Assembly (NCBI GenBank): GCA_002205965.3
Contig: NADL03000061.1
Location: 248,001-312,000, forward strand
DNA length: 64,000 nt
DNA from: Kappaphycus alvarezii
Lineage: Eukaryota > Rhodophyta > Florideophyceae > Gigartinales > Solieriaceae
Direction: 5' to 3'
Shown here: piece after piece, positions 1 to 64,000 of the stretch
Numbering within the stretch: the stretch's first letter is position 1
Layout of the letters: each line of letters begins with the position of its first letter
Translations under genes and position numbers: made by a program
The notes under the pieces: model-generated
The model's input: only the letters and a program-made list of their open reading frames with translations
What the model was told of the DNA's origin: nothing
Databases searched by the model: none

Positions 1-2274
1 TTGGCCAAATATGAAAAGATAATGGATTTGACATAACATCTAGAAAAAAACGAAAGCTCATCACGATTAAATGGGAAGTAAACGCGGGTAAATATCAACA
101 TGAACGACTAAATGGAATCAATGAACTACTAAATTGAATCGAGACGAGCCGAGTAATTCTTCCGCACTCATAGTTTGGATGAGGGATATTAGGACGTGAA
201 AATCAAGTATTTCCCAAGCATTATGTACAGTATTTCATGTACATGCAAAAAAATACAGTTGCATGTTCTGCTCTCCACATTTCATTACCGTAAAAGCGAA
301 GCCTAGAGGTTTTAATTCAGATTATGAGTGAGCAACGATACTCTGGTGGGGAATGTACCAAGTTTATCAATATGGAGAGTAAGTTATCATGGGAAGACAT
401 CGGCGGAGTAAGAAGAGGGATGTATGGTGACTGGAAAAAGCGACCTAAATATAGGACCATGGAAGAGTGTTACTTATTCCTTAATATGATGCTCGAGGAG
501 TGTTTTTATTTGTTCGCAACGGACAGGCCGACCTCCTCTAAGAAGTGCTTTATCAGTTTAAATTGTACAAGATGCACCTGGACCGAGAAGCTGGTCGTGT
601 TCTGGAAATTGATATGTACCTAGAAGACCTTGTCAATAAGCTTGGTAACGAACCAAAGAAAACATCCGAAATGCGGGCTGGATTCCGTAAAATATCCAGG
701 GGAAGTGTTGACTTCCACGAATTTAGCGCAAATGACAGGTAGGTGAACGGGGGAAATGCCACGAACTAACCCAACAAAAGAAAAAGAAGGAATGAATTCA
801 AATGAATTACTTAGTTGTATTGATAGGAGAATGTCGATAGACACTTTATGCGTGAATTTTAACGGATTTGACAGCCCTAAGTGGACCCGAACGGATGGAA
901 GCTCGAAGCGATAGATGATTATGAGTTGCTGAGAATAAATCGAAAAGGAAAGAGTATTTCATTCGAATCGCAAAGCTGAGCACACAAAGTTGAATTTGAT
1001 TTGATTTCATGTAAAGGGACGAGAATCTCTAAAGGTTAACATGGGTGAATAAGTAAGGAACAGTAAATGGAAATGATGAATCTATGGTATACGACTGGGA
1101 ATGAACATTATGGTAGCAAGTGATAGCCGTTGATGTTGAAAGGACAGTCATGCTTGGGAAATGGCAGATTGAATAAATGATGAAACATTGACATAGGTAG
1201 TAATCTGAAGTTCTTAAATGTTCCCTTAAACCTGGTTGTTAGAAGTTTCAGGACTAGCACCGGGAAAAAGAAACGATTTATGTATGGAGCCAAAGACCAG
1301 AAATAGTATTCCACTGTAGAAATCCACCGGATGATGTGGGACCGGCAGGAATGTAAGCCGTGTAACAACAAATCGATGTAGGAAGTTAGATGTTATAGAG
1401 TATTTACTGAATTGTTAGCACATTATGTTCACTTGACAGGATAGGGTGATCTAATGACACGGTAAACGATTAATTTATGATCTCTCCTGAAACGGGCATG
1501 TGAAAGGAGATTAACTTCAGCTGGAAGAGAATACTAGAAATGCATTATAAAAATTGAAAGACTAAACAAAGCTGACCCCCTATTTGAGAGAGGAAACGGA
1601 TAACTATTCACCCATGACAGACATTGAAACTACGCACAGTCTAATACTTACGAATGAAGTCATTTCAAAAGTAATTTTCTTACTTTGTTTAGCTTGCACC
1701 TGTCATTCAATGCAGTACGGTGGCATCGACCGGGAAGTGTATGTAGGGGAGAATAATTTGTCCCAAGTTCTAATTAATATGTTATGACCATTACACAGGG
1801 ACCAAAACCCAGTGTCGCACAGGTTGTAAGTTCTATGGAAAGGGAAAAATTATTCTTGGAGTTTAGTTTGTCGGAACATAGCTGACATAGAATAATAATG
1901 AGCAACATAGGTAATGGTTTACCGCTCTGTGTAGCACAGAGACTAAGAAAATGTTTGTTATTACAAATCTGGGACGCAGGGAAAAAGCGCGGGGAAAGTA
2001 TACAACTAGTACCACGAAATGACGCAAGAAAGTCTTATTTTCGGAATTGAAAATCATAAATCTTTGAAATGAAAATCTTGAAATAGTTGCAGCAGAAATT
2101 TAGCCTTGACAGCTCGTTGGCTGAGCAATAATGAACTAAACACGGTAATATTGGATATGAATTGGCGGTTTTCAACAGGACTAACGCAAATTGCTGTTTA
2201 TAGTCGATCTGCTACGGTTCTAATGAAAGGAGAGGAGCCCTGCTATAGCGGATACAGCAACGAATTGAATAAAA
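1..2274. other. No recognisable gene
   Basis: Only short open frames under 100 codons occur, with no recognisable motif and no shared frame between neighbours. The DNA is moderately AT-rich. I see no element ends or tandem repeats in it. Confidence 0.6.
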
Positions 2275-2865
2275 TAGACACAGCATATCAACGGCCTGGA
2301 TCGGGATGCGAAGCGCAGAATTTCGTGGAGGGAATGACTTAATATGTAACTACCAATGAAGGTGAGGGGACGGAACAGTTTCTGAGTCCTACGAGGGAGG
2401 GCAAATCTCTTACATCCAATATCGGAAAAATACTGTATGGCACAGCACAATATCGTGGAAGGATAGCGGTTGGAAAAAATTATGTTTACAGTAATGCACA
2501 GCAGTGCCTGCATGTACAGTACTGTACACACAGTTAGAGTGAATGATGAGTGCTATGGGAGACGTGAGGACATTACAGCAACAAAGTTGTGTGCAATCGT
2601 GAGTCAAAATGTTTTCTTTACGTTTTTGTGAGTCAAAGGGAATAAAGTGGCTCTTTTGCGGACTTTCGATAATATAACAGGCTGTCGCTTTTGTCTTTGC
2701 ACTGAACTGTATCGTATGAGTTGGAATATCATGTATGGAATGGTTTAGAATGGTTTAGGAGATATGTCCTTCCAATTTATTTTTTTAGGGAGGCGTGTGC
2801 TGTACAGCCTGTATCAAAGAGTGTGTTTGTTGCACCAATTTTGGAAGAAGTCCTGTAATGCATAG
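2275..2865 (-). repeat. Dispersed repeat family R1, copy a (inverted)
   Basis: The reverse complement of this stretch aligns along most of its length with 23,170-23,780, and part of it aligns with 14,060-14,300. Shared landmarks in order are an ATATCTCCTAAACCATTC block, a GTGACTCACAAAAACG block, a TACAGTACTGTAC block and a CCACCGCTAT/CCAACCGCTAT block followed by a GTGCCATACA block. It carries no coding motif, so a non-autonomous transposon or a solo LTR-like remnant is possible. I could not define terminal repeats or target duplications. Confidence 0.6.
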
Positions 2866-3268
2866 TACAGAAAAAAAATTACGCGGAAGCGGAACATTGA
2901 AATCTAAAAGATGGAACCTTCGAAACTTACAGTACCAACTTGTATGCAATGGGGTATATACAGTAGAGTACTATTGAAGCAGAGTTACTTCTCCTTTTGC
3001 CTAACCGTATAAATTTATATGTTAGATTTCACGGTGTGCTCTTACTTAATGGAGTCCTACATAGCAACGAACCTCACTTCTACGCACTGCGCCTCGAATA
3101 TAGCCCGTTGTACAACGCATTTAGGGCCATCGCCGCCTCCACTGGTCTGGAGACCATACATGCCAACCACTCTCCCCCCAAGATTTCTGCGGCTTGCGAT
3201 ACACAGGCAACGTCCACGGGTGCGGGACGCCCCCGAGGGACCTCGGCTCAGTATTTTGTGAGCACCAT

Positions 3269-6200
3269 TTACAGCACATTGATGCTCTCTAAAGCGGCGC
3301 GAGATGCAGAGGGTGGCTGCCCAATGTCGACCGGGGCTGTATCCAGGGGGTGACGCACCATGCTGTACTGAGCCCCAGCACCATGGTGCGCCCAAGACCC
3401 ACACTTAACGGCACCGACTTGAATATGTCTGCGTCCTGTATTGGAGGTAAGGGACAACTGGAAGAACCCAAATATCATTGGGTTCTCCATCTGTTGCAGC
3501 CGCTGCAGCTCGCCGCGGAGTACGCCCATGAATTGCCGGCGTTCCGGAGATGCATTCGAAGTGTGCAGGCTGTTCAGTTCTTCCAGGTCGGACCCATGAA
3601 AAGGGGCTTGTTTTTCACAACCAGCTGCATTTTCCAGACAGAATGCGCTCCACAAGTCAACCAAGTCTTCCCTTTGACAGCGACCACGCAGTTCTTGATC
3701 TTCTTGCAGATTTTTTGCGCGACGTTCTGCAATGAGCCTCTTCTACCAGCGCAAGCACTCCTTGCCATAGTATAAATGAGTCCGTGCTACAATGTCTTGC
3801 GAAGGTCGTCGTGCAAGCACTCTGGGCGACTATCCATAGGATAGAGATAGGCTGTAGGTAGGGAACTGGATGCGCTAGGCCACCACGTGCAGCACCTGCG
3901 ACAGTTGCTTTAGTCCTGCGGCAACGACAAGGGATCAGTGGCCATTACCCACGATGGGGATGAGTGCAATTTGCGAGCCGTTCAAGTAGTTTAGCGCGTT
4001 GTCTTTGAATTCCAACACGAGGCTCACAGCCCAGTCCCATTCTTCGACAGTTTTCGGTCCCCCCGGAATGTCAGGTAGTCTTCCCTGGTTTCAGAGAGTC
4101 CTTTTCATGCGCTTGGTCTAAGACGTCCCTCCCCTCACCTTAACAAACGATGGGGCATTACCCAGAAGCATAGAACCGCATACGTGGTCCCTTAACCTGG
4201 CTTCCACACCGTTCAGATGTTTTTTCACATACAATTGCGCCAACGCCCACTCCAAATCTGTTTCGATGTTTTCCGGCGAATCCGTGCTTCTCTCTATGGC
4301 CTTTTTCTCCAAGCACAAATGGCGACCGTACTGGATCATGAACACAGCTCGACAGTCAGCACCACCGGAGGAAGAAAAGGAAGGACATCTATCGCGATGG
4401 CAGTGACGATGTTGGCAACTCTAAGGTCTGAACGAAGATCCAGGGCCCTTGCAGTGTTGAGGATTCCATCCTTGACGCCGGTACTGATTTCCCGTACGAA
4501 GCGGCGCAGAACGTGGTGGAACAGCTTGACCGCCTCTACTTCGGCCGTCCTGGGATAGCCTGGTGGCATTACCCCAGCTGCATGCCTCCTCCCAAACGGT
4601 GAGAATCCTCCCTACGCCTCAACCCACCCACCCGGGCATCAATTGTGGACGACCCCAGAAGCTCAGGGAGGCCGCCTGTGCAGTGGAGCTAACATCACGT
4701 CAACCACTCGGACCTGACACAGTGCCTCACATTTGAAGAATAATTCACTTTTGAAAGTGGCTCCCACCTCCCTCCCGTCTTTGAACTCAAGTAAGCCCCC
4801 CTCAGGTCCCTCCTGGGTTGGGGGGGGCGTGGGACTTCTGTCGTGCCGGTCGCGTTTGCTCTTGTCCGCAACCTCCCGCGGCGTCTTCGTAGCAGTATGA
4901 ATTTCATTCCTCTCGCCTTCATCCATATCCTACTCCAATTCTTCTTTGTTGGTATCGGCCTCTCTCACCTCATCACCACCCCCGTATTCGCCATCAGCCT
5001 CCTCCTCTCCATCTTACATCTCAATCTTGTCCACCTTTCCGTCATTGTCCACACTCCTCCTGCCTTCACTGCTAACCTTTCCCTGAGATCGGTGGGCCTG
5101 CCCTACATTGAACGGTAGCCGACTTCGTTGGGTAGCTGTTAGTTCCTGTACCTTGAGTCTATCACTACCTACATCCCCTTTGTCTTCGTCTTCCACCTCA
5201 TCCTGATCCCTTCATTTCACTCTCACTCCTTATCTCATCCTCTTCCCCCACTTCATCTTTCCCCTCGCTCTCATGATCTCCCTCCTCCTCACCTTCTCTC
5301 CCCTCCTTGTCTTCTCCCACCTCCACATCTTCTTCCTCATCCACATCTTCTCCCTCCTGCTCACCATCTCCCTCCTCATCATCATCTTCCTCTTGCTGGT
5401 ACTTTACCTTCTCCCCCTCCTCTGCTCCACTCCCTCCTCGACAGGCACAACCCTCCAACTATCATCCCATTTATTTTCTTCCACAACCTCTTTGTTGAGT
5501 AGTCCCCGTGCACTACGGGGCGCAGAGGGGGGAGGCTGCTTCCGTCGGGTTAAGGGTATTGTAAAGGCTTCGTCATCAACCTCTGCCGCGCACCCTCCCC
5601 TCATCTCATCCTCTTCCTCCTTCTCATCTTCTCCCCCCTTTTCATTTTCCCCCTCCTCCTTATCATCCTCCTTGTGATACTCTCCCATCTCCACTTCCTC
5701 TGCTTCCACTTTCTCCTCGACAGGCACATCCTTCTGGTTATCATCTTTCTTGTTTTTTCCCACCATCACCTTGTGCAGTAGCCTCCCTGAACTACGGGAC
5801 ACAAAGGTGGGTGGCTGCTTCCGTCGGGTTGGGGGTATTGTCAGGGCTTCATCCTGAAACTCAGCCGCGCGCCGAAGCCGCGCATCAAATTCCCATACCA
5901 TGTCTGGGTCCGCTCTCCTCTGCAGGCCCACGTGCAGTATACGCTGCTTCAATTCTGCTTGGCCCCACAACTGTGAATGTGCCACGAATTGAAGGGATTT
6001 CAAGTGGACCGCCAGAGCACCTGTGTTGATCGCTGCGATCAAGGCCCTCCATGTTTCGTCATCTACAGATAGACAATTACGCAGGCCAGCCCACGCGTTT
6101 TGGACTTTTGGACTACGAGAACTGACCGGTTCTCCATCGAACATGAAATCTAATGTACCGATGTCCATTAGAATATTGGCAGTGTCGAGAACATTTGTTA

Positions 6201-6738
6201 GTGTCATTCCCATGGCACGCCCCTACATCCTTGCTGTCCTGGAGAGTGCTGCAAGAACTAGCTTCTTCGCCGTTGTCAAGTGGTCCGCCATTGTGAAAGG
6301 GTGAGGCCTTGGCTCGGTCTCCTCAGCAGCCTTGACGAGGAGGGCACCATGGAGGGCGGGTGTGATGAATTCCCCCTCTCTGTCTAACACCCCATCTACG
6401 TCTAAGATCTTCGCGCTAATTAGGCGTTCCACCATTCCGTATGAAACAGCCATATCATGGTGGTTTCCACCGATTACTTGGATGACGTGCATGCTGACGG
6501 CAACAGCCAGTAAAGACTCGTATGTCCGATATCCATCCTAAATGATGCAGCGTGCGCATGTGGTGACTCGATACATGTTCAGATTGCGTGTTCCTTGTCC
6601 GGTTCGAACGTATATGGAAGGCACCGAAACTACAGGGGAAACGCGTGCTTTGCTCACACGTTCACGAAGGATGGAAGCAAGGTGTGACTTGATGGCGGCA
6701 CGAACCTCTGTCAGGTCGTATGGGATGGAGGGATCCAT
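3269..6738 (-). pseudogene. Long decayed hypothetical gene with acidic repeat region
   Basis: I do not recognise the family. One minus-strand frame runs from 6738 to 5404 and is broken only by TAG at 6538-6540 and TAG at 6223-6225. It encodes a leucine/alanine-rich region, then a proline/arginine patch (TRRKQPP) and a glutamate/aspartate-rich tail. A one-base loss near 5425 shifts the acidic tail into another frame (5198-5458). Coding-like sequence continues in changing frames with further stops at 5014-5016, 4663-4665 and near 4135, and includes a charged coiled-coil-like stretch (RLIAERRAKNLQEDQEL) near 3,690-3,740. The whole looks like one gene of over 1,000 codons that has lost function. 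Several segments resemble the gene at 20,995-22,436 in residue pattern. Introns could explain some, but not all, of the breaks. Confidence 0.45.
5296..5853 (-). repeat. Two-copy tandem duplication, about 278 bp period
   Basis: Within the decayed gene, DEALTIPPTRRKQPP (plus-strand 5821-5853) recurs as DEAFTIPLTRRKQPP (5541-5576). Each is followed by a VPVEE motif and an E/D-rich run. The second copy has lost one base near 5425 (TCTGCTTCCAC becomes TCTGCTCCAC), which shifts its acidic tail out of frame. The plus strand is CT-rich here, which creates false hydrophobic frames. Confidence 0.7.
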
Positions 6739-7082
6739 GTTGACGCAGAGGGAGGGGAGGGTTGGGAGTGCAAACAGAAGTTGGGCAAGGGTGCACAGGG
6801 TGAAAGGGGAGGCAAAGCGTGGGGCGCGTGTTTGGGTTCCTCCTTCTTGGGGGTGTGGTTGCAGCGGTGGCTACAGCGGTGGTTGCAATTGCGACTGAGG
6901 CTTAAAATGAAGCAGTTTCTCAGTTCTTGCACCTTATTTGTATTAGTGATGACCGGCACTATTTTTAAGAATTGTAGGTAGTGGTAATACATTTTGAACC
7001 CAATTATGGTGCATCGCAATATTAGTGCCCCTGGATTATAGTGCATATAATGGCACTGGCAGGCAATTCCGGGCCCTTCCTG
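6739..7082. other. No gene seen
   Basis: Nothing recognisable lies between the 5' end of the decayed minus-strand gene and the minisatellite. Short frames on both strands look like shadows of GC-rich sequence. Confidence 0.5.
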
Positions 7083-7171
7083 TCGCCAGTGCTCCCTAGT
7101 AGCCAGTGCCCCTTGGTCTCCAGTGCCCCTTTATCGCCAATGTCCCCTGTCTCCAGTGCCCTTTGGTCGCC
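7083..7171 (+). repeat. GCCAGTGCCCCTTGG minisatellite
   Basis: About five imperfect units of 16-17 bp follow the pattern T-C/A-G/T-CCAGTGCCCCTTGG. Single related units recur near 8,350-8,390 and 9,110-9,160, so the motif belongs to a locally spread satellite. Confidence 0.7.
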
Positions 7172-7689
7172 ACCGCACTTTATACAGTGCGTACAGTACT
7201 GATAACGCTTCGGATTTGACACTAAGCACCCTGCTATTCAGTAGCTAGGGCGCCCGCCGGAGCCTTCAGCCCAACTTTAAACCCCTTCCTGAACCCCGTA
7301 ATTTCACTCCCCCAGCTACGCCCCGGCCTACGCCGATGGCCCTTCAAGATTTAGGCCCACTGAGGGCCCCTTATTCAGGTTTTCAAGAAATGTTCAACCG
7401 ACCAAGAAGCCCTTCAAGCTTTTAGTCAGGGATAAATAAATTTGCACCACACCAAGGCCTTGGCAACGGGGGCTAAGTAGGGTAAAATGGCCTTTTTTTT
7501 ATCAAGGATCAATGGTAGAAGGGGTTTGAGCTGAAGATTACGGAGACGAGGGCTAATGCGCGTGAAGACTGATTTATCCAGACGGAGGAAGTTTTGGGTG
7601 TTTTTGCTGTTGGAAAAGATATTCAATTTATCCTGAGGTGAGGGATTCTCTGAAACCAACTTGCTACGGTACTCAGGTCCGCTCAAACC

Positions 7690-8640
7690 GTGTCCCAACA
7701 AACAAATGGCGTTGAACGGGACAAGTCTCGCCGCGAGTCGTGCGAACAGTGGTTAGCTGCGCCTTACATCTCTTAACAGCTGCATGTGCGGCACCATTCC
7801 AGTCGCAACCCGTGTTCGCGAAGTCCCGAGTAGCTTGGTATCAGCCCCTCAATGTGAGAGTGGATGGGCAGTGAAGCGATACCCAGGACCCTTCGCTCGG
7901 ATTAGTTCGGCAAAAGAGTATTCTGGTCAGGAAGATGTGGGGATCGGGCGACACAAGAGGTAATCGATGGTTGAACTGATGTTGAAGCTTCCGGTGAACA
8001 GACCGGAGCTTCTGACCATGGTTTATATAGATAAGCATTCAACGAGAGTGACAATGAACGGCAAGCAAACAATACTAAATTCAAAGGTATTCTAGAAGAA
8101 CAGGCCTAGGGGCGTAATACTACAAGGTTTTGAGAGTTCACCTAGTATATTGCGGTGAGACTGACAATATTGTCTATCATGGCAGAGTTTCATTGATCCA
8201 CTTGACGAGACAGCACAAAGCACTTGCTGATTGGTCTTGCCTGGAAAGTATCTAGGAGTATGCCAGGTATCTATGATGGCTTCGTCTGATTGGTCTCTGG
8301 TATTGCGTTGCGTCGGTGCCAGATTACAATACATTAGTTGCGCTGATGTCTCTTTACAGTGCTTATGTTGCACTGGTGCCTCTCTACGGTGCTAATGCTT
8401 TGAAGGCTACTAGCGGGATACTACAGGGCATATTCGTTACACAGGACGTGCATGATAAAGTGGCTAGAACGAGTATCGTGCAAGGAACGGGAAGCGGGCA
8501 AGGTTCAAGGCATGAATGACGGTTGCGTCATTACAGTATATGCCCCCGTCCTCTTTAAGCCCCTTAATGTCGGAGCGAACTGCATGACCACGTTGTGAGA
8601 GCTCGAGAACAGGTGTCGGGCGACTACCTAGCTTGCATAC
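7690..8640 (-). pseudogene. Badly decayed LINE 3'-end fragment
   Basis: This matches 10,060-10,620 in patches. Shared blocks include CTCGCCGCG near the left end, GTCGCAACCCGT, an AATGAAGCGATGCCCAGG-like block, and a CGTTGTG...GCTCGAG.ACAGGT.TCGGGC block near 8,595-8,620. The better preserved copy encodes the C-terminal part of a non-LTR retrotransposon protein on the minus strand, so this is probably an older copy of the same element. No open frame of useful length survives. The alignment was made by eye and its ends are approximate. Confidence 0.5.
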
Positions 8641-10059
8641 CCGGACGCAGTGGCACAGAATCTGGAAGCAGGCATTTGCATATTGTAGTTACACGACGGC
8701 CTACATAAATGATTCCGAAGTGTGCACGAGTTTGGTAAAACACCGCCTCATGAATTCACTAGAGCGTATGGGCGCATTGAGTACTGCGGGTTCCTCGTTG
8801 TAAACCTGTCGAATTTCCGATGGTTAAGCGGCTGTAACTGCCTCGCTTAGGGCTGTGGGCCACAACATCGTATACTCAGGGAGTCTCCAGTGTAAACCAG
8901 ATTGCATTGCCTCAGGGGAGGCCAGAACTGCAAAACTTTCAAAAAGGGGCGTGCATGGCCACTATGTCACCAACTTTATGGTACCATAGCTGCAAAAATA
9001 TGTCCTGGAGCTTCTTGTTGCCCTTGGACAGCTGCAATGTGTCCTTTATCTTCAGGGTTAGCATGTGGAGCCGTAGGGACACTGCTTGGGGAATAGAGGC
9101 ACTACCGAGGCCATAGGGGCACTGGTAGTGGAATATTTTCACCAGTGCCCCACTGTTCACCTCCAATGAGAAGTGACCCTACCAGCGGCAATGTTTTCTA
9201 CACAACAATAAAATTATTTTAGTTACTGGTAATTGTCAGAATTGTAATTACGTTGCCCCTACCATGCAATTGCCAAAAAAAATTGCCATCGCTCTACTAC
9301 GGTCCTTACGTTACTTACTCAGAGGAACGCTGCCGCGGCCGTAATTTCCAACGCAGCCTGTCTGCTAGGGGGCCTTGAGCCGGCTTTTTAAAGTAATTTC
9401 AGAGGTATTGCTTTGAACCCTGCAGGATATTCCGGGCCACAACCGACCATATCTTTCAAATATTAAATCACCCCACATTTTCCTCTCTAGTTTGTACGTG
9501 ATGTTATGAAATGGGAGCCTAATGAACTCCATTGTAAAGTACAGTACTGTACTATACAGAAGGGATATTCCATGTGGTGTGCAGTTCTCCGTACCCAATA
9601 CGAAATCCAAAAAGCCAATTTAGTACAATACAGTGCAGGGGGGTACATTGGGTTAAATGGGTGGTTTACTTCATTTTCTTTATAACAAGTGTGAATTGGG
9701 TTATATTGTGTTTGCTTGAATGGGGAAATTGGGTTTTACTTGAATGGGTTGGTATGTATACTTAAATGCCCTGCTAAGAGCAATCGCAGACTACGATTAC
9801 TGTAAGTAGGGTAAACACTTACTGTACATACCTGAGAACGGAGGTTCTCTGGAATACATACAATTTCAAGATTAAATAGGTAAATTGGTTTACTTGAATG
9901 GGTTGGTATAAAAAGGGGTTTATACGGAAACGGATGACTGGTAGATTGGGGGGAACAGGGTGGAACTAGACATAACAGGGAAGAGGCCTAAGTTGCGTAG
10001 GGACGGAGATACCATGAGAACAGAGGTTCTGTGGAACATACTAACTTGCACGTTGGGGC
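8641..10059. other. No gene; G/T-rich low-complexity tract at 9,640-9,960
   Basis: No coding motif is visible. From about 9,640 to 9,960 the plus strand is dominated by TTGGGTT/TGAATGGG variants with several near repeats (TTACTTGAATGGG occurs at least twice). The rest is unremarkable. Confidence 0.5.
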
Positions 10060-11349
10060 ATTAAGACTCACTCAACACCCCTTCCAGCAGACAGCTGGCG
10101 TTATTCTGGACGAGCCTCGCCGCGTGACGAGCGAACAGTGTTTGCCTTGCGTGAGCAATCTGAACAGCCACCCGTGCAGTAATGCCGGTCGCAACCCGTT
10201 TCGCAAGGTCCCGAGCAAAAGGGAACACGTTTGGGTGTTTTACTGTTAGAAGATATTTCCGACCTATCCCATGGTTTTCCAGACAACCGCAATCGACTCA
10301 AAAAGGGTATACCTACAGCGTAATGGGGAAGGAACTACGCTTCCTAAAATGCTACCTTCAGGGCAAAAGTGTAAGGGCAATGAAGCGATGCCCAGGGCCT
10401 TTTGAACGTATCAATTCGGCAAAGCGAGTGTCCTTGCCAAAGCAGGCATGGTTAAGGGGCTTGAGTGGGCATCGCGCCGGGGAGGGAAGGCGGGCGGGGG
10501 TCAATGGGTGGATGACAGCTACGTCGAAAAAGTCTGTCCCCACGTTCTATCTAAGTGCGCTGATGTCCGGGTGAACTGCGTGGCCGCGTTGTGGCGGCTC
10601 GAGGACAGGTTGTCGGGCAGATTTGGAGAGATCCGCAGAAAGCAAACCTGTCAGCGAGTCATACCGCCACCCGCGAGTGGATCCATAGGCACAGCACAGC
10701 GTGTGGTCACCAAATTGATCCATGAGGGTCGTGCATCCCTCTTTTTGGCATTTCGAAGCTGGAAGAAACAGCGGAACCCTGCAATAGAACTGCAACCACG
10801 TCTTGTAATTGCGGTCCTAGATGTAGGTACCCAACCCCGGAGCCGGTTGGCATGACAGTTAGTCCTTGCAACCCTCCACTGATAACGAGGCTCGGAATGC
10901 AACAGTCCTCTCATCCCCCTACGGCATGGCATCAAAGGCCTTTTCCTCAACTGTGCGGACGAGTTGCCCTTGCCTAAACCTCTGCACTGAGTCGATAGAC
11001 GTGAAATGGACCACCTTCTCGGGTGCTAATTGTGTCTTCCAGTCGTCGTGCGCTCGAACTGCCGATTTTTATGAATGAAGAGCAGTGTCCGGTAGCACAG
11101 CCAGACGTGCAGACGCCACTGGCAATATTAGCGACTGCTGGTAACGAGCGTCCACCATGCTCAGAAACGACATAGCGACGGCATTTCTGTCGGCAGCAGT
11201 TGTATCATGCGCTGTCTCGAGAACCTGTTGAACGCGTTATGTGCGTCCACGGACATTAGAACATACTCGCCTTCGTCGCCTTGGCGCTCAACCAGTGTCC
11301 GTACATCGTGCACAATGAAATCCTGTCCGCAGGGCACTCCATTGGCCAC
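10060..11349 (-). pseudogene. Non-LTR (LINE) reverse transcriptase, broken 3' half
   Basis: At the upstream end (11,349-11,161) the frame contains EYVLMSVDAHNAFNRFSRQ, which fits reverse transcriptase motif A with its catalytic Asp followed by the NAFN signature. Downstream, 10,795-10,547 encodes a C-terminal Cys/His segment (KEGCTTLMDQFGDHTLCC) of the kind found after the RT in many algal and protist LINE-like proteins. This continues in another frame into FFDVAVIHPLTPARL near 10,500. The middle RT motifs (B, and the C motif with its paired Asp) are missing or out of frame, and a TACAGT-rich insertion lies just upstream. The element cannot be active. The 3' part is shared with 7,690-8,640 and 42,580-42,740. 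Confidence 0.65.
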
Positions 11350-11414
11350 TGCATACTGTACTGTGCCGTGTGGACTGCGCCGTGTAGTGGAATACGCTCC
11401 CTAACCCTACATGG

Positions 11415-11500
11415 GATGGAGGAGATGCAGTACAGTAGGGGGAGATACAGTACAGTATCTCCCCAGCTCAGCAGTATTGGACGGGGGAGATACAGTACAG
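11415..11500 (+). repeat. GGGGGAGATACAGTACAGT repeat with perfect inverted repeat
   Basis: Three near-identical GGAGAT(A/G)CAGTACAGT units occur in this stretch. The middle one forms a perfect 10-bp inverted repeat, GGGGAGATAC at 11439-11448 and GTATCTCCCC at 11455-11464, around a 6-base centre. Confidence 0.75.
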
Positions 11501-11699
11501 TGAGCTCGCACAGTCCACATGGCCCCGCACTCAAAGTGCGACACGGGCGTACAAATAGGCAAATGTACCTCCCTAAACACCAATAACTGCACCGCCCTAC
11601 CTTCTTGCCACGGTCACCTCCACCCTAACCAACTCCAGCCTGCCAGCTCCTCAGCCACTGCGGCACGCCCTCAACCCTCCCCGCCTGCCCTTTGAGAGG

Positions 11700-11924
11700 T
11701 GATAACGTGCTTCAAAACAGCTGGTATACTCGGGCGGGCTCCCTTTGGCATGTCGTTGCAACCACTCTCCCGTGGCGTTCTTCACTTGATCTTCTGTTTC
11801 ACTCCCCTCTCTTCCTAACATCTTCCCCTTCGTTGTCTACATCATTCGTTACGCACTTGGACTCAACTTCTTGTTATCCATTCCCTGTCTTTCATCCAGC
11901 TCCCGGCTTCCTTCCCGGCCTATC
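11700..11924 (+). promoter_or_regulatory. Pyrimidine-rich 5' leader before the H3-tail-like ORF
   Basis: The 200 bases ahead of the ATG at 11925 are strongly C/T-rich on the plus strand, unlike the sequence before and after. The ATG sits in a favourable context, with A at -3 and G at +4. This is consistent with a real transcribed leader. No TATA box is evident. Confidence 0.35.
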
Positions 11925-12122
11925 ATGGCCCGCACTAAGCAGAAGGCAATCTTGAGCACGGGGGGTAGGGACCCTCGTAAGGCCATCTCTCCAAAGGCGG
12001 CCCGAGTCTCTCATCTGGATGCCGGTGTATGGTCTCGTCTCGAAATATTAGGACTTCGGGGCCGCCAGGATATCGAGAAGATTGTCTACCGTAGCAGAGA
12101 CCCCCTAAAATACGTCGTCTAA
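11925..12122 (+). CDS. 65-aa protein with histone H3 tail-like N-terminus
   Basis: The protein starts MARTKQKAILSTGGRDPRKA and continues ISPKAARVS. Aligned without gaps to the canonical histone H3 tail, 18 of the first 28 residues after Met are the same: ARTKQ, A7, STGG (10-13), PRK (16-18), KAAR (23-26) and S28. It keeps the equivalents of K4, S10, K18 and K23 but lacks K9 (Leu), K14 (Arg) and K27 (Val). Residues 30-65 (to KYVV and TAA at 12120-12122) do not follow the H3 globular core, apart from a vague resemblance around DIEKIVYRSRDPL. The start codon is in good context after a pyrimidine-rich leader. It could be a mimic of the H3 tail in a mobile element, a strongly diverged H3 variant, or the surviving 5' end of an H3 pseudogene. 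Splicing to the downstream frames at 12,150 is possible. Confidence 0.6.
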   Translation: MARTKQKAILSTGGRDPRKAISPKAARVSHLDAGVWSRLEILGLRGRQDIEKIVYRSRDPLKYVV

Positions 12123-12149
12123 TGTGCTGTGTTTCCCCGTCCAATCGCG

Positions 12150-13375
12150 ATGAACGAAGAAGAGCACATTGCGCTCTTGGTCTCCATATTACGGCTCTTT
12201 TGCGCCACTACGCGGGCCGGGAATTCAGGAAGACGGATGCGAATCTGATTGGTCTTACGAGTCCTTGAAAGATCATGAGCCTTACTCCTCCGTCCCGCCC
12301 TCCGCCTTGTGCGTACGTTCGGATTATTTGCACAGCGGTGACAATGTATACTGCGCTATCGACGACGACACTGGCGAGGAGCGTACGGTTCTCTTGTACA
12401 CGACGGCGTTCGATGGATTTTCCGAGGAAAGCCATCCGGCCGTGAAAGGAGATCAACTTGTCTTAGGCAGACAAGACCGCCTTCAGACCATTGACAACAT
12501 ACATCAGTGGTGCAAAAGGTACCCCGAGCGGAAACTTCTGGTATCTTACACGCTTTATGGATGCTCCCTTGCGGATCCCACCCAGCACCGCTTTTTTTTC
12601 TCTCCAGCCAGTCCAATTTAGAGACTAGACAGACGGTTGCATTGGTGCCTCCCTTGGTAACGCCCTAACTGAGGACGACGAGTCTACCAAGGCCCTTCAT
12701 TGTGTGTCCGTCTGCCGTAAGAGGGCCGTCCGTAATCATAATAACCTCTTTAGGGGCGGCCTCATTCGAAAAATGAGGGACGGCCAGAAGCTACCCCCGT
12801 CACGTTGCTTCCTGTTACAGAACCGGCTTCCACCTAATCCCCCGGTTGAGTACGTCCTAAGTATACCACAAGGGATATACCTAGCAACCCTCATCGGATC
12901 GGACGGCGACAACCACTGCGTCTTTATCAATACGATTAGTCGCCGACTACTAAATCCGAAAGAAGAATTCTCGTTGGCGTTCTCTGCCGACGCTCTGAAG
13001 GAATGCGTGGGGCACATATCTGAATTCCACACCGTCCACGGAGTAAGGCGGGTCGTGCTCCTCGGTGGGGCTCCAGCAAACGCCTACGCCACCGTAAGGG
13101 GCATTATAGGACTAAAAGGAAACGAGAGGGGAAGAAGAAGGTTGAAGCGCAATCAAGCTCCCGTGGCGCCGGCTGACTCGCCCACCTTGCGGTCCAGGCC
13201 CGAGCAGCCAGCCTCTGAATGCCCCCATCTATTTATCTGCTTCCTTCTCCTACATATGATTTCAATTCCTTCCTCCTTCACTCGTCCTTGGTGTTGTGAA
13301 CATTTATTCACACTCCTGACTAATAAAAGCCACCAAATGGGCTATGTTCCTAGGTTAATCTTGCAGGGGGAATAG
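12150..13375 (+). pseudogene. Broken gene with a cysteine-protease-like segment
   Basis: Three coding-like frames follow one another. The first is ATG at 12150 to about 12248 (starts MNEEEHIALLVSILRLF). The second is 12,230-12,621, an acidic segment ending near a T8 run. The third is 12,625-13,375. The third frame holds GIYLATLIGSDGDNHCVFIN followed by a dipeptide-rich LNPKEEF stretch and a conserved-looking Cys about 20 residues later. Such a His-Cys-Val core is typical of papain- or Ulp1-like peptidase domains carried by some transposable elements, but I cannot identify the catalytic Cys, so the assignment is tentative. The C-terminus is basic (KGNERGRRRLKRN). A pyrimidine run ending in CAG at about 12,605 could be a 3' splice site. 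Its position directly behind the H3-tail-like ORF, on the same strand, suggests one element or one transcript. Confidence 0.35.
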
Positions 13376-14059
13376 TGTAATGCATGCGGAGAATCTTGTT
13401 CGGTTGGACCTACGTGTGTACCATAGCGGCCATTTGGAGTTAGAGATGATAAGGATGTGCAATGTAATGGCTGATAACGATGAGTATATAGTACAATGAT
13501 GGCGTCTCGTAGTCGTTTAAGTTGGTTGTCAATAATGGGGTTGTTTCGGGGTAGTTCTATGGTCCTGGTAGCGGTTCTGTTGGGCGTTTTCGTAGGGACT
13601 GGGTGATTTGGGAACCAGTGTAGGAACCAGTGTAAGGCGAGGCGACGTGGATGCCCCTTGACGATGGGGAGGTGAGAATGATGGGAATGTTCCGATTTGG
13701 GTTACAGCGGGTGTGTGTCGGGGTGAGAAGCGACGTTGGCGGCGGAATAGGGGGCTGTTACGGGTATTCCAGATGGTGGTGTGGAGATGGGATCCATGAT
13801 GTTCTGACTGCTGCTAGATGGTGGAGGAGAGCAATGTCCCTGTCGCGGCCTTCAGTGTTGTCGTGAGGAGGGGGGAGCAACGGGTCGTATGGTGAGGATA
13901 GGCGACGGATGTTTGCGCTGCCCATCCTTTGGAGGAGGGCAGGGAGTGTTTCTTAGTAGAACTGACATACCCTTTGATGCAGTACTTACTGCAGACTTTT
14001 GCTGAAAAATTTAGTTCGTCATATAATGTTGGACATACATATTTATATTGTTCCATTCC
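13376..14059. other. No gene; G/T-biased plus strand
   Basis: No motif or long frame is visible. From 13,500 to 13,900 the plus strand is unusually G- and T-rich, with a short direct repeat (GGGAACCAGTGTA then GGAACCAGTGTA). Confidence 0.5.
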
Positions 14060-14300
14060 GAGCATGACATTATAACTCATACTATACAATACAGTGTGAA
14101 GAAAAAAGGGCAGTCTGTCCCATTTTGTTAAGTCCGGAAAAGAGCCATTTCATTCCGGTGACTCACAAAAACGCAAAGATATAAAATTGTGACTCATGAT
14201 TTCACACAATATCATTTTAGGTACTGTCCTCACATCTCCCATGGCCTTCCTCAGGAAGCCGTTCTGTGTCTACAGTACGTTGCGGTACACCCAACGGAAG
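14060..14300 (+). repeat. Dispersed repeat R1, copy b (partial)
   Basis: This aligns with 23,340-23,520 through the shared blocks TTAAGTCCG..AAAGAGCC, GTGACTCACAAAAACGCAAA, TTGTGACTCA.GATTT.ACACAAT and CACTGTCCTCAC/TACTGTCCTCAC. It lacks the outer parts of the longer copies. Confidence 0.65.
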
Positions 14301-14302
14301 TC

Positions 14303-14363
14303 TTGTACTGTACTACACTGTACTGTACTATACTGTACTGTACTATACTGTACTGTACTGTAT
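14303..14363 (+). repeat. TACTGTAC microsatellite
   Basis: About 60 bp consist of TACTG/TAC variants, giving overlapping TACTGTACTATACTG palindromic units. Shorter clusters of the same words occur at many points in the window (for example 2,518, 9,540, 14,670, 23,530 and 40,510). Confidence 0.85.
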
Positions 14364-15198
14364 CGAGGATGCTCGGAAAAGGGGGACAATGATAGGTTAC
14401 GCTTGGCCCAAGGAAGGAAAGAAATAACGGAACTTTCAAACATTTCAACGCAAGAGTGGAATAGTGACCTCTAAAGGCTACACGCCCTCCTACCCCTTAT
14501 GCACGGTGGACCAACTTCTTCGTTCCTGCCTTGAACCCCCCTACAATTGTTCGAAAATACAAGTCGAAGACATAACTCTCTCAATTCACCTGACTCAGTA
14601 TTATAGAAATGTGTGTTTTCAGAGCAACTCCTAACGTTTGTTTACCACCATCACAAGTTTACTGTTCAGTACAGTACAGTACTGTAGGAACCGATTCCAC
14701 CAAACAATACAGTATGTGATGAAAAACGTTTCCGTGAAACAACAATTTGTCGAAGGGTGGATGGAATTCCACCAAAGTCAAATTCAGTCTATTACAACCA
14801 CGATCAACGTATGCAGTATGCAATTTATTTTTCCATTCCCGTTTTGATCTCAAGTTGTGATTAATTTCAAAATTTAAGTTGTGTACTATTGGTAGGTGAC
14901 AAACCTCCTGTGTGATAGTCCAAAACTTTTTTGTAAGAAAGCCGTAATTACCTGTACAGTATCCGTTGTACGGCCGTCATGCCGAAAATATTAACACCTT
15001 TTTTCCACATAAGTTCGTTGCAACAGTGCACCGTGTCCTAGAGCTCAATTTCACCCGCAGTGAACTTCAGCCAAGTTATCTTCTCTGTGCCAGACAATCG
15101 ACAGGACTTTGAGCCAATCGGTAACCCACAACACCAAATTTCACCCTCCTTCCCTATTAGGAGGACGATAACATCCACCGCAACCCATTTGTGTTAAG
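14364..15198. other. No gene seen
   Basis: Short frames only, with one further ACAGTACAGTACTGTA cluster near 14,670. The last 100 bases lead into the ATG at 15199 without a clear TATA element. Confidence 0.45.
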
Positions 15199-15757
15199 AT
15201 GGCTAAGAAGATGCGGGCAGGCCCGCCACCGCGACAGTCTCAAACTAGCCAGTCGAGAAGGAAGAAGGACACAGGTAAAAAACAGACGCCACCGGCTGCT
15301 GCGGCCGGATCGTCGGCCATCGTTGCCACAGATATCTCACGATGGCATCCTAAGACTCGCGATATACCTGTTTTAGTAGAAGTTTTGCCACCTATCCCTA
15401 CTCGGCAGAAGAAGGCCAAGAAGAAACTCACCGTGCTCTACGTCTCCGAATCAGATGACCGCTTCCGAACTCGATATCCGATTCACAAGAACAGTCGGGT
15501 GCAAAAGGGAAGCCGAAGAAATCACAAAAAGGGTAACCAATAAGCGCCCTTCGAAGAGGAGTCGAGAAAAAATTATGGATCTCATCACATCCCCGAATAA
15601 GACCGTGAAAAGAATGAAGCGTGATAATTCCAGACGCGGTCCTGATGAAGAACCGAACCTTGAGTTGTTTCTGCGAGACAAGGATTTCGATGGAAAGCGA
15701 CAGTCCATTAATATGAAGGAATTGGCTTTGATTCAGAATGCCCAGCAACCAAGCTGA
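15199..15757 (+). CDS. Lysine/arginine-rich hypothetical protein, split by one frame change
   Basis: ATG at 15199 opens a 114-codon frame that is very basic (MAKKMRAGPPPR, QSRRKKDTGKKQTPP, then KKAKKKLTVLYVSESDD). From ATG 15455 a second frame runs to TGA at 15757 with similarly basic content (KRVTNKRPSKRSREK and TVKRMKRD). The coding character moves from the first frame to the second near 15,450. This suggests one protein of about 185 residues with a single indel or a small frame jump. The clusters of Lys/Arg would suit nuclear import or nucleic acid binding. No domain is recognised. It lies 1.2 kb upstream of the helicase-related region on the same strand and might be its N-terminal part or a partner gene. 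Confidence 0.4.
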
Positions 15758-16430
15758 ATAATGACGCATCCGTTTTGTCCTAAATCTTGCCCTTGGATCA
15801 CGCGTCGATCAGCAAGACACATTCATAAATCTCTGATTTGATTCAGTGTCTGTAAAATCATATCACGGCACCAGCTCTCCGAATAACTCATCTGGTTCAG
15901 TTACCTGGAGGAAAATATTCATTTATCTATTCTCCTTATTCCTTTGCTTTCCAATGATCACTTCTCATTGGTTCTCATCCGTGGTCTACGAAATGCATTG
16001 CCTTCTCTTCGGTGCAGTGTTTGGACGTACGCTGTAAAGCTTTAAATTGAGCACTTCGATTCGCTAGGCGAGAAATCTCGACATTCGGCGAACTACGTCG
16101 AGCGTACTAGTAATACGTGTTTGTGTATCGGAGGAGACCAATTTCAGACGAAACTGTTTCCGGACATCATCCCAGATAACTTTGTCTATCAGCGGTGAGA
16201 GTGCGTAGGCTCGCAACAACCGTCGATCAACCTCTGTGAGCCACTGACAGCTTTGTTCACAAGTCTGAGCTTGGAAACGCCATTATTCCCCCCCTCCCGT
16301 TGAGAACCAATCTTGCAATTTGAAAAGTTTTGGAATGATATCTTGCATATGGTAAGTGCGAAAAGGAGGTAATTATTGGGCGAAAAGATCATGATCGAGC
16401 AAGATTATTTGCCAGCGTTCTTTCGCCTAC
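15758..16430. other. No gene seen
   Basis: A short hydrophobic frame (15,846-16,037) is present but has no supporting signal. Nothing else is recognisable. Confidence 0.4.
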
Positions 16431-16534
16431 AGCCCTCCGATGTTGAAAAAACGGAGGGAGACCGGTACGTGGTGGCGGATATCTAATGATGGGGAACTGG
16501 ATGGTGGATCTATCTGTCCTAAACGTATCAAGGG

Positions 16535-18642
16535 ATGTCTTCACTGCTCACGAGAGAGAACCGAGACTCAAGTCACTGGTGCAGGAGGATGTTATGTCTC
16601 GTTTTTCATCCACATTCAAGAGAGGTGGGATCATGGAAGGTGCTGGTTAGCACAGATCTGAACTTCTCCGCAGGCGCATTTCAGCTGGTTGTGGATCTTT
16701 GCTTCATCCTTCCCCATACGGTAACGCCCAGAACAATCTAAGAGTATGAGATACTATTCACACTTTGGTCTGGCTACTTTGCGACTAGACCTCCTATTCA
16801 ACTCTTATGCGACCAGAGAGCTGAAATTACGCCCTTTATCCGGCGTACTGACGAAATTGTTTCGCGTATTCTCAAGTTTCCCTAGGGTCATTGAGAAGGG
16901 ATCTTCTATAAGATGTTTTTCTCCAAGAGGAAAGGTCCTAATGCAGGAGATCTCGGTACATGTCATGTGTATAGCTGCATGTGCTTTGAGATGGCTTTCA
17001 CCTGACGACTGTGCTAATCGTGTTACAAATTTCCTCCAATGCCTGCGGGAAGTACGTCTAGGTACAGAGGATGTAGTACGTGACCCTTTCTGCCCTGGTC
17101 AATTCCAACATCTCGGTGCACATACTCCCGACATTGAAGCACCCAGTCAATACCACTACATGACTGAGGTTTGGACTTGGCTTTTCATGTAATGACGAAG
17201 GCCGGGAAAATGTTCGCGAAAGAAGAACTGAGAGCTCTTCGGATGAAAAACCGATACATACAGAAGCTTTACCTCCAATTTATTCGTTCCAATTCATCCC
17301 TCAGACTATATTCAAGAGCCTACACTTCTTCTTCCTATCTAGAATCGAGGCTAATATTTCACTACACACGAGGGAGGCGGAGGCTTCAGAATGTCTCATT
17401 GCCATTTACGGTGTTGCAAACAAGCTATGGGGATCAGTTCACGGAGAGTCTGACAATATTCCAGTCATGGAAGCATCTCAGGTTACACCCGCTCAACCCT
17501 CCCCCTTCAATCTGGTACTTCATCTGCTGGAGATCCACGGTCACTGTTTGGGACATCTACCGCGCTCGGGCAGGATAGTGCTCAAGGGGGCAATACGCAA
17601 GTACGTGGTTGTCCCTTAATTCCGAAGTCGGAAAGGTTCCTGTATGAGTCGGCGCTCGACATGGAGAGGGATCAGCCGTAACTGGTTTTTGGTTTCAACA
17701 GTTCTTAGATGTACTTAGAATCCCACTTCTCCTACTTAATTTATATGGTACTCAATTCTGAAGGAGTTTTTTACAATCGCAACTTCTGTTTGGAAGTCGA
17801 CCAGGAAATTGATTAGAACACCCAAAAGATGCTTGACGTATGTCTCTTACAACTGTTCAATGTTCGGCGACTTGGCATTTCATCGAAAATACCGACCCGT
17901 GATATGCACTAATGTATGGTAATGGCAACAGAAGTTATAGCAAAAGGCTGCATGGAACTACGCAAAGAGGGGCTTCTCGGTATTCCACCAACGTACGGCC
18001 GCAGACCTGCAAAAGCACTCCCGTGTAGGTCCCCTCCGGATAGGGAGGGATGGCATTCTGATATCATTGTGTGGGCCTTGTGGTGAGCTCCATATTCCAA
18101 GGTACGTTCATTCCAAAGTTTGGAGCAGAACGGTTGGAAATTATGAGACAATAGGAATTGGTCCTGTGGTGATTCCATTGTCATTGTTAAAGGATAGTAA
18201 GGTGTTACCCGGTGATATGTCGTTGCTATCGTTTTCCGTCACGTGCGAGAGTGAATGTACAAGGAACTCTACGTTCCCTTCATCGGATTCGACAACTATA
18301 GGTCCAGCTCGTTTTACTTCAGGCAGTATGGTGGAGTTGCGTCTATAAATGGAAGAACGTCTGATAGGTTCCCTATACGCACTTGTCCACGGAAAGCCCT
18401 ATTTGCTACCCTCTCGACAAAGAGGTAGTTGGGCCCCGACCCGCCACGAATTGCAGCTGTTGTTTTGGGAGGACTCCGGAAACAATCGCCATTTCTTTAC
18501 TCCATTCCAAGATCTTGGTGCTAATGGCGGCGTTGTTAAGATAAATGAAGTCTGGAATTGCCGGCACATATGTAATATTCATTGGAATATATTGGGCTAC
18601 ATTAATATACCGACACTCCGTTATGGTTTCTCGGATCCGTAG
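16535..18642 (+). pseudogene. Coding-like fragments upstream of the helicase domain
   Basis: Successive plus-strand frames at 16535-16741, 16746-17192, 17171-17578 and 18067-18642 have protein-like composition, though no family is recognisable. The last is 192 codons with a single internal TAA at 18346-18348. They run directly into the superfamily 1 helicase motifs and share strand and disruption pattern with them. I therefore read them as the N-terminal half of the same large gene, broken by several indels and stops or by unrecognised introns. I cannot assign a domain, and 17,580-18,060 shows no clear coding frame. Confidence 0.3.
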
Positions 18643-18799
18643 TGGGCTCGGCAGCTAATGCATAGTGATTTTAACTTTCTGCTTACGGCGTATGCAATGA
18701 CTAAATCCGGTCTGAATAAAGTGGCCCGCAGCCTTGCCGTTCTACAGTTCAGCCTTACAATGTGAACCAAATGGACCAACTCCAAAAACTATTGAATGA

Positions 18800-20450
18800 C
18801 ACAAAACTGCAAGTCTCGAGTGAATGAGTCTCAGTTGGGAGTTCTCGTAGCATGGGATTTCATGCTGCATATAATTTGCTGTTTTCCAGTGGATGTATTG
18901 AATCCTACCTCGACTATTGTGTGCAGCTAGGTCCCCAAAAGCAAGGTTGTGCAGTCGGTAATACTTTGTAAAGGCCCTCCCGGTAATGGGAAGAGTCATG
19001 TCTCTAATCTTCTCATCCGTCTGACAGTTGAGAAGGTGATGGTGTCTGGTAACTACCCGAATTTACGCAGTCAGAGCTACCAACAGGACGCGTGCTCATT
19101 CTCAGTGTTAGCAATGCTGCAATGGATAACTTATTCTTGAAACACCTCCGATTTCTAGGCTCTGACGTGAGCTCGTCGGTAAAACCAGTCCGCTTTGGAA
19201 AAAACTCAAATGTGGAAGAAGTCGTGAAATGCGATTTGTCAAAGATGTGTACATCTACAGAAGCCATACCGTTGTTTCCGCACCAAGGTTTCCGCACCAA
19301 GGTCATACTTCTTTCACAACGGAACCCATCAACATATTGGACAAGCACTCCGTGATTTTCGGAACCATTGGGTCAGTTCTTGTGCAACAATTCGATGGTG
19401 TTCTCCCTTTCGATATATTCATTGTTGATGAAGCCGCAATGGGAGATGAAACTGAAGCAGTCACCTGTTTGTCCGGGGTACAGTCTTTGACGGGGGTTAC
19501 TCGCTTTGGTACTTCAGTTGTATTTTTTGGGGACCCATTTCAAAAGACTCCTTTCCTGGCGCATTACCTGAGACAGTGGTTGCAGCATCTACATAAACGT
19601 GGCCATTTTATTGGAGAGAGGAATGAATAAGACATATGCTGCTGCCACAACATACGCAGCGGCTGAGTCCCGTGCTCATCATTCCGAAGGAGGTTTTGAA
19701 AGTACAGACTTGTATCCAGGTACGTCCTTTTTCCTAAATGAACAAATGAGAAGTGTTGGGCCTATTGGATCGCTGGTAAGTGAGCGTTTTTTACGGAGGG
19801 AGGGTTAAGAATGGTCGAAGCCCAACAAATACTGCGTGGATACGCTTTAATAACGCCAATCATCTTTATTTTCTGGGCAAGAAGTTTTGAAGGGTCAGCG
19901 TTATTGATACAAAGGAGGCTTACGGACGGCATTGAAACACGTAACGACAAGCTAGGTTACTCCAGCAAGTATGAGGCTAAATTGATCGTATCCATGATTC
20001 ATGATTGGAAGGCAAAGATGAGGACCCTTCAGATTTCTCACACCCTACATAAAGCAGTTGGAAGAAGTTTCGGACTTTCTCCGACGGAAAGGTTTTGCAC
20101 AAGGCTGTTACTGTTATGACTTTTGGCTCGTGTCAGGGCTCGCAGCTCGATGTTGTTTTCATATCACTGGTAAGTCTACATTCACATGTAGCTTTATGTC
20201 CACAATTACTATCACCGGAACTGAAGCAAACTTTCTCGACGACAAGGGGGCGGCCTGTGTCGCTCCATCTCGAGCGAAAGAGGTTTGCTTTCTTACCGGA
20301 AAGATTGACATCTTCGGCAAACATTCAAGCGTTTGGAAGAACATTCTCAGCTGTATTAAGGAGAAAGTAGTCTCGAATAACCGCAACATAGTGTATTGGT
20401 CGATTCGTGATACTAGCAATGGGAAGCAGTCAAAGATCCAGACAAGATGA
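18800..20450 (+). pseudogene. UPF1/DNA2-like superfamily 1 helicase, disrupted
   Basis: The SF1 motifs occur in the right order but in changing frames. There is a Q-motif-like RVNESQLGVLV (about 18,815-18,850) and Walker A GPPGNGKSH (18973-18999). Motif Ia is RVLILSVSNAAMDNL (about 19,089-19,133), motif II is DEAA (19427-19438) and motif III is GDPFQKTPF (about 19,529). Motif IV is FFLNEQMRS (about 19,730), and EAKLIV follows near 19,975. Motif V is TFGSCQGSQLDVVF (about 20,119-20,160) and motif VI is VAPSRAK (20259-20279). DEAA and the QG-x-x-x-D pattern fit the UPF1/NAM7/DNA2 group of ATP-dependent helicases acting on RNA or DNA. A stop near 19,628 and frame changes at about 19,290, 19,590, 19,810 and 20,200 block translation. 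A short GT-AG intron explains one change, and a 14-bp tandem duplication another. Host gene, viral or mobile origin cannot be told apart. Confidence 0.65.
19049..19086 (+). other. Candidate 38-nt GT-AG intron in the helicase gene
   Basis: Removing bases 19049-19086 (begins GTAACTACC, ends CCAACAG) joins VMVSG to RVLILSVSNAAMDNL in frame. That gives the usual spacing of about 20 residues between motifs I and Ia. Without the removal, the two motifs lie in different frames. The intron would be very short. An unrelated small insertion is the alternative. Confidence 0.45.
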
Positions 20451-20994
20451 TGATGTGCTCAATGATGAATAAAATGTCAGTTACATTGTGTGTCATTGTT
20501 CACCGTGCGAGTACTTCGTCTTTGATTGTATGTTATAATGTTTACGTATACCTGTAAAGGGGTGGACACAGATTCTGACGCTATATTCATAGGCTCCTCG
20601 TGCGATACAAGTTGCATATTTAAATTCTGGGCTATTGTCCGCGATGAACCGGACGTTATGTACACCTCTGTTGCTAGAATACCAACTACCTCCAACTTGT
20701 TTCGATAGCGTATCTATTTACAGCGAAGTAATTAAATTTGCGCGTTCTATGATACATGTAACTTGATTCCCGACAGGTGGAAAGTACACAGTGGACCACT
20801 TAATAGAGATCATAGAAAGAACAGAACGCGCAACATGGTAAAGATCAAACAAAGACCAGCACGCGCTCATTCCATAACGTTTGGGTCAGTCAAAATCAAA
20901 TACTTCACAACTTAGAAGTACTAGAAACTTTTGCTGTACTCATTGGCCACCCAAACGCTACAGGCGGCAGCTAGCGCATAGACAATCCTACTTC
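20451..20994. other. No gene seen
   Basis: The AT-rich intergenic interval between the helicase region and the convergent minus-strand gene shows only short frames. Confidence 0.4.
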
Positions 20995-22436
20995 TCACAC
21001 GTCGCCGCGATAATGCGAGCGCAGTCTCATGGGGCGGCACGGCCCAGAGGGGGTCACTGGGATGCGGTGTATGTCTGACCAACGTCGATTCAATCCCCGA
21101 ACGCCGCCTCTCTGTTGTGTTTTCGGATCAAGAGGACCCCCAGTATCTTCTTCGGTCACTGTCGGGACAGTACATTCGGCAAGCAATTCATTGGGTGTCG
21201 GCGAGTACATAATCTCAGTTATGTAGTCGAACCCTTTATTCAATTCTTCTGTCATCCTGGCTATGTTCCACGAAATGTCGCATTCTGTGAGGAATGCTGC
21301 GTTGCGGAGCACAAAAACCCCATCTAGGTCTCCCTTGAGACGGCTCTCATGGAACCCAAGTTCTTCGAGTAGCTGTGATACACTCCATTTGATGCAGTTG
21401 CCGACCAACACTTCCACACCGTCCGAAGACTCCAACTTAAAGAGAGGAGGTGCACCGGCCTCCCAGATTCCCAGAATTGCCCTCACCATTTTGGTCTGCA
21501 TCATTTCAGCGTCAGGTACACACAGAATGAAGGCGCCCTCCTGGCCCATGGACGAGGCTCCCCGCATATTTGCATCACAAAGTTCTTTTAAAGCAATAGT
21601 CGACTGCAAATGAGGTACGGTGACCCCACGTGGTCCTACTTTGAGCCTCAAGTCATAAGGTAACCTTGAAAACCTAGCATTACCTGATGGGGCTGAAGGG
21701 AAGGGGTAATGTCTTGGACGGCCGTGAGGCGTCTTCACATTTCCAAAGCAAGCCTTGGTTTGCAACAACCTGACCGCGTGTGGAACATTTCTCCATCCGT
21801 GCCATGTCCGGTTGGCCAAATCCAACACAGTCTAGACCACCTGGAAAGGGATCTCCACCCTGCACAGTTAAGGGATATTTTCACAGCGAGGCAGGTTGGA
21901 CAACAACTGTAGTACCTGATTCGCAAACCATTACCCGCCTTGTATAAGCGCCGGGGTGAACAATGTCGGAAAACAGAGGCGGCCCTTCCTTCATCACCTC
22001 CGCTACAACAGCCGTTGATGCAATATCAACACCACCTGCAACGTCCGCGCGGCCCCGAAATTAGTGCTGCTATCAACACCAAGGAAGATGTACGCAACCA
22101 GTCCCCATGGATGGGAGCGAGGCAAAAGCATATTCTTCGACATAAGAAACCCATCCGTGTCGAGCACGTTACATACGGAGATTTTACTGGCTTCAGTGAA
22201 GGTATCTGCAATTCGAAAGTAGTCACGCATCCCCAACCCAGCCTTACTGTCCAGGATGAAGTACAGGGCAGGATTGCAAGTCACCGTGAACGCCTACAAC
22301 TACATGGAAGCGGACTCCGGCTCGGTGGTAGGCGCGGAGTGAATCCCAGACGAGAGCGCCGATAAAATCTCCCTAATGGAGGCCACCGTGTTTTCGAGAA
22401 CTGGGCACGATTTTGCCGTCGTGATACCTCTCATGA
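20995..22436 (-). pseudogene. Hypothetical gene, largest part a 277-codon open frame
   Basis: A minus-strand frame beginning with ATG at 22436 (MRGITTAKSCPVLENTVASI) continues to about 22,003 with two close TAG stops near 22,302-22,308. A second frame then runs 21,828-20,995 for 277 codons without interruption, although its first ATG lies about 88 codons in. Visible features are the segments VGPRGVTVPHL, EGAFILCVPDAEMMQ and FKLESSDGVEVLVGN, a charged stretch with ECDISWNIARM, and a Pro/Arg-rich C-terminus. I do not recognise the family. The pattern L-x3-x-ELK/RLK, then D-(I/M)-x-W, then F/GFD resembles the 5.4-6.5 kb protein, so the two may be distant members of one family. The long uninterrupted frame makes it the best preserved non-transposon coding region in the window. 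Confidence 0.45.
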
Positions 22437-22439
22437 CCA

Positions 22440-23165
22440 ATAAGTCTTCACGTTGCAGCTTGTTACCCACATGAAACTCGATCTTTTCTGGTTCTTTTAC
22501 GCCACAGGGATACGGGGGGAACCCTCTTCGAAAGAAAGGAAAGGAATGGACGGGGGAGGTTTCGGCACAATGACAACACCGCCTTTGTGTAGAGGCAAAG
22601 CGCAGTACCGGAAACTTGCAACCGAATGTCCATTATGTGGACCGTATTGACGTATGGTAAAGCTGATATATATGGGATAGCATATGTATCGAAAATCATC
22701 GGGGATTACGCTAGCGCCTGATGCCGCCCGGGGTTTTTCTCCCCTCCCATTACGTGCGGATGACATATGGAAGGAGGGGTGTGGGGAGCGCGAAATTGCG
22801 GTGGGTGCGCGGTTATTTTGCGATGATTGTGTGTTGATTCTGCGTGCTGCACGAGTTGTATGGTTTGTACAGGTTGAAAAGGGTGTATGGATTGTGGGTG
22901 CTGTGCGGGCGGTGCTGGTTGTGGTGTAGAGGCTTGACGATGCCCAAAGGGAGGGTCATGGTTGTGTAGGCGGCTCTAGGGGGTTTTCTATTTGTGTGGG
23001 AGTGGGTTGAGGATGGCAGGGTGTGGAGAATGGTCATTTTGAGGTGAAAGAGTGGAAGTAACCAACGCGATGTACCATAGTAGACCAAATTTTGCCAATA
23101 CCCGACGAAAGTAGCGTACTGTACTCTGACAGAATGCGTTGTTTTGTAGCCAGTACGAAAAATCG
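22440..23165. other. No gene; G/T-rich plus strand
   Basis: The stretch 22,830-23,030 is markedly G- and T-rich on the plus strand (runs such as TGGTTGTGGTG). It produces a His/Pro/Thr-rich false frame on the minus strand. No motif is visible. Confidence 0.45.
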
Positions 23166-23169
23166 CTTA

Positions 23170-23780
23170 TATGTGGTACATTGATTACTAAAAAATTGGT
23201 GAGGCAAACACATTATTTGAAAATGGCTGTACAGCAGACAGCTCCTTTTAAAAATGAGTTGAAAAGACATATCTCCTAAACCATTCCACGCATGAAGTTA
23301 CCTTCATACGGTATATTTCAGTGCCAAGACAAAAGTGACAGCCTTTTCTATTGTCTTAAGTCCGTTAAAGAGCCCTTTCGTTCCCTGTGACTCACAAAAA
23401 CGCAAAAAAATAAAATTGTTGACTCACGATTTGACACAATTTTCATTTCCTCCACTGTCCTCACGTCTCCTATAGCTTTCCTCATGCACCCTATCTGTGT
23501 TTGTAAAGTATTGTACACACAGATAGTACTAAGCAGTACTGTACTGTAAACAAAAAAAATTTTTCCACCGCTATCATTCCACAGTACTGTATTGTGCCAT
23601 ACATTATTGTTCCTAAGTTGGATGGAATAGATTTGACCTTCCTCGGTTACCAATATCAACTGTATAGTAGTACATTCAATACTGGTTACTTCTATAAATG
23701 GTACCCTCGCCTTTCGCGAGACCCGTCGTCGTGGATCGACTAAAATAAAATGCATCAATCGTACGGTATTGTACCTGCAA
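23170..23780 (+). repeat. Dispersed repeat R1, copy c (longest)
   Basis: This matches the reverse complement of 2,275-2,865 from AAAAATTGGTG..GCAAACACA through ATATCTCCTAAACCATTC, AAAGAGCC, GTGACTCACAAAAACG, ACAGTACTGTACTGTAAAC, CCACCGCTATCATTCCAC and GTGCCATACA. It continues to AAGTTGGATGGAATAGATTTGACC near 23,620 and a weaker block around 23,720. It contains a GTACTGTAC cluster at about 23,530. No coding potential is visible. Confidence 0.6.
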
Positions 23781-25640
23781 ATGTATGTCCACTCCTACAG
23801 TGTGTATTTCATCCCATTTTCACACATTGTTACTATACCTCACGCCGCTACAGTGGCCAGGACATTGAAGTACAGTATATTTAGAACAACCTAAATTGAA
23901 TCAATGTGTACTTTATTGATGTGTACAGGATATGCTACATAGATGTGTTGTAAATCTTTTATGGCATACAGTATTACAATCATAGTAATTCGTATTACTT
24001 GACGCTGCATCTCCCAGTGGCAAAAAATCCGATTATCAGTAAAGTACAGTACATATCATAATACCATGCCCCGCACCAGTTCTATTGGAGAATGTGCCCG
24101 CCAATTGGCACCACTTATACTATCAATAATTTGATCACAATCCTTACCAATAAACATACCGCACTGTTACAACAAGTTTATAGGTGCTGTTTATCCAGCT
24201 AAATCTCAGTTTGTAGCGTACCGTTCCCTGTTACATACGCTGTCTAAAATTCATACTTGATTTAAGCACGAATTTTAGATTCGCCACATAGACCATCTGT
24301 TTGATTCATCGATCGACCTGGTCTGACATTATGGCGATCGCCGTCGTGCAGAATTAACGAAGTTTTATTGCATAATTAAATATGCTCATTACTCCATCCC
24401 TTTATAACACATATACTTGGAGAAATACTATATCTGAAGGTTGTAGAGCTGCTGCAGATGAAATTTTGATCGATTGCTTGGGTGTTGGACAATGTATTCC
24501 TCAAGTATTAATATAGCAGTGATAACTTTGTACGGTTACAAACGTGAGAATGACTGCCATATTCGCACTGCCTCTAATTCTTGGTTCAAATTCTGTGAGA
24601 AACATAGCTCCAACCCTCCGCCTCAGGTCAGGGATAGTAGAATGGTTTTGAAACAACTTCTTCCAGTACAATTACGGTCTTTTTGTATCACTCGTACACG
24701 ACTGGACAAATGCTAATTCTTAAAAAATGTATAAGCTGCCGCGGATCAATTAAATCAGTAGTGCACTCAGACATTACATGGTTATGAACAGCTGACAATA
24801 ATGTACCCGGTACCTACGTGGTTTGTGGTTTACCATTTGAAACTACACTTGTTACGAAATACAGCAAACATACTACTGGACGAATGGGAGAGTAGTATCA
24901 ATTACGTGTCCATATTAATACTAATGAACGCGCCTCGTTTTAATATAATCCAAGCTAATAAACCAGAAACACCTTTACGAGGGATCATATCTTAAAACTC
25001 TTACTGTAGGCAAACTCTTATTATAAGCTACGTAAGACGTGGGGCTGACCTATGCAGCGGCACCCATAAACAGACGAGACATAATTAACTGCTCAACATT
25101 TACTGTACCACTTTCTGCGATATTTCATCAAATGATCGCACGAAGAAAGGAATTGAATTATAAACCAGCATGTTTGATGGGAACCATCCTCTATTGTTCG
25201 AATCTAAGTGAAATTGTTGAGTGTATACCGTCTTCCACTGCAATTCATACTCGTAGCCTTAACCAGATACTACATATTGGAAACAGTGGTGATGATAGGG
25301 AATGAACTTTCTTTCCACATTTATGGAGTTTCAGAACAGTGATGGTTCTTAAGAATTACTTATTTCAGACTCGCTCAGAAAATAACAATTCTTTTACCCT
25401 CCTTCTATCTGGGTTCCTTTGTACATATAACCGGTTTAATTTTAATTCCCAAAAATAGGTCTAAAATTATAACGTATAATAAGGGGGAGCTTGGTGCCCT
25501 GCATAGAGGTACTTGAATGTTCTACATACATTAATATTCAGCAGGCATTCAGAAAAATTGCTGTGGTTACCCGTAGAGTCAAGTTTCTTGAAACTGCTCC
25601 GGTTCCGTTGCTTGTTTCTGAGGCAACGAAAGTTTAAGCA
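23781..25640. other. No gene; AT-rich
   Basis: AT-rich DNA with short frames only. This marks the start of a long AT-rich block that lasts to about 38.7 kb. Confidence 0.5.
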
Positions 25641-25651
25641 ATTATCCGATT

Positions 25652-26770
25652 ATGGACCGCTTATACGGGGATTACTCCTTACCCAGGATAGAACCTGGAG
25701 CCGGCTCAAGTACAGATGGAACTTTTATTACGTCACCGTACGAAGATGGCGGCGGCATGCCTTCTTCGCTTGCCCAGAGCGTTTCAATGAACCCCAAAGC
25801 CTCACTAGACGTTCTGCTAGATGTTCTAGTAAAACGAAAAGGATTTTCTACCGCACTTCGCTTGGATTGCTGCGTATGCATTGATCCTGTTATGAGGGGA
25901 AATTCCGCATGATTTTATGTGGTCACATACTTCATACTGAGTGTTGGAAGTGCCTTTTTCGGTAAAAGGTACGGAGTCCAACAACCGAAGCCGTCGAGCG
26001 TGAACAGTTAATTACGACCCGGGGGAATCTCTCAAATTTCCCACTCGGAGTCAATATTGATAAGGTGGTAGAATGTCCCTGCTAAAGAAGACCAGTTTTC
26101 TCGAGTGATCTGTTAGCTCCGCATGGTATAAGAAGGATCAAGCAGCACGGAATGCAAGATTATCTTTGGTGACAGTGCGAATAGCAGGTATACATTTGGT
26201 GCCATATCTATGGATGTCAAAATTAGAATTCGAATTTTTGAACAAATTGGCACAGTGAAGTGATTCACCTACTGTGCATATACTACTGGAGCTCCGGAAC
26301 TTCTTGACCTTCTGGAATGTTCCATGAACAACTCCAGGAGTGTATTCGTCGTGCAGAAAAAAGGGCGGACACAAGAGTTCGATATAAAAATGAAAACCTT
26401 GGAAAGGCGGGAAAAGGATTTGCATGACAACGAGGAATTGGTTCGTAAAAAGAGTCTGATACTTAGTCGCCGTGACTAGGAGCTGACGTCAAGGTGGCGC
26501 AAATTAGAAGACCGAGAGAATTTAATTCTCGCGAAAATGAATGAAATGCTGACAATCCTGGATGACTTGGAGTTTGCAACAACTTCCGCTAATGTGAAAA
26601 CGGCACGAATTCGAACCGATATCCTGAAGATGACCTTTAGTCATAATCCTTCCCTGAGGTCACACTGTGACGTGCAGGGTTCCGCAGATAAGAGGAGGAA
26701 GACAGACCCGATGCACGGTAAACAGAGTGATAGTCATGATAGTGATGGCAATGTCGAGCTTGCGGAATAG
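25652..26770 (+). pseudogene. Hypothetical coiled-coil protein gene, interrupted
   Basis: ATG at 25652 starts an 86-codon frame (MDRLYGDYSLPRIEPGAGSS, later LDVLLDVLVKRKGF). After an unclear middle, a second frame is open from 26264 to TAG/stop at 26770 except for one TAG at 26477-26479. It begins near GAPELLDLLECSMNN, passes through a strongly charged heptad-like stretch (KTLERREKDLHDNEELVRKK, then RWRKLEDRENLILAKMNEML) typical of a coiled coil, and ends in a Ser/Asp-rich tail. The tail contains ADKRRKTDPM, a possible nuclear localisation signal. The family is unknown. The two parts probably belong to one gene with an intron or degenerate segment between them. Confidence 0.4.
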
Positions 26771-28190
26771 TATGCAATGAGGACGAGCAAGGCACCAATA
26801 CTGTAGTGGTGCTGTGTCGAAGTCTACAGTCTCACCATACTTATAAACACTCTCCTTTCCCAACCATTTACATCCGTGTTTGATTAAGACAAGAGCATAT
26901 GTATCCTATGCCCACATCAATTTCTCAGCAAATTTTGTTTACAATGCAATAAACATTTTCATCTCAGGGACGTACATTTTGCACTACCTGGACCTGGTTT
27001 TGACTATCACTATCGCGCCTTCACGGTCAATTTTGCGTTCCTATTTTCGCATTATACAGCTGTGAAGGTACTATTCTCAGAAATAAACGTACCAGATCCA
27101 CACTATGCTGATGTTTACAATTAACAAAACATCTTAATTCCTCCTACCAATACCCATGGTTACTTTTGACGAGGAATGGGTGTTTTCTGCCCTTGCAGCG
27201 CACCGAGTGGCATCTATTTGAACGGAACTCCATGCAAATATTACTCGACTCTTTGCCCAGTTATGGGGATGCAACCCTCCTGATTGTTATCTGTCGCAGA
27301 TCCAAATAGCAGTTTCATTATCTGTACCACTTTTTATACTCTTTCTCTGTTAGTTTAAGGTGAAGCCTTCACTCTCCCAATGCTGATACTTCGTATCAGG
27401 ACCATCAGATTACTAGGGTTCCCAGCAAACAGGGAAACAGTTGCATAAATTTGTAGGGTTATGGATGGCGAATACAGACCTCCTCCGGTCAATTCAAACT
27501 ACCCGGTATTGATCAATACAATTACTTCAACACTGGATACATACGTGGTGTACAGTGTGCATTTATATTTATATAAAATCGGGTGTTGGAAATTATTCTC
27601 TTACCCATTTCTACCACAATTGTTTTGTTGCTTATCACAGCTGAACTCCGATTATTTCGCACAAATGTATTTCATAATTACCGACATGACGTATTACGCA
27701 ACCATCATAATTCTTCTAAACCATTGATACGAATTTGGAAGACTACATAAATTAGCCTGACCATGTAGGAATTTATTGAGGCACCACTCAGGATAAGATG
27801 TCTATTTTACTATACATTAGATGTGAACCTACTTGCAGAGCATTGGTCGAATGTCAGACCCTTGACACATACTACTGTCGCTCTTGTGATATGACGTGGC
27901 GTGCCATTGTGGATATTTGACCTTCAACTTCTTACGGCGTATAAAGGTATCTCAGACGTATTTGTGTCTCCGGACTTTGTCGTAATCAATGCACCATGGG
28001 CATGGGAGAGAATAACTCTAGTGCTATTATCTTTGGCATGTTCATTCATTTCGCGCAGGAGTTTAATTAATAGGGATGTCCTCCACTTCGATGCCTCCAC
28101 CTGATCACGCATTTTAAACATCTGCACAAAGACCGGAGATTATTTTTCGACGAAAAAAATTCGTTTTCAACATCCGTCAAAGCACTTCGA
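26771..28190. other. No gene seen
   Basis: AT-rich sequence with unsupported short frames. I see nothing conserved or repeated. Confidence 0.5.
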
Positions 28191-28191
28191 A

Positions 28192-29078
28192 TCAGTTTAG
28201 GTACAGCACGAAGGTTTTCTTGAACTTCTTTTCGATTTCGGAACTTTTGCCGTTTCGCGAATCGACTAGATGTGTCATCAACGAAGATTTGCGCTTAGAG
28301 GCGGGCTGTTTCTCTTTCACACTTCCACCGAAATTTCGGAAAGGTCTGATCTGCCGACGCTTCCAAGAATCCGATCCTAGCTCGCTCATTCTAACGGTGT
28401 CCAGTTGTTTCAGCTTAGTTATGGCGATACCCGGAATCATCTGTACTACATATATGTTATTTACGACCCTTTTCTGGCTTTCAACGCCGTTTGTGTCGTG
28501 AAAGCGTAGAGACTTTGTGTCACAGTCCTTTTCAGAATAAATAGGCGCCACCATACAATTGATACCATATTTTTAACACAAGTGATCCATTGCGGGTCAA
28601 TTTCGCGACTTACTGCCATCCAGTTGTCCACGTCATTTTTGTCGTTAACTTGCGGAGATTGTGCATTGCCTTTGTCAAGTGTCCTGACATCACAACACCT
28701 AATTAAGCTGTCCTCTTTTAACTTCGCGTTCGAAGTGGACGTCACATCCAACACAATTGACTCAATGTTAAGTTTCTTTGGAGTGCCTGTTGCTTCTTCA
28801 AAGGCTAGAGCTATCCCTTGGACCCCACTGCCTCGAAGTCCGTTGTAAACACGCAGATCTATTTGCGTAGATTCAAATTCAGCACCCCTCGGCACGTAGG
28901 GAACCCTAATTCGATAACTCCTTAGTAGTTCAGTATTTTACTTGTCGATTCGCCCAAAAAAGCTGGCATAACTCAGCCGCAGATGTTCCAAGACATAGAC
29001 CCTCCCGCTCTGTATCCTTCTATAGTAAGGCGTGGTATTGAGAAACGTTCGACAACCACAGTCTTTTTTCTTGCATCC
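28192..29078 (-). pseudogene. Hypothetical basic protein, one stop and one frame change
   Basis: A minus-strand frame open from 29078 to 28461 contains only one stop, TAA at 28940-28938. It reads through RTFLNTTPYYRRIQSGRVYV, YRIRVPYVPRGAEFES and a Ser/Thr/Asp-rich region to DPQWITCVKN. At an A-run near 28,570 the coding character passes to the next frame (MVAPIYSEKDC), which ends in a Lys-rich tail (SVKEKQPASKRKSS, then KKFKKTFVLYLN). The expected protein is about 290 residues, with no recognised domain. The TAA lies inside a 21-nt segment with GT and AG ends whose removal keeps the frame open, so a minute intron is conceivable. Confidence 0.4.
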
Positions 29079-29090
29079 CTACTCTGAAAT

Positions 29091-29475
29091 ATGTTTCGCC
29101 TTGCAACCGTATTGTATAAACACAATAATTGTCGAGAGGGCCCCTTCTATCTCCGGACAGAGACTTGTATGTTGCGTCAACTGATAGAAAAGATGCTGTT
29201 GCAGCATTTCGTTACATTGAATAAGTTGTTAGGAGGAGAAAGAAACCATGTTCAATTGTTCGTATATTCCTTACGTAATGTTCCATCGGTCCACAACCAT
29301 CCTAAACATTACGTTAATCTGTTGGCAGAAATATTGTCCGTTTTCATGGGCTGCACGATTTACGCGATATGCTGCTGCATTGCCAATTGTAGCCTGATTT
29401 TCTACTCCAAATCCTGGTGTGATAAGTTTCTCCTGTGCCTTTACCTTTACTACAACCGGTTTCGCATCCAGAGCC
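29091..29475. other. No supported gene
   Basis: A Cys/Leu-rich open frame of 140 codons runs on the plus strand through 29,513. It has no motif, and its AT-rich composition makes chance openness likely. Confidence 0.4.
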
Positions 29476-30953
29476 TTAATTTTTTTCTGCAGCCAGCATT
29501 TTTCTCTTCTTGACTGTTACTGGAGGTATTGGTGGCGGTGAGCGGTTGTGTGTTCCGGGCGCAACGGCGAAGATCATTTTTCCTGTCGATTTAGAGACGT
29601 TTGTCTGGGTATCGATTCCGTTTTGAGTATTTCTGAATTGATAAGCATTCCCAGTTCCTTGATTCCCTACTCCATTTCGAATAAGAGCAGCTGCAATGGG
29701 CATAATAATGTTTCGAAAAGATTATAAAAGCAAATCTCACATCTTGTTTTACCTCTCCTGCTTTTCGGGGATACGTGATTTCACTTTTTCACAAGTTCGG
29801 GTATATTTTCGGTCATCAGCATACCTTCTAGTGAATCAAGGCCTTTTTCGGTCATTTAATTAAGTGGAACCGACATGTGTCGCTTCTCTAAACTCTTGCA
29901 ACCTTCAATAGGATCACTGAAATTCCATGATATGCCTGAGCAAAGCACAGAATGCGTATTGTTTTTTTGTTTCTTCTCATTATTGGTTTACCAGTACATC
30001 TCTTCCCTCCAAGTATGGGATCGGCTCCTTCGGTGAACTTCCCAATAAACTTGCAATATCCACTCTCTCTCACTTTCCGAATTGTGTATTACGTGTGAAC
30101 AGTCCTCTCCATGACAATATCTGATGAATATGGTTAATTCGTAGGTGCTTTATGTTTATTGTAATATACTTTGACATCTGTTATCGTATTATTATTCGCA
30201 TGCTTAGGCTCATCAGGAATTCGTATGCAGTGGCGTATTTCAGTACATATATACTTCCTTCTCGTCATTGTATAACTACCCAAGAAAGGTGCTTGACATT
30301 CACTTCGTCCTCTCGTGTTGAACTTATACCCCAATTCATTCAGAAGCCCGTGACTATTCATTCCCTGATTACATGCAATATACCCTCCTCATGTCTCTCT
30401 AGTGTAACCAACAAGCTCTTGTCTTTCGGGAAGATATGGAACTGAACATATTTGCACCGAAAAACCTGTCAAACCTAGGTTTTGTCGTCATCTGGGACAA
30501 ACCTGATGTTGGTTCCCGTATAATTTCTATGTGGTTCCCATTCAACCATTTTTAACATCGCAATCGGATGCAATTTGATGTAGCGGAGGTGGTGGTCTTT
30601 GCCCAGCAGATTCAATTGGTTGTATCTCGGTGACATCATCTGCATCTTCCTCCAAATTAATTACCTCAACATCGCTACCTTGTTCGAAACATACGTCGAC
30701 TGTCTTCCTTTCAGATATTGCACTCATCCTTCCAGTGGGGAGATACTTTTACAGTTATTGTAGGTTGGTATTAGTGACAATGGCTATAGATATATGGTGA
30801 GTACGAGGGCACATATCCAATTCTGGGAGGACCGTTATTGCTTTTGCGCATGAAGCGTCGGAACAATTGTCTCACCCTGGTTGGTTCATTCGGAAAACAG
30901 GTCATTTTCTTATAAATTATGTTGTCGTTCTCATTAATTGCGTCCCGGCGCAC
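29476..30953 (-). pseudogene. Possible spliced or broken gene with SUMO-interacting-like motif
   Basis: Three short minus-strand frames have protein-like content. The first is 30,953-30,771 (ends RIGYVPSYSPYIYSH). The second is 30,727-30,542 (starts MSAISERKTVDVCFEQGSDV and contains EVINLEEDADD, the hydrophobic-plus-acidic pattern of a SUMO-interacting motif). The third is 29,703-29,476 (Pro/Lys-rich, PPPIPPVTVKKRKM). The first two may be joined by an intron with donor GTGAGA near 30,875 and an acceptor near 30,740. The interval 29,704-30,541 holds no convincing exon. Treat this as a weak gene candidate. Confidence 0.25.
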
Positions 30954-33900
30954 TCCAGTGACAATTTGTTTCTACTGTAAATGTTCATGTTCGGAGAAGA
31001 GGAATGAATTAATTCCTATTACAACCTGTTCCTCCAGTTTGTTTACGGTTCGTTACATTTTCTGTTTGTTTCCGTTTCTATATTACCATCTTTTAAAGAG
31101 CCAAATACTTACAAGCTGTACTCAACACGACCTCTCAAAAGCTCATTTGATACTTGTAACTAGTTTAGAGTGTTTAATACAACGACTGGCTGCGCTGCTC
31201 ATTTACTTACGAGTCAAAGTTTTCAAATTTACAGTTAATGGTTGATGAGAACCATTGAGTTTCATTGTTCACTACTTTTAATTCTTAAATTTTCTTGAGT
31301 TCTAATAATCACCTGTGCGATTATGTCCTCCGGGCTTGTTAACTTTTTTAACTTTTTCCATGTGTATAATCAATGCATTCTGTGGATGACGCAAGTTTCA
31401 ATTCCAGCTGTCAATTACTACTCTTCCTTCCGTAGGTGATTCCAGTATGTGTTGGCAGTTTATATCACTAAATACATATTCCAAGCCGGAATTGAGTATT
31501 GAGTGGATTTCATGTGAAGAAATCTTGTTGACCCATATCCTGGGAAAAGTAATTTGACTGTTTCCTCAATATTAAAATTTGAATACTAATTCGTATATAA
31601 TTCCCCCAAGCAGTATCACATTACGCTATAATAATCAATCAGGCAAGGTGTAGCGTATCTTATGAAGTTGTATCCGAATACTTCTTACATATTAAAATTC
31701 AACATACTTTTCTGGTGAGCACACTATACAGTTATATAGAAACTATACATGCTCGTATTTTTTAGAAACCATGTTATCCCGGCTATCCACTCTAAATTCT
31801 GTCACGTGCCCTACCTTCTTTACTAATGTGTAATTTAAAATATCTTCAACGAATTGCTATTCATTCACAACGCAGTTTTCACCATCAGCAACGTAAATTT
31901 TTATACATATAATGATAACTATATATATCTTTTAAATAGCCGTTGATATCTCCCGCTGTCCTCCCCCCAAGAAAAACCTTCAAACCCTGCAGTCCAATGT
32001 TTTTACAGTTTCCGCCTGGCATTTTTTCTAATCAGTACTCTGCCATATTCAACTAATTAAACATTGTTTCGCTGTAACATTGTATCTGCATTTTTCTGCG
32101 TTCCCTTCAGTGTAGCATCAGCTTATCAAGAATCTCCTTATTTTTTCAAACTTCGGCATGGGATTAAACTTCAAAATATTCCCTAATATAACTTCTCCTT
32201 CGCACTTTCATACCATTGTTTATACTTTGTCATCATCCTAATACACACTGTAATATGTAGATATCAAACAGACACCATCGCTAATATCTCTTGCTGACCA
32301 TGTTGAATATGATTAGTTGGTTCTTCGTTCGAGGCAAAAAGCTAAGTAGGTGCCAAGACTCGTCGTATCGCAGATTCGAAGCCAGTCAGCCCTTCTCAAT
32401 TTTAACTAAATTATTCTAATCTTAATATAGTATTTACCTTTCCTGAATATTAACTTTCTTTAAGCAATCATTGCTTCCTTCATTGATTTGATCACTAATC
32501 GAAACTATTTTCTGTGCGCATAGATTTTATTGAATGATTCTACATGGCATCGTAGCTGTGTCCGCCTAAAATTCAATGTTTCAAAACAATACAAGCGTAC
32601 AATTATACACACTTCTGTGATAAAAATCTGTAATTTGGATCACTGCGATTTGACTTCAGTGGATTTTCCACACATATTTGTACAAATTGGACAAATTAAG
32701 GTCCAGTTGAAACGAGCAATTTTATAATATGCACAGTACCGGTTTTTCCAACACAATCCGAAACTGGCATTGTATCACTCCTTGTATCAGTGATTACCTT
32801 AGTGTCTATCAGAGCTCATACGGTTTTTCTGTATGAACTGCCAGAGCGTTGTAGACAATCACACTCGTAACTAAAATCATTACTACTTTGTCACATTACA
32901 TAGCCGTGCCCGTATTAAATATTTCGTTCTCCATCTTTCCTTCTACGTGTAGTGAGTCGGGGGACATTTAGTGCATTTTTAGAAATTATATTCAATGGCC
33001 ATTATTATCCGAGAAGTTAATGCCTTTGTATGAACTTGGGATAGGGAGGGAAATTTTTACAGGACTGTTTTCTATCCATACCTGCACTCCTTTACAGTTA
33101 TCCCATATACAACTGAACCATATTGAATAATTGCAGCAGTCGTAGTCCAGGCGAATCACCATCCAGATCAAGCATTCATACGGGTTGAAACCGTGACATG
33201 ATGAATTTCGCTTTGCGACTAATAAATTGATAAATTGTCTCATATGAAATGTAGTGATTTGTCGCACAGGTGATTTTGGTAGGTGACTATTTTACGGTCA
33301 TTTATTGCGCCACATCCCTGTACTATTCCGGTCAATGTATCCAATCCATCTTCTTTGGTCTCATGTACATTTATAATTTTCCTTCTTATTTAATTAATAG
33401 TAGCATACTTACTTCCTTCTGTATATTTCTTCTGTTTTTCAAATAATTCTTCCTAATTCCTTTATATGCGTCATAACCAATTTCAAGCTGCGCCCCGGCC
33501 TGAACTATGACTTTTCTCAGGCAAATTGCGTAAAACTTGTATCATAAAATTGATCGTAATATACTTATAGTCTCGTATTAAAACGGGATCATGACACGTC
33601 ATGTGACTACCCTAAATCTTCATCCAGCGTCTTCGTGATCGTTGCAATTGTATTGCAGCACATTAAATGATACATAGTGCTTCAAAAGACATTTCATAGG
33701 ATTTACTGTCATTCTAATCTACGTATGAAGTGTTGAAAGATGCCATTATATTCTCATCTCATGCCATTGTACCCCTGGTTCTGTATTTTCGCAGAAAAAA
33801 GTATAACATAACTGTGCCCTTGGAGTACAGGTCGACTACACGGATGCATACCTGCTCTGTAGGTAACAATAAATGTACACATGTTTTTATGGCGGTGTCG

Positions 33901-34070
33901 TAAATTACCGCAACACTGTGCTAATGCTTTACCATAAATGTGCATACACCATTTTTTGGTTTTTGGAGACCAAGGAATGGTGAGTGGTGAGGAAGGCCAC
34001 GGCTGGAGTGCCAATTACGGCGTAGCAGCCGTTAATTAACCAAAGGGAAGATAATGGATGCTTCACTGGT
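30954..34070. other. No gene; AT-rich
   Basis: About 3 kb of AT-rich DNA without recognisable genes, repeats or element ends. Short frames exist but are expected by chance. Confidence 0.55.
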
Positions 34071-34356
34071 TTAGGTACATGTACCTAGATAAGCAATACA
34101 GAGATTAGTGGTGCTGTCGACTCGCACGAATATCACAATTAAATATATTTGGTGTATACATGCGACGCCTCGGGAAAACCCTTTAAAATTTTTGGACAAA
34201 TCAAAAATACAGATTTGAACGCTTGGGAAACTGCTCAACGCTCGAATTTTCAACTTTTTCCAAATTGTTCTGAAACTGACTGTAAAGTTTTTTTGGGTCG
34301 GAGACCCTATGAAAACTCTTTGAGGCACGGTGCATGATCAAGCGAGAATGGCACGT

Positions 34357-34384
34357 GGCCCCTTCAACTGCATGTGAAGGGGCC
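34357..34384. repeat. Perfect 10-bp GC-rich hairpin
   Basis: GGCCCCTTCA (34357-34366) and TGAAGGGGCC (34375-34384) form a perfect stem with an 8-base loop in otherwise AT-rich surroundings. The function is unknown. Confidence 0.8.
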
Positions 34385-35165
34385 CTGCGATCAAAAGAGT
34401 GGGAGTGGGAGCGGCGCGCGATTTTGAATCCAACCATCTCCAGGGGTGCCATATGTTCATGTTCCATGCTCCTGACTCCCCCACAACAAGGGATTCAGAT
34501 GCTGCGCTCCCTATAATTTCGTGACAATGCACCGTGCCATTATTGAGCAATGTACACCAATCATTCATCACTGACAGTAACACATGTAGTTTGTAAAATT
34601 TTTTAAAATTCCTTTGCCTCAAACCCGTAACTTACCAATCGCAGAGTTTACAGCATTTTCCGAGTAAAAGTCTCGGAGCCGTACGTACCCTTATTACGTA
34701 TTGTCGGGCTCTGGGTGATCGGAATACTGTAGCTTCCTGTCCATACCACAGAGTACAGAACATGATATCCTCTATCTGCTGTGAAATTTTCTCATACTGC
34801 ATCGTTGTCATTTAGTTTTTTTTTAAATAAACAATTTTACGGACATGCCAAACTGTATGAAGTCTCGTTTGATTTATTCCTTTCCTCTGCGGTAATAATA
34901 AATCACATATCTGTTCTCATTCTTATTTCTAACTCACATTTCTGCTATTTTCTGAATTCAGAACACACTTTGTCGGCGGTATGCATTATTCGGTCCTTCT
35001 TTTTTGGTGTATTTTCGCAGTTTGGTGTACAGTACACTGCAAAGAGCAAAACCCTTGGCCATTCAGCCCTCTCACTAGCCTTACCGCAGGCATAACAGAG
35101 AAGCACTTAAGGTCAAAAACCTTCATTTTAGCATCGCCCAACAGGACGAGGCTCCTCCCAGTCGC

Positions 35166-35471
35166 TGATTCCACTTTGGGAGGGTGGCATCCGGACCCAT
35201 GTTCCGTGGTCACACGGCTGCGGAAATCCGTCGTGAATGGAGGCATGAGTGTTTTCGCGAACGAGATATCAGTCATTTCACATCTTCCTTCCGCCACCGT
35301 ATTCTCCTCAAACGCGGCATGTCTATTGTCTGGTCTCCAGACAGCTTTTTATCCAAACAGAAACGTCAGTCCTACCTGCTGTACTAAGTCAACTTCCAAC
35401 CAAACCATCCGGGTCTCAAACCTCCTACACATCGCAGTAAATTCACCGCCCATTTCACCCTTGGCCCTTCG
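35166..35471 (+). pseudogene. Possible exon with one internal stop, followed by GTAAGT
   Basis: A plus-strand frame runs from 35166 to 35471 with a single TAA about two-thirds along. It encodes a basic segment (MFRGHTAAEIRREWRHECF, HRILLKRGMSIVW) and then NFQPNHPGLKPPTHRSKFTA. It stops exactly at a consensus splice donor, GTAAGT at 35472. I do not recognise the protein. The donor at the end of the frame favours a genuine exon. No following exon was identified. Confidence 0.3.
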
Positions 35472-35477
35472 GTAAGT

Positions 35478-36330
35478 GCGATTGATTGATTCATGCTATA
35501 TTAACGGCTCCCCACTGCAAGTTAGTATTACCAAAAGTTTTTTTCTTGTTAATGGTTGCGAAGATGGGAGCTACGTTCGTCGTGTTCCCATTTTTTCACC
35601 TTTTTGTCATTTTACCATGCACCGTCTAAATGAAACTGCTCAAATCTTTCATCAAAAGCCAGCAATAATTCCCTCCCATGAGGAGCGTACATAGCTGAAT
35701 TTATCTACAGCACTTCATAATCATCTCGATTTTTATATACATAGGATCAAAAAGTTTCACATTGTCTATTACCATTTTCTTTTCCATCATTCTGTGCGCA
35801 ATCTTCAAGTAAGGCCTCCCTACTTCAACACAATGTTGAGATTGTTCCCTAACTTTACATCTTATAGCACCATTAAAGGTTCAAACATGTTTTCAAAGTC
35901 AGAAGTTTGATTTCTGGCTTTGGATAATCAATTGTTTCTGACGTCAGTTTGCATTCCCTCATGCACTGCACATAGATTTAAATTTTACGAGACAAACATC
36001 ACTGATGATAAAGTTGCTTCCGCGGCCAGAACGCCGAGTGGGAATTTTAATGGTCATTTATTTTATTTGGAGAGAAGTCCTCTCCGATTGCGCCTACTCC
36101 TATTCAGCGGCGCCTATCTTCTGCATGTCTGCATATGTGCTGTGTTATGGATGTAGCACGGAGCCTATTCCTCTCATTAAACTTCATCAGTAGTAATTCC
36201 TTGCATTCCGGTTCATAGCAACGCATAAAGAAACCACATACATCCCTTTCGAGCAAATATAATGACACTGCATGTCTCACACGAATAACAAAACTCCGTA
36301 AATCAATTTACGTCCCTAATTTCATTGTCC
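35478..36330. other. No gene seen
   Basis: AT-rich sequence with short unsupported frames. No second exon for the preceding candidate could be picked out. Confidence 0.4.
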
Positions 36331-36338
36331 TCGTATCG

Positions 36339-37945
36339 TTACATCATGTTAACCGCAAATTCAACAAAATCGCAAATAAAAAACAACATTTCCGAAGTAT
36401 TTAGTTCCGGAATCTCTTTACTATCTTCACCTTCGCCAGGACATCCATATTTTGTTTTCTGAGTATCGGTTTCTTTCTCCAAATCCTCAAAACCGGCTCG
36501 CATCGTTTCTATTTCTTCTAGGCACCTACTGACACCCGCGTCGTCGGATAGTCGCTTTCGTACTGATTTCCGAATCACTTTACTCTTTGATTGCGCTGAT
36601 TCACATGCGCCCTTTCTACGCAAAGAAATTCTACAGTCAGAAGCAACTGATGATGATAGCTGGAGAATTCGGGTGGTATGGAGTAACAACTTTTTGTCGC
36701 AACAAACTGGAGACAGTTCGTTTCAAATTATCCTTCCGCTTCGCACCAACTACAGAATACTCGAGTAGTCACCGTGCTCAGCCCATTTTTTAAGACTTCC
36801 TGTGAGGTCGGTAATAAACATTTCGTGACATTCCCTCGCTTTGCCACAGGAAAGAAATTCCAATACGACGCCCCATATCATCTTAATTGTTTTACTCCCA
36901 AGGACCAAGTGAACCAGCGAGCTCTTCGTTTCCATTACATACCTTGGGATGAATTTAGACTGCTCTATGGTGAAATTAATTTTACTGATTTTCAGCTTCG
37001 TATAGATTTTTTGAACAAACTTTGAAATACATAATTCTAGGACAGACGGTTCCTCCGCGTTCAATGTTTTCTCCTCTACTGATCTAACATCTCCAAATAA
37101 AATTAACTCACAAAAATACAACACATAACCAAGGTCAGTTAATAAGGATATGATACCTGTCGTCGCCCTCCTCATGGTGAGTCCTACAATACATTTCCTT
37201 ATCTTTTTGCCGTACATTATCTCCGCATCGAGTTCCTTCACACAGGACCAAGACTCACTAAAAATTGTAGATAAGTCACCCTTCACTCTTTCGCCAGTTC
37301 CACTACAATTTTTGCCAAAGCCTTTTCATAAGGCTCACCTTTTCATAAGGCTTACCTTATGAAAACGCTTTGGCAAAAATTTAAGTATTTACCGTTGTAT
37401 GCCCTGCTCGTCTTTCGAATCCTTGGGCGAGGTCCTCCAGTCATCAACGCCTCCACAGCTTCAGGGCCAATGATTTATCCCTTGACGATGCTAGTTTCTG
37501 TTTAAATGAAATTACCAAAAATACCGTCAGGAACCTCACGGCTCGTTTGATGCTGGAGGTAACATCCTCCTGAAATATATTTCTGTTTTCTTCTTCCTCT
37601 ACGCAGATGGCGGGCACTGCCACAAGTCGAAGTAGCTACTCGGCAATTTGTCTCTCCCTAAGCACAGTCAGCCTGTCCCTCAATCGCCGATACGACATCG
37701 TAGGTTTTTCGGTTTTCACATTCCCTCCGAAACAAATAACCGGGTTCAGCAGGTTTCAATGAGATTTTCCAACAGAGCTCCGGCGTCCACCGCCGGAAAT
37801 TACAGAACTTAACTAAAATTCCCAACCTGAAATTGGTCCAGCAAATTAAGTTATCAGCGATCTCACGTACCTGGGTGGCGCTTCTGGTGCCATATTTCTC
37901 GAGAGAGAATAATTTTTGCTGAAGATACCTGATGACGGCTACCAA
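36339..37945 (-). pseudogene. Hypothetical multi-part minus-strand gene
   Basis: Three minus-strand frames lie in series: 37,945-37,658 (95 codons, RYLQQKLFSLEKYGTRSATQ at the start), 37,286-36,750 (178 codons) and 36,689-36,339 (116 codons, with an acidic segment CLEEIETMRAGFEDLEKETD). The 178-codon frame is among the longest in the AT-rich block, though its hydrophobic LGYVLYFCELILFG segment could be an intron read through. A donor-like GTACGTGAG follows SATQ in the first part. No family is recognised. A strong hairpin (37,307-37,381) lies between the first two parts. Confidence 0.3.
37307..37381. repeat. Near-perfect 27-bp inverted repeat
   Basis: AATTTTTGCCAAAGC at 37307 onward and its complement ending at 37381 form arms 37307-37333 and 37355-37381, matching at 26 of 27 positions around a 21-base loop. 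The loop contains a second copy of CCTTTTCATAAGGCT. This could be a MITE remnant, a cruciform-prone site, or a small structured RNA. Confidence 0.8.
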
Positions 37946-38257
37946 TGCCGTTGGCTCTTACCACTTCAGCTGGCCAAGGTCTCCACCCATCATCCTCCCT
38001 TTTATGCTGTTTTCAGGAAAAAAGTTTTCAGCATTCGTTCTACTCTCTGCATGCATGGAGGCGTTCATCCCAGTAAGCTATTTTCCACCCTCTTTACCCA
38101 TATTACCACCTTCACTTATTTTCTATTATTTACATTGTAACTACAGTACCCTCCTACAGTGCTGGTCAGCATAATAATATTTCACGGTACCGGCGGCAAA
38201 AGGGAGTCCAATCACTTTCTGGCTTCATCACAACACGGAGCATTCTCAAGTCATGAA

Positions 38258-38306
38258 AATTTTCCATTATTATACCGTTTTTCAAAATGGTATATAATGG
38301 AAAATT
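38258..38306. repeat. Imperfect palindrome of about 49 bp
   Basis: AATTTTCCATTATTATACC (38258-38276) pairs with GGTATATAATGGAAAATT, which ends at 38306. The pairing extends inward through ACCGTTTT/AAAATGGT with little or no loop. Confidence 0.7.
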
Positions 38307-38309
38307 ATA

Positions 38310-38985
38310 TCTATGTTCGTTTGAAAATGCAGCACAATGCTGCTTTACAATGATTCATTCTTGTGCAGAGGAATTTATACATTACTATACATTGCGCATG
38401 TTGACCCCTTAAATACTTTAATTTACTGTATACTCCTTACGGAAGCCGTACACCCAGACACATTTTACCAATCCCTGCTTTTATTTATTTTTTCCCACAT
38501 ATCTCACGTTATATTTCCGTAGTGACAAATTCCACAGGAGGTTTCAGTTGTGTAATGCTGGCAACGAACTGTAATTTTAGTATACCGCAAAATTTCGGTA
38601 TCCTATTTCATTAACCTAGCCTGGCCGCAAGGTTGGGTGGGTGGTATCGTCTTACACTGTACAATGCTAGCATGTTAAATTAACATCTTGCAGGCGTGCA
38701 AATCCTGTCTTGCATGTGTCCTGCATTACAGTGCTAATATTTAACTTAATGCACTGTTGCATTTGTTAACTCACTTCAGGCAGATAGCCCAACGTTGCGT
38801 CGGCTCAACCTGTCCTGTTCACAGTTCAGGGGGAAATAATACTGCAACCCTCGCATTCTCTTCACCAAACTCTCCTTTTCCATCCATCCAAAATGCATTA
38901 ATGTTTCTCTCCCCTTTCTGTGTATACCCTCGAACCAGGCGCCGGGGTGAGGGAGCTGCTCCACCCTCGCGCGACGAGATGTGAC
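38310..38985. other. No gene seen
   Basis: Transition from the AT-rich block to GC-richer repeat-derived sequence. No motif is visible. Confidence 0.4.
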
Positions 38986-38989
38986 TCGT

Positions 38990-40140
38990 AGGACAAGCTT
39001 ACCTTGACCTTTTTTTGGATCTCGCCAATCGTCTCTCAGCAGTCACTGATCTCGTGTACCCCCACGATTCCTCCGCGCTCTTCAACTTTCAGCTCTCCGA
39101 TCCAGCCCTCTCCACCGCATTTGGCTTCCTTCTAGGTACCGCCGAGTACACCAACGTCTTCAAATTCTGGGCCTAGATCACCTCCGACTCTCCAAATGCC
39201 GCCTCAACGCCTGCACCACCGGACCACTCTCCCTTGTCGTACCTTCTCACTGTCTCCGCCAGCGCGTGCCGAAGTCCTCGCCCACCCTCTCCCGTTGCAA
39301 CACAGCTGCCGCCCCCAACCGTGCTTCGCTGAATCACCCGACGCTGCAGAGGAGCGTAAACCTATCCCTGCCCTGCTCGTCAACAACGGGCCAAAGGAGT
39401 TTGCCCTTGTCTCCACCCTACGCGACTAGCGCTCACTCCACAAGGCCTTGTCTCTCCGTGAGGTCTTATCTGCTGGTGGCTTCCCCGGCTCCACCCCGTA
39501 TATTTACGGCAGTTCCGTGTCTAAACTTTGCAGACTCCCTCCAACATACGCAATCCGCGTACGACTCCTTCCGTGGCCACTCCAAATCCTCCCTTTCCAC
39601 CATTACAGTTTCTCCCCGCTCTCTCTATCATCTCATTGCCATTCCATTGCCGATACCCAATCCCTCTTACCCACCATCCATGCCAAAGTCGCTCGCCTTT
39701 CCAACCCCGTCTGCGCCAGAAGGGCCAAGCAGTACTCCATCGAAGTGCTGCAGTCTTCCATCTCGGACATCATGGCCCGTTTCCCGAGCTCGCTCCGCCG
39801 CCAATCCTGCCAATCCCGCGGCCACACTTTCTCGCCCATCCCTCCCATACCCTGATTCTGCCAAACGCCTCCGTCCTCTGGACCTGAAGCAGACTGCAAC
39901 ATGGAGGAGGCCACACCATCCGCGACCCCCGCCTTGGAGTAATGGTTGCTGCATCCATGGGACCTTCCCACGATGTCCGTCCCTCCATGGTCTTTGACCT
40001 CCCTGTCCTTACCCTTCCCTATCTCTCAAATTCCCTCCGCCTTTCTTTCTATTCCCTGGTGGTATGTCTTTGCAGGCGGTACCTTGAGGCCCGCTCTACA
40101 TAGGCGCTCACTGACAACCTCCAAAAATCATTGCTCTCAT
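38990..40140 (+). pseudogene. Decayed plus-strand coding fragment, unknown family
   Basis: Coding-like pieces include DLVYPHDSSALFNFQLSDPA (about 39,050-39,110), followed by GTAEYTNVFKFW, and SIADTQSLLPTIHAKVARL with SIEVLQSSISDIMARF (39,650-39,780). GVMVAASMGPSHDVRPSMVF lies near 39,940-40,000. They fall in different frames with several stops. The 243-codon frame over 39,266-39,997 is mostly Ser/Pro from C-rich sequence and is probably not the true frame. This may be the 5' part of a mobile element, but I cannot name it. Confidence 0.25.
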
Positions 40141-40695
40141 TTGAAAATTGACCAAATATTTTAATCTCTATCCCGGTGTCCTACAGTGATGCTGAATTGT
40201 GGAGTAATATTTTTCATTGAGGCCCACAATTTATATTTATTGTGAATCATCAAGGAATAATTTTATCTATTTTACACTGGCCCTATTTTATGCTGAATTC
40301 AGTATGTAATAATTTTTATGTCCGACAGTTGGGTTTTTATACTGTACTTTACAGGCTATAAGTCTTGCATTTATGCTGCCAAAAAATTATTATCTGGATA
40401 AGCGATTACGTGGAAAATACTGCAATAATTGTTGCTGAGCCTGAATCATGTCTACCAAAAATTATTGCACGGCTAACCTGATTTTTGTAGCAGGCCCAAC
40501 CTGATGTACTGTACAGTACAGTAGAGTATAAATAGTCCTAGGCTATTAGCAATACTTTTTTATATCCTAGCGCCATCGAAATATTTCCCTCGATCAGCTA
40601 TCATTAAATTCATTATTCATTCTAAGTCCAAATGTGACATTTATTTATTTATTGAAATAGGAACTATTTTTTTCTGAATCTACCTATCCAATTAT
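40141..40695. other. No gene; AT-rich spacer
   Basis: AT-rich sequence with a GTACTGTACAGTACAGTA cluster near 40,505. No coding signal. Confidence 0.5.
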
Positions 40696-40699
40696 TTTG

Positions 40700-42070
40700 C
40701 ATCTCTTTAAATTGGTTCTACGCAAGATGAACCCCGCAACCAGCATCGCCCCAGCCTTTTCGCCTCTCTTAAGCGCAGGATCCGCTGAACACAAGAAATT
40801 GGTCCCGTCTCCTTGATGAAGCTGCTGACGCCTTCGGCGTTGCTCTCCAAAGAAAAGCAGTTCGTACCCGATCCCCAAGACCGCTGCAAACGTGCATTGC
40901 TAAACGGCTCCCCACACCAAGCCGCCCAAGCCCTCACTACTGCGGCCCCACCAGTCCCGCTCAACTTTGCAAATGCCGATAAGCAACGGTCAATTCATCC
41001 CGCTCCTTCTCACCCCTCCAACCGAATCGACAAAGGTACCCTGCCCCTCCATACAAGTTCGCCGAGGCCGAAGTCCACCGCCGGCTGCGAGGACTCCTGC
41101 ACTAGAGCAGTCCTGGCCCGGATGTGCTTCGTCCCTCCGTACTTAAAGCTCTGTCACATGCTCCCGGCGGCGCCGAGCCCTCGAATTCGGCCTTCAAATG
41201 GTTCACAACCTTTATCAACAGCCTGGTCGATGGAAACTGCCCCACTGAGACTAGCGAGTACGTCGCAAGTGCTACTCTATTGGGCCTTTCGGAAGATGAA
41301 GCCTGTCGCACTCTCCGCCCGATCGCCATTGGTCTTGCCATCCGTCCACTTGTAAGGCGCCTGATAATGAAACGAATTCAGGATGATCAAGAGTTGGCCA
41401 ACTACCTGCAGTCCCATCAACTCTGCGTAGTCGTGCCGTGTGCTACGCAAACCATCGTCCATGCCACTCTGGCACGCAGACACAAGCTCCAGAACAATGA
41501 CACTCCAAACGTGCTCATTCAGGTTGGTGCCCGGACCGCTTTCTACTCAATTGAGCGTTCCGAAATTCTTTTCCAGGCTATCTGCCGCATTCCCGCTGCC
41601 ACACGTTGGGTCCACTTCCTCTACTGGGCTCCTTCCCTCCTCTTACTCGGCAGGCTCCTTATAAGGAGTCGAATTGGCACGCAACAGGGCGACTCCCTCG
41701 GCATGTTGCTCTTCGCTATTGCCTTCCAATCCCTCTTGCAAGGACTGACATCCAATTTCCCCGCCCTCTCTATTCACACATGGTGCGCGGACAACGGAAC
41801 CCTAATTGTTCCCATGTCTCAAACCCGCGCAGTTCTCCAGTACCTGCGCCTGACCGGACCGAACCTTGGCTTCCATGTTAACCTTAACCCTCAGAAAACG
41901 TCGGCCTGGTGGCCCTCTTTCTCACCACACCTCTCCTATATGACCTGACATGCGACGTCCTCGCCTCTGATGCTGTCACGGTTCTTGGAAGCCCGATTGG
42001 CACCCCAGATGCATGCACTTCTCTGGCCCTCAAAGCCTTGCGGAAGGCGGAGTTACTGTGCGCTTTCGGT
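40700..42070 (+). pseudogene. Non-LTR reverse transcriptase, catalytically dead
   Basis: The main open frame is 41124-41948 (274 codons). It shows the usual order of a LINE-type RT: SPGPDVLRPSVLKAL just upstream, RPIAIGLAIRPLVRRL (fingers), LCVVVPCATQTIVHA, motif A at VLIQVGARTAFYSIER, motif B at RIGTQQGDSLGMLLF, motif C at HTWCADNGTLIV (41781-41795), and NPQKTSAWWPSF downstream. The catalytic Asp of motif A is Gly, and the second Asp of motif C is Asn, so the enzyme cannot polymerise. The next frame continues VTVLGSPIGTPDACTSLALK to about 42,070, where homology stops abruptly at CGTAAGTGCTGATAAG. Upstream, 40,700-41,120 carries degraded N-terminal sequence in two frames. Confidence 0.75.
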
Positions 42071-42074
42071 CGTA

Positions 42075-42850
42075 AGTGCTGATAAGAATGAAAATGGGAT
42101 GTCGAGTTCGATGTCGAGTTCGATACCTCCCAAGGTTTACTAAACATACGCACGCTGGCGTATTAAATAGAAAACGATGTGCAGTGGAGAGTGAGGAAGT
42201 TGCGATTGGAACACAGTCTACAGCTCGCGATCTAATGATTTCCAAGCTGTGTTGGCTGCAGCGGTCCTGTGTGTTTCCCTCTAGCATCACTAGTTGATGA
42301 TTTCCCTCCACTTCAGCTGTAGTGTGCTATGCAGCCGGAAGTGGCTGCATATATCCTGCGTGTTGCTAGCTCATCGCTCTGGTGGACGTCTTTCATCCAC
42401 TACATCTTGGTGGCATAGCCACCACAGTTACTTTGGACATCACCCAAACCCTCTCCCTATGGATATCCCTCCGCGCCACGAACGAGCCCAGATCTCATAC
42501 CAGATTCTCCGATTCTGTGCTCCCTGGTGTTTGGTTATGTACAGTACTTGTTCCGCTCAACCCCGCCGCACATAGGGAAAGGTTTTGGTGTTTTACTGTT
42601 GGAAGATATGTCCGATCTATCCCATAGTTTCCCAGGCAACCACAATCGACCAAAAAGGTATGCAGACACAGTAATGGGGAACGAACCAAGCTCCTTAAAA
42701 GGCTACCTTAAGGTCGCACATTGACTTACCACCTGCCAACGCTTATGAGAAGGTCATGCTGAATCTCCGAAAACAGCGTGGTTGTAGATCTTTATGGGTT
42801 GTTCAATGTTGCACAGAAGCGTGCGGGGGGTATTCATAAATTAACTACTG
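42075..42850. other. Repeat-derived sequence, no gene
   Basis: This begins with a 12-bp tandem duplication (ATGTCGAGTTCG twice). Positions 42,580-42,740 match 10,225-10,375 closely (GGTGTTTTACTGTTGGAAGA, TCCGA.CTATCCCAT, ACAATCGAC, GTAATGGGGAA.GAAC), a third copy of the LINE 3' region. No open frame is supported. Confidence 0.5.
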
Positions 42851-43600
42851 ATGCAGGCGGCGGGTAGAAATCTGCCGCGCCTGCATTACTCGAAGACTAA
42901 ACGCAATACGGGTAACGAAGTCACGGAGCTCCTGTTGAGGGGAGGAACCGCGACGGGAAGCAGCGAAGGAAGCAAGGCTGCGGAAAAAACCCTTGCAGTC
43001 GTCGATCAAGGCGACATAGATATCAATCCCGACGGGGGAGAGGAGGATGTCGTTTTGGTTGCTTACTACAGTAAGTGCCGTAATGACGGTCTTTCTTGTG
43101 CTCTGCGAGTGTTCCGGCAGCGCCTGCCGTAACTGTACTTAGCGAAATGTGGCGGCGTGCGGAGGGGTGGGCAACAGTAGCGTCGACGGCGATATCGGTA
43201 GTGTGAAGCCCGTATGGAGCGGGTATGTAGATGTCCATTCGTAACGCGGGGGACTCCAAATGCCCACACGAGTTGAGAACCTGGTAGAGGAGCGGATGCT
43301 CGACGAGGGCGACGATCCCAACTTCTTTACCGTAGCGGGCAAGAACGTTGCGGAGGATGTGATGTCTCCGAGTCATTCCGTCTTCGTGTTTGCATGTCAA
43401 CGCGTGTTGAACGCTTGGATCTAAGACGGGTGCGATGTCGGCCGAGCGCCGGGAGCAGACGGGACAGCGAGTAGATCCAGGGAATAGCGCGATGCAGAGA
43501 CGGAGAGCCAGAGCGATTTTCCGAAAACAGCGAACTTCCCGCCTCACCTGACCTCCAGACGGGGCTCTTGCCTAATCCCCCACTAGAATCCATACAGTAA
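42851..43600 (-). pseudogene. LINE protein C-terminal fragment
   Basis: The minus-strand frame 43,547-43,050 contains CPVCSRRSADIAPVLDPSVQ and then HALTCKHEDGMTRRHHILRN, the Cys/His segment that follows the RT in many LINE-like proteins. DIYIPAPYGLHTTDIAVDAT comes next. The coding sense then passes to another frame (43,060-42,851) reading NDILLSPVGIDIYVALIDDC, GFFRSLASFAASRRGSS and ELRDFVTRIAFSLRVMQARQ. The 93-codon plus-strand ATG frame over 42,851-43,132 is the antisense of this and is not a gene. No RT core is attached, so this is a 5'-truncated insertion or relic. Confidence 0.65.
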
Positions 43601-43625
43601 AAGAAGAAGGAGAAGAAGAAGACTT
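43596..43625 (+). repeat. Short (GAA)n tract
   Basis: AAAAGAAGAAGGAGAAGAAGAAGAC lies just upstream of the LINE C-terminal fragment. Confidence 0.75.
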
Positions 43626-43673
43626 TACCAATCAGGAAAGGGGGGGCCTAGCGGCCCTCAAAGGGGGAAAAAT

Positions 43674-43958
43674 CTATCCGAGCCAGGAGCGGTTGAGTTG
43701 TCGTCGGTTGATCGCGACAGAAGTTCGCTGTTGTATGAGCGAGCTGATAATCGTGAACAAGCGATCGCGCTCGAAGGCAGGGCTACTGCCTTTCCGTAGA
43801 GAGATGTAATCAGCAATTCTGGACAGACCTTGTTCGGCACCGGGACCGGCAGACCCGTATATATCGAAAGCCATCGGGTGGAAGTCTATACGTAGTTCGG
43901 CGCAGAGGTGGCCATAGCGCAGAGATTTCGCGCTCTCAGATGCAGTAAGGGGAGCGAG
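43674..43958 (-). pseudogene. LINE gene split by an LTR element: 3' part
   Basis: The minus-strand frame reads LAPLTASESAKSLRYGHLCA, ELRIDFHPMAFDIYGSAGPG and a C-terminal segment ending LNRSWLG with a stop at 43,674. The pattern HF/HP-x-A-x-D-x-x-G is that of the C-terminal domain of LINE-like proteins. Together with 49,660-50,573 it forms one open frame once the LTR element and one copy of GGGCG are ignored. The junction reads QRILTP-LAPLTAS without a frame change. Confidence 0.75.
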
Positions 43959-43963
43959 GGGCG
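43959..43963. repeat. Target site duplication GGGCG (left)
   Basis: This is identical to 49655-49659 on the other side of the LTR element. Five bases is the usual size for Copia and Gypsy integrases. Confidence 0.9.
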
Positions 43964-44406
43964 TGTCGAATAAGTAAGAATCTCGCGGAGAGGCGGATGT
44001 GTCCACAGTCCAATGCGATTTCTTGAACCTCGACCGCCTTCGCCGTCCCTTCGAGAGAGGGGTGGTTGGATTCGCGGTGCAAGACTTGACCCGCTAGATG
44101 CGGCGCGTAGTGACGACTTCTGTTCAGATTCCTTTTTTTCAAATTGATCGATACTCTTTTTACTGTGAATGTTGTGGTCGAGATACTTATACACTATTCG
44201 CCTCTTATTTCGAGTCTGGCATGATTGCGTCCCTCCTTGATTCATTGTGATAATTACCCTCTCAGATGAGTCCCTCCGTGAGTTAGTGAGATAATTACTC
44301 ACTCTCACTCTCACTTTCCAGGTAATCATTACAATCTTGGAGCATCCGGTATCTATTCAAATATCCCTGTTACTAATCAGTAATAAGTATATGTTAGTCA
44401 AAGACA
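43964..44406 (-). repeat. 3' LTR of the minus-strand Copia element
   Basis: This begins TGTCGAATAAGTAAGAATC on the plus strand and ends GTCAAAGACA. Compared with the other LTR it lacks CCTCGAC after TGTCGAATAA and has one extra ACTCTC unit near 44,300. The bases next to it inside the element (minus strand) are A-rich (AAAAAAAAATCAGTGAG), which fits a polypurine tract. Confidence 0.85.
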
Positions 44407-44455
44407 CTCACTGATTTTTTTTTGAAGTCCAACCTTCAAACTAGTAATACCATTG

Positions 44456-44962
44456 CTACTTGCCCAACCCTGTGGCTGTGTCAACAGTGTTAGTTGACAT
44501 CAGTTTGAGCAAGGGATGAGATTCCTGTAAGAATTCTCTTCTTGTTAACCCTTCAGCCGGGTTATCAGTTCCGGGTATCCAGGCGAGGGTGCGAAGCTCA
44601 CCTCGACGGTGTGCTTGACGAATTACACGTGCATCAATTTGTAAGCGTTTCTCAAGAGTGCCTGCATTCTTTGCAACAGTGTTGAAAACAGTGCGAGAGT
44701 CAATATACTCCTCCAACGGGGTTCTTTCTCGGCATGCATGAGTCCAATGTGTGCTGCATTACTAGGCCAGATCATAACCGTATACTAAAGCTAGCAGTTC
44801 AGCGGCCATAATCGATCTTGTAACACGCTGACATTTTGCCGAGCCATAATGAAGAACATTAGCGCGGCCTGAGGCATCAGCTAGGACCAGTACAAAACCA
44901 AGCTGAGAAGATAGGCCCTCAGCATTTGCAAACGCGGCATCTGTGAACAGCATCAGCCTCAA
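44456..44962 (-). CDS. Copia RNase H domain (element at 44-49.6 kb)
   Basis: Two adjacent minus-strand frames carry the Ty1/Copia RNase H. Residues LMLFTDAAFANAEGLSSQLG at 44,962 hold the first catalytic Asp in FTDAAF, followed by SIMAAELLALVYGYD. EYIDSRTVFNTVAKNAG and LRTLAWIPGTDNPAEGLTR are in the next frame, with D-N-P-A-E-G-L-T near the C-terminus. The domain degrades the RNA strand of the RNA-DNA hybrid during reverse transcription. A frame change near 44,750 separates the two halves. Confidence 0.65.
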
Positions 44963-45299
44963 TGAGTTCAGGTCCAGTTCTACGAACCTGAGGGCAACAT
45001 CCTTAGTGCGGCTTATGTAATTTATGACTTTTTCATGCGATTGAATGTCTCCGTTGTGGGCTGCTTAACTTCACGGGCCATAAGTTGTATAGGTCCTGCA
45101 ATATCAGGAAGAGAGCAACCAGCGATGTATTGAAGTTTAGCACGGAGGCTGACAGCATCTGCTGCGGTTTTAGGGATACTTAGCACAGCTTATCAGATTG
45201 GTAGATGGTGTAGTCGCCACATGAGAGTCTAGAAATCTCGATACATTGAATCGTACAGATACTCCAGGCTTCAAAATTGTTCTCGGCTTTGATATAAAG

Positions 45300-46065
45300 C
45301 ACTTAACTGCTTTAGCTTAGTCTTTTAGAAATTTATCACTTCCACTACCATATGAATCATCCATTTGTAGGACTGCTATCGGGAAGTTCCGAGGTAGTTA
45401 CAGTTGATATATTTCCCTTTAATGTCCTCTTACGATAAAGAAAACATGGGTCTGCTGCTGCGGCCTCCATCTTAAGATTGTTGACGTGATGGTCATGGTA
45501 AGTCTCAAACCAGTAGAGGCCCGACTCAGGTATACCATACAGGGGCTTCACAGCCCGAAGGACGTAGTCCGGTCCAAGATTCATCTCCTCTGGAGCTTCG
45601 AGAGAGACAGAACGGTCTAGTTCTGAATCGCTATGAGTATAGCCTGGAAATATCCCAAATGTAAGAAAATCGGGTCCTGCACATGGCTGCAATTGTAATG
45701 GCAAGGCACTGAGCCCACCGGGTTACAGTGGGTTAATTGATCGGAAGACATGCGGCAGCTGCATCTCTGGTAGTTTCGGGCTACCAGGCGAGACTTCAGA
45801 TATTCCGTGCTGTCTGGTGCTTTCTCACCTCGTCAATGAATCCAGTCTTGTAAATCCTTAGTCCTTCCGGGACTTGAGACCGCGGTACAACTTTAAATAC
45901 TTTGTTACTTGCCAGACCATCGAGCTCTTTCTTCCTGGCAGCTGTGAAATTGAGAGCTTTGGTCCGCTTGAGATCTGACGTTGCGATATCATTTTCATTA
46001 TCATCAAGCATATTGTAAACAGTATCTAGGTTGTGAAAGTCATCTGCAGGTGGTGCCTTTTTCAC
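45300..46065 (-). CDS. Copia reverse transcriptase (element at 44-49.6 kb), broken
   Basis: The frame from 46,065 reads DLKRTKALNFTAARKKELDG and VVPRSQVPEGLRIYKTGFID, the N-terminal RT fingers. After a disrupted interval, 45,704-45,357 has LRAVKPLYGIPESGLYWFET, the counterpart of the KALYGLKQAPRAWY motif of Copia RTs. The catalytic double Asp appears in the next frame as LQMDDSYGSG (about 45,340-45,370). At least three frame changes and several stops mean no RT can be made. Confidence 0.6.
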
Positions 46066-47174
46066 TGCGTTGATCTGAATATTCTCCTTCCCTGCGGCAT
46101 TTGGACACAGACCGTTTCCCCTTCTTTGTCAATGAAAGTGAACGGCCCTTCCCATTGCTTGCTTTCATTCCGGTATATGAGTACCTGCGATCCTGGGAAC
46201 ATCTTGTCCAAGTCTGGGCGCTCTCTACCTTTAGGTCCAACGTGCCTCAACCCAAGCTGTACCCTATTCATCGCATGAATTCGTCGCACTTCCTTCATTG
46301 CTTTGTCGATAGCAATTGCCCTTTCCTGTTGGCTTGGGGTTGGTGTTTTCCGGAGGGGTTTTGGTATTGCTCCGAAGACCAGCAGTGTTGGGCATAGACC
46401 TTCAGGTCCTACTGTATCATTCACAGCTTTAACTCCATTCGCAATACATCGTCATCCGATATTCTCTTTGTGTTAGACTTGATCTTCATGAAAGCAGATC
46501 GGAGTGGACTGTGGTACCGTTACATGGCTCATTGTTTGAGGAGACTCAATAGGTGCCTCGAGCACTTCAATCCCTTCAGACTGCGCGCAAGATTTGAATT
46601 CCTCTGATATAAAATTGCTCCCTTGATCAACGCGGAGGTAATCAGGTGGTCCGAGGTAAACTAGCGACCAGCATCGTAGTAACGCCTTCCATACGATTTC
46701 TGATTTCATATTGCGCAGGATGCTCGCCGCTTGAAAATGCGTCGATTCATCCACAAGTGCAGTACGCGAAATAGAGCCAATATACATAATGTCAACAGCC
46801 AATATGTGATTAAACTTGGTTTCCTCCGTTCCTACTGTTAGTTTGAAGCGACGTGGTTTGGATGCGTGTTTAGCACAAGTTTGACATTCCTTGACTATTT
46901 GCTCCAGTTCGCTACGTACATCTGGATCATGGGGCCGAGCTCGTTTAAGTACTGAAGCCAAGGCGCGCGCAGATGGTGTCCAAATGAGCGATGCAGCTTC
47001 CGCAGTTCCGATTCTGAGTATAGGACCTGGTCTACCGGGTTCCACCTCAACCAAAGTAAATCGTTCTCTACCGTAAGATCGTGTCTTCTCCCGTTCATCA
47101 GCAAGGCATTCTTTTGAATTGAGATTTCTGCTCCAATTTTTCTCATGTCTCTCAGGCTCAGCGCAGTAGTGCAT
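46062..47174 (-). CDS. Copia integrase (element at 44-49.6 kb), broken
   Basis: The zinc-binding half is split between frames (HRSFGH in the upstream frame, ECQTCAKH here). The catalytic core has HILAVDIMYIGSI (first Asp) and LRVDQGSNFISEEF (second Asp), then ESPQTMSHV. At the third acidic position two bases appear to be missing near 46,520, after which RYHSPLRSAFMKIKS continues in another frame. The C-terminal part (46,424-46,062) shows LVFGAIPKPLRKTP and SQVLIYRNESKQWEGPF, the DNA-binding tail. The enzyme would join element cDNA to host DNA but is inactive here. Confidence 0.65.
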
Positions 47175-47779
47175 TCGTGATCAACAATGTGGAACCACAC
47201 ATTTGCTGTGGTCTGCAGTCCCTCAATTGGTATCCTGACCAAAGCTTGTCCCAGCGTAGTCCTTATGCCTCCGAATCCCTGTATTTTCTTACGTCTTGAC
47301 GCATCAATATGTGGCGTCTCCAGAGCAGCAGGGCATAAATGTTCACGACAGTACGCTTTGTATTGGGACAGGCTCATGACACTGGATCTGTTAGCGCCAG
47401 TATCGCACATTACCCCTTTAAATTCGGACTGGTAATCCTCATCACGGGACAGTTCTTCGTTCATTCTTTCCATTTCATGTGCCTTCCTCATTCCAAACCC
47501 ATGCATAAACGTACGATTGGCTAACTTCCCTTCCAATTCGTTGTTAACAACATCAAGTCCATAGTTGACGCTGTCCGTGGCGCTGTCATCATCGCTGTCC
47601 GAGTCACTGTTATCTCCATCTCCATCTGACAAGTAATCACAGACGTTAACTACTTCATCCAGGGACAGGTATACACTTCCATGGCTCTTACGCTTAAGGC
47701 GATTTAGGGCTGCCTTAATTTCATGGAGGGTGCTTGTCTCTTGCAAAGTGGTCCTTACCACAGACATAACATCCATCAA
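46895..47779 (-). CDS. Copia protease and pre-integrase region (44-49.6 kb element)
   Basis: The 294-codon frame holds FKGVMCDTGANRSSVMSLSQ. The DTGA is the aspartic protease active site. It is preceded by a long Asp/Ser-rich linker (GDGDNSDSDSDDDSATDS). Downstream are QGFGGIRTTLGQA and WFHIVDHECTTALSLRDMRK, the protease flap and C-terminal part, and then SELRKLHRSFGH, which begins the integrase zinc site. The frame joins gag by a shift near 47,735. Confidence 0.7.
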   Translation of the reverse strand: MMDVMSVVRTTLQETSTLHEIKAALNRLKRKSHGSVYLSLDEVVNVCDYLSDGDGDNSDSDSDDDSATDSVNYGLDVVNNELEGKLANRTFMHGFGMRKAHEMERMNEELSRDEDYQSEFKGVMCDTGANRSSVMSLSQYKAYCREHLCPAALETPHIDASRRKKIQGFGGIRTTLGQALVRIPIEGLQTTANVWFHIVDHECTTALSLRDMRKIGAEISIQKNALLMNGRRHDLTVENDLLWLRWNPVDQVLYSESELRKLHRSFGHHLRAPWLQYLNELGPMIQMYVANWSK

Positions 47780-48650
47780 TAATTGCCTTACTCATCTTAT
47801 TTCCAGGGTGGCGTCTATTGTTCCGGTATTTGCGATTCGCACGGCCACCAAAGCGGCGTTCAGCATGGTAGTTAATTTCATCATTAATAGCATTTGGTTT
47901 CTCTGAGTCTATATCAGATTCCAACGACACGTATGTTCTTGCAGAGTTTGGTTCCGAAGACAGCAATGCAGCTATGCGTTGGTTCGCCTCATGCGAATCG
48001 GATGGCACTCTTTCCCTGAAGGCTCTGCGCATTTGTGTATTATCAGCGCACCTTACCAACTGGTCTCGGAGGAACATGTCCTTATGGTAGTCTGGATGTA
48101 GTTGACGCTGTATGGAGGATAGCTTAGATGTCAGCAATCTAAACACAGCCACCTGTGACTTCTCTGGATTTAGACTCATGTAAGTGGATAGCTTAATATT
48201 TTGCCATTCCTGAAGTAATCTGCTGCGTTGTTCATCAGAGGTGTACCATGCGATGAGCTTCTGCGCACACTCCTTGTACGAAGTGGATGTTTTCTTGATG
48301 TTCGCAGTGAAATAGTCCAATGCGCATCCGTCCAACATGGTCGGCATTGCACGCCATTTGTCCGAGTCCGTCAATAAGTGCATCTCACAGAGCGTGTCAA
48401 ACATATCCAAAGCAGCAACAACATCGTCGTCCCACTCACCTTTGAAGCGCTTGCGATTTCCATACTCTTTGCCAATGGCTTGTATAGCTTGGTGGTTCTC
48501 CCTCGCAATTTTCGCCTGGGGAATTGCTTTTGTTTGTAAACCAGATTGGCCTGTTGCATCACCAGAAATATCGACATGAATGTTCGTATGCTGTTGTGCA
48601 TGCATCTTCGTGGGGTCTTCTACTGTAGGGATACCGTATTTTCTCCTCAT
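47721..48650 (-). CDS. Copia gag (element at 44-49.6 kb)
   Basis: The frame is 309 codons from ATG at 48650 (MRRKYGIPTVEDPTKMHAQQ). It has capsid-like helical sequence (DMFDTLCEMHLLTDSDKWRA, KLIAWYTSDEQRSRLLQEWQ) and ends in a variant zinc knuckle, CYVCGKDHFARDKH, where the last metal ligand is His in place of Cys and one spacer residue is missing. The protein would package the element RNA. The ATG overlaps the stop of the preceding frame as ATGA. Confidence 0.7.
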   Translation of the reverse strand: MRRKYGIPTVEDPTKMHAQQHTNIHVDISGDATGQSGLQTKAIPQAKIARENHQAIQAIGKEYGNRKRFKGEWDDDVVAALDMFDTLCEMHLLTDSDKWRAMPTMLDGCALDYFTANIKKTSTSYKECAQKLIAWYTSDEQRSRLLQEWQNIKLSTYMSLNPEKSQVAVFRLLTSKLSSIQRQLHPDYHKDMFLRDQLVRCADNTQMRRAFRERVPSDSHEANQRIAALLSSEPNSARTYVSLESDIDSEKPNAINDEINYHAERRFGGRANRKYRNNRRHPGNKMSKAIIDGCYVCGKDHFARDKHPP

Positions 48651-49150
48651 GATGGTCTGCGATAAGGTGGAGCTTCCATATCAATTACTTTAGGCTCGGG
48701 TACAGATCCTTTCTCACTTCTGATCTGACGGTCACCTGTTGGTGCAGATATCTGACGGTGTATATCAGCATCAGCAGCTTCTGCTCCTGGGTTGGTTCTG
48801 GCAAGAGGACAAGGTGACGCTCGAAGACAAGCTATTATAGCATCTGCTCTAGTGATTTGTGAGCCCTTCTCCACACGCAGTCCCCCTTCTATTAACAATT
48901 TTCGTAGTTTGACGAGGAATCCACTACTTATGTTTCCAATTCCTACATCAGTCCATGATCGCGATGCTTCGTACCATAGTTCTTCTCCTGTAATCTCACA
49001 CTCCTTCAATGCGTCAATGACGTCTTTAGTAGCCTCCAAGTTCCTCTTGTATTTTGCAAGCTCATCTACATTGGCATTTTCCCCAGGGTGTCCTGGTTCG
49101 TCACCATCATACGTAATAGTACCTTCCGTTTCCAACAGTGCGTTCTCCAT
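48647..49150 (-). CDS. Upstream ORF of the minus-strand Copia element
   Basis: The frame is 167 codons from ATG at 49150 (MENALLETEGTITYDGDEPG), the first ATG after the LTR. It is acidic, with a helical middle (KYKRNLEATKDVIDALKECE) and an Arg/Pro-rich end (EAPPYRRPS). It stops with TGA overlapping the ATG of the gag frame (ATGA at 48650-48647). Either this is the true N-terminal part of gag with a one-base shift, or a separate protein made by stop-start coupling. No homologue is recognised. Confidence 0.5.
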   Translation of the reverse strand: MENALLETEGTITYDGDEPGHPGENANVDELAKYKRNLEATKDVIDALKECEITGEELWYEASRSWTDVGIGNISSGFLVKLRKLLIEGGLRVEKGSQITRADAIIACLRASPCPLARTNPGAEAADADIHRQISAPTGDRQIRSEKGSVPEPKVIDMEAPPYRRPS

Positions 49151-49200
49151 TCCTCCCTCAACGATTCCTGTTCTTTTCCCATTTCCGACGTTAGATCTAA

Positions 49201-49214
49201 CAGTTATATAACTG
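49201..49214. repeat. 14-bp palindrome at the LTR-internal junction
   Basis: CAGTTATATAACTG is its own reverse complement and spans the inner edge of the 5' LTR, where the primer binding site should start. The minus-strand sequence after the LTR (GTTATATAACTGTTAGATC) does not match the common tRNA 3' ends. Confidence 0.7.
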
Positions 49215-49654
49215 TCGAATAACCTCGACGTAAGAATCTCGCGGGAGGCGGATGTGTCCGCAGTCCAATGCGATTTCTTAAACCTCGACCGCCTTCGCCG
49301 TCCCTTCGAGAGAGGGGCGGTTGGATTCGCGGTGCAAGACTTGACCCGCTAGATGCGGCGCGTAGTGACGACTTCTGTTCAGATTCCTTTTTTTTCAAAT
49401 TGATCGATACTCTTTTACTGTGAATGTTGTGGTCGAGATACTTATACACTATTCGCCTCTTATTTCGAGTCTGGCATGATTGCGTCCCTCCTTGATTCAT
49501 TGTGATAATTACTCTCCAGATGAGTCCCTCCGTGAGTTAGTGAGATAATTACTCACTCTCACTTTCCAGGTAATCATTACAATCTTGGAGCATCCGGTAT
49601 CTATTCAAATATCCCTGTCACTAATCAGTAGTAAGTATATGTTAGTCAAAGACA
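49213..49654 (-). repeat. 5' LTR of the minus-strand Copia element
   Basis: Direct repeat of 43964-44406, about 442 bp, TGTCGAATAA to AAAGACA on the plus strand. It contains the promoter end of the element by analogy with other LTRs. No clear TATA box was picked. Confidence 0.85.
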
Positions 49655-49659
49655 GGGCG
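49655..49659. repeat. Target site duplication GGGCG (right)
   Basis: Matches 43959-43963 exactly. Confidence 0.9.
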
Positions 49660-50573
49660 TGAGGATCCGCTGTTGGGCGCATGGAGCGGAGTGGGGGCTG
49701 ATGACAGTGACGTCGTAGCCCTGCGGCACGGGAGAGAACTGGTCATCATCGATGTACATGTCGAGGCGCCGGCGAGAGTTGGATGGTCGGGGCAAGTCTT
49801 GCGGGAAGGTCTATTCCCGGACGGGGCGAACCCCAATTGATAAGCGTGATACCTCGGAAATGAGGCGGTCGCGAACACAATTTTGGCGCCGAATGGAGCC
49901 GTCGGTACAGGGACAGACAGAGGCATGGTGTCCGTAGGAATCCAGGGTGGGGACAGTGCGGAAGTGGGCGGCGGCGCAATAGGTGCAGGGTTGTGTGCCA
50001 GAGAAGATGGGGACACCAAGACGGAGGCAAACCATGGTTCGCCAGACTTCAGGAGCGGCCCGGGTACCGAGATGGCTCTTCGGGAGGTTGTAAAAGGGGC
50101 GGGAGGCGTGGAAAGAAGCGGCGGAAGCTAGGCGGCGGAGTAGCCGAGTGCCTTGGGGGGAGGAGAGGTCGACGGAAGAGAGAAGTTTGGCGCGAAGCGC
50201 CTTTGAGATATCAGCAGTAGCGGTTGTCTGGAAGTCAGACAGGCCGGGGGAAGAAGAGGCGCGGTGGCCAGCAAGGGCGGCGAGGGGGAGAAACTGTCGG
50301 GGAGGCTGTATTGGCCCGGATAGAGGTGAGAGACGTTGAGATCAAGGGCGAGACGTCAAAGCAACCACCGAGGAGGAGGCGAAGAAGTGGGTAGGAGGAG
50401 AGAAAAGAGCCAGCGTAACATGCCTCTGCCATGGTTTGGGTTAGGGGCAGTCCGAGCCCTCCCATACGGAATGGAAGCTGGGCGGTGAGCCAGGCACTGT
50501 CTGGGAGACGACGGTGCATGTCTTCGAACACCCTTCGCATTGCAGAGTCAAAGGTTATGAAAACTCTTTTACC
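49660..50573 (-). pseudogene. LINE gene split by an LTR element: 5' part
   Basis: The minus-strand frame near 50,573-50,235 reads FDSAMRRVFEDMHRR, WLTAQLPFRMGGLGLPLTQT and AEACYAGSFLSS, the segment after the RT in LINE-like proteins (the GGLGL block). After a frame change, LGVPIFSGTQPCTYCAAAHF and DSYGHHASVCPCTD (50,030-49,890) form the Cys/His cluster. PDNSRRRLDMYIDDDQF-like sequence and YDVTVISPHSAPCAQQRI follow. It ends at the GGGCG duplication and resumes at 43,958. The RT core upstream is absent, with the boundary near 50,575 at a GGGGGGTAAAAG stretch. Confidence 0.7.
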
Positions 50574-50579
50574 CCCCTC

Positions 50580-51250
50580 TTACCTTGTGCACTCCTCGCT
50601 TACATAAAAATAAGTAAAAAATACACTTCAAAATACGCAAAAAGTTATTTAAAAAATCAGTAAGTGGCACCTCCGTCAGACTCCGTCTTGCCGAATGCTC
50701 AATTCGAAAGAAAATCCTCACAAAGTTGCGCCACCCGCTACATCCTAGGACACTTTTTCCTTCCCTCCCAGACTGCCCTTCAACAACCTTCATTCTGCCA
50801 TGCTCGGCGGCTGCGCCGCATTAGGCGTGAACGCCGGGCACTCGTATCCTCGCGCGTCTTGCGGATCGCGCACTTACGTCAAGGGGCTCTAGTTGCATCG
50901 GCTAGGAATATAGCCTTCTCAAGCTGCGGTTTCTCCCGCGCCAGGAAGGCTCTTACCCTCGACCAAGTACCGCAACGCTCAGTGCACTCTGTCGCACTTT
51001 ATAGATCATGCCAATGGTTTGATTACAAGTACAGAGGACTCCCAACCTTTCCATTACTCGCAGTAAACCACCCCTTTACCCCCCCTCTGTCGCACTCAAC
51101 CCTGGCGGGTCTCCCGCCAGCATGGGAGGGTTCCTGAGCCAAACGGTTCTGCTGGTCGTACCCAAGGCTGTTTTTCTGGAGCACCTGTCTTCGTCGCCGT
51201 CGCTTTCTGTAAGTATCGTGCTTACAGTGGAAGTTTATAGGGATTACACC
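50580..51250. other. No supported gene; strong hairpin at 51102-51120
   Basis: A 157-codon plus-strand frame (50,664-51,137) is Ser/Arg/Ala-rich without motifs. CTGGCGGG-TCT-CCCGCCAG at 51102-51120 is a perfect 8-bp stem with a 3-base loop. Confidence 0.4.
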
Positions 51251-51251
51251 C

Positions 51252-53242
51252 ATGGCTAGCCACGGTTGTGATGGTGGATTTTTTCTTTCCCCCCTCTTAC
51301 TGGGCATCGCACTACCGGCACAACGCTCAAGACGGCACTTTGCTCCTCTTCACTTGGCCATCTGTCTTAAGTCTCAAGTGCACGCAAGTAAACCGAAAGT
51401 CAACAATCCGTGTCTACTCAAGCCCTCAAGCCCGTCACCATGTGGTGATGAGCAGCCCCTATCTTCCCTGGGAGCCGCCCCTATCACACACACACCCGAA
51501 GACGTCTATGGGCAGACGTCAGCTGGGCGCGCGGGTGAGGTTATTTCGAGGACAGAGATGACCCCTGGCCTGGCTCAAACGAGGCCGTACGGAACTATGA
51601 ACCTCTTGGTGCCATTGACATGGACGGATTGGTCTGACTTCAACTCTGAAGACGGCGACGGAGTCGATGACGCCGTTCGCCAAGCAGTCCTCTGCTAGGA
51701 GCTGGACCTTGCCGAGGCGATGGTTCAGTAAGTATCGATGGTGCGTGGCGGTCTGTCACACATGTTAATTCATGTTTACGACGTAGTCACTATCTGGATA
51801 ATTCTGGAACATAGCCGTACGTATCTTTCAAATGTAAACCTCCCAAACATTTCCCCAAGCTACTCGCCAAAGTTACATACCCCGTGGGTCTCACCCAGTA
51901 CTTTGTTGCCGTTCCCCGCTCTCAATTACGGTCATTCATCCGTCATCAGTTCTCTTCTCTATTTTTCACCACACCACCAATATCTCTTCTGCACCTGCGC
52001 AATCTTCTGTTTACCACCCGTCTGCGGCCCAACAAAATTCCACTCATCTTCCACATCTTTAAATATCGACCGCCTTGTATCATCACCAACAGCAACCAAT
52101 CTCCTCATCGTCTACGCTGCACCAAGTTCAGCAGCAACACCGCAACCAGGCCCAACCGCGACAGCGCCGGCATCTACCGCTTCCGCTCAATCAACCACCA
52201 TATATTCACCGACACAGTTCGCTCCAGTCTCAAACTACCCAGCATCAGTCGCAGACCTATTGCTGTGCACTTCCAGGTAACTCATCCACTCACAATGATC
52301 AATCTCCCTCGATGTTCCAATCCACTGCCAAGGTGAACTCTCAACATGTCACGGATCAGCCCATGCAACCCTTTTCACTGCCCCAACTCCACCTTTCACC
52401 GTCGCAACTTTTCATCCACCTTCGCCTTCTGTCCCGTACCCGCAACTGCAGAGCCATGCCTCCCCCCTGCATCCATCACTGCACCTGCCTTTGCAAAATC
52501 CAAGTCACTCGGGGCTATTGCCTGGGATGTCACAAACCGATTTCAAGCATACAGATGATGTCCATGCTGCGGATGACCTTATGTCTCTACCTTCCAAGAG
52601 TGAAACACCCAAACCTTCCCCCCTTATGAATCTGGCCTGGCTGTCGAGCCGACCTCCGGATATGCAAGCCGCACTCGTTTCATCTACATTCCCCATCACG
52701 AAAGCATCACTTTTAATGATCAATACTCCCCATCACCAAATTCCGAATTTCCAGGTCCATTCTGTTTTCGCTTCAATTTTGCCGGATGCAGAGCAGGATT
52801 CGTTAAATGTGGGCACCAATATTTTCATGCCCATCTCACATAAATCGCAGCGAGTAATTGAGAGACAAGCTATGGTTCCATCAGATCTTGAATCCTTGAG
52901 CCGTCCCCGATCGCCCTGAACCGCTTGTTGAATCAGCACACGTCGGCATCGTTGTCGAAAAAACCCAAAATATTTTTCGAGACAAGTACCGTAACCATTT
53001 GCTCACCTGTCTTATTGAGCACAGCCAGCAACGCCACACCCTCAGGTTATGAAAACAATGAACGTCATCGCTTTCCGGTTTTCCCATGTTATTGCCAGGG
53101 CAGAACTCTGTTGACCGTGAGTCGTTTGGGACGAAAAACACGAAAGGAAAGCAGTTAACAGCCAGAACTCCTTTTGAATCAAATGGATGACGCGTATCGC
53201 AAAGGTCTCACGTCTACTGAAATGTGCATTCAGGATCTCACC
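51252..53242 (+). pseudogene. Q/P/S-rich C2H2 zinc-finger gene, part 5' of the Copia insertion
   Basis: A frame ending near 51,728 carries TMNLLVPLTWTDWSDFNSED and an Asp-rich GDGVDDAVRQAV stretch. After one TAG (about 51,696) it reads ELDLAEAM and stops at a perfect splice donor, GTAAGT at 51,729. From about 51,890 to 52,919 overlapping frames are rich in Gln, Pro, Ser and His (QQQHRNQAQPRQRR, HQSQTYCCALPG, SLPSKSETPKPSPL), as in activation or low-complexity regions of transcription factors. Just before the element, LLLNQMDDAYRKGLTSTEMC leads into IQDLT at 53,242. The frame continues after the element as RPKAKPIAVATHDGF. It was probably one regulatory-type gene, now disrupted. Confidence 0.45.
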
Positions 53243-53726
53243 CGTTGATATCTAAAGGATATCTCGGTACATCATTCGGAACTTCGATGTAGGATTTATC
53301 TCTTCTCAAACTCTGATGTATTTGTGTCTCTCATTTTATGTATTTTGATATTGCTTGTATCACTTTGTGGGTGAATTGATTTGGTCCATTGCGCTTGTGG
53401 CTTGGGTTTCTCCTATTCCAAGAAGGACTTGTACTGTGCACGTTCAAGAGTTGGACATTCTGAGGCCTGTGTTGAATAAGGATTAGATACTTTCGTATCG
53501 TGCGGCTTTCAGCAGATGTTAGTCAGTTTAGCTCGTATGTGTGTGGCTTAGCGACGATCTCCTACCATTTTGTGGTTGTCGTTAACTGTTTCTTTAGGGT
53601 CGATTTAGGTAGGTTTCATCGATCCAGCATGTACATAAGGAAAATGTCGAGCAGGTGAGTAAAGAGAAGGGTACGAACCTGGGTTTTCTTTTGTCAGACT
53701 CCTTCCCATCGCTGCCTCTTTCAACG
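53243..53726 (+). repeat. 5' LTR, Copia element
   Basis: Runs from CGTTGATATC to CTTTCAACG, ending immediately before the primer site. It is 98 percent or so identical to the 3' LTR by eye. Confidence 0.9.
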
Positions 53727-53740
53727 GGTTATGGGCCCAG
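53727..53740 (+). promoter_or_regulatory. Primer binding site, initiator tRNA-Met anticodon arm type
   Basis: GGTTATGGGCCCAG directly follows the LTR. It is complementary to CTGGGCCCATAACC, the anticodon stem-loop of eukaryotic initiator tRNA-Met (CAU anticodon inside). Drosophila copia and relatives prime from a cleaved half-tRNA at this position rather than from the tRNA 3' end, so the site points to the same mechanism. Confidence 0.85.
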
Positions 53741-53846
53741 CCGTTTGCTAAGATATTGGTGTGTTCTTCCCGCATTAGGATTATTTTGTGTGTTCCCCTC
53801 CTTTTTTTTCTTTCTCTTCCCTTTGTCTATTGTGCGGTGATCTGTA

Positions 53847-55225
53847 ATGGAGGACAGTAAGAAGGTGTATAAGTTTTTGGGGAAGTCAGGAGAGGACTAC
53901 CATCTTGGGCGGCAAGGACAGAAGCGGCTTTAGAAGCGAAGGAAGTCCTTGAGGTGATTGAATCAGACGTGGTCTCGGATGAGATGAGTGCTGGTATGAA
54001 AAAAAGGTGGCGACGGCGCGTGCTTTGTTGATACAGGGCCTGGGTGATCGTCCTCTGAGGCTTTGCTTGAGTGCAAAGAACAATCCGTACAAGATGTGGA
54101 TGCGCTTGAAGGATAGATATGCTGTATCCAATACAGCGACAAAGGTTCAACTTCAAGCAAAGTTGTCTGGTATGCGCTACAAAGGCAGCCTGTACAGGAT
54201 TATATCGACTACTTTGAGGAAGTGTTCAATCGCCTTGCGGCGATGAACAGCAAGGTAGACGAGGAGATGCAGGTGGCGACATTGCTTGCTTCTTTTGGTA
54301 ACAAGAAGCAGTCGCCATTCGGAACCATCATTGCCTCATTGCAAACATCTAAGACCAAACTGGATTGGGAAACCGCCACAGCTACTCTCTTGCAGGAGTA
54401 CGAGGACCAGTTGCAAGGAGTCGGGAGTGCCAAGTTCAGTAGAGGTAGTGACAATGGACTTGCCCTTGCTGCTGCTGGAAGTGATGCTAAGCGTGTTGGT
54501 AAGAGCTCGGCCTCTAACAAGGCCGAGAGGCGCAGATGCTACAACTGCGGCAAGATTGGCCATCTTGCAGTAAACTGTCAGAAGAAGAGACACAAGTCCC
54601 ACCGCAAAGTGTCGTTTGCAGAAGACTATGGCCATATTTCTGAAGAAGATAGTGCGAACCAAGCACGTCTTCTATTGGCACGCTTCAACGGGCATGCCAA
54701 AATCAAGCAAGAGACTAAAGCAGCCAACGCCTCGTCTAGTGGTGAGAAAGAACGCCTGAGGGACGTGTGCTTGTTTGACAGTGGAGCCTCAGACCACATG
54801 GTATGGTGCCAAGACTGGCTGCATGATCTCGAGGAGATTCGTCCGCGCCCAGTTATCCTGGGCGACGGAAGCAGAGTTTTTGCTAATCAGAAAGGTACGG
54901 TATACTTCCAGACGCGCATTGGATCACCGGGTGACTGGTATTATCGTACATTGGTTTTGCCGGGAGTGCTGCACGTCCCAGAGTTACGATGTAACCTTCT
55001 CTCATGCTCCAAGCTCTGTGCTAGTGGCTACCATGTGCGTGTTGTCCGTACTGGATGCAGTGGAACATTTAATGGCTTGCTCCACTTCCAGGGCCGACTG
55101 AATCAAGGGGTTTATGAGATTTCGGTAGGTTTGTTGGACCTACAGCACAAGCTGCGATTGGATGTACGGCAGCCGGTAATCGCAATCGAGATGAAGATCG
55201 TTCCGGAGAGGACGATTTTAGTGGA
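53847..55225 (+). CDS. Copia gag and protease
   Basis: The first ATG after the primer site is at 53847 (MEDSKKVYKFLGKSGEDYHL). A one-base loss near 53,905 moves the coding sense to a frame with EAKEVLEVIESDVVSDEM, and another change near 54,190 leads into the long frame from 54,222. Gag ends in a perfect zinc knuckle, CYNCGKIGHLAVNC (54537-54578, C-X2-C-X4-H-X4-C), for RNA binding. The aspartic protease site is LFDSGASDHMV (DSGA from 54778), followed by VLPGVLHVPELRCNLLS, the conserved C-terminal protease block. The protein would form the particle and cut the polyprotein. Codon sense is lost again near 55,225 at the start of the integrase. Confidence 0.85.
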
Positions 55226-56560
55226 ATGCATTTTTCCAGTCGTGGACTCAAGCTTTGGCATGAGAGGCTCGGTCATGCTAACGTTGAAACCATCAAGAAA
55301 ATGCAGCGTCATGGAATTGTGTCAGGATTAGACTTCAGTACTATGAAGACAAAGTCCAATTCATGCATGGGTTGCATGAAAGGTAAGCAGACCAAGCAGC
55401 GCCTACGCCGTAACAACCACAGATCGAAGGAGCCCTGTGCAGTTGTGCACTCCGATGTTTGCGGTCCGATGTCAGTGCGCTCGTTTGCTGGCTCTCGATA
55501 CTTTGTTTCCTTCGTGGACGAGTACTCAGGCTACATAGTGGTTGTGCCAATCAAGTTGAAGTCAGATGTCTATGCGGAATTCAAGATCTATCAAGCATGG
55601 CTGGAACGACAGTTTAATTGCAGCATCAAGCGGTTACATACTGACGGAGGTGGAGAGTACATGGCAATGCATAACTATCTTACTGAATGCGGAATCGAGC
55701 ATAGTGTAACGCCGCCATACTCTCCAAATTTGAACGGTATAGCTGAACGTTCAAACAGGACTCTCGTTGAGAGTGCTCGAGCGATGCTCGAGCACGCCGG
55801 ACTCCCCCGGTATTTTTGGGCAGAAGCAGTTGTTCATGCTGCACATATCAGGAACTACTTCTGTAGTCCGAGGGATCACGCAGTGAGCTCGTATGAGTTG
55901 TTGACTGGTACGAAACCTAATGTGTCACACTTGCGTGTTTTTGGGTGTCAAGGGTGGCACCACATCCCTAAAGAACTTCGGAAGAAGCTGGACTCGAAGT
56001 CCGAGGAGGGGCTTGTGATCGGCTGTTTTGATAACAGCCAATACAAAATCTGGATACCATCGAGGAGGACGGCCGTCGTGGCCAGGGATGTCACTGTGTT
56101 CGAAGACAAGTTCCCCGCCAGAGAATCTCCTGGCAGTGAATTTAACGTTTATGATGGACCCATACTCTCTGACGAAGAAATCAACGAATCACCTGCCAGT
56201 GGCGGGCAGCCGCCGTCAACAACACCCGTGCCAACGGCAGTACCTATCCAGCCGGTATTACAAGTTGGTGGGACTGAAGGTTCATCAGAATGGATAAACC
56301 CAGAAGGGGTCAGTGGCAATGATGGTATTGGTATAACACCAGAGGCTAATTCGGAGATGTTGACCTACATTCCAGCCCGGGAGCTGGATCAAGCGCAGGA
56401 TTCTGACGCGGGAGTAGACGAAGCTGATGCAGATGACGTTGCGGTAACTCAAGATGGTAACGGTTCTGGGTCTCGATTCCCCAGACGTGATCGTAGGCCC
56501 CCGGACTACTATGAACCAGGAGCAACGAACTCTTCCCGAGCGTTCACAGTAAGTGAGTCA
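55226..56560 (+). CDS. Copia integrase
   Basis: The frame is open from 55226 without stops. The N-terminal zinc site is WHERLGHANVE with CMGCMKGKQ (H-X4-H and C-X2-C). The catalytic triad is visible in VVHSDVCGPM, LHTDGGGEYM and GIAERSNRTL (D, D, E). After the core come EHAGLPRYFWAEAVVHAAHI and RVFGCQGWHHIP, usual Copia landmarks, then a variable Ser/Pro/Glu-rich linker up to the RT. It joins the cDNA to chromosomal DNA. The integrase by itself looks intact. Confidence 0.88.
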
Positions 56561-57374
56561 CCCGAGCCTACATCAGTAAGTGATGCGCTAAGCCGGCCAG
56601 ACTCCGTTGCATGGAAGGAGGCAATTGAATCTGAGCTTGACTCTTTGAGGAAGCACGGGACCTGGACGATTGTGGACAAGCCTAATGGTATCAAACCAAT
56701 CGCAACTCGCTTTGTGTTCGTGCGCAAAACGAAACGACAAAGGACAAGTAGTCAGACACAAGGCAAGACTTGTAGCCAAAGGTTTTCTGCAGGGTAATGT
56801 TCATCAGACTTTCGCGCCAGTTGTGGACTTCAACACTGTTCGGACTTGTCTCGCTTTGGCCGTCCAAAGGGGGTACTATGTACAGCAGATGGACGTGCGG
56901 AGCGCGTTTCTCCATGGAGAAATTGATGAGGATATCTACGTGACGGGACCTAAGGGTCTCAAGCTCTGTGACGGTGACAAGGTCATGAAGCTTAATCGAG
57001 GTTTGTATGGCCTCAAACAGGCTGGACGCCTGTGGTACGAGAAATGGGGATTCGTAATGGATAAGATTGGGTTTACTGCACTACTTGCTGATACTTGTGT
57101 GTACCGTCGTGGTAGGATATGGATCTTACTTTATGTGGACGACATTATCGTAATGGGTCTGGATAAGAAGGAGGTGATTCAGGTCAAGAAGGAGCTCACC
57201 AAGTACTTCGACGTGAAGGATCTGGGCAGCCTGAGTTCTTTTTTGGGTGTGTCGTTTCATTGGGATGCAAAGGGGGCATGGATGACACAGGAGCACTACG
57301 TGCTGCAGACACTAGAACGGTTTGGGATGTCAACATGTAAGTCAGTTTCGACCCCATTTGTCAAGGTGCGATGA
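56561..57374 (+). CDS. Copia reverse transcriptase
   Basis: The RT begins with SRPDSVAWKEAIESELDSLR and GTWTIVDKPNGIKPI in the integrase frame. A one-base change near 56,735 shifts to the frame with RHKARLVAKGFLQG, QMDVRSAFLHGEIDEDIYV (motif A), LYGLKQAGRLWYEKW and the catalytic YVDDIIV (57132-57143). DLGSLSSFLGVSF marks the thumb/connection. It ends in STPFVKVR with TGA at 57374 after another frame change near 57,365. All catalytic Asp residues are present. Confidence 0.88.
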
Positions 57375-58113
57375 GTGACTTTGAAGAACCAAGTGAGGCT
57401 GTCAACCAAACGACTTATCAGGAAATACTCGGATGCCTACTATTCATTGCGACGCGGACGAGGCCCGATATCAGCGCAGCAGTTTCTCTTCTTTGCCGAT
57501 TTGCGGCAAACCCTTTCAAGTCTCATTTGACGGCACTCAAGCGAGTACTAAGGTATCTACGTGGTACCTCTGATTTCGCTCTGCGGCTGTATGGAGATAG
57601 TGACGAAGTTCTCTCGGCCTTTTGCGATGCAGATTGGGCAGGGGATAGAAGCGATCGCCGCTCCACCACTGGAGTCCTTCTCAAGTTTGGAAAGACTTCG
57701 GTATGCTGGCGTACATTAAAGCAAGGCTCAGTAGCTCTTTCTACCACCGAGGCCGAGTATGTGGCAATGAGCGAGGAACGAAGCTCATAATTTGGCTTCG
57801 TGATCTGTTGCGCCAACTGGATTGCCATCAAAGGATCCCTACAGCACTTCATGAAGACAACCAAGGAGCTCTAGTGTGGAGTGCTGATGGTGTTAGACAT
57901 GCAAAGCATGTGGCGATTCGAATGAACTTCGTTAAGGAGCAGGTCGATTTTGGGAACATCGAGCCAGTGTACTGTCGCACTGAAGATATGACTGCCGATA
58001 TCCTCACCAAGCCTCTTCTGCGTTTGGCTTTCGAGAAACATAGAGACGGACTTGGAGTAAAGCAGCTTCCGGACAAATATCCTCATGATGCAAGAGGGGG
58101 CGTTGATATCTAA
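57371..58113 (+). CDS. Copia RNase H and C-terminus
   Basis: The frame from 57371 has YQEILGCLLFIATRTRPDIS and LKRVLRYLRGTSDFALRLYG, then the RNase H core: FCDADWAGDRSDRRSTTGVL (first Asp), ALSTTEAEYVAMSE (Glu), and after a one-base change near 57,775 LHEDNQGALVWS (Asp) and EDMTADILTKPLL (final Asp region). The stop at 58,111-58,113 lies inside the start of the 3' LTR, as usual for Copia. Confidence 0.85.
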
Positions 58114-58584
58114 ATGATATCTCGGTACATCATTCGGAACTTCGATGTAGGATTTATCTCTTCTCACACTCTGATGTATTTGTGTCTCTCATTTTATGTA
58201 TTTTGATATTGCTTGTATCACTTTGTGGGTGAATTGATTTGGTCCATTGCGCTTGTGGCTTGGGTTTCTCCTATTCCAAGAAGGACTTGTACTGTGCACG
58301 TTCAAGAGTTGGACATTCTGAGGCCTGTGTTGAATAAGGATTAGATACTTTCGTATCGTGCGGTTTTCAGCAGATGATAGTCAGTTTAGCTCGTATGTGT
58401 GTGGCTTAGCGGCGATCTCCTACCATTTTGTGGTTGTCGTTAACTGTTTCTTTAGGGTCGGTTTAGGTAGGTTTCATCGATCCAGCATGTACATAAGGAC
58501 AATGTCGAGCAGGTGAGTAAAGAGAAGGGTACGAACCTGGGTTTTCTTTTGTCAGACTCCTTCCCATCGCTACCTCTTTTAACG
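58101..58584 (+). repeat. 3' LTR, Copia element
   Basis: Same length as the left LTR. Preceded by the purine tract CAAGAGGGGG (58091-58100). The terminal TCAACG reads TTAACG here. Confidence 0.9.
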
Positions 58585-58997
58585 ACCAGGCCGAAGGCGA
58601 AGCCAATTGCTGTTGCCACTCATGATGGATTCTTCGCGCCCGCATCCCCCTCTTTTCAGCTGTGAATACCAGTGACGTCGGGGACGGACGGAGGGGAATC
58701 CCCAACCTCTGTCGCGACGCCGCCAGTATTATTGTGTCCGATTTGCAAGAGTGTGTTGCCCCAGCGGTACAATCTGATGGTGCACAAGTCATCCAAGCAC
58801 GTAGCGCACGCGAGAGATTACCGCTGTCAGGACTGTCCCTCGGCTTTCAATTGAGCAGATTCTTTCAGGGGACACATTGCCACTACTCATCTTGGCGAGA
58901 AGAATGGACGTGCACCTATTGCAGTCAAGATTTTGGGAAACAACCTCACCTGAAGATGCACATTGACAAGGTGTTCTTCAAGAAGCTAGGTCACTAG
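58585..58997 (+). pseudogene. C2H2 zinc-finger gene, part 3' of the Copia insertion
   Basis: Directly after the LTR the frame reads RPKAKPIAVATHDGFFAPAS. TGA at 58663-58665 follows, and then in the same frame VTSGTDGGESPTSVATPP. Finger 1 is CPICKSVLPQRYNLMV with H and H spaced C-X2-C-X12-H-X4-H. Finger 2, CQDCPSAFN-stop-ADSFRG then H-IATT-H, has canonical spacing if the TGA at 58852-58854 is counted as a residue. After a frame change, WTCTYCSQDFGKQPHLKMHI looks like a third, less regular finger, ending at TAG 58,997. A pyrimidine tract ending TTTTCAG at 58,659 could be a splice acceptor. The product would be a nuclear DNA- or RNA-binding protein. It is interrupted by the element upstream and by stops here. 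Confidence 0.55.
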
Positions 58998-59950
58998 TGC
59001 CACTGTGAAAAAGCATCTGGAACTCGATAAAATTTCACGGCGCATCAGAGAGCGCATGAGCAAACAACAACGAAGCAAGTTTGCATCGTATACAAAAGGT
59101 CTTTGGCGTTAATGTCGAATTTGGCCCGGCATCAGCGAACTCTTCCCACGCAGCTGCAGATGCTGCCGCTATTGTTGTATGTGTGATTCCGAGTGTTCTT
59201 TCTTCCTATGCAGTGTCCTCGAGCGGCGGGCTGTGGCGGGATGCTCGTGAAGCGGTTGCGGTTCACTCGTTTTTAAACGCAGCCTGGTCATCATTATTCG
59301 CAGCGAATGTTCCGGGCTCCCGCTTTCATCTGTGTCTCCGAAATCACATGATGCGCTCGCTGCCTTGACCCATTCTATGACTCGCAACCTTCCTGTCTAC
59401 CCCCTTGGCCAGCAACCTCGTCGCTCTGATGAGGGGCGAAACTTCATGCATCGAGACAAGTATCTTACAGTGGTCTTACTTACAGTGGTCTTACCTTACA
59501 GTTGCCCACCGTACAACCCATCGAGGCACTGCTACGATACAGTGATGTTGCGATTATGCCCATAAATCACCAAATACCCTGACAGTATCCCTTTGGTAAC
59601 CTGTACCAAGGATATACACTGTAAGAAGACATCATTTCAACTTGTGCACTGTACTCACGCACCAGTGTAAAAGCATAATATCGTACCTCTTTGTACCTAG
59701 CCAATGACATGGATCCATCATGGCTATCTCGCGTGGTTCTCGAAACATTTCGCACCCACCAATCAGCAACCACTTTATGCCTCCTTGCCAATTGGACCAA
59801 TGGTACATTGCCATGATGTTTTTTGCTGTCTGTTATACTGATGGACCTTCAGAACCTTGTAGTTTGATACCTCTGGGTCACATTTTCTAGAATACCTTTG
59901 AATTCAGTACCGTTTAGTTACAATTTATCTCTGCTGGTGTTGAGTACTTT
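58998..59950. other. No supported gene
   Basis: A Ser/Ala-rich plus frame (59,081-59,368) has no motif. CTTACAGTGGTCTTAC occurs in tandem near 59,463-59,497. Otherwise featureless until a TATA-like site. Confidence 0.4.
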
Positions 59951-59953
59951 TTC

Positions 59954-59961
59954 TATATAAA
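59954..59961 (+). promoter_or_regulatory. TATA box-like TATATAAA
   Basis: CTATATAAA lies about 95 bases before a CACATTTGGTAGCATCG junction resembling an LTR end plus primer site, and about 150 bases before a GTAAGT donor. It could serve either the zinc-finger ORF at 60.2 kb or the LTR of the Gypsy element downstream. Confidence 0.4.
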
Positions 59962-60102
59962 CCCTGGTCTGATGTCCGGCCTGATTACCGGAAGCATCAA
60001 CCAACAGTTCAACCATCGATTACCTTTTGTGCGCTCAACACCCCCACATTTGGTAGCATCGCATATTCGTTTGTCAGTACTGCGAGTTCTTCCAATCCGA
60101 CA

Positions 60103-60199
60103 GTAAGTTAAAATCTCTATTAGATTTGACGTTCTGCCCGATTGCAAGCAGAGACTAATATTTTGTTTTTTACTCTGATTCTTTTTGAATAACGCTCAG
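60103..60199 (+). other. Candidate 97-nt intron before the zinc-finger ORF
   Basis: It starts GTAAGTTAAAATC and ends in TTTTTGAATAACGCTCAG. The zinc-finger frame that follows has no ATG of its own before the fingers, so an upstream exon is expected. The ATG frame upstream (59,972) joins one base out of register, so the exon 1 start is unsettled. Confidence 0.35.
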
Positions 60200-60781
60200 T
60201 GCCGAAAAACAAGACTTCCAGGGACCGCCCCCTCGTTGCCGGACGAGTACAACGCAGAAGACTTACAATCGTTCTTCGCCGAAAATTTTCAAGAGCTGAC
60301 AACTTTCGAGTTTGGAGTGGAGCCAAGAACACCCACCAGAATCGTGGTGGAGGAACCGAGGACACTAAGACCCTCCACTTTCTGCCTTCCCGAGGCTGTA
60401 TCGCTACCCGCTCTACCGCCGATACCGAGAAGGCCCGCAGTCCCTCGCTCCAAGCCGCAGAAGCCTAAGAAGACCCTACCGATTCTCCCTGACGCGGCTT
60501 CCATCGTCATTCATAGAACCGCCAACCACCGCATTCGTAAGAAGACCAGAAGGCCTCGCCTGACCAAGAACCCGCGATCTTCGCCCTTCCACTGCCGTCA
60601 CTGTCAATTCACCTGCACAGGCCGAGTGCAGTACCACGAGCACCTCCGATCCCGCAAGCACCACCACCGCGCCGATAAGACGAGGCACATCTGCTAAATT
60701 TGCAAAATCGAAGTCCCAAGTAAGGCAGACCTTGAGCGCCACCGTCTTGGCCGCCGTCATCGAGAGACTGCCCGTCAGTAG
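60185..60781 (+). pseudogene. C2H2 zinc-finger ORF with a stop inside the second finger
   Basis: An open frame to TAA at 60695-60697 encodes an acidic N-terminal part (LPDEYNAEDLQSFFAENFQE), a long Pro/Arg/Lys-rich linker (RRPAVPRSKPQKPKKTLPIL) and a finger CRHCQFTCTGRVQYHE-H-LRSRK-H, spaced C-X2-C-X12-H-X5-H. The next finger is C-stop-I-C-KIEVPSKADLER-H-RLGRR-H, also C-X2-C-X12-H-X5-H if the TAA is counted. The frame then stays open to TAG at 60779-60781. The spacing and long linkers resemble U1/matrin-type fingers that bind RNA or DNA. There is no ATG in the frame, so a 5' exon or initiation elsewhere is needed. It lies between an LTR-end-like sequence and the gag of the Gypsy element, and might be an accessory gene of that element. 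Confidence 0.5.
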
Positions 60782-61061
60782 TTAAAATTTGAATAAATTT
60801 AGGGAAGAAAAAGAAAAACTCCAAAAGTTGCTTTCTCAACCGACTTCGTTTGTGCTGTGTTCAACCTCCCGCTGTGGCTACCTTACGAACTCGCTTTCCC
60901 CAGTTCCTTGCAGTAGGGCTTGTAAGCCCGTATCGCCGCCAGGTTCTAGACAGGAAAACAACCGTTCTGTAAAGCATCGGAAGGAGGGCTACTATAGCAC
61001 ACCCGACGTGACTGACGTCAAACCCTTACGTCAGAGAAAATCAACTTTCCCAAGTTATCGA

Positions 61062-61126
61062 CTGGGATTCGAACTCGAGACCTCTCACTGGTCTTTCGCT
61101 GGTCTAGCCAACTCGGCCACAGTGCA
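61062..61126 (-). ncRNA. tRNA-like sequence or SINE head (A and B boxes)
   Basis: The minus strand has TGGCCGAGTTGG (61119-61108), matching the internal A box, and GAGTTCGAATCCC (61076-61064), matching the B box, at a spacing typical of class II tRNAs such as Ser or Leu. The acceptor ends do not pair and the anticodon arm is unconvincing, so this is not a functional tRNA. A tRNA-derived SINE head or a tRNA pseudogene fits. It lies 95 bases ahead of the Gypsy gag ATG, in opposite orientation. Confidence 0.5.
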
Positions 61127-61220
61127 TACCGATTCTTACTGGCCAATTTGAAAAAATTCTATTTAAAGAAAAAAAACCCAAAACTACACGTGTGACTCTT
61201 TCGACCAATAGGAAAAGACA

Positions 61221-62160
61221 ATGGAAACTTCGGGCATTACTGTAGAGTCTCTGGCACAAGCTGTAAGCGAACTTCAACGCCAGCTGTCAGAGGCTCATAA
61301 CCAGATCTCCGCACAACAGAACCAGCTCAATAACGCTGCTCGCAAGGTGGGAGCTCTCGAGAATGAGCTTTCTCTCGTCAGGATCAATGCCGGTAGCTCA
61401 AATGGTCAAAACGAAACCAAGGACGCCCCTAAGAAGAATAAGCCGGGATCATTCAGCGGAAAAGGGTCCGTCGGGAGCTGGTGCGTGCAGATGCAGAATT
61501 ATCTTGGTGAAGCAGATGGGCAAGCTACCATGAACATTGCACTAAGCTATCTCTCTGGAAATGCCCATGAGTGGTGGATGGTCCATTCCAAGAGCGCCGC
61601 GGGGCAGGAGATTCAAACATGGAAGGAACTGAAGACTGCCTTCTCAATCGCTTCGAGACGTTAAACAAGGAAAAAATCGCCCGAGACAAGCTGGCTCGCT
61701 GGAAACAAGTTAAAGACGTTACTGCGTTCAATGAAGATTTTAACAAAATATTGTTGGATATACCAGACATAGGAGTCAAAGATCAGATTGATCGCTATTC
61801 ACGCGGCCTGAAACCGTACATTTGGAAAGCCTTATGCACGAAAGAATACTCTAAGCTTTCTGATTTAATGGCAGATGCGGAAAGAATCGAAGCTGCTTAC
61901 AGGCGTTCAGGGCCGTTAGGTAACAACAAATCGAGTACAAAATCGCTGAACGGAAGTTCAAGTACTGGAAATAGTGCTCCGTGCCCATGGAAATTGGGAA
62001 CGTGGAAATGAAACCGGGTATACAGTCCTCAAATGTTAACTTACCGAAATTGGATCAAGCAGAACGTGAGAGATGCATACGTGAAGGCCTCTGCTTGAGA
62101 TGCAGACAGAGAGGGCACATTGCAAAAAACTGCCCAAAAGCCCGAAGGAACTGACTGAAG
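61221..62160 (+). CDS. Ty3/Gypsy gag
   Basis: ATG at 61221 opens [20 protein letters not shown] with a Gln/Glu-rich coiled coil (residues 8-55), then a basic [13 protein letters not shown] and the capsid segment with [18 protein letters not shown] frame change near 61,645 leads to [20 protein letters not shown], the conserved part of Gypsy capsids, then [16 protein letters not shown]. After another change a zinc knuckle [14 protein letters not shown] (62092-62133) is present. The protein would assemble the particle and bind RNA. It lacks only frame continuity. Confidence 0.8.
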
Positions 62161-64000
62161 GTCCTCAATCAGTTCTGGATGACAGAAATCTTATTGTTTC
62201 AACAATAAGATCCCAGGAAGCATTTAGGGGAACACCAACCCCAACTTTCCAACGAAATCATAGAGGACTTCTTATTGTTAAAGGAGTCATTTCCAATGGA
62301 CCAGCAAAAATTCTCATCGACCCAGGTGGTGAGATCAATTTCCTCAGTGAATTGTTCTGCGATTACCATAAGATTAAAACAAGAGAATCAGCAGAGCTTG
62401 CCGAAATGGCGAACGGTGCTAACCAGAAGTTGAAAGAAACAGCCGGTCCGGCAATCGTCCAAATAAAGAACTACACAGAACCACTGTACTTCGCCGTGAG
62501 CCCCCTCAAGAGATATGATGCAATCCTAGGAAAGGAATGGTGTGGAGCCCATAGAGCAATTATCGACTCTTCAAGCAATCAAGTTTCTTTCAACTACAAG
62601 GGTGAAAAGTACTCCGTCACTGCCAATGAAATGACAAAGCACCCTTTCGTTTCTGCAAACTCAGTACTTACTGATTTGGAGAAAAAATGTAGCACTTATG
62701 CTGTGCTAATTCGACCACTAGACTCAAATCCAAATGTTCCAGATTCTTACCCAGAAGATATTCAAGGTGTACTGAAAAAGTATACAGACGTTTTCCCGGA
62801 AAAACTTCCGAAGGGCCTTCCTCCGAAGCGAAAGTATGATTTCAAGATCGAATTGGAAAAAGATGCTAAGCCACAGAAAAAGGGTCTCTACAGACTTTCA
62901 GGAAAAGAAATGATGGAGCTTCGTAAACAACTAGATGATCTACTAGAGAGTGAATTCATTAGACCAAGCAAAAGCCCCTGGGGAGCGCCAATACTCTTTG
63001 TAACGAAAAAGGACAGCGGTTTGCGTATGTGTGTGGATTACAGAGCACTTAATCGGCTTACTGTAAAAAACAGCTACCCCCTGCCGCGCATCGATGATAT
63101 CTTTGATCGACTTAAGGGAGCCAGGTACTTCTCGAAAATAGATCTGAGGATGGGTTACCATCAGATCAGACTGGAGGAATCTTCAATCCCTCTCACAGCG
63201 TTTCGAACCAGATACGGACATTTTGAATTTCTCGTACTACCTTTTGGATTGACCAACGCACCAGCAACTTTTATGAATCTCATGAACGACATATTCAAAG
63301 ATGTCCTGGATGTATTCGTTATCGTTTATTTAGATGACATTCTCATCTTCAGTAAGACATGGAAAGAACATTTAGAACACATTGATGTAGTACTAGAGAT
63401 TAGGAAGGAGAATCTGTTCGCAAAATTGTCAAAATGTGTCTTCGGTGTTAAAGAAGTCGAGTATCTTGGACATGTAATCTGTCAAGAGGGAATTGCTGTG
63501 GATCCCAACAAGATAAAGGCAGTCATGGAATGGCCCTCACCAAAGAACAAGCAACAGCTTCAGTCATTCTTAGGACTCGTCAACTATTACAGAAGATTCA
63601 TAAGAGGATGCTCATTGTTGCTAAACCTCTTACAGAGCTGACGAAGAACGTTTCATTTCTGTGGACAGCTACTCAGGACAAATCATTCCAGACCTTGAAG
63701 AAATCGTTATGCAGTGCCCCAGTCCTTCGAACTTTTGACTCTGAACTTCCAATATATGTCACTACAGATGCCTCTCAGTACGCAATTGGAGCTGTGTTGG
63801 AACAGGGGGATCCAAAATCCAGAAGACCAGTTGCCTTTGCGTCTAGGACTTTGAATGATGCTGAGCAAAATTATGCCGCTCATGAGAGAGAGCTCTTGGC
63901 CATTGTAGAGTGCTTGAAATGGTGGAGAGCATACCTACACGGAAACTTTTTCACAGTTCATTCTGATCACTACCCTTTAAGATACCTCGAGACCCAGGAC
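62100..64000 (+). CDS. Ty3/Gypsy protease, reverse transcriptase and RNase H (runs off window)
   Basis: The frame 62100-63641 is open for 513 codons. The protease region shows [17 protein letters not shown], where the expected D-S/T-G-A is DPGG (62320-62331), and [13 protein letters not shown] as its C-terminal part. The RT follows with [56 protein letters not shown] (motif A), [16 protein letters not shown] (motif B) and the catalytic [12 protein letters not shown] (63327-63338). [17 protein letters not shown] closes the RT. A frame change near 63,615 leads into [10 protein letters not shown] and the RNase H start, [17 protein letters not shown], still open at 64,000. RT before any integrase marks it as Ty3/Gypsy. 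Integrase and the 3' LTR lie beyond the window. Confidence 0.88.

Follow-up and report, generated by a model that had tools for sequence, protein, structure and literature searches.

A histone H3-tail mimic encoded antisense in a Ty3/gypsy retrotransposon family of the red alga Kappaphycus alvarezii: a candidate decoy for histone methyltransferases

Why should a short open reading frame in a red alga begin like histone H3 and then continue as something else? To our knowledge, histone mimicry is known only from viruses, cellular pathogens and the mammalian protein EZHIP. The frame in question, 65 codons long, lies at 11925..12122 on the forward strand of a 64,000-nucleotide stretch of the Kappaphycus alvarezii genome (hereafter the window). 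It translates as MARTKQKAILSTGGRDPRKAISPKAARVSHLDAGVWSRLEILGLRGRQDIEKIVYRSRDPLKYVV, with the N-terminal reading MARTKQKAILSTGGRDPRKAISPKAARVS. The original prediction, made from the letters alone, held that this N-terminus reproduces the H3 tail with exact spacing, that some of its key residues are kept and others replaced, and that the H3 core does not follow. We confirmed each of these points. The mimic proper (Met plus residues 1-28, 11925..12011, forward strand) is identical to H3 residues 1-28 at 18 of 28 positions after the Met, ungapped; K4, S10, K18 and K23 are kept, while K9 is replaced by L, K14 by R and K27 by V. Chance was ruled out: among the 2,345 ATGs of the window, both strands included, the runner-up shows 7 of 28 H3 identities, and the best ATG in each of 20 shuffled windows shows 6 to 9. 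When the ORF was compared with PDB sequences using phmmer, the best 60 of 126 rows were all H3 or H3-type chains, the best H3 match (E 4.8e-4) covering query residues 1-33. No Pfam match, PF00125 included, was obtained for the 65-residue ORF (P0001) at E<=5, and we found no relative of it in the protein database.

The ORF proved to be the start of a longer protein, cut short, with the remainder still recognisable in two other frames. It comprises the tail mimic and the first ~36 residues beyond, the broken start of a retrotransposon protein of ~420 residues. A second piece of the same protein (12154..12621, forward strand) contains YSSVPPSA and VYCAIDDDTGEERTVLLYT, and a third (12629..13180, forward strand), corresponding to the probable papain-like domain, contains TDGCIGASLGNAL and GDNHCVFIN, with Asn in the Asp column described below. 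Blastn of the window against four near-full-length copies (L017, L018, L020 and L022) delimits an element remnant at 11498..13292 on the forward strand, which runs from the last ~20 bp of a 3' LTR through the tail gene and stops before the integrase. This copy has neither a flanking LTR nor pol: tblastn of gag-pol pieces beside the remnant gave only a 29-residue match, inside an inverted fragment of the element's LTR that sequence comparison places at 14315..14447 (reverse strand). A TGTAC tandem array occupies 14304-14362, at this inverted fragment.

The surroundings of the remnant (window 10425-18924) are 99.6% identical over 8.5 kb to C642:109839-118338. As the identity extends throughout this stretch, independent insertions were rejected; the pair represents either one locus in two assembly copies (an uncollapsed haplotype) or a recent segmental duplication. 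The window holds other repeats as well. A dispersed repeat occurs at 10229-10338 and 42575-42686 and is present too in the flank of L022, outside the LTR. A Copia-type element spans 54117-58113 (forward strand) in several frames, with Pfam matches to gag, zinc knuckle and integrase in 54117-56797 and a copia-like reading by eye up to 58113. Further gypsy-type reverse transcriptase is found at 62085-63641 (forward strand), and an integrase-like piece below the Pfam cut-off at 46473-47180 (reverse strand); no tail gene was seen beside either.

A count of copies, suggested along with the original prediction, gave 128 matches to the 65-residue query at E<=1e-3 (150 of 288 candidates scored) in the 336 Mb and 884 contigs of the genome searched. 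We fetched 90 of these 128 places and left out 38: the 20 best with 8.5 kb, ten mostly long-frame copies with ~2 kb, and sixty with ~0.5 kb, the last mostly chosen for a match from residue 1, which biases the set of 90 to good tails. Counts over this set include L009 and L010 (one locus on two contigs), L016 (out of register) and copies with damaged tails (L029, L036, L037 and others). Sequence grouping yielded seven subfamilies, which we labelled A, A2, B, C, D, E and F (27, 12, 21, 19, 6, 1 and 4 copies). Most copies read are decayed; uninterrupted frames reach 359 residues in L030 and 421 in L111. Four subfamily C copies (L059, L065, L070 and L092) share an internal deletion, reading ...EERNQT[S/P]LTMFTISLC..., with a well preserved H3 tail, and are possibly an amplified non-autonomous derivative.

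What carries the tail gene from place to place? LTR pairs longer than 200 bp, 78-91% identical, were found at 8 of the 20 long-flank loci, all in groups A and A2, to which the LTR and target-site search applied. The span from LTR to LTR is 6.0-7.1 kb in L017, L018, L020, L022 and L026 and 2.9-3.5 kb in L011, L012 and L019, and the LTR termini are TG...CA. By eye, L018 has a perfect 5-bp target-site duplication (GTTTG), and so has L017 (GAAAC) if the TG at the LTR start has mutated; L011 and L020 show it with a single mismatch, as does L022 once an LTR end is assumed, and L012, L019 and L026 have no clear one. The opposite strand carries pol in broken pieces, with Asp_protease, RVT_1, RT_RNaseH, Integrase_H2C2 and rve above the Pfam cut-off and the order PR-RT-RNaseH-integrase by tblastn; the piece that we call gag lacks a Pfam match and takes its name from its position. 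In the near-full-length copies L017, L018, L020, L022 and L026 the tail gene is flanked by integrase and the 3' LTR and, being antisense to gag-pol, converges with it. Opposite-strand integrase or pol also follows the tail gene in B, D and E copies and in the C copy L034; downstream of L111, the C copy L135 has only gag pieces, and no gag-pol pieces were found within 3.5 kb downstream of the tail gene in the F copy L133. The tail gene thus belongs to a family of Ty3/gypsy LTR retrotransposons and, wherever LTRs were found, occupies the antisense strand between pol and the 3' LTR. The suggestion that a mobile element might carry an H3-tail mimic is supported by LTRs, target-site duplications and pol alike.

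The full protein consists of the H3-tail mimic (residues 1-30), a domain of ~180 residues, what is probably a papain-like Cys/His/Asp domain, and a basic C-terminus. The putative catalytic columns are conserved: of the 34 aligned pieces, those with a letter at these columns have C245 in 15 of 18 cases, H337 in 14 of 18 and D350 in 16 of 18. Structural matches of the cysteine domain are papain-like and include deubiquitinases and staphopain; comparable known enzymes are papain-like cysteine peptidases of the C39, staphopain, viral tegument-like deubiquitinase and AvrPphB types, with no match in sequence to any such family. A first AF2 model showed no fold, and no convincing structural match for the N-domain (37-220) appeared among the matches listed. 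Pfam returned no PF00125 in the 34 pieces and only PF23517 (E 0.015), in two of them. A profile of the family also finds H3 (best E 8.7e-11 against PDB sequences, the best 60 of 138 rows being H3-type), and its match to H3 ends at about residue 56-59 in chain numbering. The protein is not an H3, since no histone-fold core follows the tail.

Beyond these copies, a profile search gave a single match at E<=0.01, P0003, a 304-residue protein from an ENA record, among the 7,998 word-richest candidates scored of 5.8 billion proteins. It is 30% identical to L030 over 287 residues (E 1.9e-36), hence distant by sequence, although its species may be the same. Its N-terminus reads MARTRQTEQKSTVG, with the beginning MARTRQTEQKSTVGEHPRKQLALKSARVTR, and it has R4 and keeps K9. 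Another protein, P0002, is related to the C-terminal part only, and scans of viral contigs and genome contigs confirmed no relative.

Tail residues are unevenly kept in the 90 copies, of which the window copy matches H3 at 18 of 28 positions and others at up to 23. At the N-terminal end, A1 is found in 76 copies, R2 in 71, T3 in 80, K4 in 72 (R in 6), Q5 in 85 and A7 in 72; in the middle, S10 in 81, T11 in 79, G12 in 71, G13 in 76, P16 in 74 and R17 in 73. The stretch (I/L)A(T/A)KAAR at 20-26 is strongly conserved, with K23 in 83, A24 in 78, A25 in 79 and R26 in 75. T6, K14 and Q19 are variable. Two lysines are exchanged, usually for hydrophobic residues. At position 27 there is no Lys at all; Val is found in 56 copies, Met in 13, Ile in 8, Phe in 5, Ala in 5, Thr in 2 and Asp in 1. 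Val dominates in A (20 of 27), A2 (10 of 12) and C (19 of 19), whereas B, which mostly reads KAARMS, has Met in 13 and Ile in 6 of its 21 copies, and D has Ile in 2 and Val in 4 of 6. At position 9, Leu is found in 71 copies, Met in 7 and Lys in 6, all of them in D, in which R8 is replaced by A or T.

Could the tail be an artefact of having searched with a tail query? We repeated the search with the body only (L030 residues 30-359; 126 matches, 121 of 866 candidates scored) and took as controls the copies that are absent from the tail list and whose match begins within query residues 1-20, 32 of 33 being fetched (C524:389972 was missed). Such copies should be poorer in tails than the average, because the tail list had already taken up the good ones. 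Nevertheless 26 of the 32 carry a tail (at least 13 of 28 identities, the best of 30 shuffles per copy reaching at most 10), and the artefact was rejected; of the other six, L106, L113 and L128 have none, and L123, L125 and L130 have a partial or frameshifted one. In these 26 tails position 27 is never Lys and is I, V or M in 21 (7 each), and position 9 is L in 11, K in 10, E in 3, Q in 1 and N in 1.

We propose, with a probability of about one half, that the tail mimic is a decoy for H3K9/H3K27 methyltransferases that weakens silencing, possibly coupled to proteolysis. The proposal stems from the replacement of K27 mostly by V, M or I and of K9 mostly by L or M while nearly all residues flanking K9, K23 and R26 are kept. 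Once its Met is removed, the tail would be exposed as a free, unstructured, H3-like N-terminus, offering these enzymes a substrate that cannot be methylated. It would then act like the K-to-M oncohistones and EZHIP, and silencing of the element would be weakened; the papain-like domain may then act on any factor trapped by the tail. Several published observations are consistent with such a mechanism: in EZHIP, Met or Ile at the position corresponding to K27 inhibits PRC2, and Lys, Arg and Glu there do not (PMC6513997); H3K9M traps Clr4 (PMC5030085); and in another red alga, C. merolae, about half of the repeats bear H3K27me3 (PMC5405695). The best candidate target would be the host PRC2. Two equally scoring E(z)-type preSET_CXC matches in the host genome, at C536:228726-228818 and C710:37041-37133, probably represent genes for the catalytic subunit of PRC2, or haplotype copies. 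The search for Pre-SET (SUV39-type) domains gave no match in the host genome, and its controls were equally empty. Against the decoy stands the retention of K9 in subfamily D, in P0003 and in 10 of the 26 body-selected copies, and likewise the variability of T6, K14 and Q19. Moreover, inhibition may be absent in subfamilies A, A2 and C, Val27 and Leu9 being their commonest residues, whereas support in the parts of the literature we had access to concerns Met, Ile and norleucine. A fuller version, in which a dedicated Ty3/gypsy anti-silencing protein joins a full-length H3 N-tail decoy, hydrophobic at both silencing lysines, to a papain-like protease and so disables captured H3K9/K27 methylation complexes, is less likely than not.

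Alternatively, the free A1-R2-T3-K4 end may engage readers, writers or erasers of H3K4 and tether the protein to active chromatin, the changed K9 and K27 serving to avoid heterochromatin proteins. The core of this idea, attraction of H3K4 readers or writers but not of K9/K27 silencers, comes from the original prediction. PHD fingers, COMPASS and LSD1 bind the H3K4 end, and SNAG domains engage LSD1 likewise. The high conservation of residues 1 to 5 (A1 76, R2 71, T3 80, K4 72 and Q5 85 of 90) argues for such recruitment, which we nonetheless consider unlikely on balance. K4 reading cannot be the sole constant function, because position 4 is R in five of the six D copies (Q in the sixth) and in P0003. 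Conservation also runs to R26, far past what K4 readers would need, and the hydrophobic bias at position 27 is left unexplained. As the loss of K27 is the most constant change, inhibition of methyltransferases is favoured at least as much as avoidance of silencers.

Does the tail instead serve the protein's own cysteine domain? It might be a built-in substrate, or a pseudosubstrate, for the papain-like activity, and the domain would clip H3 tails or remove ubiquitin-like modifiers from complexes that bind them. This possibility, rather improbable in our judgement, draws on the conserved Cys/His/Asp columns, on the deubiquitinases and staphopain among the structural matches, and on the strong conservation of positions 20-26. 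A cysteine protease known to clip H3 is cathepsin L, and in Plasmodium a cut in H3 falls between A21 and S22, which is reminiscent of mouse ES cells (PMC12269491).

The tail could also be a functionless relic, kept through the shared ancestry of the copies. The decay of most copies and the divergence within LTR pairs would fit, yet comparison between subfamilies makes a relic very improbable. For 29 copies that we chose from six groups, leaving F out, identity between groups is.51-.76 in the tail and.26-.47 in the body, the latter a lower bound because one frame was read and L026 and L049 shift frame within the body. Fourfold sites of the tail agree at only.10-.38 between groups, so synonymous sites are saturated. 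Amino acids agree despite this saturation, more in the tail than in the body, so between subfamilies the tail is held by amino-acid selection. The tail of P0003 agrees too, at 30% overall identity, and the body-only control speaks against ascertainment.

How close, finally, are these tails to the alga's own histone? A histone family search of the genome gave 26 matches, the five best all being H3. Host H3 genes L136-L138 are intact, with canonical tails containing K9 and K27; loci L139 and L140 have an intact core and a frame shifted over the first part of the tail. Ten element tails have 13-23 of 28 residues in common with L136-L138. The comparison at the DNA level, also suggested with the original prediction, found fourfold sites far from close: 44 of 140 agree with L136, and 0-8 of 10-16 in each comparison with L136-L138. 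This low agreement gives no sign of a recent capture of H3. The more conservative reading of the ORF, a host H3 gene that was captured recently, has diverged or is frameshifted, would account for the 18 identical residues of the window copy, but we reject it as having next to no probability, since the body is a protein unrelated to H3 and common to many dispersed copies, host H3 is distant at synonymous sites, the distant homologue P0003 shares both beginning and body, and the pieces in other frames belong to the retrotransposon protein and not to a frameshifted ordinary H3 gene.

Each ingredient of the decoy reading has a known counterpart. EZHIP (CXorf67, CATACOMB), a mammalian inhibitor of PRC2, is likewise not a histone and has, adjacent to arginine, a hydrophobic residue where H3 has K27, comparable to the KAARMS of subfamily B; as far as the sources available to us describe it, this mammalian gene copies only an H3-like stretch of 12-14 residues. 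The retrotransposon protein copies residues 1-28 at its true N-terminus, replaces K9 in most subfamilies, and has a probable papain-like domain. K-to-M/I oncohistones (H3K27M/I, H3K9M) show the same type of substitution at the same lysines; they are nucleosomal histones, whereas our protein has no histone fold, and Leu9 and Val27 are not among the residues described in the accessible part of PMC5030085. Plants are known to have antisense accessory ORFs in the interval from pol to the 3' LTR, with functions described as unknown. Termed aORF-3R, they share position and orientation with the tail gene and encode conserved accessory proteins, in some cases nuclear; none of these proteins is described as clearly similar to other proteins, and the main text of that report makes no mention of histones (PMC7264820). 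VANC21 of VANDAL21 is also a transposon protein that counteracts host silencing; it belongs to a DNA transposon and promotes DNA hypomethylation at its own sequences, with no mention of histone mimicry in the accessible part of PMC8616336. We found no precedent for an H3-tail mimic in a retrotransposon in the literature searched (titles and abstract starts, subscription journals being mostly outside). Antisense accessory ORFs, anti-silencing proteins of transposons and histone mimics are thus each known; their combination in one retrotransposon protein did not appear in the titles and abstract starts searched.

If the decoy reading is true, transposons would counter chromatin silencing through histone mimicry, and this Ty3/gypsy protein would be a natural, independently evolved inhibitor of the K-to-M type, parallel to oncohistones and EZHIP. 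The natural variants of the family (L, M, I and V at K9 and K27, or A8 with K9) would allow one to ask what makes a methyltransferase decoy. The decoy reading would also assign a role to one antisense accessory ORF in LTR retrotransposons, and would link Polycomb to transposon control in the lineage of the host.
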